Shown here: one piece after another, positions 1 through 64,000 of the stretch
How the letters are laid out: every line of letters begins with the position of its first letter
Numbering within the stretch: the stretch's first letter is position 1
Assembly (NCBI GenBank): GCA_021841005.1
Contig: JAKBVZ010000035.1
Location: 1 to 64,000, forward strand
Direction of reading: 5' to 3'
Source of the DNA: Actinomycetes bacterium
Lineage (GTDB): Bacteria; Actinomycetota; Acidimicrobiia; Acidimicrobiales; JAMCPL01
Length of the DNA: 64,000 bases
The notes under the pieces: model-generated
Told to the model about the DNA's origin: nothing
The model's database searches: none
Seen by the model: only the letters and a program-made list of their open reading frames with translations
Translations under genes and position numbers: made by a program

Positions 1-442
1 GCGCCTTGTGATCTGAGCTTACCTCGTAGGTAATGGACATATAAATATCTTACCACCTGCGACGTTGTTCCTGGTAGATGGCCAGCCATTGGATGGACAA
101 GGACGATGTGACGCGCTACCAGTTGTAGCACGTCCGGTTTGTTGGACAGTTTTCATGCTTACCATGCCGCACCCGCAAGGGTGGCGGCCAGGTAGGCCTC
201 CCTTAGAGTGCAATGTCCCAGCCGCCCTATAAGCCACTGGGTGTTGTAGGACTCCGGCTACTGTGGAATGTGCGCCTAGAATACACCGCATGTGAGTTTT
301 AATCTGGTATTCTACAGATATGAACCTGAAACAGTGGGTAGGGAACCAGGGAATTTGCCACCACACCACTTGTTATTGGTTCCACGCTGGTAACGTGAAC
401 CTCCCCGCCCTTACGGACGGGGTTTCCGGGACGTGATAAGCC
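1..442. other. Intergenic / no supported gene at left edge
   Basis: No ORF here resembles a known protein. The two minus-strand ORFs in the track (19-369 and 373-828) look like chance frames, and the second lies across the methyltransferase gene. The only structure seen is a small hairpin at 403-422 (CCCCG, 10-nt loop, CGGGG), just upstream of the methyltransferase. It resembles the hairpins often found near IS200/IS605 right ends, but no transposase is present. Confidence 0.5.
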
Positions 443-1159
443 ATGAAAACTTGTCGTTGCAGTAGCTGTTTGGAAAGCGCCTCAAAGAGGCATGTCGATG
501 GTGGCTCACTCCACCCACAAACCTTACAAGCCACCGGAGGTGCTACGGATCTCAATCTGGCGAACTTAGGAAGAAAGCCGTTCCAAACCGTGTTGGCAGA
601 TCCTCCATGGAGATTCCAGAACAGGACAGGAAAAGTCGCACCAGAGCACAAGCGTCTGAGTCGATACGATACGATGACGTGGAAGGACATTGCAGCTCTA
701 CCGGTAGCTGACCTAACGGCGAAGGAAGCGCACTTGTACCTGTGGGTCCCCAATGCCCTTCTTGACGAAGGATTAAAAGTCCTTGAAGCATGGGGATTCA
801 CGTACAAGTCCAATCTGGTCTGGTACAAAATACGAAAGGACGGTGGCCCCGACGGTCGAGGGGTTGGCTTCTACTTTCGCAATGTCACTGAGCTCATTCT
901 GTTTGGAGTGAAGGGGAATATGCGTACACTTCCACCCGGTCGATCTCAGGTGAATCTGCTCGCCACCCGCAAGCGGGAACACTCACGGAAGCCGGACGAG
1001 ATATATCCGTTGATTGAGAGCTGTTCTCCTGGGCCATTTCTGGAAATGTTTGCTCGTTACCCGCACCCAGGTTGGGTGGTCTGGGGAAACGAGGCGTCAT
1101 CTGATGTGGCGCCTCGAGGTCGTCAATATAAGGGATACGGCGGCGGCACGGCTAACTAA
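443..1159 (+). CDS. MT-A70 family DNA N6-adenine methyltransferase
   Basis: This 238-residue protein is predicted to methylate adenine N6 in DNA, using SAM. The MT-A70/MunI-type catalytic motif DPPW lies at residues 53-56 (LADPPWRF). It is followed by the family features YDTM...DIAALPV, HLYLWVPN, WGFTYKSNLVWYK, ELILFGVKG and a C-terminal KPDEIYPLIE...LEMFAR...GWVVWGNE block, so the domain is complete. The first 45 residues are poorly conserved and cysteine-rich (CRCSSC), and the real start could be further in. It converges with the next gene, a BglII-type endonuclease, with stop codons overlapping by 4 bp. This is the arrangement expected of a type II restriction-modification pair. MT-A70 enzymes also occur as orphan or phage methylases, but the partner makes restriction-modification the best reading. 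Confidence 0.9.
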   Translation: MKTCRCSSCLESASKRHVDGGSLHPQTLQATGGATDLNLANLGRKPFQTVLADPPWRFQNRTGKVAPEHKRLSRYDTMTWKDIAALPVADLTAKEAHLYLWVPNALLDEGLKVLEAWGFTYKSNLVWYKIRKDGGPDGRGVGFYFRNVTELILFGVKGNMRTLPPGRSQVNLLATRKREHSRKPDEIYPLIESCSPGPFLEMFARYPHPGWVVWGNEASSDVAPRGRQYKGYGGGTAN

Positions 1160-1812
1160 TGCGGCGTGTAGCACTTCGAGGAGATTGCCACTGCCAAAAT
1201 CGGACAGCCGCCGCCATCGCCCCGAGTCAGTCGAGGCTGCAACTTTTCGAGATTTGTGGTTGTTGTCGTGCTGAACTTCGACGTCGAAGGGTCCAGGCTC
1301 AGTGCTAACTGCCGCATATCGTCCTGAGTCCGGGTGATAATGACTCCGGCATCGATGACTCCGGCGTCGTACATGGCCCGATATGCACCGATGTCCCGGT
1401 CAAGATTTCCGTCTTTAGCGTTCCATTCGACGTCCAGCGCAACCCGTCCCTTGAGGTTGTCCACCTTGTAGCCCCGATTGTTCACCTCGGTGGCTTGTAC
1501 GTTAGCCCGACCGCCGGTAGGCCAAGACGAGACAGTGACCGTGAGCTTGATGCTTGTATCAACCCGTCCCTCTCGCCAGCCTTTCTGTCTAAATGCGCTG
1601 TCAATGCGTTCAGCGAGGAGCGACTTGTTTCCCCCTGCCCCCAAGATGTCATCAGGGCGAAGTTGGATGTCCGAGAGCACCTCGACAATCTCTTGCCACT
1701 CGTCGGGCGCTATTGAGGCAAGAACGCCGGCAGCATTGCGTACCTCTCGAATCTCGAAACGTTGCACGACCTCCGACGGTAGAAACCGCCGAAAGCTCTG
1801 AGTCAGGTCCAT
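1156..1812 (-). CDS. BglII/BstYI-family type II restriction endonuclease
   Basis: This 218-residue protein is predicted to cut double-stranded DNA as the partner of the convergent MT-A70 methyltransferase. The core segment around residues 124-157 (VALDVEWNAKDGNLDRDIGA, then YDAGVIDAGVIITR) matches the catalytic core of the RE_BglII family, with the acidic pair D-x-E-W-N and a following K-D and D-R-D. Family members recognise palindromes containing GATC (BglII AGATCT, BstYI RGATCY), but the specificity here cannot be read from the sequence. The N-terminal half is a helical region typical of the family. There is no controller (C) gene. The tail after the core (TTTTTTNLEK...) is low in complexity. 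Family membership rests on my recognition of the core motif. Confidence 0.75.
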   Translation of the reverse strand: MDLTQSFRRFLPSEVVQRFEIREVRNAAGVLASIAPDEWQEIVEVLSDIQLRPDDILGAGGNKSLLAERIDSAFRQKGWREGRVDTSIKLTVTVSSWPTGGRANVQATEVNNRGYKVDNLKGRVALDVEWNAKDGNLDRDIGAYRAMYDAGVIDAGVIITRTQDDMRQLALSLDPSTSKFSTTTTTNLEKLQPRLTRGDGGGCPILAVAISSKCYTPH

Positions 1813-2211
1813 CGGTTGCCGATAGCGGCAAGGTGCTCAGCCAGTCCCTGATAGTTCCTCACAGTTGTGTGCCAAAGGTTGTGCGATCCAGTTTCAACAG
1901 CCAAGTTATCATCATATTGTCGTAACCACTCAGATATTTATCATAGCACGAGCCCGAGATGCCTATCCGCTGAGCCTCTAACCTGTCGTTTTTCTTCTCT
2001 GCACCACCTTCTGTTTCAGTGTTGATGCGCCAACAAGGGCTCGACTTCGGGCTGGTGTCGAGGAAGCGAGGGAGTGAGGAAGTGGGCCTATTCATTCAGT
2101 CGTTGGATATAACCACTTGTCCCGCCATTCCGGCACCCGCACTGCAGGCGCCTTCACTGTGATGTCTTAATCCCGCCAGTAACTTGCGTCCCCGGGTGGT
2201 ACGCTGTCTGG
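1813..2211. other. Intergenic, no supported gene
   Basis: About 400 bp separate the endonuclease start from the DNA-repair operon. It is more A+T-rich than its flanks around 1870-2000 and holds only short ORFs without recognisable similarity. Promoters for the divergent endonuclease and repair genes must lie here, but no clear -35/-10 pair stood out. Confidence 0.4.
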
Positions 2212-2883
2212 GTGCACAATGACTTCGAACGCTGCTATCGGGCAGTGCAGTCCAAAGACGCTCGCTTCGACGGCTGGTTTGTGACAGCGGTCTTAACCAC
2301 CAGGATCTACTGCCGGCCCAGTTGCCCGGCCCGCTCGCCTCTGGCCCGCAATGTCGCGTTCTACCCGACTGCCGCGGCGGCCCAGCATGCCGGGTTCCGG
2401 GCATGTAAGCGCTGCCGCCCCGATGCCTTGCCCGGCTCTCCGGAGTGGGACATGCGCCAGGATGTGGTTGCCCGGGCGATGCGGCTCATCGCAGATGGCA
2501 CCGTCGACCGGGAGGGTGTCTGTGGTCTGGCATCCCGCCTCGGCTACAGCGCCCGCCAGCTGGAACGCCACCTCAAAGCCGAAGTCGGCGTCGGTGCCGA
2601 CAGGGAGCGCACCCGGCAGCAACTGGCCGGGCTCGGTGGCATCGGGCCATGGACGACCGAGGTGATCGCCATGCGTGCGCTCGGGGACCCCGACGCTTTC
2701 CCGGCTACGGACATGGGCGTGGTGAAGGGCGCCGCCGTGCTCGGCCTGCCCGCCACCCCAGCTGCCCTCATCACCCACAGCCGGCGGTGGCAGCCGTGGC
2801 GGTCCTACGCAGTCCAGTACCTGTGGGCCACCCAGGACCATCCGATCAACCACTGGACTGCAAAGGAACCACCATGTCCCTGA
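2212..2883 (+). CDS. Ada/AlkA fusion protein with large internal deletion
   Basis: The full-length family is Ada zinc domain, AraC-type DNA-binding domain and AlkA 3-methyladenine glycosylase, usually about 480 residues. This ORF is 223. The N-terminal Ada domain is intact: [11 protein letters not shown] with the methyl-acceptor/zinc cysteines, then CKRCRPD. The first AraC helix-turn-helix follows ([16 protein letters not shown]). Just after KAEVGVGAD the sequence jumps to [20 protein letters not shown], the helix-hairpin-helix of AlkA, and continues through the catalytic-Asp region (DAFPATDMG) to a normal C-terminus. The second AraC helix-turn-helix and the AlkA N-terminal and early catalytic regions are missing, yet the frame is open. 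It starts with GTG and overlaps ogt by 10 bp. It is either a degraded glycosylase or a reduced sensor protein. Confidence 0.8.
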
Positions 2884-3365
2884 CCCGCTATCGCAACATC
2901 GACAGCCCCGTCGGACTGCTCACCTTGGCCGGGCAGGATGACCGTCTCACCCACCTGGTGATGGAAACTACGGCCCACCCACCTTCTGAGCGCAACCATT
3001 GGGTGGAAGACGCGACAGCGTTCCCCGATGTTATCGCCCAGCTCCATGACTACTTCGCCGGTAAGCGCACCGGCTTCGACGTCGCTCTGTGTCCAGCCGG
3101 CACCAGCTTTCAGCAACGGGTGTGGGACGCGTTGTGCGAGATCCCCTACGGGGAGACCCGCTCGTATGGTGAGATCGCCCGCCGTATCGGCCAACCGGGG
3201 GCAGCGCGGGCCGTCGGGCTCGCGAACGCACGCAACCCGATTGCCGTCATCATCCCCTGTCATCGGGTCGTCGGGGCGAACGGCGCCCTCACCGGCTATG
3301 CCGGAGGGCTCGAGACCAAGCGCGTCCTGCTCGACTTGGAGCAGACCCGCCAACCCGGGCCGTGA
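2874..3365 (+). CDS. ogt: Methylated-DNA--protein-cysteine methyltransferase
   Basis: This 163-residue protein removes alkyl groups from O6 of guanine by transferring them to its own cysteine, and is a suicide repair protein. The active-site motif IPCHRVV is present. The helix-turn-helix region ([18 protein letters not shown], then [22 protein letters not shown]) and the C-terminal [16 protein letters not shown] complete the family signature. The ORF track extends this frame to 2445, but the protein homologous to Ogt begins at the ATG at 2874. That start lies inside the end of the Ada/AlkA gene, giving a 10-bp overlap and probable translational coupling. An ada/alkA-ogt operon is common in actinobacteria. 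Confidence 0.95.
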
Positions 3366-3686
3366 CGCAGGCGACCCGCGCTCAAGGCAACGACCATCGG
3401 CGCTGGCACTAGGAGCCGTGATGCGTAGGCGGTCCGCCACGTCCCATGAGCCGTAGCTTCGGCGAGATGACGGTCACTGGCGAGGGGGCAAGGGGGCAAG
3501 ACCGGTATTCCTGAGCTCCAGCCGACCCGAATGCCACATCGGAATCCGGCCAGCAGGACAACGCACCGAGCCCTACGACGACGCGGTGGTCTCCCTCTCC
3601 GGCGGCTCCCTGGCCCGTCCACTCTGAGCCTCCCCGTGACACGCGGGCAGATGCTCGTCTCGATCCGGCGGCGGGGTACAGTTCAC
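3366..3686. other. Intergenic, no supported gene
   Basis: The region between ogt and the lipoprotein promoter contains only unsupported short ORFs on both strands. No repeat or RNA gene was seen. Confidence 0.4.
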
Positions 3687-3716
3687 TTGACAACATGGCA
3701 CCTGATAAGATACACT
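3687..3716 (+). promoter_or_regulatory. Sigma70-type promoter for the lipoprotein gene
   Basis: A perfect -35 box TTGACA (3687-3692), an 18-bp spacer and a -10-like TACACT (3711-3716) are followed by ACACAGGAAACAG and an ATG at 3735. That leader closely resembles the E. coli lacZ ribosome-binding region. Transcription would start near 3723, giving a short leader. Confidence 0.55.
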
Positions 3717-3734
3717 ATTTTACACAGGAAACAG

Positions 3735-4913
3735 ATGGGCTACAGTAAGTCGGAAGAGATTGCCATGAGTCGACAGCAGACGGAAGGATACAGTTCAGCC
3801 ACCACGGCCAAGGCCAGAAGTGCCCCAGAAGTCGTTGTTGGTAGCTCGACGGCGGGGACTGGGGTTAGCAGCTGCAGTTGGAAACGTGGTATGAGGTTGC
3901 GGCACGCTGGCGTGGTTATCATAATCGGGCTACTCCTTACGGCATGCGGAAGCTCGTCGCCGGGGTCGAGTTCGAATACACGCTCAGTACCCACAACATT
4001 TACGACAAGTAGCACTGGAGCGTTAGACACGTGCCTGGTCGGAACGTGGATCGACCGCGGCGAATCCGATACACTCAGCTACAAAGGAACGCCGCTTATA
4101 ATGGACGGTCTCGCTGGTAAAACGGTGACGTTTTCACCTAGTGGTACCGAGGTGGTCAGCTTCGCACGCGCAACGCCTTTACAGGGGTCAGTCGGCGGTT
4201 CGATCTATACCGTCACCGAGCGTGGGATAATCTCTGCTACTGTCGGCTCGAGCGCAAAGATCCTGTCGTTCTCCAATATCGATTACACGGACTTCACCGA
4301 GACCGCCACCCTGGGTGGGACGGCTACGTCTCCACCTGAACCTCCACCACCCACGCCTGACCGCTACACGTGCAGTTCAACCACGATGTCGCTCTCAGGT
4401 GTCGGCTCCCACTCTACGTTCAGGCGGTCATCTGCACTGGCACCGTCGGTTGCCACCACCACTTCCTCCTCTACTACTAAGCCAGTGCCGGTGGCATCTT
4501 CGCCATCATCAACCGGTGCCTCCGCGATCCCAGATTTATTCGTTTCTACCGCGGCAATCCCGCCCCCTGGCGAACTCTTCGCTTGGCCAAAATTCCCGAC
4601 CACAATTCAGAGGAACGACAACGCTTGGATCTCGGGAATCACCTGGTCGGCAAAGCCCCAGAGCGCCTCGGGTAGCGGCATCCTATACACCGACCTGTCA
4701 TGCAGCGGACCGGCCGCGAGTTGCCCTCCGACCGCCGAAGGCACGATCACGTTCAGTGCGACAATGCCCGAGACCTGCATCGTGGTCTTCACCAATCCCT
4801 CCAGTGGCGCCCAGCAGTCCGAGCAGACCTACGTCTACGACCATCTCCAGTACACCTGGGTAAGCGGCTCTCGAGCTGGTCAAACTTTCCCCTTACCCTC
4901 GCCGTGCACGTAA
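3735..4913 (+). CDS. Putative lipoprotein of unknown function
   Basis: The function is not recognised. From the ATG at 3891 the protein begins MRLRHAGVVIIIGLLLTACG, a textbook lipoprotein signal peptide with lipobox LLTAC, so the mature protein should be lipid-anchored outside the membrane. Two upstream in-frame starts have better ribosome-binding sites: 3735 (AGGAAACAG) and 3765 (GGAAGAG, 7-nt spacing). I give the outermost, although it would leave about 52 residues before the signal. The mature part has a Ser/Thr-rich linker, a domain starting DTCLVGTWIDRGES, a Pro-rich stretch (PPEPPPPTPD), a second Ser/Thr/Val-rich linker and a C-terminal globular region ending FPLPSPCT. A promoter lies immediately upstream and a hairpin downstream, so the gene is probably monocistronic. 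Confidence 0.7.
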   Translation: MGYSKSEEIAMSRQQTEGYSSATTAKARSAPEVVVGSSTAGTGVSSCSWKRGMRLRHAGVVIIIGLLLTACGSSSPGSSSNTRSVPTTFTTSSTGALDTCLVGTWIDRGESDTLSYKGTPLIMDGLAGKTVTFSPSGTEVVSFARATPLQGSVGGSIYTVTERGIISATVGSSAKILSFSNIDYTDFTETATLGGTATSPPEPPPPTPDRYTCSSTTMSLSGVGSHSTFRRSSALAPSVATTTSSSTTKPVPVASSPSSTGASAIPDLFVSTAAIPPPGELFAWPKFPTTIQRNDNAWISGITWSAKPQSASGSGILYTDLSCSGPAASCPPTAEGTITFSATMPETCIVVFTNPSSGAQQSEQTYVYDHLQYTWVSGSRAGQTFPLPSPCT

Positions 4914-4930
4914 ACTACCTTCTACCTGAA

Positions 4931-4948
4931 GGCGAAAGCACCTTCGCC
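4931..4948 (+). terminator. Stem-loop after the lipoprotein gene
   Basis: GGCGAA and TTCGCC form a perfect 6-bp stem around a 6-nt loop, 17 nt after the lipoprotein stop codon. There is no U-tract (A residues follow), so it is only a possible terminator or mRNA-stabilising end. Confidence 0.35.
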
Positions 4949-5114
4949 AAAAAACGATAGGAATGACCGGCAAATTACGCAGGAATAGTCACTATTGTCG
5001 CGGTTGCAGGTGCTTACACCCCCACGGAACGCGAAGAGCCCCTTATGTTAGGTATGCCACGCCGTGGAGGCAGCACACATGCCGATGTGGAGATCAGCCG
5101 ACTTGCCGATGTGC

Positions 5115-5208
5115 TGATTAGAGGATTAGGCGATTAGGCACATTTTCGATTAGTCGATTAGTCGATTAGTCGATTAGTCAATTAGTCAATTAGTCGATTA
5201 GTCGATTT
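5115..5208. repeat. Array of 8-bp repeats (CGATTAGT) upstream of the TA module
   Basis: Seven full 8-bp units lie at 5147-5202 (five CGATTAGT, two CAATTAGT). Degenerate units extend in the same 8-bp register from 5115 (TGATTAGA, GGATTAGG, CGATTAGG, then a non-matching CACATTTT) and end in CGATTTGG. The array stops 14 bp before the GTG of the antitoxin gene, directly upstream of its GAGG ribosome-binding site. It therefore overlaps the probable promoter. Eight base pairs is not a codon multiple, so it is not coding. Confidence 0.85.
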
Positions 5209-5222
5209 GGCGAGGTGCTATA

Positions 5223-5504
5223 GTGGAATGCATGAGAACACTTACTCTGAACGAAGATGGGCGGATGACACTGCCTGCACCTATCCGTCACGCACTCGGC
5301 CTCGAGGGGGAGACCGAGATGGAGGTCGAGATCGACACCGATCATGATGCGATTATTCTTCGTCCAGCCGTTGTATTGCGGCGCGAAGACGCGTGGGCCT
5401 ACACGCCGGAGCACCGCGCACTGCTTGAACGTGCTCACGGCGACTCGCGAGCGGGCAGGGTCCGAAGTCTTTCCGAGGATGATCTTCGCTTGGCTGGTAC
5501 ATGA
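5223..5504 (+). CDS. AbrB/SpoVT-type antitoxin
   Basis: This 93-residue protein has an N-terminal swapped-hairpin AbrB domain (TLTLNEDGRMTLPAPIRHAL, then EVEIDTDHDAIILRP). That domain binds DNA as a dimer. A C-terminal tail with charged, probably flexible sequence (RAHGDSRAGRVRSLSEDDLR) is the usual toxin-neutralising part. The GTG start at 5223 has GAGG 7 nt upstream; an ATG at 5232 is possible. Its stop is 3 bp before the toxin start, so the two genes form an operon. AbrB-type antitoxins usually repress their own promoter, and the 8-bp array just upstream is the obvious candidate operator. Confidence 0.85.
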   Translation: MECMRTLTLNEDGRMTLPAPIRHALGLEGETEMEVEIDTDHDAIILRPAVVLRREDAWAYTPEHRALLERAHGDSRAGRVRSLSEDDLRLAGT

Positions 5505-5507
5505 TCG

Positions 5508-5783
5508 GTGGCCGCAAAGTATCGGTCACTTGATTTTACAGAGACCTTTCTCGAGACCTTTGCTTCCATGAACTTCTCCAAGAATGAACGTTCGGCCGTA
5601 CTCAAGGCGCTAAGGCTGATCGACGAGAACGAACAGCATCCTTCGCTTCGAGTCCACAAGCTGGCGGGAGACAGGGAAGGCTCTTGGTCGGCATCAGCAA
5701 GTCGAAGCATCCGGCTGACTTTCGAGCGGCTGGATGGCGGTCGTAGGAGAATGCTTACCTGCTCGAAGCATTATGACCGGTGA
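5508..5783 (+). CDS. RelE/ParE-superfamily toxin
   Basis: This 91-residue protein is predicted to be a ribosome-dependent mRNA interferase or gyrase-type toxin of the RelE/ParE fold. The C-terminal block HKLAGDREGSWSASASRSIR, LTFER, TCSKHYDR matches the YafQ/HigB-like pattern (HKL-G-WS-I-R-F and a terminal histidine-containing strand). The GTG start lies 3 bp after the antitoxin stop, giving tight coupling. Antitoxin-first order is typical of type II modules. The subfamily and target cannot be decided from the sequence. The short ORF that follows (5780-6031, overlapping by GTGA) is not convincingly coding. Confidence 0.8.
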   Translation: MAAKYRSLDFTETFLETFASMNFSKNERSAVLKALRLIDENEQHPSLRVHKLAGDREGSWSASASRSIRLTFERLDGGRRRMLTCSKHYDR

Positions 5784-6058
5784 CCAATCCCAGCCAGGCA
5801 GGAAACAATCTGGCTCCTGCGTTCGGTGTTCAACGATGTTCATGCTCCCATTTTCCCGGGGGAGCTAATACATTTGGCAAACTACGTAGTGCCAAACTAC
5901 GTAGTGCCATACTTTTGCAGATGAGTACCTTGACGGCTCAGGTGACCGGTATAGAAAACATTCCGAGCAGCGCAACTGCGTCTGTCGGCAACGTCACTGC
6001 AACTGGCGTTCGGAGCATCGCTTGGCCATAAAAGTACCGGAGTAGTACAATAAGTTCC
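5784..6058. other. Intergenic with twin palindrome (operator-like)
   Basis: Two tandem 15-bp copies of CAAACTACGTAGTGC occupy 5878-5907. Each contains the perfect 10-bp palindrome ACTACGTAGT (5881-5890 and 5896-5905), so two dyads sit 15 bp apart. This looks like a regulator-binding site ahead of the B12-domain operon. No gene was accepted here. Confidence 0.5.
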
Positions 6059-6217
6059 ATGAGGAAAAGTGAGGACATGCAGGCTCGAGACTTTCAGGGT
6101 GAGGACTTTCAGGGTGAGGACATGCAGGCTCGAGACTTTCAGGGTGATCCCGTCAAGCGGCTGCAGTCGCGATTTAGGTGGGCGCGGCGGCGCTGCGGCA
6201 GGAGCTTTCCAAGATGA
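6059..6217 (+). CDS. Small pentapeptide-repeat ORF
   Basis: This 52-codon ORF is absent from the ORF track because of its length. The translation starts MRKSEDMQARDFQGEDFQGE and holds five consecutive units of pentapeptide-repeat type (EDMQA, RDFQG, EDFQG, EDMQA, RDFQG; pattern x-D-[FM]-x-[GA]). A basic tail (RFRWARRRCGR) follows. The TGA at 6215-6217 overlaps the ATG of the next gene (ATGA), which suggests translational coupling. No good ribosome-binding site is seen. Pentapeptide proteins form a right-handed beta-helix but normally need many more repeats, so this may be a leader peptide, a relic or chance. The underlying DNA is a 45-bp period repeat. Confidence 0.4.
   Translation: MRKSEDMQARDFQGEDFQGEDMQARDFQGDPVKRLQSRFRWARRRCGRSFPR
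6071..6145 (+). repeat. Tandem repeat, 45-bp period with 15-bp subunits
   Basis: GAGGACATGCAGGCTCGAGA followed by CTTTCAGGGT occurs at 6071-6100 and again at 6116-6145. A 15-bp GAGGACTTTCAGGGT unit lies between them. All units are multiples of 15 bp and read as pentapeptides in the 6059 frame. Confidence 0.9.
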
Positions 6218-6633
6218 TCCGTCACTACAGGGTTGTCATAGCAAAACCGGGCCTGGATGGGCATGATCGTGGAGCAAAAGTGATTGCGAGGGCGCTCAGG
6301 GACTCGGGCTTCGAGGTGATCTACACCGGCTTGCATCAGACGCCCGAGCAGGTCGTCCAGGCTGTGCTCCAGGAGGACGCAGATGCACTTGGCCTGTCAT
6401 TGCTGTCAGGCGCTCATATGACCATAGTGCCGAAGGTGCTGAAGGGCCTTGCTGATAATGGCATTGACGACATAGTCGTGATGGTTGGCGGCATAATACC
6501 CGATGCAGATATAGAGAAACTGTCGGTGGCGGGAGTTGCCAGGGTGTTCACTCCTGGAGCGACGCTCCAGGGAGTGGCGGGATGGCTGGAGCAGGCGCTC
6601 GATGAGCGCGAGAAGGCCAGGGTCGTCAGCTGA
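6214..6633 (+). CDS. Cobalamin-binding protein, methylmalonyl-CoA mutase small-domain type
   Basis: This 139-residue stand-alone B12-binding domain is the C-terminal part of acyl-CoA mutases. The cobalamin motif D-x-H-x-x-G is seen in AKPGLDGHDRGAKVIARALR, followed by EVIYTGLHQTPEQ, ALGLSLLSGAHM, VMVGGIIPDADI and RVFTPGA. As a separate chain it would pair with a mutase large subunit encoded elsewhere, for methylmalonyl-CoA or a related acyl-CoA rearrangement. I place the start at the ATG at 6214, which has AGGAG upstream and overlaps the preceding small ORF as ATGA. The GTG at 6178 in the ORF track would add 12 unconserved residues and directly follows a stop. Location next to sucCD fits a propionate-to-succinyl-CoA route. 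Confidence 0.88.
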   Translation: MIRHYRVVIAKPGLDGHDRGAKVIARALRDSGFEVIYTGLHQTPEQVVQAVLQEDADALGLSLLSGAHMTIVPKVLKGLADNGIDDIVVMVGGIIPDADIEKLSVAGVARVFTPGATLQGVAGWLEQALDEREKARVVS

Positions 6634-6971
6634 CCACGGTCCAGTCAAGCGCAAGCCGCTGCGGCAACCATAGGCAACCATAGGGGGATGTCGGCAGGCG
6701 GCGTGATGACTGTGATGACTACCGTTCCGTAACACTTACAACAGAGTAACCGTTACGGTCTGTAGCTCCTCGAGCGGAGAGGTGCTGGCTATCTCTGACC
6801 CGGCGTTGGCTGACGGACGACCCTGCGGGCGTGCCAGGAAAGGTACTTGGAGTACCCAGTTTGCACCTCCGGTACTCAAGGGACAAGGATGGATGAGTAC
6901 GTTAGCAAACGGGCAGGCCGACAAATGGAAAGGTCAGCGAGCACGAAGACAAAAGAGCATTAGGAGCAGAC
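6634..6971. other. Intergenic upstream of sucC
   Basis: No gene is supported. A short repeat (GGCAACCATA twice near 6662-6685) and an inverted repeat GGTACT-TGG-AGTACC (6842-6856) are visible. The latter could be an operator for sucCD. No clear promoter boxes stood out. Confidence 0.4.
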
Positions 6972-8117
6972 GTGGATCTCTTTGAGTATCAGGGAAAACA
7001 GTATTTCGAGCGCTATGGTATTCCGGTTTCCAAGGGGGCGGTGGCCGATACCGTGGACGAGGCGGTCGAGGCTGCCGGGAGGGTGGGCTACCCGGTTGTG
7101 GTCAAGGCGCAGGTAAAGGTAGGTGGGAGAGGCAAGGCAGGTGGGGTCAAGCTGGCATCTTCGCCTGAAGAGGTGAAGGCACATGCCGGCAACATATTGG
7201 GCATGGACATCAAGGGTCACGTGGTCGAAAGGCTGTGGGTCGAGCACGCCACCGACATAGCCAAGGAATGGTACGCTAGCTTTACCCTGGATCGTGCGGC
7301 TCAGCTCCATCTTCTAATGCTCTCTACCAGGGGCGGGGTGGAAATCGAGGAAGTTGCAAAGAGCGAGCCTGATGCCCTTGTCAGGGTGCATGTGGATCCG
7401 TCGGAAGGTTTTACTGAGGGCCAAGCATCGCAGGCTGTTATGGATGCCGGTATTGATGACAGTGTACGTAGTGAGACAGCGGAACTGCTGACCAAGCTGT
7501 ACCGGTGTTTCGTAGAGGGCGATTGTGACCTTGCAGAGATCAACCCTCTGGTGCTTACCGCGGAAGGCAAGGTGCATGCTCTCGATGCAAAGGTTACCCT
7601 GGATGACAATGCCGGCTTTCGCCATCCTGAGTGGGCCGAGTTCGCAGCCACGGAGACCACCGACATCAGGGAGAAAAGCGCCAAAGAGCGTGGCTTAAAC
7701 TATATCGGCCTGAGTGGTGACGTGGGCATCATAGCCAATGGAGCAGGCTTGGCGATGAGCACCCTGGACGTGGTGAGTCAAGTAGGAGGATCTGCCGCTA
7801 ATTTCTTGGACATCGGAGGCGGCGCCAGCGCTGAGCTGATGGCATCGGCCCTGGAGCTCATCAATTCCGATCCCAGTGTGAAGTCCATCCTTGTCAACAT
7901 ATTCGGGGGTATCACCAGGTGCGACGAGATTGCCAATGGAATAGTGGAGGCCATGTCCAGGGTGGATCTGAAGTCGCCCATTGTACTGCGTCTAGATGGC
8001 ACCAATGCTGTCGCTGGAAGGGAGATACTGGCCGGCCACATCTCGGATCGCCTTGTTGCCGAGCGCACAATGCTGGATGCCGCCGCCAGGGCCGTCAGCC
8101 TTGCCGCGGGTAGGTGA
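6972..8117 (+). CDS. sucC: Succinyl-CoA synthetase (ADP-forming) beta subunit
   Basis: The beta chain of the TCA-cycle enzyme that interconverts succinyl-CoA and succinate with nucleotide triphosphate formation. The 381-residue length is normal. The N-terminal ATP-grasp domain shows MDLFEYQGKQYFERYGIPV, PVVVKAQVKVGGRGKAGGVK and CDLAEINPLVLT. The C-terminal CoA-ligase domain shows GLSGDVGIIANGAGLAMSTL, FLDIGGGAS and VNIFGGITRCDEIA, with the glycine-rich phosphate loop. The GTG start has AGGAG 5 nt upstream. It is followed 132 bp later by sucD, and the upstream mutase-domain gene could feed succinyl-CoA to it. Confidence 0.97.
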   Translation: MDLFEYQGKQYFERYGIPVSKGAVADTVDEAVEAAGRVGYPVVVKAQVKVGGRGKAGGVKLASSPEEVKAHAGNILGMDIKGHVVERLWVEHATDIAKEWYASFTLDRAAQLHLLMLSTRGGVEIEEVAKSEPDALVRVHVDPSEGFTEGQASQAVMDAGIDDSVRSETAELLTKLYRCFVEGDCDLAEINPLVLTAEGKVHALDAKVTLDDNAGFRHPEWAEFAATETTDIREKSAKERGLNYIGLSGDVGIIANGAGLAMSTLDVVSQVGGSAANFLDIGGGASAELMASALELINSDPSVKSILVNIFGGITRCDEIANGIVEAMSRVDLKSPIVLRLDGTNAVAGREILAGHISDRLVAERTMLDAAARAVSLAAGR

Positions 8118-8249
8118 TGGGTAGGTGAATCTGCGTATAGGTGAGCAGGCATGTAAGCGGCCGGAGTCCAAGCGACCGGGATCACACGGTCAACAGGCAT
8201 ACAGAGAGCAGCGTGAGCAGGGCCGGATGGTTGGCTGGAAAGGAGAATT

Positions 8250-9134
8250 ATGAGTATTTTTGTCGATGATACAACCAGGGTTGTGGTGCAGGGGCTCACG
8301 GGCAGCCAGGGGAGGTTCCACGGTTTACGCAACCGGGAGTACGGTACCAAGGTCGTGGCTGGGGTGACTCCTGGCAAGGGAGGTGCCGATGTGGACGGTA
8401 TACCGGTATACGACTCCATGAAGGAGGCCGTGGAGGCAACCGGCGCCGATACGTCGTTTGTAGTGGTGCCGCCTCCTGCCGCACCTGAGGCCATCCTGGA
8501 GGCCGCTCGGGCCGGTATCAGGCTCGTCGTGTGCATAACGGAGGGCATACCTGCCCAGGACGAGGCGCGGGTGGTCAACACGCTGAAAAGAGACTACCCG
8601 TCCACCAGGCTGGTGGGGCCGAACTGCCCCGGGATCATCTCACCTGGCATGTGCAACATAGGTATCACGCCTGGGGATATAGCGCTACCCGGCGGGCCGG
8701 TAGGTATCGTAAGCCGTTCGGGCACCTTGACTTACCAGGCGCTGTATGAGCTCTCTCAGCAGCGGGTGGGGCAGACCACGTGCATAGGGATAGGAGGAGA
8801 CCCAGTACCGGGCACCAGCTTCATAGACTGCCTCAGTGCTTTCGAGGCGGACCCGGCCACCAAGGCGGTAATGATGATCGGCGAGATTGGTGGATCGGCC
8901 GAGGAGAGTGCTGCCGAGTACATAGCATCTTCAATGACCAAACCGGTGGTCGCCTATATAGCCGGCCAGACTGCTCCTCCCGGCAGGAGAATGGGTCATG
9001 CGGGCGCTATAGTCTCCGGTTCTGCTGGTACCGCCAAGGGCAAGATGGAGGCCCTTGGGGCGGCCGGAGTCAGGGTGGCCAAGAACCCCACGGAAGCAGG
9101 GGAGGTCATGGTGGAGATCGTGCATGGTCTCTGA
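8250..9134 (+). CDS. sucD: Succinyl-CoA synthetase alpha subunit
   Basis: The alpha chain of succinyl-CoA synthetase carries the phosphohistidine and the CoA-binding Rossmann domain. Visible motifs are [15 protein letters not shown] (CoA-binding), [57 protein letters not shown] and, near the end, [20 protein letters not shown], with the histidine that is phosphorylated. The 294-residue length is standard. The ATG has a strong AAAGGAG ribosome-binding site. It acts as a heterodimer or heterotetramer with sucC immediately upstream. Confidence 0.97.
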
Positions 9135-9231
9135 TCCGGTGTGTACGGCGTTGCCGGCCGGATGGGAGATGATTGGTTGGAAGGTTGCCGAGCATCTGCG
9201 TTGGCACGAGTATGACTAAGGGTATGAGCTG

Positions 9232-11127
9232 ATGAGAGCGTTACTGTCGGTGTACGACAAGAGTGGCTTGGTGGAGCTGGCCGGAGGGCTGGTATCGCTT
9301 GGCTGGGATCTGGTGGCGAGTGGCGGTACCGCCAAGGCGCTTGCAGATGCAGGCATCATGCATAGCGATATAGCTTCGATGACCGGGTTCGGGTCGCTTC
9401 TTTCAGGCAGGGTGAAGACGCTGCACCCTGCAGTGCACGCAGGTATCCTTGCCGACAGGGACAATCCGGATCATATGAAAGATCTGGAGGAACAGGGGAT
9501 AGAACCGGTGGACTTGGTCGTGTGCAACCTCTACCCATTCGGCAGTGACCCTTCGATAGAGATGATCGACATTGGTGGACCTACCATGGTGCGGGCATCG
9601 GCCAAGAACTTTGCTCATGTCGGTATCATCGTGAGTCCACAGGACTACGGTCCTGTACTCGAGGAACTTGCCGGCGCCGGTAGGCTGTCGCTACAGACGC
9701 GCAGGAGATTGGCCCGGGCGGCATTTGCGCATACTGCAGCTTACGATGCTGCTATCGTGTCGTGGATCGATCAGGGGGGGCTGGAGAGCTCCGGCGCTGG
9801 TGGATGGGGTGGTCATAATGGCCATGATGCGGCGGAAGCGGCCGGCGCGGCTGGTGCAGGCGCTGGTGCAGGCGCTGGTGCAGGCGCTGGTGCAGGCGCT
9901 GAGGTAGGGACCGTTACTGCGATGGGTGCCGGCACGGTAGGGATTGGAAACCATGAGATCGCGGCAGGTCCGAGAAGCGAGCCAGGCGGGGTAAGCGAGT
10001 CACATCTGCCTCCCACTATCCACCTGAGCCTCGAGCTTGCCAGCAGACTTAAGTATGGGGAGAATCCCCACCAGCGCGGGGCGCGTTACCGTATTTACTC
10101 GAAACCAGGCTGGCTGGATACCACCGTGCAGCACGCAGGCAGGGAACTCTCTTATATCAATTTGTTCGATGCCGAGTCAGCCTGGTGGCTGGTCCACGAG
10201 CTGAAGAGCGCTGGAGCTTCTGGCGCAGGAAGTGGCAACGGCGGGGGTGTCGACGAGAGGAGTGGCATCGGTGGTGCTGGAAGCGGTAGCGGTGGGACAG
10301 AGGGTGGTTCCGCTACCGGGAACAGTAGTGGCGCCGGAACCGGGAGCGGTGACAGCAGGGGCGCCATTTCCACGGATACCGCGAGTATTGCGAGCGCCGT
10401 CATAGTCAAGCATGCCAATCCGTGCGGAGCAGCGCTTGGCAGTGATATGGCAGAGGCATACCGCCTTGCTCTCGAGTGTGACCCGATCTCGGCGTTCGGC
10501 GGGGTGGTCGCCCTTTCCGGTCATTGCGGGGTCGATGTGGCTGCAGCCATGGTGGACGCGCCACAGGCTGACGTGATCATTGCGTCCTCCTTTGATAGCC
10601 GGGCCATAGAGATGCTGGTGTCGAGGCGTAAGGCTACGAGGTTGCTGGAGTCGCCGCCTCCCGTTCGTTCACCCTTGGCTATACGTAGCCTGGGAGACGG
10701 CTTTCTTGTCCAGGATAATGACCTGGTTTCCCTGGATACTGAACGCTTCCAGGTTGTCACAGATATGGGGGTGCCTGATGGCGAATGGCCTGAAGTAAAG
10801 ATGGCCTGGATCGTCTGCGCCAGGACTACATCGAATGCGATTGTGGTGGTCAATCACGGCCAGGCGGTTGGTGTGGGAGCTGGCCAGCAGAGCAGGGTGG
10901 AAGCAGCAGAGATAGCAGTGAAGAAGGCGGGCGACAGGGCAGGGGGCGGGGTGGCTGCAAGTGATGCATTCTTTCCGTTCAGGGATGGTCTTGATGTGCT
11001 GGCCCGTGCCGGGGTCAGGGTTATTGTACAGCCGGGTGGATCGGTCAACGATGCGGCCATTGTCGAAGCGGCGAACGAACACGGTATAGCTATGGTGCTG
11101 ACCGGCGAGCGCCACTTCCGTCACTGA
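9232..11127 (+). CDS. purH: Bifunctional AICAR transformylase/IMP cyclohydrolase with low-complexity inserts
   Basis: This enzyme performs the last two steps of de novo IMP synthesis. The N-terminal IMP cyclohydrolase (MGS fold) shows ALLSVYDKSGLVELA, SGGTAKAL, GRVKTLHPAVHAGIL and NLYPF. The C-terminal transformylase shows LKYGENPHQRGARYR, YINLFDAESAW, VIVKHANPCGAAL, CDPISAFGGVVALS and the Lys-His region. The usual length is 510-530; this has 631. The excess lies in two in-frame inserts. One, around residues 186-255, is rich in Gly/Ala with a (GAGA)n run encoded by a 12-bp repeat. The other, around residues 327-383, is Gly/Ser-rich (SGAGSGNGGG and similar). Both fall in loops between conserved blocks, so activity is probably kept. 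folD lies just downstream and metF follows it, and both supply one-carbon folate. Confidence 0.95.
   Translation: MRALLSVYDKSGLVELAGGLVSLGWDLVASGGTAKALADAGIMHSDIASMTGFGSLLSGRVKTLHPAVHAGILADRDNPDHMKDLEEQGIEPVDLVVCNLYPFGSDPSIEMIDIGGPTMVRASAKNFAHVGIIVSPQDYGPVLEELAGAGRLSLQTRRRLARAAFAHTAAYDAAIVSWIDQGGLESSGAGGWGGHNGHDAAEAAGAAGAGAGAGAGAGAGAGAEVGTVTAMGAGTVGIGNHEIAAGPRSEPGGVSESHLPPTIHLSLELASRLKYGENPHQRGARYRIYSKPGWLDTTVQHAGRELSYINLFDAESAWWLVHELKSAGASGAGSGNGGGVDERSGIGGAGSGSGGTEGGSATGNSSGAGTGSGDSRGAISTDTASIASAVIVKHANPCGAALGSDMAEAYRLALECDPISAFGGVVALSGHCGVDVAAAMVDAPQADVIIASSFDSRAIEMLVSRRKATRLLESPPPVRSPLAIRSLGDGFLVQDNDLVSLDTERFQVVTDMGVPDGEWPEVKMAWIVCARTTSNAIVVVNHGQAVGVGAGQQSRVEAAEIAVKKAGDRAGGGVAASDAFFPFRDGLDVLARAGVRVIVQPGGSVNDAAIVEAANEHGIAMVLTGERHFRH
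9853..9900 (+). repeat. 12-bp tandem repeat inside purH
   Basis: Four perfect copies of GGTGCAGGCGCT, encoding Gly-Ala-Gly-Ala, form the core of the first low-complexity insert in purH. Confidence 0.95.
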
Positions 11128-11191
11128 CGCCTGGAACCGGCAGCCATCTCGGGGCGACTGGGGGACTGTGGCTTGTTAGTATGGGTGCACT

Positions 11192-12127
11192 ATGACTGCG
11201 AAGATACTTGATGGGGAATCCCTGGCCACCAAGATCCGCGAAGAGGTTGCGAACGAGGCGGCCAAGCTGCGCGCCCGGGGGATAATTCCGGGTCTCGGTA
11301 CCATACTGGTAGGGGACGATCCACCATCTGCACGATATGTGGCCATGAAACATGCTGATTGCGCAGAGGTGGGCATTGAGTCGATTCACGAGCACTTGCC
11401 TGCAGATATTACTCAGGATGACCTCATGTCTGCGGTCGAGCGTTTCAATTCCGACACTCGGGTGCATGCCTACCTGGTCCAGCTACCCCTTCCTGCCGGC
11501 CTTGACGAGGAAGAGGTGTTGCTTTCGGTGGATCCTTCAAAAGATGTGGATGGGCTGCATCCGGTGAATCTGGGGTTGCTGGTCATGGGCCATCCAAGGG
11601 TGTTGCCATGCACGCCCGCTGGGATACTGGAATTGCTCAGCGCCAATGGAATAGACCTAGCGGGCCGCCATGTGGTCGTGGTGGGTAGGGGGCTCACTAT
11701 CGGCAGGCCTCTGGCTCTACTTGCAGCATTGAAGCGTCCAGGATGCAACGCTGCCGTGACGGTGGTCCACACGGGGGTACCGGACATGGCCGAACATGTA
11801 CGCAGGGCCGATATTGTCATCGCGGCGGCCGGCCATGCCGGCCTGGTGACGCGGGATATGATCAAGCCCGGAGCGGTGGTGGTCGGCGCCGGAACCTCTT
11901 GGGAAGGCCGCAAGCTGCTTTCGGACGTAGATGACGCAGTGAGCGAGGTGGCTGGGTGGATCACTCCGAGGATAGGTGGAGTAGGTCCGATGACGAGGGC
12001 AATGCTGTTGCGCAATGCAATATCTGCGGCTATGCACACTGCGGCTATGCACACTGCGGCTATGCACACTGCGGCTATGCACACTGCGGCTATGCACACT
12101 GCCGTTGTGGATTCCAAGGCAACATAG
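11192..12127 (+). CDS. folD: Methylenetetrahydrofolate dehydrogenase/cyclohydrolase
   Basis: This bifunctional enzyme interconverts 5,10-methylene-, methenyl- and 10-formyl-THF and so supplies purine synthesis. The catalytic Tyr/Lys region is seen in PPSARYVAMKHADCAEVGI, then VQLPLPAGLDEEEVLLSVDP, KDVDGLHPVNLG, PCTPAGILELL, the nucleotide loop VVVGRGLTIGRPLALL and the C-terminal GVGPMTRAMLLRNAI. At the extreme C-terminus five copies of a 15-bp repeat add a (TAAMH)n tail, followed by VVDSKAT. The tail lies after the last conserved helix. There is no clear ribosome-binding site; a TAGTAT -10-like box ends 9 nt before the ATG, so the mRNA may be nearly leaderless. Confidence 0.95.
   Translation: MTAKILDGESLATKIREEVANEAAKLRARGIIPGLGTILVGDDPPSARYVAMKHADCAEVGIESIHEHLPADITQDDLMSAVERFNSDTRVHAYLVQLPLPAGLDEEEVLLSVDPSKDVDGLHPVNLGLLVMGHPRVLPCTPAGILELLSANGIDLAGRHVVVVGRGLTIGRPLALLAALKRPGCNAAVTVVHTGVPDMAEHVRRADIVIAAAGHAGLVTRDMIKPGAVVVGAGTSWEGRKLLSDVDDAVSEVAGWITPRIGGVGPMTRAMLLRNAISAAMHTAAMHTAAMHTAAMHTAAMHTAVVDSKAT
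12026..12100 (+). repeat. 15-bp tandem repeat in the folD 3' end
   Basis: Five perfect copies of GCGGCTATGCACACT add (Ala-Ala-Met-His-Thr) units to the FolD C-terminus. Copy-number change would alter tail length without changing frame. Confidence 0.97.
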
Positions 12128-12188
12128 CACAAGGCAACCAAGGCAACATAGCAGGACGTGAGAATATCATAGAGCGTTGGAATATGAC

Positions 12189-13097
12189 ATGACCAAGATA
12201 TCGGAACTGATAACCGGGGGAACGAGTTTCTCGGTGGAACTCTGGCCTCCAAGGAACCCCGATGCAGAGGCACGCCTAGAGCAGGTGCTTTCCGAGCTTG
12301 AACCTCTTCGTCCCACCTTTACCTCAATCACTTACGGAGCGGGTGGTTCCACCAGGGAGCGAACCCACGATCTGGTGGTGAGGATCGCGCGTGAGGGGGT
12401 GATGACTCCGATGGCCCACCTCGTCTGTGCCGCTCATTCGAGGGATGAGCTTACCGGGATACTGACCCGCTACAGGGACGAGGGTGTGGACAATATCCTT
12501 GCCCTGACAGGGGATCCGCCTCTTGATGCCACTGTTCCCCTAGCCCGAGGTGAATTGGCACATGCCATAGAGCTGGTGGAGCTGGCGAAAGAGGTGGGCG
12601 ACTTTTGCGTTGCGGTGGCAGCGCATCCCGAAGGCCACCCTCAATCCGGTGACATGGAGGCTGATCGCAATTACCTGGCCGAAAAGCTTGCTGTGGCTGA
12701 CTTTGCCATTACACAGTTCTTTTTCGACGCGGATCACTATTTCAGGTTGCTGGATGATCTCGACGCCAGAGGGCTGGATAAGCCGGTTTTACCAGGGATC
12801 ATGCCCGTAACCAGGGTTCGAACAGTATACAAGATGGCGGAATTGTCCGGCACACGGGTTCCGGGTGACCTTGTGGAGAGACTTGAGAAAGTGGCGGACA
12901 TCCCCGAGGAGGTCCGTCGGATCGGCATAGAGGTGGCCACTGACCTGGGAGCCAGGCTGCTGGAGGGAGGTGCTCCCGGCCTGCACTTTTACACCATGAA
13001 CGAATCTGTTGCGACTATCGAGATAGCCCGGGCCCTTGGCATCGGCGCGCAGCGGCCGGCGGAAGTTCCCGAAGAGGACGCGACGCGTGGCGCTTGA
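12189..13097 (+). CDS. metF: Methylenetetrahydrofolate reductase
   Basis: This FAD enzyme reduces 5,10-methylene-THF to 5-methyl-THF for methionine synthesis. The TIM-barrel family signatures include FSVELWPPRNPDAEARL (with the catalytic Glu), PTFTSITYGAGGSTRERTHD, AHLVCAAHSRDELT, ILALTGDPP, ADFAITQFFFDADHYFRLLDD, PGIMPVT and GLHFYTMNES. The start is taken at the ATG at 12189 (302 aa); the ORF track uses a TTG four codons earlier. It is separated from folD by a short region containing AAGGCAACA repeats. The sequence folD-metF groups one-carbon genes after purH. Confidence 0.95.
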   Translation: MTKISELITGGTSFSVELWPPRNPDAEARLEQVLSELEPLRPTFTSITYGAGGSTRERTHDLVVRIAREGVMTPMAHLVCAAHSRDELTGILTRYRDEGVDNILALTGDPPLDATVPLARGELAHAIELVELAKEVGDFCVAVAAHPEGHPQSGDMEADRNYLAEKLAVADFAITQFFFDADHYFRLLDDLDARGLDKPVLPGIMPVTRVRTVYKMAELSGTRVPGDLVERLEKVADIPEEVRRIGIEVATDLGARLLEGGAPGLHFYTMNESVATIEIARALGIGAQRPAEVPEEDATRGA

Positions 13098-13174
13098 AAA
13101 GATCGAACCCGCCTTGGGGCATGGTCGAGCCGCGTGTGCGAAGGCATGGCATCACCCGGCTGTCCACTGATTTC

Positions 13175-13183
13175 TGCTATAAT
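13175..13183 (+). promoter_or_regulatory. Extended -10 promoter for gyrB
   Basis: TGCTATAAT gives a perfect -10 (TATAAT, 13178-13183) with an upstream TGn extension. No good -35 is seen, as is usual for extended -10 promoters. The leader to the gyrB ATG would be about 105 nt. Confidence 0.5.
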
Positions 13184-13245
13184 GATATCAAAGGAAACTG
13201 TAGAGCCCGCTACGGGCGCGCTCACCGATCAAGCATGAGTTGTAA

Positions 13246-15339
<2,094 letters not shown>

Positions 15340-15619
15340 CGACATGAATACGCTCAGTGTTCCCAGCGTTACCGGTGTCCCGTCCCGTAAGCTCATGTCC
15401 TGCGCACCATGCTGCCCAAGACCGCTCGATGCCACGACTATTCCCACAATTATTCAATGCCACGCTACCTGTGCCGCAATTGGCATCGGCGCGAAATGCC
15501 ACGCAATGGACAGCAATGGGTATAGCCACGAATGACACGATTACGTTGGCGGGGTCGCTTGTGCACTCTCGCCCAAAGTTCACTTTTCCAATGAGAACTG
15601 ATAGGAGTTAAGAGGATAT

Positions 15620-18094
15620 ATGCCAGGTAGAGTAAGCGCCGGCGGAACTACGATGATGACAGGAGATACGCTTGGCGCGATAGAGCCCATTGACCTGCAG
15701 GAGGAGATGGAGAAGTCCTTCCTGGACTATTCGATGTCCGTCATCGTCTCGCGAGCACTGCCGGATGTGCGAGACGGGCTCAAGCCGGTGCACCGCCGCA
15801 TCCTGTTCTCGATGTATTCCCAGGGGCTACGCCCTGACCGGCCATACAGCAAGTGCGCAAGGGTTGTTGGTGATGTCATGGGTACCTACCATCCCCATGG
15901 AGACTCGGCCATTTACGATGCTCTCGCCAGGATGGTGCAGGAGTTCAGTTTGCGTTACCCGCTCATCGACGGGCATGGCAATTTTGGTGGCACCGGTCCG
16001 GATGAGGGACCCGCCGCCATGCGGTATACCGAGTCAAGGTTGCACGCCCTTGCGCTGGACATGCTGGCAGGTATTGATGAGGATACGGTCGACTTCACGC
16101 CCAACTATGACGGCACCAGCCAGGAGCCGGTCGTCCTTCCCAGCCGTTTTCCCAATCTACTGGTCAATGGCTCCCAGGGAATTGCCGTAGGCATGGCCAC
16201 CAACATTCCTCCTCACAACCTCGTGGAAGTGATAGACGCCACCATCGAGGTGCTCAGGAACCCGCAGGCCACCAGCGAAGAGCTCATGGGAATCGTGAAA
16301 GGGCCCGACTTCCCGACCGGAGCATCGATACTGGGCAGATCCGGTATCAGGGATGCTTACCGGACAGGAAAGGGATCCATCAAGATACGGGCGAAGGCCG
16401 AGATCGAGATGGTGAAGTCCACCGAACGGATCGTCGTTACCGAGATGGCCTACCAGACTTCGGTGGAGGCGGTCGAGAGGAAGATGGCGGATCTCATCAA
16501 ATCGGGGATGCTGGAAGGCATAGCCAGGTGGCAGAACGCATCAGCAGGCAAGAAGGCAAGGCTTATCATCGACCTCAAGCGGGATGCCAATGCCAATGTG
16601 GTATTGAACAATCTCTACAAGCACACGCCGATGCAGGTGAGCTTTGGTGTCAATATGGTGGCTCTGGTCGACGGCGTACCGCGTACGCTCGATCTGGCGC
16701 ATATGATCTCGTACTATGCATCTCACCAGATAGAAGTAATGCAGCGCCGGTCCCGCTTCCGGCTGGGTAAGGCCAGGGACAGAGAACACATCGTTGAGGG
16801 ATTGGTCAGGGCAATCGACATGCTCGATGAGGTGGTGGCGACGATTCGCGGATCCGAGGACAGGGCTGCCGCCAGGGAGGCGCTGATGGCGGATCCGTTC
16901 GGTTTCACCGAAATACAGGCCAATCATATACTGGACATGACACTTGCCCGGCTGACCAGGCTCGGTCGTGCCGAGCTTGATGAGGAACTTGGCCGTCTCC
17001 GTGAGACAATATCCTATCTCGAGGCGCTTCTTGCCGATCCTGTCAAGTTACGCGACGAGGTGATCAGCGATCTATCGACCATAAAGGAACGTTTTGGCGA
17101 TGCTCGCAGGACCTCTATCGAGAACGACCCAGGTGATCTGCTCGTGGAGGACCTGATAGAGGATGAGGACTTGGTCGTTACTCTCACCCAGGCGGGATAC
17201 ATCAAGGCTATGCCGGTATCGGCCTTCAAGAGCCAGGGCAGGGGCGGCAAAGGCGTCATGGGCACCAGGCTGAAAGAAGAGGACCTGATCACGTCTGTTG
17301 TCTACACGAGTTCCCATTCGTACCTGCTTCTCTTTACCAATCTGGGCCGGGTCTATCGCCTCCGGGGACACGAGGTTCCAGTAAAGGATCGTTCTGCAAG
17401 AGGTACTGCGATAGTCAACATCGTGTCCATGGATCCGGGTGAGAAGGTGGCGGAAATAGTCAGTGCCAAGGAACATTCTGGTGATGGCTATCTCATATTT
17501 GTGACGAAGCAGGGGCTGGTGAAGAAGACGAAGCTGGAGGAGTACGACAAGTCACGCCGTGAGGGCATCATAGCTATCACCCTGCGACCTGGTGACGAGC
17601 TTGTCAAGGTCATGGAAACCTCTGGAAACGATGAGGTGGTAATGTTCTCTTCCTACGGGAAAGGTATCCGATTCTCCGAGAGAGATGTGCGTTCAGTGGG
17701 CAGGGTCGCCGCAGGAGTGATAGGAATGCGGCTACAGCAAGGAGACACCGTGGTTGGAAGCGATGTCGTAAGTACTGGGAGCAATGTTCTGTTGATAACC
17801 AGTGCCGGCTATGGGAAGCGCACCAGCATAGATCAATTCAATACTCAAGCTCGCGGTGGCCAGGGAGTGAAGGCCATCAGGACCACCGCCGCCCGGGGGA
17901 AACTTGCGGGCGCTTTTCTGGTCGACATGGCATCCGAGATACTGGTTGTGTCTACGGGAGGTACTGTCATCCGTGTGGCGGTGGCGGATGTTGCCCGCCA
18001 GGGCCGCGATGCCACTGGCGTGCGTGTCATGCATCTCGGTGAAGGACAGAGCGTGGCGGCTATTGCCACGGTAACCGGTGAAGAGCAGGAGTAG
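15620..18094 (+). CDS. gyrA: DNA gyrase subunit A
   Basis: The cleavage-religation subunit of gyrase, 824 residues. The catalytic tyrosine is in [19 protein letters not shown]. The quinolone-resistance region reads [18 protein letters not shown], keeping the Ser and Asp of the drug-sensitive type. The GyrA box required for wrapping is seen as SQGRGGKG, followed by the six-bladed C-terminal pinwheel. The ATG at 15620 has an AAGAGGAT ribosome-binding site. A hairpin overlapping the stop codon probably terminates it against the convergent CPBP gene. The 280 bp between gyrB and gyrA hold no supported gene. Confidence 0.98.
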
Positions 18095-18104
18095 CTTCAC
18101 CGGT
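18074..18104. terminator. Bidirectional stem-loop between convergent genes
   Basis: ACCGGTGAAG pairs perfectly with CTTCACCGGT (10 bp) around an 11-nt loop that contains the gyrA stop codon. It lies between the convergent gyrA and CPBP genes. There is no U-tract. Confidence 0.5.
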
Positions 18105-18128
18105 CGACTTCCATCTCCAAGATTTGCA

Positions 18129-18959
18129 TCAGGGCTTGGGGATGAACGACACCCTCCCTACCAACTCGACATAGCCGACGAACGCCACCGCATCGATGAG
18201 GAAGTGAGCGATTACCAGCGGTGCCGCCCTTTTTCGCTTCTGGTAGATACGCCCGAAGATGAGTCCCATTATCAGGTTGCCTGCGAACCCGCCGAATCCC
18301 TGGTAGAGGTGGTAGCTTCCTCGCAGCAGTGCGCTGGTGGCCAGTGACTTGTTGTCGCTCCAACCAAGCTGATCCAGTCGCCGCAGCAGGTATCCGCAGA
18401 CCACCACTTCTTCGAGGATGCCATTTTCGGCAGCTTGGAGGAGCAATACAGGGATCCTCCACCAGTCAGGTGGGAGGTTGGTGGGGACCACATTGAGGCT
18501 GAATCCGAGGTGGAAAGCGAGCAGGTATAGACCGAGCCCAGCGCCTCCTATGATCGCCGCCAGCACTGCGCCGAAGAGCAGATCTGAGCCGGGTTGCCGG
18601 CGATCGATGCCTAGGGCGTTCAGGCCGGGTACCCCCTGGGACTCATGGGACCGCAGGAGCAGGTAGCCAACGAGAGCTACGGGTGCCAGCGCTGTTGCTA
18701 TGCCGACGATCTGGAATGCTAGGTCGAGCAGCTCCACTCTGGGTGCTATCGCAGTATTGATAACGGCCACCTGGTGGCTGAGCGGTGCCTTGGTGCTTAC
18801 CAGGCTGCGCAGGAGATCCAGCACTGCATAGACCGCCGAGGCTCCGAGCGAGAGGGCAAGTACTATCCATATCTCCGCAGTCAGGTACCCGCGTGCCGGC
18901 AGTGCGTTGTTTGCTTCATCATTCACCGGAATGCAGCCTACCGCAAGAGGGCTATCCAT
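18129..18959 (-). CDS. CPBP-family intramembrane metalloprotease
   Basis: A multi-pass membrane protein of the CPBP (CAAX protease/bacteriocin-processing, Abi) family. Hydrophobic segments include IWIVLALSLGASAVYAVLDL, FQIVGIATALAPVALVGYLL and LLFGAVLAAIIGGAGLGLYL. The motif region shows NGILEEVVVCGYLLRRL (glutamate pair; the usual Arg of EExxxR is Cys here), then SYHLYQGFGGFAGNLIMGLI and VIAHFLIDAVAFVGY, with the metal-ligand histidines. The substrate is unknown. The ORF track runs on to 19079 through the tRNA, so I use the ATG at 18959; a GTG at 18926 is equally possible. It is convergent with gyrA and downstream of tRNA-Arg on the same strand. Confidence 0.85.
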   Translation of the reverse strand: MDSPLAVGCIPVNDEANNALPARGYLTAEIWIVLALSLGASAVYAVLDLLRSLVSTKAPLSHQVAVINTAIAPRVELLDLAFQIVGIATALAPVALVGYLLLRSHESQGVPGLNALGIDRRQPGSDLLFGAVLAAIIGGAGLGLYLLAFHLGFSLNVVPTNLPPDWWRIPVLLLQAAENGILEEVVVCGYLLRRLDQLGWSDNKSLATSALLRGSYHLYQGFGGFAGNLIMGLIFGRIYQKRKRAAPLVIAHFLIDAVAFVGYVELVGRVSFIPKP

Positions 18960-19047
18960 CTGAGAGCGGCAGCCCAGGTCAGCACCTCGGTCACCAGATC
19001 GGTGGCCGTCCCCAGGCTCCGCTGGAACGCGAAGAGCCACATTACAC

Positions 19048-19122
19048 TGGTGCCCTCGACAGGATTCGAACCTGCGCACCCGGCTCCGGAGGCCGGTGCT
19101 CTATCCCCTGAGCTACGAGGGC
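19048..19122 (-). tRNA. tRNA-Arg (anticodon CCG)
   Basis: Read on the minus strand, this folds as a complete cloverleaf: acceptor GCCCTCG pairing with CGAGGGC, D arm GCTC...GAGC, anticodon stem CCGGC/GCCGG with loop CTCCGGA (anticodon CCG, codon CGG), T arm GCAGG-TTCGAAT-CCTGT, discriminator A and an encoded CCA. The length is 75 nt. It lies head-to-head with argS, whose product charges it, 114 bp from the argS start. Confidence 0.97.
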
Positions 19123-19222
19123 AATATGCGTGATCATGCGAGCATGCAAGAGCCAGACGAAGATACCGTTCCCCGTACGGAGTCTATACCTATCCCGTAT
19201 CGAGTACATGTACGTTCGCGGC

Positions 19223-19228
19223 TAATCT
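19223..19228 (+). promoter_or_regulatory. -10 box of argS, probable leaderless transcript
   Basis: TAATCT lies 8 nt before the argS ATG and no Shine-Dalgarno sequence is present, so transcription probably starts at or next to the start codon. No convincing -35 is visible. Confidence 0.4.
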
Positions 19229-19236
19229 GTTTCTAA

Positions 19237-20868
19237 ATGTCTATTCGCAATATTCTACAGCAATCCATAGCAGATGCGATGGCGGATCTGGGTGCAGAAT
19301 TGCTACCCGGGTCCATCCACCTCGAACGCCCCTTGCGCATCGAACACGGGGACTGGTCGAGCAACATTGCGCTCGCCTCTGCAAAGCATCTGAGGAAGAG
19401 CCCGAGAGAGGTTGCGCAGTGTGTATGCGAGAGTATCGCACAGAGGGGAGTCGAACATCTCGAATCCGTGGAAGTGGCAGGACCGGGGTTTGTCAATTTC
19501 CATCTGGACACAGGGTGGCTGCACGACGTATTACTGGAGGTGATAGCCAAAGGAGAGGATGGCTATGGGAGGTTGGACTTGGGTCATGGGGAGAAGGTCA
19601 ATCTGGAGTTTGTCTCCGCCAACCCGACCGGTCCCATCCATGTGGGCAACGGCTGGTGGGGTGCATACGGGGACTCACTTGCGAGGGTGATGGAACGTTG
19701 CGGGTATTCGGTGCACCGTGAGTATTACGTGAATGATACCGGCAGGCAGGTGCAGCTATTGGGGGAGAGCCTGCTTGCGCGTAAGAGAGGGGAAGAGGTG
19801 CCGGAGGGCGGGTACCGGGGCGCTTACGTGGAAAAGCTGGCGGAAGAGTACGATGGACCGCAGGATGCGATGGCGGCCGGCAAGTGGGCGACAGATGGGA
19901 TACTCGCTGAGATAGAACGCACCCTTTCCATCGTCGGCATTCACTATGACGAATGGTATTCCCAAGCATCGGTGGAAGAGTCCGGATTTCTCTATGAAAC
20001 GATAGAGGTGTTACGTGGTCAAGGACTGGTGGAGGAGAGGGATGGCGCAACGTGGTTCCTCGCCTCAAACTTGGGTGACACGAGGGACAGGGTGCTCATA
20101 AAGGATGACGGTACGCCAACCTATCTGGCTGGCGATCTGGCATACCATCGCAACAAGTTGGATGTACGTGGTTTCGACCGTGCGGTGGACATCTTCGGCG
20201 CGGACCATCAAGGCCAGGTGCCCAGCCTGAAAGCGGGAATCACGGCGCTCGGGATAGATCCTGACCGTCTGGAGATACTCATAGGGCAGATGGTATCGCT
20301 CGTGGATGGCGGGCAGGCGGGTAAGATGTCGAAGAGGTCAGGCAATTTTGTTCCTCTGGACGACCTGGTTGCCGACATAGGGCCGGATGCGACGAGGTTG
20401 CTGGCTCTCATGGGGTCTTTGGACCAGGCCTCTACGTTGGATCTCGATATTGTACGCAGCCAATCCATGGAGAACCCTGTGTATTACATCCAGTATGCTT
20501 ATGCCAGGATACAGTCTCTGGGAAGGGTGCAGGCCGGACGATCCATCGAGCGTATCCCTATCGAGAAGACTGACCTAAGCCTGCTTGCTCATCCCCGTGA
20601 AATGGAGATTCTCAGGGCATTGGAAGTCATGCCCGACATAGTGGCGGAAGCATGCGAGGAGAGGGCACCGCACAAGCTGACCACCTGGGTGAGGCGGCTT
20701 GCTGCGGCTTTTCATGGGTTTTACCACGACTGCCCGGTGCTTCCCCTGGCTGCAAACAGCGAAGACGCGATGCTGCTGAATGCCAGGCTCTGGCTGGTGG
20801 AGGGATGCCGGATAGGCATGGCTACGGCGCTGTCACTTCTAGGTGTCTCGGCACCCGATAGGATGTGA
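19237..20868 (+). CDS. argS: Arginyl-tRNA synthetase
   Basis: This class I synthetase charges tRNA-Arg. It has 543 residues. The N-terminal additive domain is followed by the HIGH-type motif NPTGPIHVGNGWWGAYGD (around residue 135), then LIKDDGTPTYLAGDLAYH, FGADHQGQV and the KMSKS-type loop KMSKRSGNFVPLDDLV (around residue 363). The C-terminal helical domain, AYARIQSL to HGFYHDCPVL, binds the anticodon. The ATG has no ribosome-binding site and a -10 box close by, indicating a leaderless mRNA. The gene is divergent from tRNA-Arg(CCG) and is followed after 3 bp by lysA, the usual argS-lysA pair. Confidence 0.97.
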   Translation: MSIRNILQQSIADAMADLGAELLPGSIHLERPLRIEHGDWSSNIALASAKHLRKSPREVAQCVCESIAQRGVEHLESVEVAGPGFVNFHLDTGWLHDVLLEVIAKGEDGYGRLDLGHGEKVNLEFVSANPTGPIHVGNGWWGAYGDSLARVMERCGYSVHREYYVNDTGRQVQLLGESLLARKRGEEVPEGGYRGAYVEKLAEEYDGPQDAMAAGKWATDGILAEIERTLSIVGIHYDEWYSQASVEESGFLYETIEVLRGQGLVEERDGATWFLASNLGDTRDRVLIKDDGTPTYLAGDLAYHRNKLDVRGFDRAVDIFGADHQGQVPSLKAGITALGIDPDRLEILIGQMVSLVDGGQAGKMSKRSGNFVPLDDLVADIGPDATRLLALMGSLDQASTLDLDIVRSQSMENPVYYIQYAYARIQSLGRVQAGRSIERIPIEKTDLSLLAHPREMEILRALEVMPDIVAEACEERAPHKLTTWVRRLAAAFHGFYHDCPVLPLAANSEDAMLLNARLWLVEGCRIGMATALSLLGVSAPDRM

Positions 20869-20871
20869 GCA

Positions 20872-22245
20872 GTGAGATCCACCCCGATCGCAAGACACCT
20901 CCTGCCCGACAGCGCTACGGTCGATGCCGACGGGATGTTGTGTGTAGGTGGGATAAGACTTGATGAGCTTGCTGGTTCTTTCGGAACACCGTTGTTTGTT
21001 TACGATGAGGATCACCTGCGTGCTCGGTGCAGGGAGGCCAGGCAGGCATGGGGGGATGGAGTCGCCTACGCATCCAAGGCGTTCCTGTGCATTGCCATGG
21101 CGAGGCTGGTCCATCAGGAGGGCCTGAGGCTGGATGTGGCTAGCGAGGGTGAGATGCATGTGGCCATCAAGGCGGGAGTACCTCCGTCGAGCCTGGTCCT
21201 TCACGGGAACAATAAACCTGATTCTGAGATTGCCTCCGCCTTGAGCTACGGCGTGGGACGCATAGTAGTGGATTCTTTTGACGAAATACATCGCATCGAT
21301 AAGATCATATCCAAGATGAACGAGCCCGGCAGATCTCCGCAGGCGCTCATGGTCAGGATCAATCCTGGCATAGAAGCCCATACGCATGAGTACGTAAGGA
21401 CCGGCCAGGCAGATTCGAAATTTGGGTTTTCCATCGACAATGGGGACGCATTGTCTGCCGCCCGGCGAATCATCCAGATGAAAGGGGTGGAGCTTGCCGG
21501 TCTCCATGCCCATATAGGCAGCCAGATATTCGATGTTGGACATTTCGAAGAGGAGGTAAAACTGCTGGTGGGACTTGCCGGCGAGCTGGCCGGAGACGTT
21601 GGAGCAGAGATGGGTGGGCCGCCCGGATCTGGTAGTGCCGGCGATCTGTTTGGTGCCGGCGATCCAGGCGGGTTTGAACTCTGCATAGGTGGGGGCCTTG
21701 GAGTCGCTTACCTGTCGGATGAGAGCGCGCCTACGATCTCAAGGTGGGCTCAAGCCGTCAGCCAGGTCGCCAGGGAAAGTGGTGGCAATCTACGGTTGCG
21801 TATCACAGCCGAGCCAGGGCGGGCGATCGCCGCTGTTGCAGGCATGACTCTCTACACTGTCGGTACTGTTAAGGACATAGCCGGGATCCGCACCTACCTG
21901 TCCGTTGACGGCGGGATGAGTGACAATCCGCGTCCTGTCCTCTACGGCAGTGGATACGAGGCGTTTCTGGCCAGGGAAGCGTATGTGGAGCGATCCAGGA
22001 GGGTACGGATAGTAGGTAAACACTGTGAGTCCGGGGACATCGTGGTCGCTGATGGTATGGTTCCTGCAGACGTATCAGTTGGCGACTTGCTTGTTACTCC
22101 AGTCACGGGTGCGTACGGGTATTCGATGGCTTCCAATTACAACAAGGTTCCACGTCCTGCTGTAGTGTTTGTCTCTTCCGGCAATGCAAAGGTCGTGGTG
22201 AGACGAGAGTCGCTTGACGATGTGTGTCGCCTAGATGTCGGCTGA
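20872..22245 (+). CDS. lysA: Diaminopimelate decarboxylase
   Basis: This PLP enzyme converts meso-diaminopimelate to L-lysine. The PLP lysine is in VAYASKAFLC (Lys69). Other signatures are LDVASEGEM, LHGNNK, VRINPGIEAHTHEYVRTGQ, KFGFSI, HAHIGSQIFD, GGGLGVAY, EPGRAIAA and HCESGDIV (catalytic cysteine). A Gly-rich insert (MGGPPGSGSAGDLFGAGDPG) lies between the HIGSQ region and GGGLGVAY. The GTG start is 3 bp after the argS stop, so translation is coupled. Hom and ThrC, from the same aspartate family, lie downstream after one methyltransferase gene. Confidence 0.97.
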   Translation: MRSTPIARHLLPDSATVDADGMLCVGGIRLDELAGSFGTPLFVYDEDHLRARCREARQAWGDGVAYASKAFLCIAMARLVHQEGLRLDVASEGEMHVAIKAGVPPSSLVLHGNNKPDSEIASALSYGVGRIVVDSFDEIHRIDKIISKMNEPGRSPQALMVRINPGIEAHTHEYVRTGQADSKFGFSIDNGDALSAARRIIQMKGVELAGLHAHIGSQIFDVGHFEEEVKLLVGLAGELAGDVGAEMGGPPGSGSAGDLFGAGDPGGFELCIGGGLGVAYLSDESAPTISRWAQAVSQVARESGGNLRLRITAEPGRAIAAVAGMTLYTVGTVKDIAGIRTYLSVDGGMSDNPRPVLYGSGYEAFLAREAYVERSRRVRIVGKHCESGDIVVADGMVPADVSVGDLLVTPVTGAYGYSMASNYNKVPRPAVVFVSSGNAKVVVRRESLDDVCRLDVG

Positions 22246-22256
22246 GGTGCGGGGCA

Positions 22257-22310
22257 GGAGACCACGCAAATGATGGAGACCGCGCAGATGATGGAGACCG
22301 CGCAGATGAT
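22257..22310 (+). repeat. 18-bp tandem repeat between lysA and the methyltransferase
   Basis: Three copies of GGAGACCGCGCAGATGAT (the first with two mismatches) lie just before the ATG at 22325. They contain GGAG followed by ATG in each copy, so each repeat could offer a ribosome-binding site and start. Confidence 0.9.
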
Positions 22311-22324
22311 GCTGCATACTGCAG

Positions 22325-24040
22325 ATGAATGACCAATTCGAAGTGATGGGCGCTCTCGGGAGGCTGCTCGACGAAGCGGGCTATGCCGAGCTATACAGAG
22401 CGGTCGCAGGAGATCGCTTGCCGGCTGTAGACGCGGCAGCTGCGAGAAGGACAGTATCGTTGCTGCCGTCACCGGAGCGCGAGATGGCAAGTGCATTCAT
22501 TTTTGGTGATGACGTAGACGTTATGCACGGAGATCCCTCGAGTGTGCGACCGGGAGCAGCAGGTCGGTCTCTGGCCATCCCCGCTAGCGATGGGGCTAAA
22601 CCTACCGACCGTGGGCCAGGGATACCTGGCAACCCGGAAGGGCATCTGCCGGAGGCCAGGGTGGTCGAGTCGTCCAGAGAAGGATTCCTGGAGGTGACGG
22701 ATAGGCTTGTCCAGGTAGGGCTGGCGGTGGATGGGTCCAGTGGCCGGCACACTACGGGGTGGATCGTCGTACCATACAATGGAGGTTACCTTCTTGTGGA
22801 TAGGTTCGCGCCGTACGGCGGCGGTGATGTACATGTGTACATTGGAAATGATTCGCTGATGCTTGGTTCTCTCGTGCGCTGCCCTCAGGGTGCAAAGCTA
22901 CTGGATCTTGGCGCAGGTTCTGGAATCTTCGGGCTCCTCTCGGCTGGTGCGGGGAATCATGCCACACTGGTCGATATTGATGCACGGTCCATCGCTTTTT
23001 GCCGTTTGAACGAAGCATTGAACAGGTCAATTGGCAGGTTGGACCATCCGGTGAGGATACTGCAGGGCGATCTGTTCGAGCCGGTGCAAGGAGAGAGGTT
23101 CGATGTCATCGTCACTTTGGCGCCCTACGTGCCCAGCATTTCCATAGGGCAGGTGCCCCTGTTTGCCGATGGAGGGGAAGACGGGCTGGCTGTTCTCGGA
23201 AGGGTGCTTGATGAGGCACCGGCCCATCTGGAGGAGGGTGGTGAGCTACTGGCGCTGATGCAGGTGATGATAGGGCCGGATCGGCGCCCGCTGGTCTGCG
23301 ATATGCTCGACGACATCCTTGTACGGGAAGCCGAGCTGGGCAGGACCATGGAAGTGAGGATGACTCTTCATGATGTGCACTACCTGTGGCCTTATGCTCT
23401 TGATCTTGCCGGACAGCTTGCGATGGAGCAAGGAGCACAGGTTGCAAGTGCGGAGACTGAGACGGGTTCACGAATGGCGGGAAACAGGCAGCCGGCGGAT
23501 CAGGTGGAGATGGCGGAACGTATGGTGGCATCCTGGAGAGGCATGGGAGTGAGTTGCGTAGCTACTGCACTATTGCGCCTCCGACATACGGGTCGGGCAA
23601 CTCGTACTGACGATGGCTCTGGCGAGGGTTCTGGCGAGGGTTCTCCGAAAAGAGGCGCTCATGGTCGTGACGCAACCCGGGATGCAGGTGGCAGGCCGGT
23701 GGATGGTTCGAGGGACGGTGTAGGTCAGCTTGAATTGGTCATCGTAGATGTACCATGGTTGCCGTCTGATATACCAGTATTGCGTGGAGAGGGCTTGGCG
23801 GGACCATCCCATGTGCTTACGGTGAGTGCTCCTGGGGCTGGAACCTACCAGGTCGATGTTCCTACGGCCAAGTTGCTAGGGGCATGTGATGGGAGACGTT
23901 CATTGAGCGAGATCGTACCCGAGGTCTGGCCTGAGGGTTCCTCCAGCAAAAGCATGTCGTTGCTTGATGTGGCTATGGAAAAGTGCGCCAGGTTGGAGAA
24001 AGCTGGTATGTTGGCTAGGAGGATCGGTGAGGTGCACTAG
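22325..24040 (+). CDS. PrmC/HemK-like class I SAM-dependent methyltransferase
   Basis: This 571-residue protein has a central class I methyltransferase fold: LLDLGAGSGIFGLLSA (SAM loop, around residues 191-206), ATLVDIDARSIAFCRLNEAL (acidic ribose-binding residue) and GERFDVIVTLAPYVPSI. The last replaces the NPPY of PrmC with LAPY, so glutamine methylation is not assured. It resembles large actinobacterial methyltransferases with an N-terminal helical domain and a C-terminal winged-helix-like part (DVPTAKLLGACDGRRSLSEI). Residues about 60-110 and 430-465 are low complexity, the second with a SGEG repeat (12-bp units near 23620-23645). The substrate is unknown. Confidence 0.75.
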   Translation: MNDQFEVMGALGRLLDEAGYAELYRAVAGDRLPAVDAAAARRTVSLLPSPEREMASAFIFGDDVDVMHGDPSSVRPGAAGRSLAIPASDGAKPTDRGPGIPGNPEGHLPEARVVESSREGFLEVTDRLVQVGLAVDGSSGRHTTGWIVVPYNGGYLLVDRFAPYGGGDVHVYIGNDSLMLGSLVRCPQGAKLLDLGAGSGIFGLLSAGAGNHATLVDIDARSIAFCRLNEALNRSIGRLDHPVRILQGDLFEPVQGERFDVIVTLAPYVPSISIGQVPLFADGGEDGLAVLGRVLDEAPAHLEEGGELLALMQVMIGPDRRPLVCDMLDDILVREAELGRTMEVRMTLHDVHYLWPYALDLAGQLAMEQGAQVASAETETGSRMAGNRQPADQVEMAERMVASWRGMGVSCVATALLRLRHTGRATRTDDGSGEGSGEGSPKRGAHGRDATRDAGGRPVDGSRDGVGQLELVIVDVPWLPSDIPVLRGEGLAGPSHVLTVSAPGAGTYQVDVPTAKLLGACDGRRSLSEIVPEVWPEGSSSKSMSLLDVAMEKCARLEKAGMLARRIGEVH

Positions 24041-24201
24041 CCGGGGACGGCGCGATGGTGCCTGTCAGTTATGAACTATAGGAGGGGAAGGGCCCGTGCC
24101 GTATTTTGTGGAAGGAGTATACCGTATTGTACAGCATGCATTCTACTGCCATGGTAGCTGTATGAGGGTGTGCGGCGAGATGGAAGTGAAAGAGGCCTCA
24201 A

Positions 24202-25758
24202 GTGACGGGTAGCCATGATCACCAGGGGCAGGCATTGGTGCGTTGCGCCGTTCTGGGTTGTGGCAATGTGGGCTCAGCCCTGATCTCGCTTCTCGTGAAC
24301 GGACGTGATGAGATCAGGAAACGTTCCGGGATTGATCTGGAGATAGCCGGGGTGGCGGTGAGAGATACGGCCAAAGAGAGGCCACTATTGCCGGATGCTC
24401 TTTCCAGGGAGCTTTTTACGGATGACCCATTTGCATTGGTGGATGACAGCTCCGTGGATGTCGTTGTCGAACTGATAGGAGGGATCTCTCCTGCCGGGCA
24501 GGTGATCGACAGGGCTATAGCATCTGGGAAATCCGTGGTCAGTGCCAACAAGGAATTACTGGCTACTCGCGGCGCCGACCTTGTGGCTACTGCGGCATCT
24601 GCGGGCGTAGATCTGCTGTACGAGGCTGCTGTAGCAGGTGCAATCCCCATAGTGCGACTCCTCAGTGAGTCTCTTGCCGTGGAACAGGTATACAGGGTGG
24701 CTGGGATCATGAACGGTACCACCAACTACGTGCTTACATCGATGTCGGAAGATGGTATCGGTTACGAGGAGGCGCTTTCAAGGGCGCAGAGCCTGGGCCT
24801 GGCGGAGAGTGATCCGACCGCTGATGTGGATGGCCATGATGCCGCGGCCAAGGTGGCCATCCTCTCCAGTATCGCCTACAGTTGCGATGTCCGCTTGGAC
24901 GATATAGCGAGAGAAGGTATTACCGGTGTACGTGCTGTCGATGTAGAGTATGCCAGGCAATTGGGTTACGTGATCAAGTTGCTTGCCATTGCGGAATCTG
25001 TTGCCGAGCCCGGCGCTGCACCCGGCGCTGCACAACCAGCGAGGTCCGTTGCCGTGCCATCGGTTGCGAATTCCGGTGCGATTGCCGGCGGGAATACCAG
25101 GGACATCACGGTTGCGGGCAATGCAATTATGAGTACCGGTGGGGCAGTGGTGAGTACCGGTGGGGCAGTGGACGGGCAGGTCTCGGGGAATCAATCGGGA
25201 GACCAATTGGGAGACCAACTTGTCAACATGCCGGAGATATCTGTTCGGGTGTATCCTGCGATGGTGCCGGTGTCCCATCCTCTGGCTTCGGTCAGGGGAG
25301 CATACAACGCCGTGTATGTAGAGGGGATGAGTTGCGGTCAGATCATGCTCTATGGCCAGGGTGCCGGTGGTGTGCCTACCGCTTCTGCCGTTCTCGGTGA
25401 TCTAGTGGACGCGGCCACCAGGCGGCTTGCCGGTCACAGGCCTTACGGGTCGTCTATTCCTGTACGCAGAGTTGCTCCTAGAGCACGGATCAGCCCGCCG
25501 GATCGCTTGCGTTGCGCTTGGTACCTGAATATGGACGTAACGGATCGTCCAGGCGTACTGGCTTCGGTTGCGCAGGTATTTGGAGACAACGACATCTCGA
25601 TACGTTCAATGGAGCAGGTCGGCATGGGAGACGAGGCCAGGTTGGTCTTTGTAACCCATGAGGCACTGGAGGGCAATGTTCAAAGGACGCTTACGGAACT
25701 CCGGCAACTCGATGTTGTCGAAGATGTTGGTGGAATCCTCCGCGTCTTCGGCGCGTAA
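24202..25758 (+). CDS. hom: Homoserine dehydrogenase with internal low-complexity insert
   Basis: NAD(P)-dependent reduction of aspartate semialdehyde to homoserine, for threonine and methionine. The nucleotide-binding loop is [14 protein letters not shown]. Catalytic-domain motifs are [60 protein letters not shown] and [15 protein letters not shown]. An ACT regulatory domain ends the protein ([20 protein letters not shown]). It has 518 residues against the usual 430 or so. An insert of about 70 residues after LLAIAESV contains GAAPGAA, two copies of STGGAV and [10 protein letters not shown] before homology resumes at [11 protein letters not shown]. The GTG start has an AGAGG ribosome-binding site. 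thrC follows after 167 bp; thrB is not present. Confidence 0.95.
25131..25172 (+). repeat. 21-bp tandem repeat inside hom
   Basis: Two copies of GAGTACCGGTGGGGCAGTGG plus one base encode the repeated STGGAV(V/D) in the hom insert. A CCCGGCGCTGCA duplication lies upstream in the same insert. Confidence 0.9.
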
Positions 25759-25925
25759 CGGTCCGGTGGACTCTTACGCGGAGGAAAGGTAGGCCACGAC
25801 GGCCACATCATCAGCTGATTGGGCACGAGCGTGATACTTCCAGGACAGGGCGGGACAGGCTGGGGCCGGGCAGGACAGTCCAGGACAGGCTAGGCTGTGG
25901 ATGTGGTAGATACCGTGATCGACGT

Positions 25926-27041
25926 ATGTTGAATGGCACCGGGGCTGAAGTGCCCTCAATATCCGAAGCTATCGAGGATGCTACGGGTGTACGCGCTGCT
26001 AATCCCAGATGGCCCGGAGTCATAGAGACCTACCGGTCGTACCTGCCTGTATCGAGCGGAACACCTGTAGTCACCCTTCTGGAAGGTGGCACGCCTCTTC
26101 TCGAGGCCCCACGCCTGTCGAGAATCGTGGGATCCCAGGTATACCTCAAGCTGGAAGGGATGAATCCCACTGGTTCCTTCAAGGACAGGGGGATGACCAT
26201 GGCCATGTCCAAGGCCGTAGAGAGTTCGAGCCAGGCTGTCATATGCGCTTCCACTGGGAATACGTCAGCTTCGGCAGCGGCATATTCCGCCCGTGCAGGG
26301 ATCACCTGTGCTGTTCTCATACCGGAAGGGCATATTGCGTTGGGCAAACTTGCTCAAGCATTGGTGCATGGTGCAAGAGTCCTGCAGGTCAGGGGCAATT
26401 TCGATGAGGCGCTGGACATTGTGCGGGATCTTGGTGAGCACTATCCGATCACCATCGTCAACTCCATAAATCCCTACAGGATAGAGGGACAGAAGACGGC
26501 GGCGTTCGAGATATGTGACGTGCTGGGGCAGGCCCCCGATTACCATCTGTTACCGGTTGGTAACGCCGGCAACATTACCGCTTACTGGAAGGGTTACAAG
26601 GAGTACTGTGAGGCGGGCAAGGTTGCCGGGATACCAGTGATGCTCGGCTTCCAGGCTGAGGGTGCCGCTCCGATCGTGCTGGGGCATCCCGTGGAACGGC
26701 CGGAGACTATTGCAACCGCGATACGGATAGGCAATCCTGCATCGTGGAAAGGGGCATTGCAGGCCGTGGAGGCGTCGCGCGGGAAGATCACGACAGTAAG
26801 CGACGCCGAGATACTGAGCGCATACAGGCTGCTGGCCACGGAGGAATCCGTATTCTGTGAGGCAGCTTCGGCGGCATCTGTTGCCGGCCTTCTTAAGTCT
26901 CAGATACCGGCGGGCTCCCTGGTGGTATGCGTCCTTACCGGCCATGGATTGAAGGATCCTGACTTGGCGATAAGCCAGATAGAGGTACCCAAGCCTGTAG
27001 ATGCAACCAGGGATGCTGTGCTGGAAGCGCTGGATATGTAA
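25926..27041 (+). CDS. thrC: Threonine synthase
   Basis: This PLP enzyme converts O-phosphohomoserine to L-threonine. The PLP lysine is Lys86 in [15 protein letters not shown]. Other family blocks are [90 protein letters not shown] and [13 protein letters not shown]. The 371-residue length is normal. A GGACAGG-rich repeat region (about 25840-25895) lies between hom and thrC. Homoserine kinase (thrB) must be elsewhere. The next gene starts the purine-catabolic island 65 bp downstream. Confidence 0.96.
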
Positions 27042-27106
27042 TATCGGGCAGTGCAGTTTCCTGCCTCAGAACCAGGCACCGGACAACTGCGTACAGCTCA
27101 GAGGGG

Positions 27107-28024
27107 ATGTCGATTAGTCTATCTTCTATGGCAACGATGAGTGGTATTGCGCGCCCTGTTTCGGTGGAGGGCGTACTTGATGTGCTTGATGAGGATCCTG
27201 CAACGCAGGTCTTGGCAGGTGGTACTGATTTTATGGTGGAAGTCAATTACGGCCACAGGAAGCCGCAGTCAATTGTTGCGCTTTCACGCGTGGCCGGAAT
27301 GCGCACCTGGCAGGTGGTAGAAGATCATCTGGTGATAGGGGCTGGGGTCACTTACAGCCAAGTCATGAAGGAGCAACTGGCTGATCTGTTGCCTGGTCTG
27401 GCCCAAGCGGCGCGAACGGTGGGATCACCGCAGATACGCAATGCCGGTACGATAGGCGGCAACCTCGGGACCGCCTCACCCGCAGGCGACAGCCTGCCGA
27501 TCCTGCTGGCGCTGGATGCGCTGGTCAATATACGTTCGAAGCATTCCAGCCGCAGCCTGCGAGTGGACGAGTACGTGATAGGACCTAAAAAGCACGCTCT
27601 CCAGCCTGGAGAAATAATTGTATCGGTACGGATACCCCTCAGCGATACTTCTCAGGAGTTTCTCAAGGTGGGTACGAGGAACGCCATGGTTATCTCTGTA
27701 GCCGGCCTGGCGCTTGTCGTCGACTGGAAATCGGGCCGGGTAGGTTGCGGTCTCGGATCTGTCGGACCTACACCGATTAGGGCCAGTGAAGCAGAGGCAT
27801 GGCTGGCCGGCGTCATCGACTGGGAGAATCGCCGCATCCCTGACAGAGATGGCTATGGGCAGGAATTCGGTCGGCTCGTTGCCCGTGCGGCCAGCCCGAT
27901 AGATGACCATCGCTCCAGTGCGGCATATCGCAGTTATGCTCTTAGCGTGTGCGGCAAGCGAGCATACGAGCGCATACGCCGTCAACAGCGGCAAGTTCTT
28001 CCAGGTATCGTGAATGGAGAATGA
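27107..28024 (+). CDS. Molybdenum hydroxylase FAD-binding subunit (XdhB/CoxM type)
   Basis: The FAD-carrying subunit of a three-subunit xanthine-dehydrogenase-like enzyme; it passes electrons from the Fe-S subunit to the final acceptor. FAD motifs are QVLAGGTDFMVEV (residues about 35-47) and, further on, SPQIRNAGTIGGNLGTASPAGDSLPILLALDA, followed by EIIVSVRIP. The 305 residues match the family. Its TGA overlaps the ATG of the Fe-S subunit by 4 bp (ATGA), so the subunits are translationally coupled. The gene opens the island that follows thrC. The substrate is not fixed by this subunit; purine is inferred from the neighbours. Confidence 0.92.
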   Translation: MSISLSSMATMSGIARPVSVEGVLDVLDEDPATQVLAGGTDFMVEVNYGHRKPQSIVALSRVAGMRTWQVVEDHLVIGAGVTYSQVMKEQLADLLPGLAQAARTVGSPQIRNAGTIGGNLGTASPAGDSLPILLALDALVNIRSKHSSRSLRVDEYVIGPKKHALQPGEIIVSVRIPLSDTSQEFLKVGTRNAMVISVAGLALVVDWKSGRVGCGLGSVGPTPIRASEAEAWLAGVIDWENRRIPDRDGYGQEFGRLVARAASPIDDHRSSAAYRSYALSVCGKRAYERIRRQQRQVLPGIVNGE

Positions 28025-28770
28025 GTGTTATGGATGCAAGTGCCAATAAGGTCAATACGGTATTGCCGGAGAGCACGGTGAGGGTGGATCTAAGGATCAA
28101 TGGAAGGAACTACGTTCTTCCAGATATTTGGATAGGTGAGAACCTGCTCTATGTGTTGCGTGAACGCTTGGGTCTCCCTGGCTCGAAGAATGCTTGCGAA
28201 CAGGGGGAATGTGGCTCGTGTTCTGTGCTTGTCGATGGCATGCTTGTCTGTGCATGTCTGGTGCTGGCAGCAGATGCATCTGGGTGCGAGATAACAACCG
28301 TTGAGGGACTGGGCCGTACTCTTGCCGATCCTGCGGATTCGAGTGGGCAGGAGGAGGGGCAGACGCAGGGGCAGGGGCAGACGCAGGGGCAGGGGCAGGG
28401 GCAGACGCAGGAGGAGCGGCAGGGGCAGGGGCAGGGGGAGCAGGACCTTGCCGGGCCGACGATAATTGCATCGTCTATGCCGATGCCGCAATTGCAGGAT
28501 ATTAGCGTTACCGATGGCATGTCTTTCGAGGGAGCGCTATCCAGGATGCACCCCGTGCAACAGGCATTCGTCAACACTGGGGCGATACAGTGCGGGTTCT
28601 GCACTCCTGGGTTGGTGGTGGCGGTTGCTGACCTGCTGAGCCACAACCCCCATCCTTCGGCGTTGCAGGTTCGGGAGGCCATATCGGGTAACCTGTGCCG
28701 GTGCACCGGGTACGGTCGCATCTTTGCCGCTGTTCGCCGGGCCGAGGAACTACTTGCTGGAACTGCCTAG
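28021..28770 (+). CDS. Molybdenum hydroxylase [2Fe-2S] subunit with Gln/Gly repeat insert
   Basis: The small electron-transfer subunit. The N-terminal plant-type ferredoxin domain shows NACEQGECGSCSVLVDGMLVCAC. The C-terminal domain carries the second cluster: QCGFCTPGLVVAVADLL and GNLCRCTGYGRIFAAV. The usual length is about 160; this has 249. The extra residues lie between the two domains and start EEGQTQGQGQTQGQGQGQTQ, encoded by imperfect GGGCAG units. The start is the ATG at 28021, coupled to the FAD subunit; the ORF track runs back into that gene. The insert lies at a natural linker, so both clusters look intact. Confidence 0.93.
   Translation: MSVMDASANKVNTVLPESTVRVDLRINGRNYVLPDIWIGENLLYVLRERLGLPGSKNACEQGECGSCSVLVDGMLVCACLVLAADASGCEITTVEGLGRTLADPADSSGQEEGQTQGQGQTQGQGQGQTQEERQGQGQGEQDLAGPTIIASSMPMPQLQDISVTDGMSFEGALSRMHPVQQAFVNTGAIQCGFCTPGLVVAVADLLSHNPHPSALQVREAISGNLCRCTGYGRIFAAVRRAEELLAGTA
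28345..28443 (+). repeat. 6-bp (GGGCAG)-based repeat in the Fe-S subunit gene
   Basis: Imperfect repeats of GGGCAG/ACGCAG encode a run of Gln-Gly and Gln-Thr dipeptides in the linker between the two Fe-S domains. Confidence 0.9.
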
Positions 28771-28773
28771 CCT

Positions 28774-31170
28774 ATGTCTCCCATGTCGTCTGCATCGCCC
28801 GTGCCACCCGTGCTACCTATGTCACCACCTATGCCAGTAGCACCAGATACGACCCGGGAGGGCGGGCGGCGAGAATCTAGTGGTTCCAACGGTTCAAACG
28901 GTATGATTGGCACGAGCGGCCTGATAGGTTCCAGCGTGATTCGCCCAGATGCCGTTGACAAGGCAAGGGGCGACTTCGCCTTCTCGTCGGACCTGTGGGC
29001 CGAGGGTATGCTATGGGGAAAAGTGTTGCGATCCCCGCATCCCTCCGCTCGGATACTGTCCATCGATACTGCAAGAGCACAGCAGATGCCTGGCGTGATG
29101 GCGGTACTTACCTGGGCGGATCTTCCAGGCGATCAGGTCTTCGGCTTGGATGCAAAAGATCAACCAGTCTTTGCACACGATGTAGTGCGTTATGCCGGTG
29201 AGCCGATCGCCGCAGTGGCCGCCACCCACCCTGAGCTTGCAAGGCAGGCGGTGGATGCCATAGTGGTGGATTTCGAACCCGCGATTCCACTGGTGGATCC
29301 CGATGAAGCCCTGTCAGCTCCCGCTACCCACGAGGCAGGCAACGTGTTCCGTCACATTACTCTGCGCCATGGGGACATTAAAGCTGAAGGCGACGTGGTG
29401 GTGGAGGGTACCTATGAGGTGGGTATGCAGGACCAAGCGTTCATGGGGCCGGAATCTGGACTTGCCATACCTTCGTCCGATGGGAGCGTGGATCTCTATA
29501 TATCGACGCAATGGTTGCATGTGGACAGAGATCAGGTGGCGGCCTGTCTTGGCCTGCCTCCCGAACTGGTGCGCCTGCATCTTGCGGGCGTGGGGGGCGC
29601 GTTTGGTGCACGAGAGGATATCACCATTCAGGTCCAGCTCTGCCTTCTGGCTCTTCGGACCCGTCGTCCGGTGAAGATGGTGTTTTCACGGGCAGAGTCC
29701 TTTCTCGGTCACGTTCACCGTCACCCGGCTCGTATGTGGTACCGCCATCATGCCCGCAGGGATGGCACGCTGGTAAAGGTGGAGGCAAGGATCGTTCTGG
29801 ATGGGGGGGCTTATATGTCCTCTTCCGCGGCGGTCATTGCCAACGCGACCTGCTTCGCTGCGGGACCTTACAGGGTTCCGTCCGCGGCGGTTGATGGATT
29901 TGCCGTGCGTACCAACAATCCACCCTGCGGAGCCATGCGCGGCTTCGGTGCGGTTCAGGTCTGTTTTGCATACGAGTCACAGATGGACAGGTTGGCCGAT
30001 GCACTGCAGATGGATCCGATCGAGTTGAGGTTGAAGAATGCCATATGCTCAACGGACAGATTGATAACCGGACAGGTTGTCGGTGGGACCGCGCCTGTGG
30101 CGGAGGTCATTCGAGCCGCTGCCGAGGCTCCGCTTCCCGAACCGGCATCCGGAGATCTGCTGGAGTTGCCGGGCGGGGCAGGGCGTTGTGCCGAATACGA
30201 TAAAGTGGTCCGGGGTACGGGATTCGCCGTTGGCTTTAAGAACCTCCTGTACTCCGAAGGGTTTGACGACTTTTCCACTGCCCGCTGTCGCTTGGATGGA
30301 GATATGGCCACCATTACCTGCGCCGCTGCGGAGGTGGGTCAGGGATTTGTAACTCTGGCCCGGCAAGTCGTAACCGAGACGCTCGGTGTCACGAAGGTGC
30401 GTATATCGTCCGGAGATACAAATGAGATTGGATCGGCGGGTTCCACTTCGGCAAGCCGCCAGAGTTGGATGTCTGGTGGTGCGGTTCTCGAGGCGTGCAA
30501 GGCTGTCGCCGACCGTGTACTCTCGATGGCAGCCGATACTCTCCAGGTGCGCCCGGAGACCCTGAGACTAAGCGTTGGCTATGTGGTGTCCGGCGATGGC
30601 ATCCCTCTGATCTCGTTGAACGATCTCACGCGGGGCAAGCCTGTTGAGGAAAGCGTGGTATTCCATCACAAGCCGACTGATCCCCTGGACAGCGATGGTC
30701 AAGGGAATGCTCATGTGTCCTTCGCATTTGTCGCTCACAAGGCTGTCGTGGATGTGGATGTCGAGTTGGGTCTGGTCAGGGTCGTGCAATTGTCCACGGC
30801 CCAGGATGTCGGGAAAGTGCTAAATCCGCTCCAGTTACTCGGACAGATCGAAGGTGGAACGCTCCAAGGGGTGGGCCTTGCCGTCATGGAGGAATTGCTG
30901 GTGGCGGATGGGATAGTCCAGAATCCTTCTTTCACTGACTACCTGATACCCACGACGCTGGACGCTCCTGACATCGTGGTGACTCGCCTGGTGGAAGAGC
31001 CTGATCCGCTTGCGCCTTTCGGCGCCAAAGGGGCCGGCGAGATGCCTGCCATATCTTCCACCCCTGCAGTGGTATCAGCTATCAGGAATGCCACGGGATT
31101 GGCCTTGTCCAGGGTTCCCGTACGTCCTCAGGACATAGCGTTTGGATATGCGAAGAGCGACTCCGCTTAA
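28774..31170 (+). CDS. Molybdenum hydroxylase large subunit (xanthine dehydrogenase type)
   Basis: The molybdopterin-binding catalytic subunit, 798 residues. Motifs are GVGGAFGAREDITIQ, AMRGFGAVQVCFAYE, AEVGQGFVTLARQVV and, near the C-terminus, PFGAKGAGEMPAISSTPAV with the catalytic glutamate of the family. The first 50 residues are low complexity (MSPMSSASPVPPVLPMSPPM, then SGSNGSNGMIGTSGLIG) before homology begins at VIRPDAVDKARGDFAFSSDL. It starts 3 bp after the Fe-S subunit stop. With the two preceding genes it forms a complete FAD/Fe-S/Mo hydroxylase, likely for purines or related heterocycles. The exact substrate is inferred. Confidence 0.92.
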   Translation: MSPMSSASPVPPVLPMSPPMPVAPDTTREGGRRESSGSNGSNGMIGTSGLIGSSVIRPDAVDKARGDFAFSSDLWAEGMLWGKVLRSPHPSARILSIDTARAQQMPGVMAVLTWADLPGDQVFGLDAKDQPVFAHDVVRYAGEPIAAVAATHPELARQAVDAIVVDFEPAIPLVDPDEALSAPATHEAGNVFRHITLRHGDIKAEGDVVVEGTYEVGMQDQAFMGPESGLAIPSSDGSVDLYISTQWLHVDRDQVAACLGLPPELVRLHLAGVGGAFGAREDITIQVQLCLLALRTRRPVKMVFSRAESFLGHVHRHPARMWYRHHARRDGTLVKVEARIVLDGGAYMSSSAAVIANATCFAAGPYRVPSAAVDGFAVRTNNPPCGAMRGFGAVQVCFAYESQMDRLADALQMDPIELRLKNAICSTDRLITGQVVGGTAPVAEVIRAAAEAPLPEPASGDLLELPGGAGRCAEYDKVVRGTGFAVGFKNLLYSEGFDDFSTARCRLDGDMATITCAAAEVGQGFVTLARQVVTETLGVTKVRISSGDTNEIGSAGSTSASRQSWMSGGAVLEACKAVADRVLSMAADTLQVRPETLRLSVGYVVSGDGIPLISLNDLTRGKPVEESVVFHHKPTDPLDSDGQGNAHVSFAFVAHKAVVDVDVELGLVRVVQLSTAQDVGKVLNPLQLLGQIEGGTLQGVGLAVMEELLVADGIVQNPSFTDYLIPTTLDAPDIVVTRLVEEPDPLAPFGAKGAGEMPAISSTPAVVSAIRNATGLALSRVPVRPQDIAFGYAKSDSA

Positions 31171-31253
31171 GCAGGGTGACCCTAGCAGCGTTCGTCTTGG
31201 TCGGCGCCGTCCATCCGGCAACGCTCATGTACATACGCGCATGGCTGGTGCAG

Positions 31254-32900
31254 CTATAGCTCGTCCGTTTCGGCAGCGCCCACTTGGCTCGCCAGCTTGC
31301 CTCCATTGACGGCGAGCCTGCCGCCGACCCAGACCTTCTCTATGCCTACCGGTGGGAGTCTTGGCTCTTCCCACGTAGCCTGGTCCGACACCTGCTCTGG
31401 ATCAAAAGCCACCATATCCGCCCTGCCACCTACGGCGATGCTGCCGACTCCTGGCCACCCTGCCGTGCTCGCCGCCTTCGAGGTCATAGCTTGTATCGCG
31501 TTGGGTAGATCTAGCACTCCAAGCTCACGGACAAACCTCCGCAGTACGCGTGGAAACGTTCCGTAGAGCCGCGGATGGGGGTGCCCGTGAGGGTTCACCA
31601 GGGCATCGCTGCCTACGCTTGTATAAGGTTGAGCTAGGAATCTGGCGATGTTCTCTTCGGTATTATTGAAAGAGATCAGGGAAACGGAGAAGTTTTCCGA
31701 GATCAGCAGGTCAAAAAGGAGGTTGAAAGCCTCTTGCGAATTGATGTCGTTCACTCCCTCGCTGCGGATCCACTCTGCGAAACTTTTCCCCTGTACCTCC
31801 GGCTTGCTTGCCTGGGCTATCCTGAGCCCTTCGAAGCCGTCTGAGAATACAAACCAGTTGTCGTAGCTGGTCGTGTCGGAGAGCATCTGGGAACGGACCC
31901 GCTTTCTTGTCGCCGGATCGGACAGGCGTATCCTGGCGGCGTCCTCACCGCCATCGAGCACCCAGGGGGGGAGTAGGACCGTTGCGGTGGTAGATCCTGC
32001 AACATAGGGATGGATGTCGGCGGTGACCTGCACCCCTTTTGCCTGGTAGTCGCTTACCATCTCTACGAGCTTGCCAGCGAGTGGCCAGTTTGCCCTGCCT
32101 GCAGTCTTGATGTGGCTGTAATGCAAGTGCACACCGGAACGGCGGGCTACTTCGAGTACCTCCTCGGTAGCTTCTACGACCCGGTCGCTCTCTGACCGGA
32201 CATGTACAAAAAAGCGCCCGCCGCGTGAGGCCACCACCCGTGCAAGTGCGACCAGCTCGTCTGTACCGGCGTAAGCGGCAGGCACGTATACGAGACCGGT
32301 GGAAAGCCCCAGCGCTCCCTCGGCCATGGCACTGTCCACCGCCTGGCACATACGGTCCAACTCGTGCGGGTGAGGCGGCCTCATCTCTACGCCCATGACC
32401 ATCCTGCGTATGGTGGAGTGTCCCACTAGGCCGGCCACCCTTGTGGCTGATCTGCGGCGTACGGCAGTGAGATACTCGCCAAAGCTGCGCCAAGTCCACT
32501 GCCCTGCATCGATACTGCCATCCAGCCCGGCCATAGATCGAGCCAGATCATCCACTCCGTGGTCTTCAACCGGAGCGGCAGATACGCCATCTTGCCCAAA
32601 AATCTGAGCGGTGCAGCCCTGCAGCAGCTTGGGGGCATCACCTACCGGTGCAGCGGTTCCCTCTCGCGACATGCTGTAGAGATCCGAATGCGAGTGCAGG
32701 TCGACAAAGCCGGGCGAGATGGTGAGCCCCTCGGCATCTACCACCTTCTCCATCTCGCCTGCCTTCAGGTGTTCCCCGATTTCGGCTACCCGGCCGTTGC
32801 CGTCGATGCGGATGTCGGCTCTTCGTGGGGGAGAAGCACTGCCGTCGATGAGTGTACCACCTCTCACTACGAACGGGCCCGACTCATCCATGGCATCCAT
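31254..32900 (-). CDS. N-acyl-D-amino-acid deacylase-like amidohydrolase
   Basis: This 548-residue member of the D-aminoacylase branch of amidohydrolases hydrolyses an N-acyl or N-carbamoyl bond. Zinc-site motifs are FVDLHSHSDLYSM, QGCTAQIFGQDG, HSTIRR, VHVRSESDRVVE, HYSHIKTAGRANW and VGSDALVNPHG. In this island it may take the place of HyuA, the hydantoinase-type enzyme of related clusters; that is inference. It is divergent from ygeY with 85 bp between. TATACT lies 6 nt before its ATG and there is no ribosome-binding site, so it is probably leaderless. It converges with the Mo subunit upstream. Confidence 0.85.
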   Translation of the reverse strand: MDAMDESGPFVVRGGTLIDGSASPPRRADIRIDGNGRVAEIGEHLKAGEMEKVVDAEGLTISPGFVDLHSHSDLYSMSREGTAAPVGDAPKLLQGCTAQIFGQDGVSAAPVEDHGVDDLARSMAGLDGSIDAGQWTWRSFGEYLTAVRRRSATRVAGLVGHSTIRRMVMGVEMRPPHPHELDRMCQAVDSAMAEGALGLSTGLVYVPAAYAGTDELVALARVVASRGGRFFVHVRSESDRVVEATEEVLEVARRSGVHLHYSHIKTAGRANWPLAGKLVEMVSDYQAKGVQVTADIHPYVAGSTTATVLLPPWVLDGGEDAARIRLSDPATRKRVRSQMLSDTTSYDNWFVFSDGFEGLRIAQASKPEVQGKSFAEWIRSEGVNDINSQEAFNLLFDLLISENFSVSLISFNNTEENIARFLAQPYTSVGSDALVNPHGHPHPRLYGTFPRVLRRFVRELGVLDLPNAIQAMTSKAASTAGWPGVGSIAVGGRADMVAFDPEQVSDQATWEEPRLPPVGIEKVWVGGRLAVNGGKLASQVGAAETDEL

Positions 32901-32906
32901 AGCTTA

Positions 32907-32912
32907 AGTATA
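32907..32912 (-). promoter_or_regulatory. -10 box of the deacylase gene (leaderless)
   Basis: On the minus strand TATACT is followed by 6 nt and the ATG at 32900. No Shine-Dalgarno sequence is present. No good -35 was found. Confidence 0.45.
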
Positions 32913-32950
32913 TCCAGCCATCTCGGGTCGGATGTTTAGATGTGCCCTAC

Positions 32951-32979
32951 TTGATGTCGTTCCATTAAGGCGCGATAAT
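32951..32979 (+). promoter_or_regulatory. Promoter of ygeY (leaderless)
   Basis: -35 TTGATG (32951-32956), 17-bp spacer, -10 GATAAT (32974-32979), then 6 nt to the ATG at 32986. The expected transcription start coincides with the start codon. It is back-to-back with the deacylase promoter. Confidence 0.6.
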
Positions 32980-32985
32980 TGGATT

Positions 32986-34230
32986 ATGAGTAGCACCTCG
33001 CCGTTTCTTGCCGCTGCGGAACGTCATCGCAAGGCGGTGGTGAGCCTTCTGGGCGATCTGGTGCATACTCCTTCTCTCTCCACCAACGAGGAGGACGTTG
33101 TGAATCGCCTTCGCCAGGAGATGCTGGATGGCGGTTTCGACGAAGTGTTCATCGAACCTTTCGGGTCTGTCGTGGGCAGGATCGGCAACGGTCCGGTGAA
33201 CATTGTATATGACAGCCATGTGGATACCGTTGCGGTTGGAAGCCGTGGTGAGTGGCAGACCGACCCATTCGAGCCGACCATCCGGCCGGATGCCGGTGGA
33301 GGTGTCATGTGGGGGCGGGGTTCCAGTGACGACAAGGGGGGTATAGCTTCCATGGTTCGGGGAGCGGCCCTCTACAACGAGCTTGGCCGCAGCGAGTCCG
33401 TCACCCTGTGGGTTGTCGGATCCGTCCAGGAGGAAGAGTGCGATGGATTGGCGCTCGAGCATGTATTGACCGAAGTCATACCGAAGCCCGATCTGGTGGT
33501 GCTCGGTGAAGCAACCCGTTGCCAGGTATACAGGGGGAATCGTGGGCGTATAGAGGTTCTCGTCCAGTTGAAAGGGTCGTCCTGTCACGCATCTGCTCCA
33601 GATCGGGGAATAAACCCTGTCTATCATCTTGCTCCCGTGATAGCTGAAGTGGAGGCCCTCAACTCCAACTTGGGCAAAGACGATTTTCTCGGGTCCGGCT
33701 CTGTCGCCCTTACCAAGATAGAATGCGAAACCCCCAGTCTCAATGCGGTGCCTTCCACCGCCACCATCTATCTGGATCGCCGCCTGACTGCAGGGGAGTC
33801 GCCGGAGGAGGCGCTCGAGGAGATCCGCCAACTTCCCGCCGTAAAGGCTGCGGGAGGCAATGTTCAGTTACTCACCTACGAACGCACCTCTTTTACGGGG
33901 ATGACCCTGTCGCAGCCCAAGTCGTTCAGCACATGGGTAACGCCGGCGGATCACTACGGCGTCAAGGCCGGGCTCGAGGCAGGCAGGGTGGCACTGGACA
34001 AGGAGCTGGCTACCGGTAGCTGGGTATTTTCCACCAACGGGGTAGCCTCCATGGGCAAGCTCGCCATACCGACCATCGGGTTTGGTCCGGGCGACGAGGT
34101 GCATGCCCATACGGCGCATGACCAGTGTGCCCTAGATGATCTGGTGACTGCTATGGCTTGGTATGCTGCATTCCCGGCCGTCTTTGCCGAGCACTACCGG
34201 CAGGTGAACTTGGCTGGTAGGAACTTGTGA
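32986..34230 (+). CDS. ygeY: YgeY-type M20 family hydrolase
   Basis: This 414-residue M20 metallopeptidase-fold hydrolase is closest to the YgeY family, formerly called selenium-metabolism-linked. Metal-site motifs are VYDSHVDTVAVG, MWGRGSSDDKGGIASMV, VGSVQEEECDGLALE, DLVVLGEATRCQVYRGNRG, SCHASAPDRG and, near the end, GFGPGDEVHAHTAHDQ. In purine-degrading clusters YgeY acts on ureido intermediates on the way to diaminopropionate, which fits DpaL downstream. The ORF track begins at 32932, but the start at 32986 lies at the expected transcription start of the promoter just upstream. The protein appears full length with no insert. Confidence 0.9.
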   Translation: MSSTSPFLAAAERHRKAVVSLLGDLVHTPSLSTNEEDVVNRLRQEMLDGGFDEVFIEPFGSVVGRIGNGPVNIVYDSHVDTVAVGSRGEWQTDPFEPTIRPDAGGGVMWGRGSSDDKGGIASMVRGAALYNELGRSESVTLWVVGSVQEEECDGLALEHVLTEVIPKPDLVVLGEATRCQVYRGNRGRIEVLVQLKGSSCHASAPDRGINPVYHLAPVIAEVEALNSNLGKDDFLGSGSVALTKIECETPSLNAVPSTATIYLDRRLTAGESPEEALEEIRQLPAVKAAGGNVQLLTYERTSFTGMTLSQPKSFSTWVTPADHYGVKAGLEAGRVALDKELATGSWVFSTNGVASMGKLAIPTIGFGPGDEVHAHTAHDQCALDDLVTAMAWYAAFPAVFAEHYRQVNLAGRNL

Positions 34231-34253
34231 GTTGCCGGTCTGCCTCTGAATCC

Positions 34254-34355
34254 ATGAGCGTACAATCCATGCTCCAACAAGCCGGCAGTATTGACGAAGG
34301 AGACGTCGATGTCGGTGCCTGTGGCGGGAAGGCGCAGCACCAGCTGAACCCATGA
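34254..34355 (+). CDS. Possible 33-aa ORF upstream of the XdhD-like gene
   Basis: MSVQSMLQQAGSIDEGDVDV and 13 more residues end in a TGA that overlaps the ATG of the next gene (ATGA). The first 15 bp including the start (CCATGAGCGTACAAT, 34252-34266) are repeated exactly at the start of the XdhD-like gene (34350-34364). It may be a duplicated start region, a coupling leader or chance. Confidence 0.25.
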   Translation: MSVQSMLQQAGSIDEGDVDVGACGGKAQHQLNP

Positions 34356-36970
34356 GCGTACAATTTACTCTCAATGGAAAGAGCGTCCAGGTCGGGGAAG
34401 AGTACCCCCATCTCTTGAGTGTGCTACGTGAGGAGTTCCTGATCACTTCTCCCAAAGATGGCTGTTCTCCGTCGGGCCAGTGCGGAGCCTGTACGGTCCT
34501 GGTGGACGGGAAAGCAACGGTTGCCTGCCTGGCATCTCCTGCCTCGGTGGCGGGCCGGTCGGTTACCACTCTGGAAGGACTACCGGCGCAAGAAGTCGAT
34601 CGTCTGGCCAGTGCATTTGCGGATGCCGGTGCTCTCCAGTGTGGGTTTTGCACACCCGGTATACTGCTCCGTACAAAGTACTTGCTGGACAAGAAGGGTG
34701 CTTCGCTTACACGCGAGGATGCGGCACGCCATCTGGGAGCGCATCTCTGCCGGTGCACCGGGTACGTCAAGATACTCGATGCCGTGGAACAGCTGGTCAG
34801 GCAGGCTGCGGTTGAGAACCCATCCGAGAACCTGTCTGGATCTCAGCCCCGGGTCGCGACGCTTGGCGCTCGCGTTGGCGATCGTGGGCTGCGTTACCAG
34901 GCAAGAGAGTTGGCCACCGGCTCGAGAGGCTATGTGGACGACATGGTGATTCCCGGCATGCTGCATGCAGCGTTCCGCATGAGTGACCACGCTCGAGCTG
35001 TGGTAACTGCCATCGACACCAGGTCTGCCGAACAGGCTGAAGGTGTCGTGGCTGTACTAACCGCAAAGGATATACCCGGTGAGTTGAGGGTAGGTATCAT
35101 AGACCGTGATTGGCCGGTACTTATCCCCGTAGGTGCCAGGACCTCTTTTGTGGGAGACGTGCTGGCGGTGGTGGTGGCAAGGGACAGGATCACGGCCAGG
35201 AAGGCCGCCGCCCTGGTATCGGTGGACTACGAGGTGCTCCAGCCTCTGACCGACCCGATTGCTGCAATCGATAGTTCGGAGGATGCCGTATGGGGTCTTC
35301 ACGGCAATGTGCTGTCCACGTCCCGTTACGCCAGGGGGGATGTGGATGTTGCGCTTGCGTCGTCTTATCATGTTGTACACGAGGTATTCCGGACCCAGCG
35401 CGTAGAGCATGCATTCCTGGAACCTGAGTCGACGCTGGCGGTGCCTTCTCGTTCCGGCGGTTTGCATGTGTATTCGGGCGGGCAGGGGATCTTCGACGAC
35501 AGGGATCAGATTGCTGCCGTGCTAGGTATTCCGACCGAGAAGGTGGTGGTCGAACTCGTATCCAACGGTGGAGCGTTTGGAGGGAAGGAGGACCTTTCCA
35601 ACCAGGCCCACGCCGCCCTGGCGGCCTACCTGCTCCAGGTGCCCGTGCGCTGCACGCTTTCGCGCACAGAATCGCTGCTGATGCACCCGAAACGGCATCC
35701 CATGCAGCTGGAGTATTGGGCAGGTTGTGACCGCGAAGGCCATCTGACTGCTCTGCGGGCCAGGATAGTGGGAGACTCCGGTCCCTATGCTTCGGTGGGC
35801 GCCAAGGTGTTGGAGAGGGCGGCAGGCCATGCCGGTGGACCTTATGAGGTAGGGTCTATAGACGTAGAGGCTGTAGCAGTTCGTACCAACAATCCAGTCT
35901 GTGGAGCATTCAGGGGGTTTGGTTCCAACCAGGCTCAATTTGCTATGGAGGGGGTAATCGACCGGTTGGCCGAAAAGGTTGGAATAAGCGGCCTGGAAAT
36001 GCGACGTCGCAATCTGGTGCGCCCGTCCAGTGTCTGGGGACCTGGCCAGGTGTTGGATGATGGGGCGCTTGGAGCGGCGGAATGCCTGGCGGCGGTGATA
36101 CCTGCCTATGAAGAGGCTCGTGGCGCAGGTAAGGCCGTTGGCCTGGGTGTCGCCATCAAGAACTCAGGACTAGGCAACGGCGCCGTAGAAGTTTCCAGGG
36201 CGGTGATTCTCTCCAATGAGGACGGGAATGTCGAAGTCCGCCATGGATGGACGGAGATGGGTCAAGGGGTCAATACCGTGGCGCTACAGGTGGCTGCCCA
36301 GGAATTGGGCGTGGATCCCGAGAGGATTACGGTGATGGTCGATACCACTCGAGAGCTGGGAGATGGCCAGACCACAGGTTCGAGGGCTACGATTATGGTG
36401 GCAGGAGCGGTATCGAATGCCTGCAAAGTGGCGCTGGCGGGCGGGCTGCGTCCGGGGATCGACTATTTGGGCGAGTATCGCGTGGATTGGACCAACTCCA
36501 TCGAGGAGGGTCTCGAGCATCCCGTGGTTCACTCTGCCTTTTCCTATGCCGCACAGGTGGTTGTCGTCGATCGGGTCACAGGCGCGATCGAGAAGGTTGT
36601 AGCCGCCCATGATGTCGGCAAGGCGGTCAATCCATTGCTGGTGGAAGGCCAGATAGAAGGAGCTGTTCATATGGGCCTTGGTTTTGCCCTGAGCGAAGAG
36701 TTCCCCACCGATGAGGAGGGGCGCCCGTTGAATATGACGTTACGGAGTCTTGGCATTCTCAGAGCCAAGGATGTCCCTCGAATCGAAGTTCATATAGTGG
36801 AGTGCCCCCAGCCGCGCTCCCCTTACGGGGTGAAGGGCGTCGGGGAGATAGGGCTTGTACCGACAGCGGGGGCGGTGGCCGCCGCTCTCCACGACCTTGA
36901 TGGCATCTGGCGCGTTTCCCTTCCCATGGCGATCGGTACAGCGGAGAATCGTGTTGGCAACGGCAAGTGA
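34352..36970 (+). CDS. Fused Fe-S/molybdopterin hydroxylase, XdhD / Se-dependent xanthine dehydrogenase type
   Basis: This 872-residue protein has the two [2Fe-2S] domains (DGCSPSGQCGACTVLVDGKA, QCGFCTPGILLRTKYLL, HLCRCTGYVKILDAVE) fused to the molybdopterin part (VSNGGAFGGKEDLSNQ, CGAFRGFGSNQAQFAME, EMGQGVNTVALQVAAQELG, SPYGVKGVGEIGLVPTAGAV). It has no FAD domain. This architecture matches E. coli XdhD and the selenium-dependent molybdenum hydroxylase group rather than ordinary xanthine dehydrogenase. Electrons must leave to a separate acceptor. No selD or yqeB-type gene is seen here, so selenium dependence is open. The SsnA-like gene overlaps its end. No ribosome-binding site is evident; coupling to the preceding short ORF is possible. 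Confidence 0.9.
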   Translation: MSVQFTLNGKSVQVGEEYPHLLSVLREEFLITSPKDGCSPSGQCGACTVLVDGKATVACLASPASVAGRSVTTLEGLPAQEVDRLASAFADAGALQCGFCTPGILLRTKYLLDKKGASLTREDAARHLGAHLCRCTGYVKILDAVEQLVRQAAVENPSENLSGSQPRVATLGARVGDRGLRYQARELATGSRGYVDDMVIPGMLHAAFRMSDHARAVVTAIDTRSAEQAEGVVAVLTAKDIPGELRVGIIDRDWPVLIPVGARTSFVGDVLAVVVARDRITARKAAALVSVDYEVLQPLTDPIAAIDSSEDAVWGLHGNVLSTSRYARGDVDVALASSYHVVHEVFRTQRVEHAFLEPESTLAVPSRSGGLHVYSGGQGIFDDRDQIAAVLGIPTEKVVVELVSNGGAFGGKEDLSNQAHAALAAYLLQVPVRCTLSRTESLLMHPKRHPMQLEYWAGCDREGHLTALRARIVGDSGPYASVGAKVLERAAGHAGGPYEVGSIDVEAVAVRTNNPVCGAFRGFGSNQAQFAMEGVIDRLAEKVGISGLEMRRRNLVRPSSVWGPGQVLDDGALGAAECLAAVIPAYEEARGAGKAVGLGVAIKNSGLGNGAVEVSRAVILSNEDGNVEVRHGWTEMGQGVNTVALQVAAQELGVDPERITVMVDTTRELGDGQTTGSRATIMVAGAVSNACKVALAGGLRPGIDYLGEYRVDWTNSIEEGLEHPVVHSAFSYAAQVVVVDRVTGAIEKVVAAHDVGKAVNPLLVEGQIEGAVHMGLGFALSEEFPTDEEGRPLNMTLRSLGILRAKDVPRIEVHIVECPQPRSPYGVKGVGEIGLVPTAGAVAAALHDLDGIWRVSLPMAIGTAENRVGNGK

Positions 36971-38081
36971 TGCAGTCGCCACTCCCGTTGCTGACCGCGC
37001 CGGTGAGGATACAGCCGGTGAGGATACAGCCGGTGAGGATACAGCCAAAGGCTCCGGCGTTACGCCAGGGCTCGTCTGTGCCCATCACCACCTTTATTCG
37101 GCCTTGGCCAGGGGAATGCCTGCACCTTCCCGTACGCCATCGAACTTTTCCGAGATCCTCGAACTTGTCTGGTGGCGTCTCGACAGGGCTCTCGATCTCG
37201 ACATGGTCCGGTGGTCGGCCATGCTTGGAGCGCTGGAAGCTCTGCAGGCAGGTACGACCGTTATTGTCGATCATCATTCCTCACCCAACGCTATCGACGG
37301 CTCTCTCGATGTCATAGCAGATGCCTGCGCCGAGGTGGGGATCCGTGCGCTCTGCTGTTACGAGGTAACCGACCGGAACGGACCTGGTGCGGTCAAGGCG
37401 GCCTTGGCCGAAAATCGACGCTTTCTCGAGGCCGGCGGTCAGGGGATGGTAGGAGCACATGCCTGCTTCACCCTTTCGCAGTCCACGCTGGACGCAGTGG
37501 CCGGATTGGCGGACAGCCTTGGGGTCGGTGTGCACATCCATGTCGCCGAGGACAAGGTCGATGCCGATGCCGGGGAGCGTCTGGAAGGGATCACCAAGCC
37601 CGACTGGCTACTCGCCCATTGCGTCCATCTTGACAGGCCATTGCCCGGCATGGTGGTCCACAACCCTCGTTCCAACCAGAACAACGCTGTCGGTTACGCT
37701 CGCCCATCCCGTTTCTCCAACCCAGTGCTTCTCGGTACCGACGGAATCGGTGCTGATATGCTGGAGGAGTTCAGGATTGCTTATGCCCGTTTGCGTGAGG
37801 ACGACGTAACCGCCATTCCTGCGGTTCCCTGGCAGTGGCTGGAAAATGGGTGGCGCTTGGCACCCATCGCCCTTTCCGATCAGGTGCGCTGGAGCTATGC
37901 ACCCATCGACCCGTGGCATCTGGCGTTTACGCCAACGGTTAGACCCCTGGAAGTCGTCGTGGACGGTGAGGTGGTACTGCGCGACGGTCGGCCAGTAAAG
38001 GTGGATGAGCAGGAAGTGCGATCCAAGGCTCGCGAGCAACAAGCCAGGCTCTTCGCCAGGCTGGAGACATTGGGACCATGA
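36951..38081 (+). CDS. ssnA: SsnA-like amidohydrolase lacking the normal N-terminus
   Basis: An amidohydrolase/aminohydrolase of the SsnA family, about 376 residues against about 440. Metal-site motifs are present: PGLVCAHHHLYSALARGM, VIVDHHSSP, HIHVAEDKVDADAGERL, LAHCVHLDRP, VVHNPRSNQNNAVGYA and LLGTDGIGADMLEEFR. The C-terminal strand VVVDGEVVLRDGRPVKVDEQ is also present. The N-terminal beta-sandwich segment, normally 50-60 residues before the HxH motif, is absent. From the GTG at 36951 the protein instead begins VLATASDAVATPVADRAG with three GEDTA repeats, then VTPGLV. The only ATG at the xdhD stop (TGATG, 36970) leads into the wrong frame. It may be non-functional or rescued by the paralogue at 44617. 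Confidence 0.8.
   Translation: MLATASDAVATPVADRAGEDTAGEDTAGEDTAKGSGVTPGLVCAHHHLYSALARGMPAPSRTPSNFSEILELVWWRLDRALDLDMVRWSAMLGALEALQAGTTVIVDHHSSPNAIDGSLDVIADACAEVGIRALCCYEVTDRNGPGAVKAALAENRRFLEAGGQGMVGAHACFTLSQSTLDAVAGLADSLGVGVHIHVAEDKVDADAGERLEGITKPDWLLAHCVHLDRPLPGMVVHNPRSNQNNAVGYARPSRFSNPVLLGTDGIGADMLEEFRIAYARLREDDVTAIPAVPWQWLENGWRLAPIALSDQVRWSYAPIDPWHLAFTPTVRPLEVVVDGEVVLRDGRPVKVDEQEVRSKAREQQARLFARLETLGP
36999..37043 (+). repeat. 15-bp tandem repeat at the ssnA start
   Basis: Three perfect copies of GCCGGTGAGGATACA encode Ala-Gly-Glu-Asp-Thr. They occupy the place where the N-terminal strands of the amidohydrolase should be. Confidence 0.97.
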
Positions 38082-38118
38082 GAGCAGCTCCGGTGGCGCT
38101 TGACGGTCATTCTGGCGA

Positions 38119-38152
38119 TATGACGGATGTGGCGGTATGACGGATGTGGCGG
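38119..38152 (+). repeat. 17-bp tandem repeat upstream of the LLM gene
   Basis: Two copies of TATGACGGATGTGGCGG plus a partial third (TATGA) lie between ssnA and the LLM oxidoreductase, in non-coding sequence. Confidence 0.9.
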
Positions 38153-38180
38153 TATGAAGACCAGTGAAAGGAAGGCATAG

Positions 38181-39215
38181 TTGAACTCCAGAGAACCCCG
38201 AATCCCTCAGGCTGCTCTTTACCTGCAGGATGCACATTCCATCCGGGACAGCATGGCCATAGCGGCATACGCCGAACAAAAGGGGTTTTCTGCCATCTGG
38301 CAAGCGGAAAGCCGCCTGGTGAGAGAAGCGACCGTGCCCATGGCCGCTTACCTGGCGTCCACCGAACGTATATCTGTCGGCTCCGGCGTCGTCAACAACT
38401 GGACACGTAATCCGGCGTTGCTGGCCTCGACCTTCTCCACCCTCGATGACCTTGCTCCTGGAAGGGTGATGCTGGGGATCGGCGCCTGGTGGGATCCCCT
38501 GGCCCACAAGGTGGGTATTCATCGTAACAGGCCCCTTCAGGCCATGAGGGAAACAGTGGAAGCGGTAAGGGCCCTTCTTACCTGCGAACCGGTGACCTAT
38601 CATGGTGAGGTGGTCCATCTTGATGGTGCGCAACTCGACTACGTCCACAGCGAGCGCCGTCTCAAGCAGGTGCCGATTTACATTGGGGCGACGGGGATGA
38701 AGATGATGGAACTTGCAGGTGAGATCGCCGACGGAGTGTTGCTCAACTACCTGGTGTCACCTGATTACAATGACATGGCCATGGAGCATCTTGCCCGTGG
38801 CGCTTCTCGTTCCGGGAAAGACGTGGCGACCTTGGACCGTCCACAACTCATCGTCTGCTCTCTGGATGACGACCGCGAGGCAGCACTAGACGCTGCCAGG
38901 TTGCTCGTTACCCAATACCTGGGTCAGCAACCACATATAATGGCGGCCTCGGGGGTGCCGCACTCCCTCCTAGAGGCAATTGCGGAGCACCTGTCGTGGC
39001 CAGCCACCCATCAGCAGATAGAAGCAGCCAGCAGGCTTGTGCCTGACGAGGTTGTCCAGATGATTACCGCATCCGGCAATGCAGAGGAGTGCAGGGCAAA
39101 GGTGAACGAGTATATCGAAAGAGGGTGTACCTGCCCTATCCTCTATCCACTTGGTTCAGACGTACAGGCCATGATTGATGTCTTTGCTCCCCAGCCGGAC
39201 CAAGGTCCGGCTTAA
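38181..39215 (+). CDS. LLM-class flavin/F420-dependent oxidoreductase
   Basis: This 344-residue luciferase-like TIM-barrel oxidoreductase is of the Mer/F420 or FMN-dependent type. Family blocks are [80 protein letters not shown] and [20 protein letters not shown]. Cofactor choice (FMN or F420) cannot be read. It starts with TTG behind AAGGAAGG at 5-nt spacing. Its place between SsnA and XdhC suggests a reductive or oxidative step on a purine-derived intermediate. Related clusters use YgfK for the reductive step; replacement of YgfK is my inference. Confidence 0.88.
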
Positions 39216-39394
39216 GGCATACCGGCGATCTCCGTCCATATGCTGATGCGCATCCACAACCGTTACTCCCCAAGTGGACCACTTTTCACTATTGCTGGTC
39301 GTAGCCGGCCAACTGGCTCAGCCGTGTGGATGCGTGCTGCCATTTGGCGGTATTTGCGGCCTGAGTCACTAGACACGGCAAGGGTGGCCGGCTG

Positions 39395-40675
39395 ATGGAT
39401 GAAGTTCTGGAAAGCATAGAGACCTGGCGGCGAGCCGGGCTCCGGGTGGCCATCGCTAAAGTGATAAAAGTGGGTGGATCTGCCCCGTTAGGTCCCGGTG
39501 CGATTATGGCGGTAAACGAGAATGGCGAAGTTGCCGGCTCGGTGTCGGGAGGTTGCGTCGAAGGAGCGGTGCTGGAGGATGTTCTGGAATCGATGCACGG
39601 CTCCTTACCCGCTCATGTACGCACCTATGGATACTCTGATGAGGATGCCTTTGCAGTGGGGCTGACCTGTGGCGGTACTTTGCACATACTGGTTACTCCC
39701 GATCTTCCTTTAGTGTACGAAGAATTACGGGATTCGCTGGTTGCGGCCAGGCCTGTCGTTTTGGCAACCGTTTGCAGGGTGGATCCGAGTACGGTTGGGA
39801 TATCCACGAGCCCAGGAGAAGGGGGAGGCATGGCAGGGAGTGCTGCCTCATCTCCTGCGCTGGTTGATGACGGTGGCGAACATGCTAACTGTGACGCCGG
39901 CGCAGGCGGCACGGTGGCCGGAGCAACCATGCTGGTCACAGAAGGGGGCCGGCTGACCGGTTCCCTCGGGGACATCCAGCTTGATCAGGCGGTAGCTGGA
40001 GATGCCCATGATGCGCTTGCCGGAGGAACAACGAGCATGCGTCATTACGGGATTGGTGGCGATAGATGCTTGCACGCGGTGGAGGTTGCGGCGGGGGCTG
40101 GAGTGGAGGTGTTGCTCGAGTCGTTCGTACCTCCTCCGCGCATGATCATACTGGGGGCAGTCGACTTCACCGCGTCCCTGGCTCAAGTGGCCAAAGTGCT
40201 CGGCTACCATGTGGTTGTGTGCGACGCTCGCGAGGTATTCGCTACGAAGGCCCGCTTTCGGGTGGCTGATGAGGTGGTTGTTGCCTGGCCGGACCGGTAC
40301 ATTGATTCCATCGACCCTCCCTTGGGGCAACGGGATGCCATCTGCATACTTACCCACGATCCCAAGTTTGATATACCTGCTGCGGTGGCAGCCCTGCGTA
40401 CGGAGGTGGGATATATCGGGGCCATGGGATCACGCAGGACCCATGCGGCACGCCTTGCAAAGCTACGAGATTCTGGCGTGACGGAGGAGGCACTTTCCAG
40501 GATAATGGCGCCCGTGGGCTTGGACATAGGAGCACGTAACCCGCAGGAGACAGCAGTATCGATCTGTGCCGAGATTATACTGTTACGATCTGGCGGCGGA
40601 GCGGTATCATCCTTGAGAGATACCAGCGGGCCGGTACATGGTAGATCGATGCCAGGAGGTGGACTACGGCCGTAG
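39395..40675 (+). CDS. xdhC: XdhC/CoxI-family molybdenum hydroxylase maturation factor with insert
   Basis: XdhC proteins bind Mo cofactor and hand the sulfurated form to hydroxylases. The N-terminal XdhC_CoxI domain shows VAIAKVIKVGGSAPLGPGAI, GSVSGGCVEGAVLEDV, YGYSDEDAFAVGLTCGGTLH. The C-terminal Rossmann domain shows PPRMIILGAVDFTASLAQVA, VCDARE, LTHDPKFDIPAAVAAL, YIGAMGSRRTHAARLAKL and APVGLDIGARNPQETAVSI. It has 426 residues with about 60 of low-complexity sequence in the middle (GGGMAGSAASSPALVDDGGE, AGAGGTVAGATM). Its end overlaps the start of mocA by 10 bp. It probably serves both Mo hydroxylases of the island. Confidence 0.92.
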   Translation: MDEVLESIETWRRAGLRVAIAKVIKVGGSAPLGPGAIMAVNENGEVAGSVSGGCVEGAVLEDVLESMHGSLPAHVRTYGYSDEDAFAVGLTCGGTLHILVTPDLPLVYEELRDSLVAARPVVLATVCRVDPSTVGISTSPGEGGGMAGSAASSPALVDDGGEHANCDAGAGGTVAGATMLVTEGGRLTGSLGDIQLDQAVAGDAHDALAGGTTSMRHYGIGGDRCLHAVEVAAGAGVEVLLESFVPPPRMIILGAVDFTASLAQVAKVLGYHVVVCDAREVFATKARFRVADEVVVAWPDRYIDSIDPPLGQRDAICILTHDPKFDIPAAVAALRTEVGYIGAMGSRRTHAARLAKLRDSGVTEEALSRIMAPVGLDIGARNPQETAVSICAEIILLRSGGGAVSSLRDTSGPVHGRSMPGGGLRP

Positions 40676-41244
40676 CTGCGATCGTGTTGGCAGCGGGAGG
40701 CTCCACGCGATTCAAGGGCATTACGCACAAGCTACTCGTTCCTTTCCGCGGTAAACCATTGGCACTCTGGGCCATCGAAGCGGCCCTGCAGGCTGGGTTG
40801 GACGAGACCGTAGTGGTAAGCGGCGCGGTGGACCTTAGCGAAATAGTGCCTGCCGGAGTCACGCTGATCGGGAACGTTTCCTGGCGACAGGGACTTGCCG
40901 GATCGCTGGCTCGAGCACTGCGATGGTGCGAGTACCATCGCTACGATGGTGCAGTGGTCGGGCTGGCTGACCAGCCGCTGGTACCTGCCTCTGCCTGGAT
41001 CAGGGTTGCTTCAGCAGCTGCCTTGCCGTCGGCCCGGCCAGTGGTGGTCGCCGTTTACAACCACCAGCGAAGAAACCCGGTGTACTTGGACAGATCGGTA
41101 TGGTCATTGTTGCCGTCTTCCGGGGACGCAGGTGCGCGTACCCTTATGGTACAGCACCCTGAACTCATCACCGAGGTGGATTGCGATGGCGATCCATCCG
41201 ATATTGATACCATGGATGATCTGGAACGCCTGGAACGTCTGTAG
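40666..41244 (+). CDS. mocA: MocA-like molybdopterin cytidylyltransferase, probable ACG start
   Basis: A nucleotidyltransferase that attaches CMP to molybdopterin (MocA) for xanthine-dehydrogenase-type enzymes. Motifs are AAIVLAAGGSTRFKGITHKL, LVPFRGKPLALWAIEAAL, GAVVGLADQPLVPASAWIRV, RRNPVYLDRSVWSLLP and VDCDGDPSDIDTMDDLERLE. The ORF track starts at the GTG at 40684, which would cut off the first strand (AVAAIV). Upstream in frame there is no ATG, GTG or TTG. A perfect AGGAGGT (40654-40660) lies 5 nt before an ACG codon at 40666, from which translation gives (M)AVAAIVLAAGGS, the expected family start. I therefore propose an ACG start. It overlaps xdhC by 10 bp. Confidence 0.88.
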   Translation, partial: TAVAAIVLAAGGSTRFKGITHKLLVPFRGKPLALWAIEAALQAGLDETVVVSGAVDLSEIVPAGVTLIGNVSWRQGLAGSLARALRWCEYHRYDGAVVGLADQPLVPASAWIRVASAAALPSARPVVVAVYNHQRRNPVYLDRSVWSLLPSSGDAGARTLMVQHPELITEVDCDGDPSDIDTMDDLERLERL

Positions 41245-41350
41245 CCGCAAGCGTTCCAGGCGTCAGCTTCCACGAGATCGCTGGATGCCCATATGATGTA
41301 CCCAGAATGACCAGCAACCTAGTGTTAAGAGTGTCCGAACTGCCGCAAGA

Positions 41351-42832
41351 TCAGTTGCCTGCCACAATGCCGCTCTCCGTGCCAGCGGCCACCTCGGCAC
41401 GGACACTGCGGTAGGAGAGAATCCAGTATGCCACCCCACCGACGATTATGCCTACCAGCCAGCTGAAATCTGCGCCACCGGTTGCACTTGACAGTGGCCC
41501 CGTATAGCTTGGCACGTAAAATGCAGCATCTATCCACATCATGGCCGCTGCCATGCCGAGGAATAGCGATACCAGTGCCCGCCAGTTCACACCGCCGTTG
41601 CGCCAGTAGACCCCTCCTCCCTTCCTGAACAGGGCATGCCTATCGTACTGGCCGTGCCGTAGCAGGTAGTCGACGAATAGGATAGCGAACCATGGGCCAA
41701 GCCACACCACTATGTAATCGAGGAAGCCAGACAGGTCCGTATAGAAATTGCCCTTGAAGATCACCAGAGCGGTAACCAGGCCCGCAACCACGGTGTCGAT
41801 GATGACCGCTCCCCACCGCTTGACACGCAGCCCGAGGGCCTGCAGCGTTACTCCAGAAGAGTAGAGATCCAGGGTATTGATGGCGAAGATTTGGGGCAGG
41901 GCCAGGATCAGGAACGGCCAGAAGAACCAGCTTGCAAATGACGAAGGCACCCCAGTTACCGCGGTGGCCTTGGAGCTGACGATGAATGCGGCGGCTCCAA
42001 GCAATTCGAGCAGGATTGATGGGATTGCCGGTCCAAGGGTGGCCGCCCAGAAGGTCTTGTGTTTGGGGGTCGACCGGGGCAGGTAGCGGGAGTAGTCATT
42101 GCCGTTCTCTGTCCAGCCCAGTCCTCCTGCGGAAACAATCAGAACGACACCTGTCGTCCAGATGGCCCACGAGGCGCTCTTGTGGTAACTGGAAAGATGG
42201 ACATGAGGCAGGAGGAGGATTGCCATGACAACGAAGAGGACGATGAATACGAAGGACAGGTAGCGCAGGATTTTAGTGATGGTGGCGTGCCCGAGAAATG
42301 GCACGATGAACTGTATGAGCACCGCAGCCAAGATGAATACGATTTTCAGTCCAGTGCCTGACGTGATCCCTCCTCGCTGGAACAGTGCTTCAACAATCAG
42401 AACGATGAGTACAATGCCTTCTATCTCGAAACCCACCTGGGTGATCCAATTGAATAGAGATGGAACCCGGTTGCCGTTGCGGCCGAAGGGAGCGCGGCTT
42501 ACGCCAAATGCGGTGGTACCTGCCTCAGGTCCCTGGAGGCTGGCTATTCCCAGCAATGCATAGAAGACATTGCCGATGAGGATGGCCAGCACCGCCTGGA
42601 TGAACGAGAGTCCAAAGGAAACAACCAGTGCTCCGTAGACTAGGAACTCCACGTTCCAGACCGCCCCAGCCCACATCCAAAAGAGATCGGAGGGACGCAT
42701 GGGTCGTTCATCCTCCGGTACGAGCTCTATCCCCCTCTGTTCGAGCTTGAAGGCTTCGTATTCCTCCTCCTCCTCGCCGGAATCATCTGCCACGATGGCC
42801 GTACCGGCCGGATCACCTACTACATTACTCAT
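41351..42832 (-). CDS. NCS1-family purine/cytosine permease
   Basis: A membrane transporter of the nucleobase:cation symporter-1 family, about 493 residues with about 12 hydrophobic segments. Family blocks are MRPSDLFWMWAGAVWNVEFL, ALLGIASLQGPEAGTTAFGV, RAPFGRNGNRVPSLFNWITQ, GGLGWTENGNDYSRYLPRST and GPWFAILFVDYLLRHGQYD. An acidic N-terminal stretch (DDSGEEEEEYEAF) precedes it. I place the start at the ATG at 42832, which has GAGGAG 6 nt upstream; the GTG in the ORF track is 16 codons earlier. It most likely imports the purine or related substrate degraded by the island. Confidence 0.9.
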   Translation of the reverse strand: MSNVVGDPAGTAIVADDSGEEEEEYEAFKLEQRGIELVPEDERPMRPSDLFWMWAGAVWNVEFLVYGALVVSFGLSFIQAVLAILIGNVFYALLGIASLQGPEAGTTAFGVSRAPFGRNGNRVPSLFNWITQVGFEIEGIVLIVLIVEALFQRGGITSGTGLKIVFILAAVLIQFIVPFLGHATITKILRYLSFVFIVLFVVMAILLLPHVHLSSYHKSASWAIWTTGVVLIVSAGGLGWTENGNDYSRYLPRSTPKHKTFWAATLGPAIPSILLELLGAAAFIVSSKATAVTGVPSSFASWFFWPFLILALPQIFAINTLDLYSSGVTLQALGLRVKRWGAVIIDTVVAGLVTALVIFKGNFYTDLSGFLDYIVVWLGPWFAILFVDYLLRHGQYDRHALFRKGGGVYWRNGGVNWRALVSLFLGMAAAMMWIDAAFYVPSYTGPLSSATGGADFSWLVGIIVGGVAYWILSYRSVRAEVAAGTESGIVAGN

Positions 42833-43155
42833 CGCATTCTCCTCTCCTGCTCCCATTTTCTCGTACTTTGCCAGGCTCACATCTTTTATACATGGTATCT
42901 GTTACGTACGGGTTTTCGGGAGATGAACAACCTGTTTCGACCAGCACTCCCCAGTATCTACATAGTTACGAGTCAGTTACGAGTGGCGCGGTCATCTGAA
43001 TTGAGTTCACAGGGCCACCTCTCCTGTCCTCCTCTCCTCTCCAGCCCCTGCAAGCATTTAATTACAAGTAAATGTAACACACAGGCAATTCCAGATCAAC
43101 CATTACCACCAAAATGTTCAGAGTCCAAGATTGCCTTTGTTCAGATGTCATCTAT
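42833..43155. other. Intergenic between permease and dpaL
   Basis: This region is upstream of the permease and downstream of dpaL, both on the minus strand. It contains an A+T-rich patch (43056-43079, TTTAATTACAAGTAAATG) and a GAGTCAGTTACGAGT-type repeat near 42970. It probably holds the permease promoter; no clear boxes were found. Confidence 0.4.
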
Positions 43156-44418
43156 TCATCCGTCCTGGATGGCCTGCTGGAAGCTGGTGGGGTCGGTAGC
43201 GCCTTCTGTGGACAGAACGAGCACTGAAGTGCCTTCCCCTATACCAAGCGCTTCTCGTAGCGCGGTATTTTCAGTGGCTGAGACGATTTGCTCCATCCCA
43301 GCCAATCCAGCGGCACCGGTCTCGCCGGATACCAATCCTGACCGGTAGAGATGCCGTACCGCCTGGATGGCCGCCGCGTCATCTACAGCTATTGCCGCAT
43401 CCAATCCTGCCAGCAACGATGGCCATGCTACTGGTGATGGGGTATCGCAATTCAGTCCTACCATTATCGAGTCATGAGGACCCGGAACTACGACCGGCTT
43501 GCCTGCCTGCAGCGATGCGAGTACGCATGCCGCCGTATCAGGTTCCACTCCAACGACGCGGGTGTGCCTTCTCCTGAGCGCTCCTGTGGATGGAACGGGT
43601 TCGCCGGTGGAGATGGCCAGACCCTTGTAGTGGCGCAATGTGGCTGCGGCAAGAGCACCAACGCCCATCTGGACAACCACCACATCGGGATCGTCGGCAC
43701 TTAAGCGCTCCAGCTGATCGTCGACTTCGGCGAAGATGGTGGAGTAGCCTTCGACTACCCACTTCGGAGTGAGGTGCGTGGACCCACCCGGACCGGCTTC
43801 TGCATCGGCTTTTGCTTTTGCTTTTGCTTCGGTATCGGCGATAACCAGCGTGTCCTTGCCGGCGCTGCCCTGGGCTCGGCGTACGGCATCGTAATAGGTG
43901 CCGTTCACCACAGATACTTCAGCTCCTTCGCCGGTGATGGCCGCGATGCGGGCTTCGGTTGTCCCGCGAGGAACGAATATATGAGCATGGAGCCCCAGTA
44001 CTCTCGCCATATAAGCCACCGCCCTGCCATGATTGCCGTCAGTTGCTGCGGCCAGGGTAAGTATGCCGGACGTGGATGCAAGCGATCTGATCCAACCGCG
44101 GATGCCGTCTACAGAGTACATCTCTCTTGCCAGTGTGGCGCCGAAGTGTTCCTCCAGTGCTCGCAGTACAGCCCACGATGCCCCGAGGACCTTGAAAGCA
44201 GGGAGGCCGAGCCTGCTGGACTCGTCTTTTACCATGAGCCGGGAGATACCCAGCGACTCCGCAATGGAGGGAAGGTCCACCAGGGGGGTTACTTCGTATC
44301 CGGGCAAGCACTGATGCAACCTCAACGCTTCCCGTCCATTCTCCGGCACCAGCTGAGCCGCCCGTTGCTCCATCTCCCTTGCTTGTCCAGGGCTTTTCCT
44401 TATCCAGAATTGTTTCAT
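43156..44418 (-). CDS. dpaL: Diaminopropionate ammonia-lyase (YgeX)
   Basis: This PLP enzyme cleaves 2,3-diaminopropionate to pyruvate and two ammonia. The PLP lysine is in LGLPAFKVLGASWAVLRALE; the acid/base aspartate is in ATDGNHGRAVAYMARVLGL. Other blocks are HIFVPRGTTEARIAAITGEG, VNGTYYDAVRRA, WVVEGYSTIFAEVD, VQMGVGALAAA and SGETGAAGL. After LVIADT the usual AW-GYE segment is replaced by EAKAKAKADAEAGPGG, from a GCTTTT repeat (about 43808-43830), which may affect the active-site lid. The ATG has AAGGAG at 6 nt. It is divergent from the 8-oxoguanine deaminase-like gene. In this island it should be the terminal nitrogen-releasing step. Confidence 0.92.
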   Translation of the reverse strand: MKQFWIRKSPGQAREMEQRAAQLVPENGREALRLHQCLPGYEVTPLVDLPSIAESLGISRLMVKDESSRLGLPAFKVLGASWAVLRALEEHFGATLAREMYSVDGIRGWIRSLASTSGILTLAAATDGNHGRAVAYMARVLGLHAHIFVPRGTTEARIAAITGEGAEVSVVNGTYYDAVRRAQGSAGKDTLVIADTEAKAKAKADAEAGPGGSTHLTPKWVVEGYSTIFAEVDDQLERLSADDPDVVVVQMGVGALAAATLRHYKGLAISTGEPVPSTGALRRRHTRVVGVEPDTAACVLASLQAGKPVVVPGPHDSIMVGLNCDTPSPVAWPSLLAGLDAAIAVDDAAAIQAVRHLYRSGLVSGETGAAGLAGMEQIVSATENTALREALGIGEGTSVLVLSTEGATDPTSFQQAIQDG

Positions 44419-44616
44419 TGGCTCTCCTTGCTGCGGTCACGTATCCATGTGCGAATGTCAGGTACATGATGATAGATCTTACGATAGCTCATGGGGACCT
44501 GGTAGCCGGGCTTCTGGGCTACGTTGTAACATGTGGTGGTGTCCGGTCCGCCGGTCCGGTTGCCGACAGATGGATGACGACATACGGTAGGACATGAAAG
44601 CTGGACAGGAGGTACT

Positions 44617-45915
44617 GTGCGCCTGATATTGACCGGAACCCGCTGGCCCGGAGACGATATAGCAATAGAGGATGGACGTATAGCCGCCAGGGGGGAAGTA
44701 CGTGCCCGCGAGGGTGACCGGATTATACATTGTGAAGGCGATATAATCACGCCGGGACTTGTAAATACTCATCACCATCTCTACCAGTGGATGACGCGGG
44801 GCAGGGCCACTGGATGCGACCTGTTCGGATGGCTCAAGGTTCTGTATCCCATATGGGCGAGGATGGATACCGCTGACATTCGGGCTGCGGCGCTCACCGG
44901 TCTTGGCGAGCTTGCTCTTTCGGGGGCGACCACTGTGGCCGATCATCATTACATAGTGCCCAGAGGTGATGACAGCGTGTTCTACGCAATAGCCGATGCC
45001 GCCAGGGAAGTGGGAGTGAGGCTGGTGCTGTCCAGGGGATCGATGGATCTTGGGGAATCGAATGGTGGCTTGCCTCCTGACGACATTGTGGAGGACACCG
45101 AAGCGGTGCTCGCATCCACTGAATCCGTGGCATCCAACTTGCACGATGGTGACATGACTACGGTGGTGGTGGCGCCCTGTAGCCCTTTCTCCGTCACTCC
45201 CGAACTCATGGAAACCTCTGCAGTGCTCGCCCGTACGCTTGGCTTACGATTGCACACCCATCTTGCCGAGACTGTCTCAGAAGAGCGGGATTGCCAGGCC
45301 CGCTACGGTCGGCGTCCTCTGGAAGTGATGGAGGAACTGGGTTGGGTAGGCCAGGATGTATGGTTTGCGCATGGTATCCACTTCAACCCTGCAGAGATAC
45401 AACGGCTGGGTACGGCTGGAGTGGGGGTGGCTCACTGCCCGTCATCCAACGGGCGGTTGGCGTCAGGATTCTGTCCTGTGGTGGATCTCAGAAGCGCAGG
45501 CGTACCGGTTGGGCTGGGCGTGGACGGTGCAGCCTCCAACGAGTCAGGTGCGCTGTTCCCCGAGATTCGCCAGGCTGTCTACCTGGCTCGCTTGCGGGAA
45601 GGGAGGCCTGATGCCCTCTCACCTGAAGAGGGCTTGGAGATGGCTACGGTAGGCGGGGCTAAGTGCATCGGCCGCCCGGAACTCGGCACCCTGGAAGTCG
45701 GCTCGCCTGCCGATATTGCCGTCTGGCCGGGAGGTGACCTGGAAGATGTGGAGGATGCTTTGGCTGGCTTGGTACTGGGTCCCGACCGGCGGGTGAGGCA
45801 CCTATTCGTCGGAGGCCGCATGGTGGTGGAGGACGGGATGCCAGTGGGGTTTAACCTCGACGCAAGCCATCGGGAACTGGCTCGCCGCGCCAAACGGCTT
45901 TTCGCTTCTGATTGA
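44617..45915 (+). CDS. 8-oxoguanine deaminase-like amidohydrolase
   Basis: This 432-residue amidohydrolase of the TrzA/AtzB/8-oxoguanine deaminase group deaminates an amino-heterocycle. Zinc-site motifs are TPGLVNTHHHLYQWMTRG, GATTVADHHYIVPRG, RLHTHLAETVSEERDCQARY, VWFAHGIHFNPAEI, VAHCPSSNGRLASGFCPV and LGVDGAASNESGALFPEIRQ. The composite beta domain is complete at both ends (MRLILTGTRWPGDD; RHLFVGGRMVVEDGMPVG). The GTG start has AGGAGG at 5 nt. Deamination of 8-oxoguanine would give urate, feeding the island. Guanine or another aminopurine is an alternative substrate. Confidence 0.88.
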   Translation: MRLILTGTRWPGDDIAIEDGRIAARGEVRAREGDRIIHCEGDIITPGLVNTHHHLYQWMTRGRATGCDLFGWLKVLYPIWARMDTADIRAAALTGLGELALSGATTVADHHYIVPRGDDSVFYAIADAAREVGVRLVLSRGSMDLGESNGGLPPDDIVEDTEAVLASTESVASNLHDGDMTTVVVAPCSPFSVTPELMETSAVLARTLGLRLHTHLAETVSEERDCQARYGRRPLEVMEELGWVGQDVWFAHGIHFNPAEIQRLGTAGVGVAHCPSSNGRLASGFCPVVDLRSAGVPVGLGVDGAASNESGALFPEIRQAVYLARLREGRPDALSPEEGLEMATVGGAKCIGRPELGTLEVGSPADIAVWPGGDLEDVEDALAGLVLGPDRRVRHLFVGGRMVVEDGMPVGFNLDASHRELARRAKRLFASD

Positions 45916-45955
45916 GTGGAACCTGCCGGTACCGTAGCCGCTTCGATCCGACCGG

Positions 45956-48142
45956 CTAAGGGATGACGGTTACAAGGGTGCCGATATGCACCTGGGGATA
46001 CACCTGGGCAGCTACAGATACCGGCAGCTCCACGCAGCCGAGACTCTGGGGGAAGCCGTAGGAGGCCCTGATGAAGCCGTGGACGGCATCGCTGCCATTG
46101 AAGTAGTTGATCCAGTAGACGGGGTCGTGGTAGTAGGTGCCGTTAGGGTTGTAGCCACTCATGTAGTGGAACGGGAAGCGCAGGTATATGGGGTAGGTGC
46201 CTGGCGCTGTGGGGGTCTGGGGAATGCCGGTATTGACCAGATTGGTGAGCACCACCTGGCCATTGCTCCACAGCCAGAGTCTCTCGGGAAGCTGCATGGA
46301 TACCTGTATCCAAGTGTATGGGTGCGGGTCGTGGGCACCGCTGAGCAACGCATGGATCAGGGTCGGCCACAGGAGCGGGTTGGCGCGCCCTACGGTGTTC
46401 AAACCTTCCACCTGCTCGAAGGCCATCACCGCTCCCTTGGTCATCACTGTATATGCTCCTGGCTGCCACAGAGATGTCAGGGCACTGGGAAAATTCCAGC
46501 GCCAGGTAAAGGTGCCTTGCGGCGGAGAAACCATCATGGATGCTTGGGCGCTGATCGTGCCTGCGCTTGTGTTGCCAGTAGCAGTGACAGTTCCCGTGCT
46601 GCCGGTGCTAGGTGCAGAGGGGATCCAGTTGAATGGTAGGTACCCGAGATGTGCAAGGATCTGTTGCAGGCGTAGGGTGGATCCCGGGGCACCTTGCAAC
46701 TCCACGGTGCTCGTGGGATCAGACACCGTGCCCGCGCCGTTCGACAGGCGTACCGCGGCCGGCAGGTGCATATTCACCTGCTCGCCTGGCCAGAACACCG
46801 GACCGTCCGGGGTGAACTTCAGGCTGTAGGCAGTAGGTTCCGACCAGGTTCCCTTGGGAACGATAGCTCCATTGATCACTGGGGTGATCGACGGGGTGCG
46901 CTTTCCGAATACACTAGCCACCGGTTCCGAGAGAGTGATCTTTACGGGAGAGGATGCCGGCAGGGCGCTACCGGCGGTAGATGGAGTGATGATCGCCATA
47001 GGAGTATGTCCGATGGTTCCAAAGTAAGTGAACCGCACTTGCCGAGCGGGTAGCGATTCCCAGAGGTAGGGAGCAGCAGCAACGCTGGCTATGCCTGCCT
47101 GCCCATTTTTCACCTGGTTCACTATTTCAACCCTGCTGGATGGCGTCTTCAGACGCTCGATTGGATCGATGGAGGCAATCGTGACCGACACCTCGCTTAC
47201 CGGTTTGCTGAACCTGGCATACACCGCCTGTCCTGGAGGAACTGTAGTGACCGATGTCAGCAGGCGAGCATAGGGGGTGGTCACCTGCCTGGTGAGCTTA
47301 GCAGTGTGACCGGCCAACCAGCCGATCCAGGAAGGCCTGCGCAACTCTACGGTGACATCGACTCTTGTTGCGGTAGGAACCGGCGACAGGGGCACAAAGC
47401 TCCCGCCATGATCGGCAAGTGTGACCTGATGACCATGGTAGCTTGCAATCGCCGAGACAACGCGGCCACTGGCTCCACTCGACTTCAAGTCGACGAGTCC
47501 TTGCGAGGATGGTTCAAGGTTTGCTCGTGGCCAGGAAAGGTACAGGAAGGTGGCGCCCAACAGTGCCAGCAGTACTACGGCACCGAACCCTACCAGCATG
47601 CCCCAACGATGCTTGCCACGGGCTTTTGACACTTCCTCCGATCGCGGATGGCGCTCAGTTCCCAAGGCGTGGTTGCCGGCTGGATCGTATGACCACGATG
47701 AAGGCAATCCGGCAGGTGAAGCAGGTGGCGTAGCCAGTGACCCGGAAGCAGGAGGCGCTATGGCCGGTATGGTTGGTGCTGTAGCCGGCGACTCAGAGGT
47801 TGGTGCTGTAGCCGGCGATGTAGGTATTGCCGCAAATTCCTGTGTCATGGAGGATGCTTGGGCTGGTACTGATGTAAAGTCTGGAGCCGGAGTCTGCAAG
47901 GATGCCGGCGGCAGGGCCCCGGGATTCCCTGCAGCAGACGGGGTGAAACCTAGCGGCACAGAGGCAATCGGTGCAGACGGCGGCATCGTAACTGTTGGAG
48001 TTGCTTGTGCATCAGCCACCTGAACTTCTGCAGTAGTGGTTCCGTATTGCGGCGCTGTGAAGCCCGGTCCAGTGCCGACATGTTCCGGCTGTCGGGGCGT
48101 AGATGCCTGCTCGGCTGTTCCCTGCTTCCTGAAGTACTTCAC
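45956..48142 (-). CDS. Membrane-anchored L,D-transpeptidase (YkuD)
   Basis: A large (728-residue) cell-wall cross-linking enzyme. The cytoplasmic N-terminus of about 180 residues is rich in Pro/Ala/Thr with ATAPTSESPATAP-type repeats. A single membrane segment follows (MLVGFGAVVLLALLGATFLYLS). The outside part has Ig-like/LysM-linker-like domains and a C-terminal YkuD domain ending DAVHGFIRASYGFPQSLGCV, ELPVSVAAQVY. The catalytic cysteine motif is SLGCVELP instead of the usual SHGCVRL. The GTG start lies 6 nt after a TATAAT box. It forms 3-3 peptide cross-links in peptidoglycan. ppk1 lies 36 bp upstream on the same strand. Confidence 0.88.
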   Translation of the reverse strand: MKYFRKQGTAEQASTPRQPEHVGTGPGFTAPQYGTTTAEVQVADAQATPTVTMPPSAPIASVPLGFTPSAAGNPGALPPASLQTPAPDFTSVPAQASSMTQEFAAIPTSPATAPTSESPATAPTIPAIAPPASGSLATPPASPAGLPSSWSYDPAGNHALGTERHPRSEEVSKARGKHRWGMLVGFGAVVLLALLGATFLYLSWPRANLEPSSQGLVDLKSSGASGRVVSAIASYHGHQVTLADHGGSFVPLSPVPTATRVDVTVELRRPSWIGWLAGHTAKLTRQVTTPYARLLTSVTTVPPGQAVYARFSKPVSEVSVTIASIDPIERLKTPSSRVEIVNQVKNGQAGIASVAAAPYLWESLPARQVRFTYFGTIGHTPMAIITPSTAGSALPASSPVKITLSEPVASVFGKRTPSITPVINGAIVPKGTWSEPTAYSLKFTPDGPVFWPGEQVNMHLPAAVRLSNGAGTVSDPTSTVELQGAPGSTLRLQQILAHLGYLPFNWIPSAPSTGSTGTVTATGNTSAGTISAQASMMVSPPQGTFTWRWNFPSALTSLWQPGAYTVMTKGAVMAFEQVEGLNTVGRANPLLWPTLIHALLSGAHDPHPYTWIQVSMQLPERLWLWSNGQVVLTNLVNTGIPQTPTAPGTYPIYLRFPFHYMSGYNPNGTYYHDPVYWINYFNGSDAVHGFIRASYGFPQSLGCVELPVSVAAQVYPQVHIGTLVTVIP

Positions 48143-48148
48143 GAAGTC

Positions 48149-48154
48149 ATTATA
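48149..48154 (-). promoter_or_regulatory. -10 box of the L,D-transpeptidase gene (leaderless)
   Basis: On the minus strand a perfect TATAAT is followed by 6 nt and the GTG start, within the 36-bp gap after ppk1. An AGGAG next to it belongs to a four-codon ATG-ACT-TCG-TGA frame that overlaps the GTG, so a leadered reading is also possible. Confidence 0.5.
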
Positions 48155-48178
48155 TACTCCTGCCCGCCATTTTGCCGT

Positions 48179-50413
48179 TCAACCCTGCAGTTCCGGGTCC
48201 CTTCTACGGCGTACCCTGTCCAGGGCCAGCGCCTCCAGCGCCACTTGTGCATTGGTTCCCGTAACGGCAGGCAGTCTTTCCCACGAACCGGTTGGCATCA
48301 GCTCCCAGGAGTTGGTATCGTCTTTCAGGCACAGATCAAGTATGTCTTCCAGCCGGCCCCTCGCGCCGAAGTCGCTTACTGGAACGAGAGCCTCTATGCG
48401 GCGGTCCAGGTTGCGTTCCATCAGGTCAGCCGATCCGATGAGTAGCCGACGATCGTCCGAACCGGCTTGACCGAATGCATATATCCGGGAATGTTCCAGG
48501 AATCGTCCAACTATCGATTTTACGGTGATCCTTTCAGAGAGGCCGGGGAGTCGGGGCCTTACCGAGCACACACCCCTTACGATGAGATCCACTCTTGCTC
48601 CTGCCATCCCGGCGCCGTAGAGGGCATCCACTATCTCCACATCGGTGAGACCGTTGACCTTTATGACGATCCGGCCATCTTCTCCTTTTTGTGCTTGCTC
48701 ATTGATCCATCCCAGTATTGCCTTTCTTGTCTTGACCGGGGAAACCACCAGCTTTTTGTAGTCGACATGCTTGCTGAAGCCGGTCAGGTAGTTGAACAGA
48801 TCCCCTACGTCTCTGGTGAGGGCTGGATCACTGGAGAACAGGCCTATATCTTCATACGATCTTGCTGTTTTGGGGTTGTAGTTTCCGGTTCCTATATGGC
48901 AGTAGCGGCGTATCCCATCTTCCTCCCGGCGAGCGACCAGCAGTATCTTGGAGTGCACCTTGAGGCCAGGAACGCCGTATACGACATGCACCCCCGCCTC
49001 TTCGAGGGTCCGGGCCCAGTTGATATTGTTCTCCTCGTCAAACCTCGCTTTGAGCTCTATGACAGCGGCAACCTGCTTGCCGGCCTCGGCAGCGTCTATC
49101 AGCGAACTGATTATAGGGCTGTCTCCGGAAGTTCTATACAGAGTCTGCTTGATGGCCAGTACATCCTTGTCTGCCGCTGCCTGGGAAAGGAACGCTTCCA
49201 CTGAAGTGGTAAACGAGTCATAGGGGTGATGCACCAGAACATCTCTTTTGGCCAGTACCGTAAAGAGGTCCGTGGATTGGTTGCTGGCGTCTGCAAGTGG
49301 ATACGAGGTCATGGGAGTCCATGCATCGACGTGTAGATCGGGCCGATCGATTTCGTACAGTAGCCATAGCCCGGTCAGCTCCAGCGGGGCCGTTGTGCTG
49401 TATATGTCCGAAGCTGTGAGATCGAGTTCGGCGAGCAACAGGTCGACCAGATCCTGCGACATGCCCGAAGTGATCTCGAGCCTGATGGCGCTGCCGAAGC
49501 GCCGCCTTCTGAGTTCCATTTCTACGGCAACGAGGAGGTCGTCTGCTTCATCCTCCGCCACGATGAGGTCTGCGTTACGGGTCACCCTGAATGCACAGGT
49601 TTCGCCGATACGCATATGGGGAAAGAGCCTTTCCAGCTGGGCGGTGATGATCTGTTCCAGGGGTACGAAGCGCTTGCCGTCAAGTGTCTCTATGAAGCGG
49701 GGGAGCGATGGTGGTACTTTTACTCTGGCAACTCTTTGTAGCCCGCTTGTAGGATCTTCGATCTTCACGATTAAATTGAGTGATAGGTTGGATATATAGG
49801 GGAAAGGATGGCCAGGGTCTACCGCCAGAGGTGTGAGTACGGGGTATATGTCTCGTTCGAATACCTCGACCAGGTACTCTTGTTCTGAAGCCGTAAGGTC
49901 TGTCCAATTCGAAAAGGCGATGCCGCACGCTTGCAGCTCCGGCACGATACATGAGAGGAATATCTTGGACTCCCGTTCCACAAGCTGCATCACCCTGGAT
50001 CTTATGGCTGTGAGTACTTCTTGAGGCCTCATACCATCCGGCAACCTGGATCTGAGTCCGGCATCGACCTGGTCTTTGAGCCCGGCCACTCTTACCTGGA
50101 AGAACTCATCGAGACCTTCGGAGAAGATGGCAAGGAACTTGGCCCTCTCCATCACCGGCAGAGTTGTGTCATCCGCGAGGTCAAGAAGCCTGGAGCCGAA
50201 CTCCAACCAGGACAGCTCACGATTCGTGAATCGCTCGTGGTTGCCTGCCCAGCCATCAAGCTTGACCGTGCCACCCGGCAGCGTACCGGCTGTGCTTGCT
50301 GTACCTGCCGTACCGCCATCGGCATCGCTACTGTCGCTACCGGAAATGCCACTACCGGCACTGGGGGGTAGCGTCTCTACGCCAAGATGTCCAGTATAAT
50401 CATCATTCAACAT
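48179..50413 (-). CDS. ppk1: Polyphosphate kinase 1
   Basis: Reversible synthesis of polyphosphate from ATP. The 744 residues include the N domain (FTNRELSWLEFGSRLLDLAD), ERAKFLAIFSEGLDEFFQVR, PVLTPLAVDPGHPFPYISNL, the catalytic part HPYDSF...QAAADKDVLAIKQTLYRTS, AVIELKARFDEENNINWART, VHVVYGVPGLKVHSKILLV and YCHIGTGNYNPKTARSYEDI. The two phospholipase-D-like modules with the phosphohistidine are intact. An N-terminal extension of about 50 residues is Gly/Ser/Thr-rich (SGSDSSDADGGTAGTASTAG). It is divergent from rodA with about 175 bp between. Confidence 0.96.
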   Translation of the reverse strand: MLNDDYTGHLGVETLPPSAGSGISGSDSSDADGGTAGTASTAGTLPGGTVKLDGWAGNHERFTNRELSWLEFGSRLLDLADDTTLPVMERAKFLAIFSEGLDEFFQVRVAGLKDQVDAGLRSRLPDGMRPQEVLTAIRSRVMQLVERESKIFLSCIVPELQACGIAFSNWTDLTASEQEYLVEVFERDIYPVLTPLAVDPGHPFPYISNLSLNLIVKIEDPTSGLQRVARVKVPPSLPRFIETLDGKRFVPLEQIITAQLERLFPHMRIGETCAFRVTRNADLIVAEDEADDLLVAVEMELRRRRFGSAIRLEITSGMSQDLVDLLLAELDLTASDIYSTTAPLELTGLWLLYEIDRPDLHVDAWTPMTSYPLADASNQSTDLFTVLAKRDVLVHHPYDSFTTSVEAFLSQAAADKDVLAIKQTLYRTSGDSPIISSLIDAAEAGKQVAAVIELKARFDEENNINWARTLEEAGVHVVYGVPGLKVHSKILLVARREEDGIRRYCHIGTGNYNPKTARSYEDIGLFSSDPALTRDVGDLFNYLTGFSKHVDYKKLVVSPVKTRKAILGWINEQAQKGEDGRIVIKVNGLTDVEIVDALYGAGMAGARVDLIVRGVCSVRPRLPGLSERITVKSIVGRFLEHSRIYAFGQAGSDDRRLLIGSADLMERNLDRRIEALVPVSDFGARGRLEDILDLCLKDDTNSWELMPTGSWERLPAVTGTNAQVALEALALDRVRRRRDPELQG

Positions 50414-50588
50414 TTCAATACAATCCTACTCAATTCCGAGGTTGGATGCTCCCACCTCCGGGTTTTTGGCAGCTGGTCTCATCCGGAGGTTTTAGGTGAG
50501 GCGACGAAGCGAGATTCTCGGAGGATTTGGCAGGACAACAGGAGCGCCCGCAGGTACGCGCCGGCGTAGTGTAAAATAGACTCTCGAG

Positions 50589-51800
50589 ATGACCACGATT
50601 ACCGGTTCCACTTTCACCGCAGGCGCTTCCATGCCTCCGCCCGCCAGTGAGACCAGGCGCGGGCTGGCCAGGTTCGACTTCATCCTGATAGGAGCTTCTG
50701 TCCTCTTGTCGATTGTAGGCGTTACCGTAGTCTATGCATCTACACGCGAGCAACTGATAGCGCAGGGGGCGAATCCTCATTACCTTATGGATCATCAGGT
50801 GGAATACATAGTCGTTGGCTTCGTGGCAATGATGGCACTGGCACTGGTCGATTACCGGTGGCTCGAGGCACTCCGGTGGATAGTATACGCAGGCCTTGTC
50901 CTGGCCCTGCTGGCGACATTCACCCCGCTCGGCTCCAGCGCATTGGGCGCAGCCAGATGGATACAGGTGGGACCTGTCCAGATCCAGCCTTCCGCTTTTG
51001 GAGCTCTAGTGCTTATAGTGGTGGTTGCCGCTTACTGCGGGCGGCGATACCAGCTGGACCAGATGCACACGGATGCCCTCACTTTCAAGGATATGGTGAA
51101 GTTGCTCCTTCTTGCGGCTCTTCCTATCCTGCTGGTGGTGAAGCAGCCGGATCTAGGTAGCGCCATTGTCATGTTGACGACCCTCTTCGTGCTGCTGGTG
51201 GTTGCAGGCCTTCCAAATCGCTATACGATCCTATTGGTGCTGCTCGGAGTGGTGGCGGCGGTTGCCATGGTCAAGCTTGGCCTCCTCCATCACTACCAGC
51301 TCCTGCGACTTACCAGCTTTATACACCAGACCAACAATCCGGCAGGTGCTGCATACAATTCGGTGGAGTCCAAAGCGGCTATTGGCTCTGGCGGCCTTTT
51401 TGGGACCGGGCTGCTCAAGGGCCCTCAGGTCAACCTGTTTTTCCTGCCTGAAGCTCAGACTGATTTCATTTTTTCAGTAGTGGGCGAGGAACTGGGATTC
51501 ATAGGTGGAGCTGTCTTGATTTTCTTGCTGGGTGTGGTCATATGGAGATTGGTAAGGATAGCAAGGTTGGCAGGCGATCCCTTCGGGCGCATACTCGTAG
51601 GTGGTACTGTTGGGCTCATGGCTTTCAGCGTTTTCGAGAACATAGGCATGGCAAGTGGCATCATGCCGGTTGCGGGCATTCCATTGCCGTTTATCAGCTA
51701 TGGCGGATCGGCGTTGCTGTCGTTCTTCGCGTGTACCGGCATTGCCTTGTCGGTCTATGCCCGATCGCCTCGAAAGCGCAATAGCGTCTTCATCCGCTGA
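50589..51800 (+). CDS. rodA: SEDS-family peptidoglycan glycosyltransferase (RodA/FtsW)
   Basis: This 403-residue multi-pass membrane glycosyltransferase polymerises lipid II for elongation or division. Signatures are FDFILIGASVLLSIVGVTVV, LVDYRWLEALRW, LVVKQPDLGSAIVMLTTLF, NPAGAAYNSVESKAAIGSGG, LFGTGLLKGPQVNLFFLPEA, QTDFIFSVVGEELGFIGGAV and AGIPLPFISYGGSALLSFFA. The stop overlaps the next gene (TGATG). A second SEDS gene sits at 61.5 kb next to aroE. This copy, stand-alone and lacking a penicillin-binding partner, looks more like RodA, but the division of labour cannot be settled here. Confidence 0.92.
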   Translation: MTTITGSTFTAGASMPPPASETRRGLARFDFILIGASVLLSIVGVTVVYASTREQLIAQGANPHYLMDHQVEYIVVGFVAMMALALVDYRWLEALRWIVYAGLVLALLATFTPLGSSALGAARWIQVGPVQIQPSAFGALVLIVVVAAYCGRRYQLDQMHTDALTFKDMVKLLLLAALPILLVVKQPDLGSAIVMLTTLFVLLVVAGLPNRYTILLVLLGVVAAVAMVKLGLLHHYQLLRLTSFIHQTNNPAGAAYNSVESKAAIGSGGLFGTGLLKGPQVNLFFLPEAQTDFIFSVVGEELGFIGGAVLIFLLGVVIWRLVRIARLAGDPFGRILVGGTVGLMAFSVFENIGMASGIMPVAGIPLPFISYGGSALLSFFACTGIALSVYARSPRKRNSVFIR

Positions 51801-52468
51801 TGGATCGGGAGGGGGCTCTTCCCGTGCCTGCAAGTGGTAAGAGTACAGTGAACGAGGTGATCATAGAGGAGGAGTCTGTCGTGAGCGCCGGCGAGAATGT
51901 TGCCGGAGAGATCGCTATGGATGTGAACGAGGTGCCCAGTGCTCGCGAGACTGGTGCAGACGCCGGCGGAGGGGAGGTCACTACGGATGTGGCTACCGCA
52001 AAGACGATCGGGGCGACCGCTGGAGCCGATCACCCGTACAGTCCCTGGTCTGTGGTCCTTGTGGACGATGTGTGCATGGAGTTGCCTTCCAACAATCCTG
52101 TGATCGTGCTGCGCGAGCAGGATGCACCCTGGAGGGAACTGCGTATTCCAGTCGGACTGGCTGAAGGCAACTACATAGCTTACGCAATGAAGAAAGTGGC
52201 CACTCCGAGGCCGCTGGTTCACGATCTCATGCTCGATCTGCTGGAGCGCCATCAGGTGACAGTGGAAGCTGCGCGTATCGTGGGAGTCCAGGGAAAGTTG
52301 TTCCTCGCCGAACTCGAGACCATGGGACCTAAGGGTCGCCAGGTGATACAGTGTAGGCCGTCCGACGCGATAGCCCTGGCCGTACGCACCAAGATGCCTA
52401 TTCCGGTTCTGGTCGCGGAGTGGGTGTTTGTTTCCGTGTATCATGCAGGGAAGCCCGGTTGCAAGTAA
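51800..52468 (+). CDS. Bifunctional nuclease family protein (DUF151)
   Basis: This 222-residue protein has a DUF151/bifunctional nuclease domain in its C-terminal two-thirds: PVIVLREQDAPWRELRIPVG, EGNYIAYAMKKVATPRPLVH, DLMLDLLERHQVTVEAARIV and GRQVIQCRPSDAIALAVRTK. The role in bacteria is poorly known; family members have DNase/RNase activity. The first 75 residues are Glu/Ala/Gly-rich and variable. The start codon overlaps the rodA stop (TGATG), so the two are coupled. A later start is possible, but no better ribosome-binding site was found. Confidence 0.88.
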   Translation: MDREGALPVPASGKSTVNEVIIEEESVVSAGENVAGEIAMDVNEVPSARETGADAGGGEVTTDVATAKTIGATAGADHPYSPWSVVLVDDVCMELPSNNPVIVLREQDAPWRELRIPVGLAEGNYIAYAMKKVATPRPLVHDLMLDLLERHQVTVEAARIVGVQGKLFLAELETMGPKGRQVIQCRPSDAIALAVRTKMPIPVLVAEWVFVSVYHAGKPGCK

Positions 52469-52482
52469 GAGGCTCCAGCGAA

Positions 52483-53286
52483 TTACTTTAGTATTCGGCG
52501 ACCGATGCATCCGAGTCCGATGCCCATTGCCATGCCTCCTATCACATCTGTGGCATAGTGGTGCCCCAGGTGAAGCCGGGAATACGAGACGGCGGACGCC
52601 AGGAGGTAGTAAACGGGACCGAGAGGATCGCCAGCTGCAAGGACGGTGGCTGCGCACCAGGCCGTAAGGGTGTGGCCCGACGGGAAACTAGGACTTCCAG
52701 GGGTTCGCACTCCATACGATTCTCCGAGTGGTGCCGGCATGGCAGTGGTCGGGTACGCATTCCCGGAACCAACGCGTCCAGCTACGCTAGGGGTTGGTAC
52801 AGCTACGCTAGGGGTTGGTACCGGCGATGTATGTCCTTGTCTTTTCCGCTGCCCTGATATGTTCTCGGAGCCCAATCTTCCGGAGGGCCCCGATCCTACC
52901 GGCGATGACTCTGGCGGTGAGCCTTTCCCCGGCTCCAGCTTGCCGCAAGGGTCAGCTTCATAGGGTCTTGGTCTTCTAACGATATACTTCAATGACCAGT
53001 TCAGCGAGGGGGCGCCCATGGAGGTGAACAGGATGGCGTGGACAGTGCTCCTGCGTGCTTGCGGGTGGGAAAGTGCCCGCACGGCGCCGATCAATGCCCA
53101 CACAAGACCGTAATCGGCCAGCTTGGTGAGCAGTGCGGATGACGCATCAAGCGCACGGATGCCTCTTGCGTGCTGGAGGGCGGAGTCGACGGTATGGTCG
53201 AAATGGTATATCCCTGTGACAACGGATCCGATAAACCTCCCCATCCCCACGGGCGAGGATTGCGTCCCCATCAGTGCATATTCCAT
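52483..53286 (-). CDS. PAP2-family phosphatase with internal insert
   Basis: A membrane PAP2 acid phosphatase, likely acting on undecaprenyl or lipid phosphates. The three catalytic blocks are present: LKYIVRRPRP (C1), SFPSGHTLT (C2) and SRLHLGHHYATDVIGG (C3). Between C1 and C2 there is a hydrophilic insert of about 75 residues (EPGKGSPPESSPVGSGPSGR and two VPTPSVA repeats from a 21-bp tandem repeat). Hydrophobic segments surround the motifs (ALIGAVRAL, AWCAATVLAAG, AMGIGLGCIG). The gene converges with the DUF151 gene and has an upstream RecB-like gene on the same strand. Confidence 0.9.
   Translation of the reverse strand: MEYALMGTQSSPVGMGRFIGSVVTGIYHFDHTVDSALQHARGIRALDASSALLTKLADYGLVWALIGAVRALSHPQARRSTVHAILFTSMGAPSLNWSLKYIVRRPRPYEADPCGKLEPGKGSPPESSPVGSGPSGRLGSENISGQRKRQGHTSPVPTPSVAVPTPSVAGRVGSGNAYPTTAMPAPLGESYGVRTPGSPSFPSGHTLTAWCAATVLAAGDPLGPVYYLLASAVSYSRLHLGHHYATDVIGGMAMGIGLGCIGRRILK
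52781..52822 (-). repeat. 21-bp tandem repeat inside the PAP2 gene
   Basis: Two copies (one mismatch at the end) of GCTACGCTAGGGGTTGGTAC plus one base encode the duplicated VPTPSVA. Confidence 0.9.
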
Positions 53287-53301
53287 ATTAATATGTTCCT
53301 A

Positions 53302-54336
53302 TCAGCAGCCGGCGGTTGTGGCATTACCGGTAGATGTGCCGGGAATGGCGGGGATGGAGTTGCGCGTTGCCGTACCGGCGGCGGGAGTAGTGCTGGCAAC
53401 CGTGGCAGGAGAGGCGCTGTTGTGGGCAGGGCAGAGGTCCTTGAATCCGCACCATCCACACAGTCCCGAGATGCGCGGCAGGAAACCACCGCCATCACAT
53501 GCTTTCACTACGGCGTTCCACAGAGCGGATATGTTCTTGCGCATTGCGCGTATTGCCTGGTCCGACGGTCCTATGGAAAGCACGCAGGGCTGCTGCAGGT
53601 ACAGTAGCTGCACTTTGGCAGGTCGTATCCCTATCACTTCCTCGCAGAGCAACGCGTACATGTTCACACCGTGGAAGCGCGCCCTTTCGAACCCGCTCGA
53701 CGGTGCGCGGCCGGTCTTGTAGTCGGTAATGGTCAGGTTGCCGTTCCCGTCCATGTCCAGGCGATCGATGATGCCCCTCAGCCTGGTGCCTCCAACGTCC
53801 GCCTCCAGCGCCATCTCTATGCCCGCCGGGTATATTGTGTCAGGGTCTTCAAGATGGAAGTAGCCATCGATCAGCGCTTTGGCCTGCCGGAGAAGCGCCG
53901 CCAGTCCGGAATCGTCGAGTTCCAGCGCATCCAGGTCGGGGTCATCTCCGGTCATTGCATCGAGCTCCGATTCAGCGAAACCGCATGCCCTTTCCAGGGA
54001 GCGTTGTCCTGCCGGTAGCTCCCAGAACAGCCTTTCCAGTGCCCTGTGTACCAGCGTGCCCTTGACGGCATGGATGGATGGAGCTTCCTTCAATCCGTCG
54101 ATATAAGAGAACTTGAAGGAAAGGGGGCAGTCCTTGAATGTCGCGATCTTCGATGGCGACAAAGATCTAGGCAACGCGTGGCAGGATCCCAGTCCCTGTC
54201 CCTGTACAGGCTCGGTGCTCGTGATGCCGGGCTGGAGGCGGCTCGCAGATGGCAGGAGGGGCCTAGATGGCGATCCTGAAAGTGGTGGTTCTGAAAGTGG
54301 TGGTTCTGCGGGTAGCTGTCCGGGATCGGGAAGCAT
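53302..54336 (-). CDS. RecB-family PD-(D/E)XK exonuclease-like protein
   Basis: A 344-residue nuclease of the RecB/Cas4-like PD-(D/E)XK family. Motifs are LSPSKIATFKDCPLSFKFSY (first Fe-S cysteine), KGTLVHRALERLF (motif with His), LRGIIDRLDMDGNGNLTITD followed by YKTG (catalytic D...D-Y-K), and CGWCGFKDLCPAHN (three more cysteines for a 4Fe-4S cluster). The N-terminus before SLSPSK is low complexity, with an SGSESGG-type repeat (15-bp units near 54276-54305). I take the ATG at 54336, which overlaps the TGA of the upstream lipoprotein gene (TGATG); the ORF track extends 31 codons further. Confidence 0.85.
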   Translation of the reverse strand: MLPDPGQLPAEPPLSEPPLSGSPSRPLLPSASRLQPGITSTEPVQGQGLGSCHALPRSLSPSKIATFKDCPLSFKFSYIDGLKEAPSIHAVKGTLVHRALERLFWELPAGQRSLERACGFAESELDAMTGDDPDLDALELDDSGLAALLRQAKALIDGYFHLEDPDTIYPAGIEMALEADVGGTRLRGIIDRLDMDGNGNLTITDYKTGRAPSSGFERARFHGVNMYALLCEEVIGIRPAKVQLLYLQQPCVLSIGPSDQAIRAMRKNISALWNAVVKACDGGGFLPRISGLCGWCGFKDLCPAHNSASPATVASTTPAAGTATRNSIPAIPGTSTGNATTAGC

Positions 54337-54896
54337 CAGGACGGGCAACCTGGTATCGGAGCCTTGGAATTGGAATACTCCGAGAACAAGCCGAGGAGCC
54401 CGCATACAGTGCTCTTGGCCACCAGCCATTTTCCACCTGTAAATACTGCGTAACCCGCGCCAGAGGTAAGCGTCTGCCCGCTAGGGGAAAGGATCGTGTA
54501 AGCTGCCTTGGCGCACGGGTAGGCCAGCCCGCTGTCGGCGCACTGTGTCTTCGTATACGGAGTAACCGAGCTCACCTTTGCTCCAGCCGCCGCTTTCGCC
54601 AGTGAGGATGACATTGCTGTACTCACTGCCTTTTGCAGAGCTTTGCCATCCTGGATGGCATCAAGCTTGTTGGAGAGCGACGGGTTATGTAGGTCGAAGA
54701 AGTTCCCGTAGGCGGTTGCCACTTCCTTTCTGGTGACTGCAGCACTTGGAACCTTTACGGTAGGCGTGCTAGGAGGTTTCGAGGATGAGCAGGAAGCTAG
54801 CCATGATCCACCGGCCATTACCATCACTAGGACCGCGCAGCAGCGTTTCCAGCCTGCAATATTGGTTGAACTGGTACCAGCGGTACTTCTGATCAT
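54336..54896 (-). CDS. Putative lipoprotein of unknown function
   Basis: The function is not recognised. The N-terminus has a signal peptide with lipobox (AVLVMVMAGGSWLASCSSSK), predicting a lipid-anchored extracytoplasmic protein of about 150 residues. The mature part starts with a Ser/Pro/Thr linker. It then has a helical segment (TAYGNFFDLHNPSLSNKLDA), a Ser/Ala-rich part and a C-terminal YTILSPSGQTLTSGAGYAVF, GGKWLVAKSTVCGLL. The overall form resembles small actinobacterial secreted proteins with a low-molecular-weight T-cell-antigen-like fold, but that is a guess. The stop overlaps the start of the RecB-like gene. Confidence 0.75.
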   Translation of the reverse strand: MIRSTAGTSSTNIAGWKRCCAVLVMVMAGGSWLASCSSSKPPSTPTVKVPSAAVTRKEVATAYGNFFDLHNPSLSNKLDAIQDGKALQKAVSTAMSSSLAKAAAGAKVSSVTPYTKTQCADSGLAYPCAKAAYTILSPSGQTLTSGAGYAVFTGGKWLVAKSTVCGLLGLFSEYSNSKAPIPGCPS

Positions 54897-55015
54897 GTGG
54901 TCAATGATACAGCTTTCACGAATACGTCACATGTCGGCTCGCAATATTCCATGTCGCACCAGTTGCCGGTGGGTACCTATGGTGTCACCAAAGGAGCGTT
55001 AGGTGCTTACCGGGA

Positions 55016-55124
55016 GTTCCAAGCGGTCCTTGACAATCTTCATATCGCCCTTCACTTGAGTTCTCCAAACGTGATTCTCTCACCTTTGTTCCAAGCGGTC
55101 CTTGACAATCTTCATATCGCCCTT
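55016..55124. repeat. 37-bp direct repeat pair separated by 35 bp
   Basis: GTTCCAAGCGGTCCTTGACA continuing to CGCCCTT (37 bp) occurs at 55016-55052 and 55088-55124. The right copy is the 3' end of the coiled-coil gene on the minus strand; the left copy lies beyond its stop. Confidence 0.97.
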
Positions 55125-55418
55125 AAGCTCTCCTACGTCTTTAACTATCTGATCCATCCGGGCGGTCAGATCTGAACTGAGCTTGTCTATCTTGGAGAGG
55201 ATAAAAAGCAGGAAGCTGACGCTCATGGAAGCAAGTATGCCCAATGCCGTCCAAGTGATAGCAACCTCCATGGCATCTATCATATCATTGATCAGTTTGC
55301 ACAGTGGCGTATAAGGGGCTCTTAGAATATGAGGGGGTTCAGCACTTTGCACGATACGTATAGGGATGGCCTCGAGTGAATCCTTAGCGGGTAGAGGTGC
55401 TTTTCCACCATACGTCAT
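55080..55418 (-). CDS. Small membrane protein with C-terminal coiled coil
   Basis: The function is not recognised. The 112 residues have one hydrophobic segment (AITWTALGILASMSVSFLLF) followed by a predicted coiled coil (SKIDKLSSDLTARMDQIVKD, VGELKGDMKIVKDRLEQR). This layout is common in small phage-like or envelope-associated proteins. The region before the membrane segment is not obviously conserved, and an internal start at MIDAMEVAITW is possible. The final codons lie in a 37-bp direct repeat that is duplicated downstream of the stop. Confidence 0.55.
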   Translation of the reverse strand: MTYGGKAPLPAKDSLEAIPIRIVQSAEPPHILRAPYTPLCKLINDMIDAMEVAITWTALGILASMSVSFLLFILSKIDKLSSDLTARMDQIVKDVGELKGDMKIVKDRLEQR

Positions 55419-55474
55419 CGGCAGCCTGCACGGAAAATGTCATGGTACGTAAAAGCCTGTAAGATTGGCCCGGT

Positions 55475-55843
55475 ATGATTGAGATAGATCAAATAGTACT
55501 CGTGGCCACCATGGTCCTGGCATTCCTGGTCCTGGTTGCTGGGATCGTCATAATTGTCTTGCTGACCAGGTTGCGCCGGGCACTCCAGGAGATGGTCACC
55601 CGCATCGACAGTGAGAGCATACCGGTGCTCAGGGACGCAAGGATCCTGGCCGAGCAGGCAGCTGGCGAGATGGAGAGGGTGGGCGATGTCATGGAGGTAA
55701 CCGAGGCAGTATCCGCTACGGTGGATTCCGCCTCGCGACTTGCATACCGTATATTTGCCAACCCATTCGTGAAGACGGTGGCCTATGCATCGGGATTCAG
55801 GAAGGCGGGCAACCGGTTGCTCTCGCCAGGAGAGGATAGGTAG
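55475..55843 (+). CDS. DUF948-type small membrane protein
   Basis: This 122-residue protein has an N-terminal hydrophobic helix (IVLVATMVLAFLVLVAGIVI) and a helical region (LRRALQEMVTRIDSESIPVL, RDARILAEQAAGEMERVGDV) typical of the DUF948 family. The C-terminal SRLAYRIFANPFVKTVAYAS followed by GFRKAGNRL is the usual actinobacterial end. Genes of this type, with a second small gene, commonly precede alaS in actinobacteria, as here. The function is unknown; an envelope role is often suggested. The next gene starts 16 bp downstream. Confidence 0.8.
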   Translation: MIEIDQIVLVATMVLAFLVLVAGIVIIVLLTRLRRALQEMVTRIDSESIPVLRDARILAEQAAGEMERVGDVMEVTEAVSATVDSASRLAYRIFANPFVKTVAYASGFRKAGNRLLSPGEDR

Positions 55844-55859
55844 AGGGACGTAGGCGGCA

Positions 55860-56207
55860 ATGTTGAAGAGGGCACGATGGTTCATATGGGGAGCGTTGGC
55901 CGGTGCGGTAGGCGCTGTGGTTGGCCGGCGCAGGGTGCTGGCTCGACTCCACGACATATCGGAACCAGATGGACAATCCACTCCTGCAGCCAAGACGCTG
56001 AACATGGCGGCTTGGGGTGCAAAACAAGTGGGCAGGGGCGTGGATCTGACCGCGTCGAAAACCAGCGGGCTGTTCAGGAGCGCAATAGACGCAGGGAGGG
56101 ATGAAGCCAGGCGCAAGGAGGCCGAGATGTGGGAGGAGATTTCCAGTCATCGGAACGGCTTACGACCCGGTGGTTGCCCTCAGCATCTCCATGACCAGCT
56201 AATGTAG
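55860..56207 (+). CDS. Small conserved protein of the pre-alaS cluster
   Basis: This 115-residue protein starts with a glycine-rich hydrophobic helix (WFIWGALAGAVGAVVGRRR) followed by a polar helical region (AARRKEAEMW-like ending). It matches the short gene usually found between DUF948 and alaS. The function is unknown. The last ten codons (PQHLHDQLM) are in a 36-bp sequence that is repeated exactly 71 bp downstream, so the native C-terminus may have been altered by that repeat. Confidence 0.65.
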   Translation: MLKRARWFIWGALAGAVGAVVGRRRVLARLHDISEPDGQSTPAAKTLNMAAWGAKQVGRGVDLTASKTSGLFRSAIDAGRDEARRKEAEMWEEISSHRNGLRPGGCPQHLHDQLM

Positions 56208-56279
56208 GCTGCTGCGGCCACTATGCCGCAGCCCGTGTACAGCGTTGCCCTCAGCATCTCCATGACCAGCTAATGTAGG
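56173..56279. repeat. 36-bp direct repeat pair separated by 35 bp
   Basis: GTTGCCCTCAGCATCTCCAT continuing to AATGTAGG (36 bp) occurs at 56173-56208 and 56244-56279. The left copy is the 3' end of the small gene; the right copy ends 5 bp before the alaS ATG. Confidence 0.97.
56211..56232 (+). terminator. Perfect stem-loop upstream of alaS
   Basis: GCTGCGGC and GCCGCAGC form an 8-bp stem with a 6-nt loop (CACTAT) in the 35-bp spacer between the two 36-bp repeats. It could terminate the upstream genes or attenuate alaS. No U-tract follows. Confidence 0.4.
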
Positions 56280-56284
56280 TACCT

Positions 56285-58846
56285 ATGGTAGGTTCCGAGC
56301 GCTTGCGTTCTGAGTTTGTTAAGTTCTTTGTAGGCCGAGGGCACGTAGAGGTCCCCTCTGCCAGTCTTGTGCCTCCCGATCCCTCCATAATGTTCACTAT
56401 TGCAGGGATGGTGCAGTTCAAGCCATATTTCCTCGGGCTGGAGACGCCACCCTGGCCACGAGCTACCAGTGTACAGAGATGCTTTCGCACCTCTGATATT
56501 GAAATCGTGGGCACCACCACGAGGCACTGTACCTTCTTCGAGATGCTCGGTAATTTCAGTTTCGGTGATTATTTCAAAGAAGGTGCCATAGCCTATGCGT
56601 GGGATTTTGTCACTGAAACCTTGGGCATAGACGGTGATCGGCTCTGGGTTACGGTTTATGAAGACGATGACGAGGCGGAGCGGATATGGCGTGATGGTGT
56701 CGGCATGCGCCAGGAACGTATCCAGAGAATGGGCGACGACAACTTTTGGAAGATGGGAGATACGGGACCCTGTGGTCCCAGTTCGGAGATATATTTCGAC
56801 AGGGGAGAAGCATATGGAGCGGGCGATGGACCGGCCAGTTCCGGTAGCGACAGGTATGTGGAGATCTGGAATCTGGTTTTCATGGAACTGGAGCGGGCTT
56901 CTGACGGCGGTCTCAAGGAACTTCCTAGGCGTAATATAGATACGGGAGCCGGACTGGAACGAATCCTACCCATTGTCGATGGAGTGGACTCGATGTTCGA
57001 CACCGATTTGTTCGTACCACTGCTTGATAAGGCGCAGTCCATAACAGGCGTGCGCCAGGGGAGGGATCCCGACGAGACGCGTAGTCTCAGAGTGATGGCG
57101 GATCATGCTAGGGCCATGGTCTGCCTGGTGGCCGACGGGGTGGCTCCCTCCAATGAAGGAAGGGGAAGCGTGCTGCGTCGCATTATAAGAAGAGCTGTGT
57201 TGCGAGCCTTCCAACTCGGTTCCTCCGGTGCTGTGTGTGCTTCCTTGGGTGCGGTTGCGGTGGATACGCTTGGTGGCGTGTTCGAGAAGCTCGAAACTTC
57301 CAGGGATGCGATACTTGACACCCTTGACCGGGAGGAGGCGGCATTCCGGCGTACCTTGGAGCGGGGGCACTCCATCCTTGATCAGGAACTCACCAGTGGC
57401 AACGATATATCGGGGTCGACAGCATTCACCTTGCACGATACATATGGTTTTCCCATCGAGCTCACCACGGAGATTGCCGGTATCGCAGGAGTGGCTGTCG
57501 ACGTGGAAGGGTACGAAAGAGAGATGGAAGCACAGAGGGATCGTGCCCGCCAGGCGTTGAAGGTCAGCAGGCGTCTGGCTATGGATGGTAATGACGGCGA
57601 GTTGTTCACGCGGTTGCTGGAGAAGTCGGGCCCTACGGTCTTCGTAGGCTACGATACCGAAGATGCGGGAGCCACCCTGCTGGCTGTCGTTCCCACGGAC
57701 ACACCAGGAGTTGCTGACATCATACTGGACAGGACACCTTTCTATGCAGAGAGCGGTGGACAGGTGGGCGATACGGGTGAGATCAGGTGCGGAGATGGCT
57801 TGGCCTGGGTGCTCGATACGCAGAGCAAGGCAGGCGGGATTATTGTTCACCGGGCTAGGGTGTCTGGGCAGATGCACCCAGGTGATCCGGTACGTGCTGT
57901 GGTTGACAGCGCAAGAAGGGCCGATCTGCGCCGTAACCACACGGGAACGCACCTACTGCACAGTGCACTGAGACAGGTCCTAGGAGACCACGTCCATCAG
58001 CAGGGCTCATTGGTGGCGCCCGGCAGGTTGCGCTTTGATTTTTCCCATCACTCCCGTGTCCTGCCCGAAGAATTGAACGAGATAATGAATATGGCCAATG
58101 CCGATGTGATCAGCGATGCTGTAGTGCACACGGTTGTGACCGATAGGGCAACTGCTGAGTCGATGGGAGCCCTTGCTTTTTTTGGGGACCGCTACGGCAA
58201 TGAAGTGCGGGTGGTCAAGGCCGGTGAGCACTCTACGGAGTTCTGCGGAGGAACGCATGTCTCTTCACTGGGCCAGATAGGTCCAATCCTGATTGTCTCG
58301 GAATCATCCATTGGGTCCAATACGCGGAGGATGGAAGCCGTTACGGGCATGGATGCCGCAGGCAAGCTGGTGGAGCGCTCTTACATGGTCGAGTCGGCAT
58401 CCAGGGCCCTCAATGTCGAACCAGAGGAGTTGCTGGAGGGGATAGGCAGGCTGGTGGAACAGAAGCAGCTGGCCGTGAAGGAACTGGATCGCCTGAAAGC
58501 ACAGCGCCTGGAAGGCCTGGCGTTCGACCTCGCAGGCATGGCCAGTAATGGTATATTGGTTTCCAGGGTGGATGGACTTTCCAATGATGACATGAGAGAC
58601 GTGGCGCTCAAGGTCAGAGGGCATGGCGTTGCGGCGACCCTGCTCGCAGGATCACCGGACGGATCGAAAGCAGCCGTTGCAGTGGCGACTGACGGGAGCA
58701 GGGACGCGCGCGAGCTGGTGAAGGCGTTGGCTGGCATAATCAAAGGTGGCGGAGGGGGGAGCGCTGAAGTTGCAGTTGCAGGCGGTAAGGATGCATCCGG
58801 CCTAGACGAGCTGGTGGAGCGAGCTCGGAGGTTGATCGCTGGGTAA
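56285..58846 (+). CDS. alaS: Alanyl-tRNA synthetase
   Basis: This class II synthetase charges tRNA-Ala. The 853 residues show the catalytic domain (LRSEFVKFFVGRGHVEVPSA, SIMFTIAGMVQFKPYFLGLE, QRCFRTSDIEIVGTTTRHCT, FFEMLGNFSFGDYFKEGAI, GDTGPCGPSSEIYFDRGE). The editing domain shows RNHTGTHLLHSALRQVLGDH and the zinc-binding TEFCGGTHVSSLGQIG. A C-Ala domain ends the protein. The start at 56285 (MVGSERLRSEF) has no strong ribosome-binding site. The gene opens the alaS-ruvX-mltG-aroE-ftsW operon, with the next gene overlapping its end. Confidence 0.97.
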   Translation: MVGSERLRSEFVKFFVGRGHVEVPSASLVPPDPSIMFTIAGMVQFKPYFLGLETPPWPRATSVQRCFRTSDIEIVGTTTRHCTFFEMLGNFSFGDYFKEGAIAYAWDFVTETLGIDGDRLWVTVYEDDDEAERIWRDGVGMRQERIQRMGDDNFWKMGDTGPCGPSSEIYFDRGEAYGAGDGPASSGSDRYVEIWNLVFMELERASDGGLKELPRRNIDTGAGLERILPIVDGVDSMFDTDLFVPLLDKAQSITGVRQGRDPDETRSLRVMADHARAMVCLVADGVAPSNEGRGSVLRRIIRRAVLRAFQLGSSGAVCASLGAVAVDTLGGVFEKLETSRDAILDTLDREEAAFRRTLERGHSILDQELTSGNDISGSTAFTLHDTYGFPIELTTEIAGIAGVAVDVEGYEREMEAQRDRARQALKVSRRLAMDGNDGELFTRLLEKSGPTVFVGYDTEDAGATLLAVVPTDTPGVADIILDRTPFYAESGGQVGDTGEIRCGDGLAWVLDTQSKAGGIIVHRARVSGQMHPGDPVRAVVDSARRADLRRNHTGTHLLHSALRQVLGDHVHQQGSLVAPGRLRFDFSHHSRVLPEELNEIMNMANADVISDAVVHTVVTDRATAESMGALAFFGDRYGNEVRVVKAGEHSTEFCGGTHVSSLGQIGPILIVSESSIGSNTRRMEAVTGMDAAGKLVERSYMVESASRALNVEPEELLEGIGRLVEQKQLAVKELDRLKAQRLEGLAFDLAGMASNGILVSRVDGLSNDDMRDVALKVRGHGVAATLLAGSPDGSKAAVAVATDGSRDARELVKALAGIIKGGGGGSAEVAVAGGKDASGLDELVERARRLIAG

Positions 58847-59354
58847 CGGTGGTTCCCTTCGTAGTATCGGGGTGGACCTCGGGGCACGGCGGGTGGGCAT
58901 TGCTGTTTCGGATTCGAAGGGATCCATGGCCACGCCTCTCACTACCTTGTACCGGGCTGATCCAAAGAAGGCTGGAGCAAGAAAGGCCGGAGGTGCTCAG
59001 AGGGTCGGAGGTCAGCCTGGTGTGGCACCGGACGCTCTGTACATGGAGATCCTGGATATTGCGGTTGAATACGAGGCGGGGTGGGTGGTAGTGGGCCTGC
59101 CGGTCAACATGGACGGATCGGAGGGGCCGGCGGCGCTTTCTGCGCGGTCCGAAGCGGCTGAGCTTGCGGCGCTTGGGGAGCATTATGGCATAAGAGTCGA
59201 GCTTATGGATGAGCGCCTGACCTCCAGCCATTCCGAGAGGAGCCTGTCGTCGTTGGGGCTGGACGGCAAGCGTAGCAGGAGGGTGGTGGATCAGGTTGCA
59301 GCTTCGGTATTGCTGCAGTCGTGGCTGGATGCGCAGCGGATCGGTGATCCTTGA
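58839..59354 (+). CDS. ruvX: RuvX/YqgF Holliday-junction resolvase-like protein, probable CTG start
   Basis: A YqgF-fold protein, putative pre-16S rRNA nuclease or Holliday-junction resolvase. Motifs are SIGVDLGARRVGIAVSD (catalytic Asp in GVDLG), VVVGLPVNMDGSEGPAALSA, VELMDERLTSSHSE and VVDQVAASVLLQSWLD. The ORF track starts at the GTG at 58872, which leaves the catalytic Asp as residue 2 and deletes the first strand. In frame upstream no ATG/GTG/TTG exists before a stop. A CTG at 58839 has GGAGG with 7-nt spacing (inside the alaS end) and gives an N-terminus of normal length, so I propose it. A Lys/Gly/Ala-rich insert (PKKAGARKAGGAQRVGGQPG) lies after LYRAD. Confidence 0.85.
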   Translation: MGNGGSLRSIGVDLGARRVGIAVSDSKGSMATPLTTLYRADPKKAGARKAGGAQRVGGQPGVAPDALYMEILDIAVEYEAGWVVVGLPVNMDGSEGPAALSARSEAAELAALGEHYGIRVELMDERLTSSHSERSLSSLGLDGKRSRRVVDQVAASVLLQSWLDAQRIGDP

Positions 59355-60463
59355 TTTTTGGCAGGTCATTCCACAGGAACTCATCAGGTCTTGCCGCCGG
59401 TCAAGAGGCGCAGCACAAGGCATCGACCCTTCATGGGCTGTTTCGCAAGAGTCTTCTGCTGGAATTCGCGGTGATGTGTGCCGTCATCGCCATACCGGTT
59501 GGAATATCGATGGCGTGGTACGAGAACGTATGTGCCGGATCGCCAGGGGGCAGGCCCGTGGTGGTGGCGGTCAAGAGTGGGGAGAGCGCCACTGGAGTGA
59601 TGGACACGTTGACCAAGGATGGCGTAGTGACTGATACGCTTGCAATGCGGGTGTATATGTTGTTGCACGGAACGCCCAGCATAGAGGTGGGCCTATATAG
59701 GTTCTTCAAGCACGAATCGTTTGCGGGGATCACTGGCACGCTGGAGGGTGGACCGGATGTCGCAGATGTCGTTGTGCAGCCGGGCGCCACCATCGACCAG
59801 GTTGCTCTTGAGGTGTCGCAGGCCACGTCCCGCAGCGCGGGGAGCTTTTACAATGCCCTTTCCTCCGCTGTCCACGCGAGTAGCTTGATAGGAGCTATCG
59901 TACCACGTAATGCAACAAGCATGGAAGGCATGGTGGGAACAGGTACTTATAGGATCCTTCCCGGGGAGAGTCTGGATATTATCGCTCGCCAGATGGTGGC
60001 GAGGTACGGAGCGGAGTTGGAGAAGACGGGGCTTATCCAGTCGGCTCGCCATTTCGGTATTACCCCGTATCAAGCTATGATCGTAGCATCTCTGGTCCAG
60101 GAGGAAGGTGTCTATACTTCGAATATGCCCAAGGTTGCTCGTGTCGTCTACAACCGTCTCAGCCAGCGAATGAAGTTACAGCTGGATGCCACCGTGCTGT
60201 ATGCGCTTCACCGGTCGGGCGGTGTAGTCACGGGGAGCGATCTCTCCGTCCAGTCACCGTATAATACCTACCTGCACGCGGGCTTGCCTCCCACGCCGAT
60301 AGGCATAGCATCGATTCAAGCACTTGACGCGACCGTCCATCCGGCCAATGGCGCCTGGTTATTTTTTGTGGTCGTTTCTCAATCAGGCAAGGAGGCGTTC
60401 TCGGATACCCTTGCCCAGCAGCTTGTAAACGAGAAGATAGCGAGGCGGAATGGCATACTCTGA
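59351..60463 (+). CDS. mltG: Endolytic transglycosylase MltG
   Basis: A membrane-anchored peptidoglycan-cleaving enzyme that terminates glycan strands. The 370 residues start with a basic cytoplasmic part and one membrane segment (LEFAVMCAVIAIPVGISMAW). A LysM-like subdomain (VVVAVKSGESATGVMDTLTK) and the YceG domain follow, with QAMIVASLVQEEGVYTSNMP (catalytic glutamate), KVARVVYNRLSQRMKLQLDA and SPYNTYLHAGLPPTPIGIAS. The TTG start overlaps the ruvX stop (TTGA), giving coupling. It lies in the typical ruvX-mltG-aroE order. Confidence 0.95.
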   Translation: MIFGRSFHRNSSGLAAGQEAQHKASTLHGLFRKSLLLEFAVMCAVIAIPVGISMAWYENVCAGSPGGRPVVVAVKSGESATGVMDTLTKDGVVTDTLAMRVYMLLHGTPSIEVGLYRFFKHESFAGITGTLEGGPDVADVVVQPGATIDQVALEVSQATSRSAGSFYNALSSAVHASSLIGAIVPRNATSMEGMVGTGTYRILPGESLDIIARQMVARYGAELEKTGLIQSARHFGITPYQAMIVASLVQEEGVYTSNMPKVARVVYNRLSQRMKLQLDATVLYALHRSGGVVTGSDLSVQSPYNTYLHAGLPPTPIGIASIQALDATVHPANGAWLFFVVVSQSGKEAFSDTLAQQLVNEKIARRNGIL

Positions 60464-60502
60464 AGCAACCACGGAATTACCGTCTGGCTGGATTGTCGTC
60501 TG

Positions 60503-61567
60503 GTGAGACCGTTGCCTGCCCAGCCTGAACCCTATCCCTCTGTGCCTGCCCAGTCCGCAGATGCCGAGCCCTCTTCACACCCGGCCAGTTCTACCTGGAG
60601 TTCCTCTGGTCAGACACAGCCGAGGATGTCTCCGTTGTGGCCTTCGGCGCGCTCGGTGGTGGTCGCAGTGATTGGTGATCCGGTCGCTCATTCGCTCTCC
60701 CCGTTACTGCATAATGCCGCCTTTGATGCTCTGGGAATGGATTGGGTGTCTGTGGCGTATACCGTGAATGAGCATGAGTGCGAGGCGGCACTGGATGGGA
60801 TGAGGGCGCTCAAGATGGCTGGACTTTCCGTGACCATGCCCTTGAAGACAAGAGCCGCCTCTTTGATGGATCGGCTGACCCCTACCGCGGAGGTTCTCGG
60901 TGCAGTCAACTGTGTCACTCTTTCAGACGGATTGCTCACAGGTGATTCGACCGATGGCGAGGGTTTTGTGGCTTCCTTACGGGAGCTGTGCGATGCCGAT
61001 CTGCATGCCATGCGTTGTGCCATTGTAGGTACGGGTGGCGCAGCACGTGCAGTTGCCTATGCCTTGGGAGTGAACGGCGCCGGGGATATTGCAATTGTGG
61101 GCAGATCGTCGGCCAGGGTGGATGCAACCGTAGCTGTAGCCGGTACGGCTGGTCGGGCAGGCAGCAGCGATGATATATCGACAGTCGATCTTATCGTACA
61201 GGCTACGCCAGTTGGCATGACTGGCAGGGGTCGGGGTGCTTCGGGAGGGGAAGCAGCAGGTCGGGGTGCTTCGGACGACAGGGAAGAGGGGATTACAGGG
61301 GGAAGGGCCGGGGAGTCAGCCGGCATGCCGTTCGATCCAAACTTGCTGAGAGAAGGCCAGTTGCTGGTGGATCTCATCTACCATCCAGAAGTTACGCCCA
61401 TCATGGATGCTGCAGCCCTGCGGGGCGTGAGGGCCGTGAATGGGCTAGGCATGCTTGTACACCAGGCGGCTCTCCAGATTGCCAGGTGGTGTGAGGTAGA
61501 CCCCCCCGTAGAGGCTATGTGGGCAGCCGTGCGTGCTGGTTCTCAGGTAGGCTGGATACAGCAATGA
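60503..61567 (+). CDS. aroE: Shikimate dehydrogenase
   Basis: NADP-dependent reduction of 3-dehydroshikimate to shikimate. Motifs are VVAVIGDPVAHSLSPLLHNA, GLSVTMPLKTRAA (catalytic Lys), LTGDSTDGEGFVASL (catalytic Asp), AIVGTGGAARAVAYALG (NADP loop), LIVQATPVGM and VNGLGMLVHQAALQIARWCE. It has 354 residues against about 275. The N-terminus has a Pro/Ser-rich extension of about 50 residues, and a Gly/Ala insert (GRGRGASGGEAAGRGASDDR) follows ATPVGM, with an 18-bp-type duplication of AGGTCGGGGTGCTTCGG. The GTG start is 39 bp after mltG. Its TGA overlaps the ftsW ATG. Confidence 0.95.
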   Translation: MRPLPAQPEPYPSVPAQSADAEPSSHPASSTWSSSGQTQPRMSPLWPSARSVVVAVIGDPVAHSLSPLLHNAAFDALGMDWVSVAYTVNEHECEAALDGMRALKMAGLSVTMPLKTRAASLMDRLTPTAEVLGAVNCVTLSDGLLTGDSTDGEGFVASLRELCDADLHAMRCAIVGTGGAARAVAYALGVNGAGDIAIVGRSSARVDATVAVAGTAGRAGSSDDISTVDLIVQATPVGMTGRGRGASGGEAAGRGASDDREEGITGGRAGESAGMPFDPNLLREGQLLVDLIYHPEVTPIMDAAALRGVRAVNGLGMLVHQAALQIARWCEVDPPVEAMWAAVRAGSQVGWIQQ

Positions 61568-62955
61568 GCGATGATCATGGCAAAGCACGCAAGCTGAGGA
61601 GGCCGAAGCCAAGGAGGCGTACCGAACTCGGGTTGCTGGTGCTCTCTTCAGTAATAGTGACGGCGCTGTATGCTTTACTGTCCTTTTCGACCAGTTCCAC
61701 CACATCTCTTCACCTTGCAGTGTTTCTGGGCATTGTCCTGGGCCTATCGCTTATTGCCCACGCTGTAACCAGAGTCCTTGCACCAGACGCAAGCCCGGTT
61801 TTCCTGCCGATAGCCGCCCTGCTGAACGGCATCGGTTATGTGATGATATCGCGGCTTTACCCGCACGAGGCCAAACTCCAGGCAGGGTGGACCGCCGTAG
61901 GTATTTTACTTTACGCATTGACACTGTATATCGTCAAGCGATCTAGAGATCTTGACCGTTACCGGTACTTGCTGTTGCTCCTTGCCATCGTCCTCATCCT
62001 CTCCCCTCTCATGCCTGTCATCGGTGAAAATATCTATGGAGAGAGGCTGTGGATACATGTGGGTCCCATCAGCGGGCAGCCTATAGAAGGAGCGAAGATA
62101 CTGCTTTGTATTTTTTTTGCCTCGTATTTCAGCGAGAAGCAGGAAGTGCTGAGGATCCCTACATTGCGAGTCGGCAACCGGCTACTGCCTTCCCCGGCTC
62201 CCCTAGGACCTATCCTGGCGGCATGGGCATTCTCCATGCTGGTACTGGCGGTCGAGCATGATGTCGGTTTTGCCGTCTTGCTCTTCGCTTTTTTCATAGC
62301 GATGTTCTGGCTGTCTACTGGGCACAAGCGCTGGATACTGTTCGGGTCGGGAATCTTTGCGGCAGGTCTTTTCGTGGGCATCCGCATACTCCCTCAGGTG
62401 CAGGAACGCATTACCGTGTGGCTGCACCCATTCAGCCACGCACAGACAACTGGTTACCAGATCGTTCAGGGTCTGTACGGCATGGGAACCGGTGGGCTTA
62501 TAGGCACCGGGCTTGGTCTGGGACACCCAGGCTTCATTCCCTTCCCGAGCACAGACATGATTTTCAGCGCCATCGGGGAGGAGATGGGTCTTCTGGGCAC
62601 CACCGTGGTGGTGGTGGCATTCATCTTCTTCCTCGGTGCAGGTCTCCAGGCTGCTCAGAGAGCCAGATCCGATTTCTCGAAACTGCTGGCTGCTGGCCTT
62701 ACTGTGATATTATCGCTTCAAGCATTTTTCATAATGGGTGGTATTACTCGCTTGTTCCCGCTGACTGGTTTTACCTTACCGTTTGTCGCTTATGGGGGTT
62801 CCTCACTGGTGGCTAATTACGTCCTGATAGCAGTTCTTGCCAGGATATCGGACGAGGGAAACCGCCCTGCGCTGGTGAGGGAGGCGACCACGCATGCCGT
62901 GATGATCCGCGAAGAAGACTTGCAGCCAGCGGCCGGCGCTCCGCCGACCCTATAG
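61564..62955 (+). CDS. ftsW: FtsW/RodA-family SEDS glycosyltransferase
   Basis: A second SEDS lipid-II polymerase, 463 residues with about 12 hydrophobic segments. Signatures are RRTELGLLVLSSVIVTALYA, WIHVGPISGQPIEGAKILLC, VEHDVGFAVLLFAFFIAMFW, GYQIVQGLYGMGTGGLIGTG, LGLGHPGFIPFPSTDMIFSA, IGEEMGLLG and LTGFTLPFVAYGGSSLVANY. The start is the ATG at 61564, overlapping the aroE stop (ATGA); the ORF track begins 15 codons earlier. SEDS proteins of this type in other actinobacteria lie next to penicillin-binding protein genes; none is in the window downstream, where a minus-strand gene follows. FtsW versus RodA cannot be settled. Confidence 0.9.
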   Translation: MSDDHGKARKLRRPKPRRRTELGLLVLSSVIVTALYALLSFSTSSTTSLHLAVFLGIVLGLSLIAHAVTRVLAPDASPVFLPIAALLNGIGYVMISRLYPHEAKLQAGWTAVGILLYALTLYIVKRSRDLDRYRYLLLLLAIVLILSPLMPVIGENIYGERLWIHVGPISGQPIEGAKILLCIFFASYFSEKQEVLRIPTLRVGNRLLPSPAPLGPILAAWAFSMLVLAVEHDVGFAVLLFAFFIAMFWLSTGHKRWILFGSGIFAAGLFVGIRILPQVQERITVWLHPFSHAQTTGYQIVQGLYGMGTGGLIGTGLGLGHPGFIPFPSTDMIFSAIGEEMGLLGTTVVVVAFIFFLGAGLQAAQRARSDFSKLLAAGLTVILSLQAFFIMGGITRLFPLTGFTLPFVAYGGSSLVANYVLIAVLARISDEGNRPALVREATTHAVMIREEDLQPAAGAPPTL

Positions 62956-62993
62956 ACCATCTTCCGGTTTTCCCAGGAGTGCTTGGATCCCTG

Positions 62994-64000
62994 TTACGGG
63001 TTTCCATGGTTGGCAGGATTTCCGGTGTCGCCCGTATTTTCCGGCGTGCCGGCATTTCCAGCGGTATCGAGTGTACCAGGCTTCCCGTCCGGCGCAGTAC
63101 TGCCGTTCTGCCGACCGTTGAGATATCGTTTTACCTCGAACCTGCCTTTCTGCCATCCTTCTGTACGCACCTTCAGGGACAGGTAAGTGGCTCCTCCGAC
63201 GGGGATGGGCAGCCAGAAGTTGATAAGGCGATAGCCGAGCACGGCCAGTATCGCAGTGGTCTTGGCTACCCCGAAACCATGCAGGGTGGGGATCAGTATA
63301 CCTTCTATGATTCCCAGCCCACCAGGTGTCACAGGTATCACTGCCAGTACGTTGGCCAGCCCGTAGGCCACGAGAAGATCCACCGGAGACAGGATCGTGC
63401 CGAATGCGGCTATAAATACCCACAGGGAGGCTGCATCAAGTATCCAGTTGGTTGCGGCCCATATGATTGCGCGCTTGAGCATACTGCGATCCGCCGCCAG
63501 CGAGTGTAGCCTGCTGGCTATTTCTTGGAGGATACTTGTTACCTTGGCTCCGTGGATGAAAGGTATGTGGTCGCAGATAGAACCTACGCGGTCCAGAAGC
63601 TGCCGCTGGCCCTTTGTCAAAAGGAGCACCACTGAAGCGAAGATGGCGATCATGACGACTCCGGCACCGGCGGCAATCCCATAGAGGGGCTGGTAGCCGT
63701 CTATGGGTATGGAGACCACTAAGGCAATCCAGAATATTGCGTTCAACACTAGCGCCGATCCGACTCCCTGCATGCCCAATGCGAATGTTGCAGTGGCGGG
63801 GCTGATCCCCTCGCTCGTGAGCATACGGTAGCCGAGAGCCGCGCTTGGCGCATTGCCACCTGGCACCACGTGACTGAGGGCGAGCGTGGATAGGTCCACC
63901 CTCGCCAGGTAAGTCCTCTTCAAGCTGGGAGGTGGCAGCATTTCGTGAGTAAGCTGTATATATGCAGTCAGGGAGCCGACTTCCAGTATGACCCCAGCCA
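62994..64000 (-). CDS. Flippase-like / LPG synthase TM-domain membrane protein (5' end off window)
   Basis: A membrane protein of the UPF0104/AglD/lysylphosphatidylglycerol synthase TM family. The ORF track starts it at 63941, but the frame stays open to the window edge (reading GVILEVGSLTAYIQLTHEML before the first ATG), so the gene is partial at its 5' end. Typical blocks are SLKRTYLARVDLSTLALSHV, VPGGNAPSAALGYRML, ANVLAVIPVTPGGLGIIEGI and LAVLGYRLINFWLPIPVGGA. The C-terminus is low complexity with Gly/Asn/Thr/Pro repeats (TAGNAGTPENTGDTGNPANH). Such proteins move lipid-linked substrates across the membrane; the substrate is unknown. Confidence 0.85.
   Translation of the reverse strand, partial: AGVILEVGSLTAYIQLTHEMLPPPSLKRTYLARVDLSTLALSHVVPGGNAPSAALGYRMLTSEGISPATATFALGMQGVGSALVLNAIFWIALVVSIPIDGYQPLYGIAAGAGVVMIAIFASVVLLLTKGQRQLLDRVGSICDHIPFIHGAKVTSILQEIASRLHSLAADRSMLKRAIIWAATNWILDAASLWVFIAAFGTILSPVDLLVAYGLANVLAVIPVTPGGLGIIEGILIPTLHGFGVAKTTAILAVLGYRLINFWLPIPVGGATYLSLKVRTEGWQKGRFEVKRYLNGRQNGSTAPDGKPGTLDTAGNAGTPENTGDTGNPANHGNP

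Follow-up and report, generated by a model that had tools for sequence, protein, structure and literature searches.

The analysed DNA (the window) is a stretch of 64,000 nucleotides from an Actinomycetes bacterium, in which an array of 8-bp repeats precedes two genes of a predicted toxin-antitoxin (TA) operon. The features of this locus are as follows:

5083..5114, forward strand: four candidate outer 5′ operator units, CGATGTGG AGATCAGC CGACTTGC CGATGTGC, assigned by the unit profile and in register (CGATGTGG starts at 5083, CGACTTGC at 5099 and CGATGTGC at 5107)
5115..5202, forward strand: homogenised core of 11 units in which CGATTAGT predominates, delimited by lag-8 identity and TRF
5203..5218, forward strand: two candidate promoter-proximal operator units, CGATTTGG at 5203 and CGAGGTGC at 5211, assigned by the family consensus
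5216..5224, forward strand: predicted extended -10 element, TGC-TATAGT, a consensus match in register with the units
5232..5504, forward strand: AbrB/MazE-domain antitoxin gene with an ATG start, assigned by PF04014, TIGR01439 and a start kept in the homologues
5508..5783, forward strand: RelE/YoeB/HigB-fold toxin gene with a GTG start, assigned by profile, predicted structure and gene order

The product of the first gene scored 24.8 bits against PF04014 (curated cut-off 24.7) and 29.6 against the NCBIfam model TIGR01439 (curated cut-off 28.3), and it carries a conserved tail, RPAVVLRREDAWAYTPEHR. For the toxin sequence no Pfam family was found above the cut-off. A toxin profile matched HigB with an E value of 0.001, and the AlphaFold model of the toxin (pLDDT 88.5) could be superposed on RelE, YoeB, YafQ and HigB toxins with a best TM of 0.75, so that, by its model, the toxin is of the RelE fold. 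The toxin gene always lies 3′ of the antitoxin gene in intact relatives. Given this gene order and toxin fold, the locus is a predicted type II TA operon that pairs an AbrB antitoxin with a RelE-superfamily toxin, in agreement with the AbrB/RelE-type assignment of the earlier note. Assignment to MazEF was rejected, as a MazF/PemK-type partner is absent and the partner has a RelE fold.

The earlier note had also described about eleven units in an exact 8-bp register over 94 bp. At lag 8, 70 of the 86 positions of the array are identical, as against a maximum of 46 in 20 dinucleotide-preserving shuffles of the whole 64-kb window taken over all periods from 2 to 59; the array is thus real and far beyond chance. 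TRF called it at 5116-5207, its G+C content is 35% (58% for the window), and no second such array occurs in the 2.45-Mb assembly. The exact register was confirmed, but the extent had been set too short, since the register goes on at both ends and comprises 17 units from about 5083 to 5218, with the 3′ end abutting the hexamer TATAGT at 5219-5224. Read 5′ to 3′, units 1 to 8 are CGATGTGG AGATCAGC CGACTTGC CGATGTGC TGATTAGA GGATTAGG CGATTAGG CACATTTT, and units 9 to 17 are (CGATTAGT)4 (CAATTAGT)2 CGATTAGT CGATTTGG CGAGGTGC, followed by TATAGT. The unit CACATTTT at 5139-5146 is strongly degenerate and leaves the register intact. One further outer unit may be represented by ACACATGC at 5075-5082.

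We placed the antitoxin start at ATG 5232 because close homologues begin there; the GTG at 5223 is only a mechanical upstream start. Consequently, the distance between the array (its end taken at 5208) and the antitoxin start is 23 bp and not 14 bp as first reported. No consensus -35/-10 pair was found at the window promoter. In the homologous loci examined, TANNNT lies 6-7 nt 5′ of the ATG in all ten, is preceded by TGN in eight of the ten, and is directly adjoined by the last unit. As the antitoxin begins at ATG 5232, close behind the predicted extended -10, its mRNA is probably leaderless.

Homologues of the gene pair occur within the genus and in further families of Actinomycetota, and none of this antitoxin-toxin family were detected on plasmids, phages or viral contigs. 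The related actinomycetotal loci carry 3-6 degenerate CAWTNTGS units with the same 8-bp spacing and the same phase as in the window, and the unit consensus of the family is C-A/G-A/T-T-N-T-G-C/G. For comparison of the promoters, regions upstream of the conserved ATG were taken from 12 homologues, leaving out the window itself, L014 (a near-copy of L013) and L016 (in which the start lies further away). Lag-8 identity in this set was 0.389, where 0.255 was expected (z 8.6), a value reached in none of 500 shuffles. The effective sample is smaller than 12, since the homologues are not fully independent; L024-L026 are alike near the -10, and so are L013, L044 and L046. Harmonics appeared at lags 16 and 24, and lag 9 was raised too (z 5.4). 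Random stretches of the same loci gave a lag-8 identity of 0.265 (sd 0.017), with a maximum of 0.324 over 2000 trials. The signal is confined to about 70 bp from the ATG, and the spacing to the ATG deviates in the relatives L016, L034 and L036.

The units can also be recognized by a profile. When a profile built from nine loci was applied to the tenth, the correct phase came out on top of the eight in every one of the 10 cases. Applied to the window, a profile from the ten other loci gave in-register scores of 8.2, 1.6, 6.2 and 7.9 for the units at 5083-5114; the remaining seven phases were negative there, and no equal score was found elsewhere in the 64 kb. As these outer units were absent from the original finding, they represent a prediction that was borne out. 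Of the promoter-proximal pair, CGATTTGG scored 9.0 and CGAGGTGC 2.6, their counterparts in the L012 alignment being CTATTTGT and CAAAGTGC. The predominant core unit CGATTAGT is no more than a moderate fit to the family consensus (score 3.0; 3.0-4.5 across the core units), and the core may therefore be weaker in binding than the outer units. Each unit is quasi-palindromic (CA-NNN-TG), and the unit profile has a dyad symmetry about position 4, with a mean complementarity of 0.515 vs. 0.14-0.31 elsewhere. Such symmetry would be expected if each unit were occupied by one two-fold symmetric antitoxin dimer.

Comparison with the congener revealed a difference in copy number and in place. The promoters of the window and of the congener locus L012 align on either side of a single gap of exactly 72 bp, that is nine units, and about nine core units are missing from L012. 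Downstream, positions 6015 to 18109 of the window can be aligned piecewise at 88-91% with contig C32 of the congener G004, where no TA pair lies at the orthologous place; the TA pair of G004 is on contig C30 (81% over 5189-5783), and the candidate operator accompanies the TA genes to this different place. Because the block is missing from the orthologous place and the congener copy sits on another contig, the TA pair (block 5083-6015) is, judged by these alignments, mobile.

Tandem arrays are abundant in this DNA, with 26 TRF rows in the 64-kb window. Two 15-bp arrays (5878-5913 and 6069-6147) lie between the toxin gene and a B12-binding gene, a perfect 12-bp array of 4.3 copies in purH (9850-9901) encodes an Ala/Gly run and is not among the congener arrays, and a 6-bp GGGCAG array of 15.5 copies occupies 28345-28437. 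The C-terminal end of folD holds a perfect 15-bp array of 5.3 copies (12024-12102); a different array, also of 15 bp (CCGATGCCATGTACT, 2.9 copies), is found at about the matching place in the folD region of the congener. As the lineage is rich in such arrays, expansion by slippage is in itself unremarkable here, and what deserves attention is an expansion inside a candidate operator with the phase kept.

We consider the array to be, with a probability of about 0.78, an autoregulatory operator of the AbrB-type antitoxin that was expanded in 8-bp steps. The repeated site abuts the promoter and is conserved along with the antitoxin, and an operator role is probable because the relatives keep shorter arrays with equal spacing and phase. 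Of the two functions proposed in the earlier note, that of an operator for the AbrB-like antitoxin is thus well supported, as a prediction, by the period, phase and unit profile conserved in the homologous loci. We infer that the antitoxin, alone or with the RelE-like toxin, binds the array, with the toxin perhaps serving as co-repressor, a role known from other type II systems. One antitoxin dimer would occupy each quasi-palindromic unit, and dimers on adjacent units would form a cooperative row reaching into the extended -10; by covering the -10, this row would bar RNA polymerase from the presumably leaderless promoter. Since an 8-bp step is roughly three quarters of a turn of the helix, a row of dimers would be expected to spiral along the DNA. 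In this genome an operator that had about 5-6 units was probably lengthened by nine, in 8-bp steps, through slippage or unequal recombination. Such an expansion would leave the phase unchanged and might make repression stronger or buffer it; the long array could make the promoter-proximal units more fully occupied or act as a buffer for the antitoxin.

It has to be weighed whether the whole array takes part in regulation. Only a few promoter-proximal units might work as the operator, while the long core would have arisen by neutral slippage, primed by the 8-bp period of the operator itself, and would leave regulation unchanged. We give this somewhat less than even odds: 3-6 units suffice in the homologues, the core units score only 3.0-4.5, the occurrence of the variant CAATTAGT in two adjoining units hints at recent duplication, and tandem arrays abound in the lineage, among them those of purH and folD that are not common to the congener. 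On the other hand, the register is held over the whole array, the degenerate unit at 5139 included, and since the family consensus can still be recognized in the outer units at 5083-5114, recent expansion of the core does not by itself account for the long array.

Two further explanations fare worse. The omega heptad arrays double as operators and partition sites (PMC9499535), and the TA block is mobile and missing at the orthologous place of the congener; the array might by analogy be bound by another protein, such as a factor by which a mobile element carrying the TA genes is partitioned, replicated or moved. We regard this as improbable: in every family found the units are placed right at the antitoxin promoter, a second AbrB family shows the 8-bp spacing again, and no Rep or Par gene was noticed in passing beside the TA pair. 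A phase-variable promoter spacer, in which copy number would alter the distance between promoter elements and switch expression, was the other function suggested at the outset. Although a nine-unit difference in copy number from the congener does exist, this suggestion has very little left in its favor: the array, more than 100 bp long, is situated entirely 5′ of the extended -10, and no in-register -35 accompanies it; a length of 104-136 bp is far too great for a -35/-10 spacer; the extended -10 with its TG follows the array and shares its register; and 8-bp steps leave the promoter-proximal units as they are.

The 8-bp period extends beyond the family of the window. The promoters of a second AbrB family (MARTTLRAKGQLTLP) showed period 8 with other words at z 8.5, and at z 6.1 without the clearest member, in a period test that was post hoc, the family having first been noticed in the control set. 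Its members with 8-bp units are L033, L032, L029, L027, L106 and L133, and a RelE-like ORF (FAWLARFG.DFDALTP) comes next in the loci L027, L029, L031-L033 and L042. Among its plasmid relatives in cultured strains, the array is clear in Mycolicibacterium chubuense NBB4 plasmid pMYCCH.01 alone, where an 8-bp periodic stretch (L167:898-982) lies ahead of an AbrB antitoxin; the identities of 0.47, 0.41 and 0.38 at lags 8, 16 and 24 presuppose translation from the chosen ATG rather than from the annotated upstream start. In the relatives from Nocardiopsis, Alicyclobacillus and Sporolactobacillus plasmids the array is not clear, and some of the annotated starts are doubtful. The second-family RelE-like protein also occurs in about 72 Streptomyces plasmid records. 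In the eight examined (L169-L176) no AbrB ORF was found upstream of the RelE-like gene, and a mobF relaxase gene is near it in seven.

We also considered period 8 as a property common to all AbrB promoters, and this was ruled out, as only some subfamilies show it. No period 8 was detected in 67 other AbrB promoters (z 0.8) or in the E. coli mazE promoter, so the 8-bp grammar belongs to some AbrB families; 27 Phd/YefM promoters gave z 2.0. The period-8 families are perhaps those with RelE-type partners, the 67 having been taken together regardless of toxin partner. It is conceivable, and we put it forward tentatively, that AbrB antitoxins with RelE-type toxins share contiguous 8-bp quasi-palindromic units with family-specific words, forming an evolvable rheostat. 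One dimer per unit would then be set at a fixed 8-bp pitch round the DNA, with the recognized word varying by family, and the number of units would act as the rheostat, altered by slippage with the phase unharmed.

In its proposed working the array resembles two known systems and, by its sequence, belongs to neither. MraZ is an AbrB-superfamily repressor. The MraZ boxes of the dcw cluster are likewise direct repeats within the protein's own promoter; they differ in their 10-bp period ((AAAGTGKN3)3 in Mollicutes) and in that MraZ is no antitoxin. Identity with a MraZ box was rejected, as period 10 has a z of about 0 in the 12 homologous promoters and the gene is not mraZ. In the pSM19035 omega-epsilon-zeta TA system, 7-10 contiguous heptads cover the TA promoter and are bound cooperatively by omega (ParB-pSM), one RHH dimer per unit (PMC4803016; PMC9499535). 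Contiguous short repeats over a TA promoter are common to both, and the cooperative one-dimer binding known for omega is proposed here. Yet the heptads are 7-bp WATCACW repeats in direct and inverted orientation, and the RHH protein is no AbrB-fold antitoxin but a regulator in its own right; with its period of 8, its other unit and its AbrB-type antitoxin, the array is not an omega heptad array.

MazE and Kis are AbrB-fold antitoxins that repress their own operon over the -10 (PMC4803016), as is predicted here. Unlike the 8-bp direct repeats, their operators are palindromes (the 'alternating palindrome', regions I and II), and their toxin partner is MazF/Kid instead of a RelE-fold protein. AbrB-RelE pairs are known as a minority of AbrB partners, with 27 vs. 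312 for PIN and 97 for MazF (Makarova 2009, PMC2701414); the gene pairing is as here, and in the parts of that survey consulted no operator architecture is described. We found no description of 8-bp direct-repeat operators of AbrB antitoxins in the open-access papers searched.

Operators of AbrB-type antitoxins have been described as palindromes over the -10. If our reading is true, a pitch fixed at 8 bp while the words differ from family to family would mean that the geometry is dictated by the protein scaffold, leaving only the specificity to drift. With 3 to 17 units, the loci would form a natural series in which to study the effect of operator length on repression and toxin release, and the 8-bp pitch would offer a simple means of recognizing AbrB/RelE operons in unannotated genomes.
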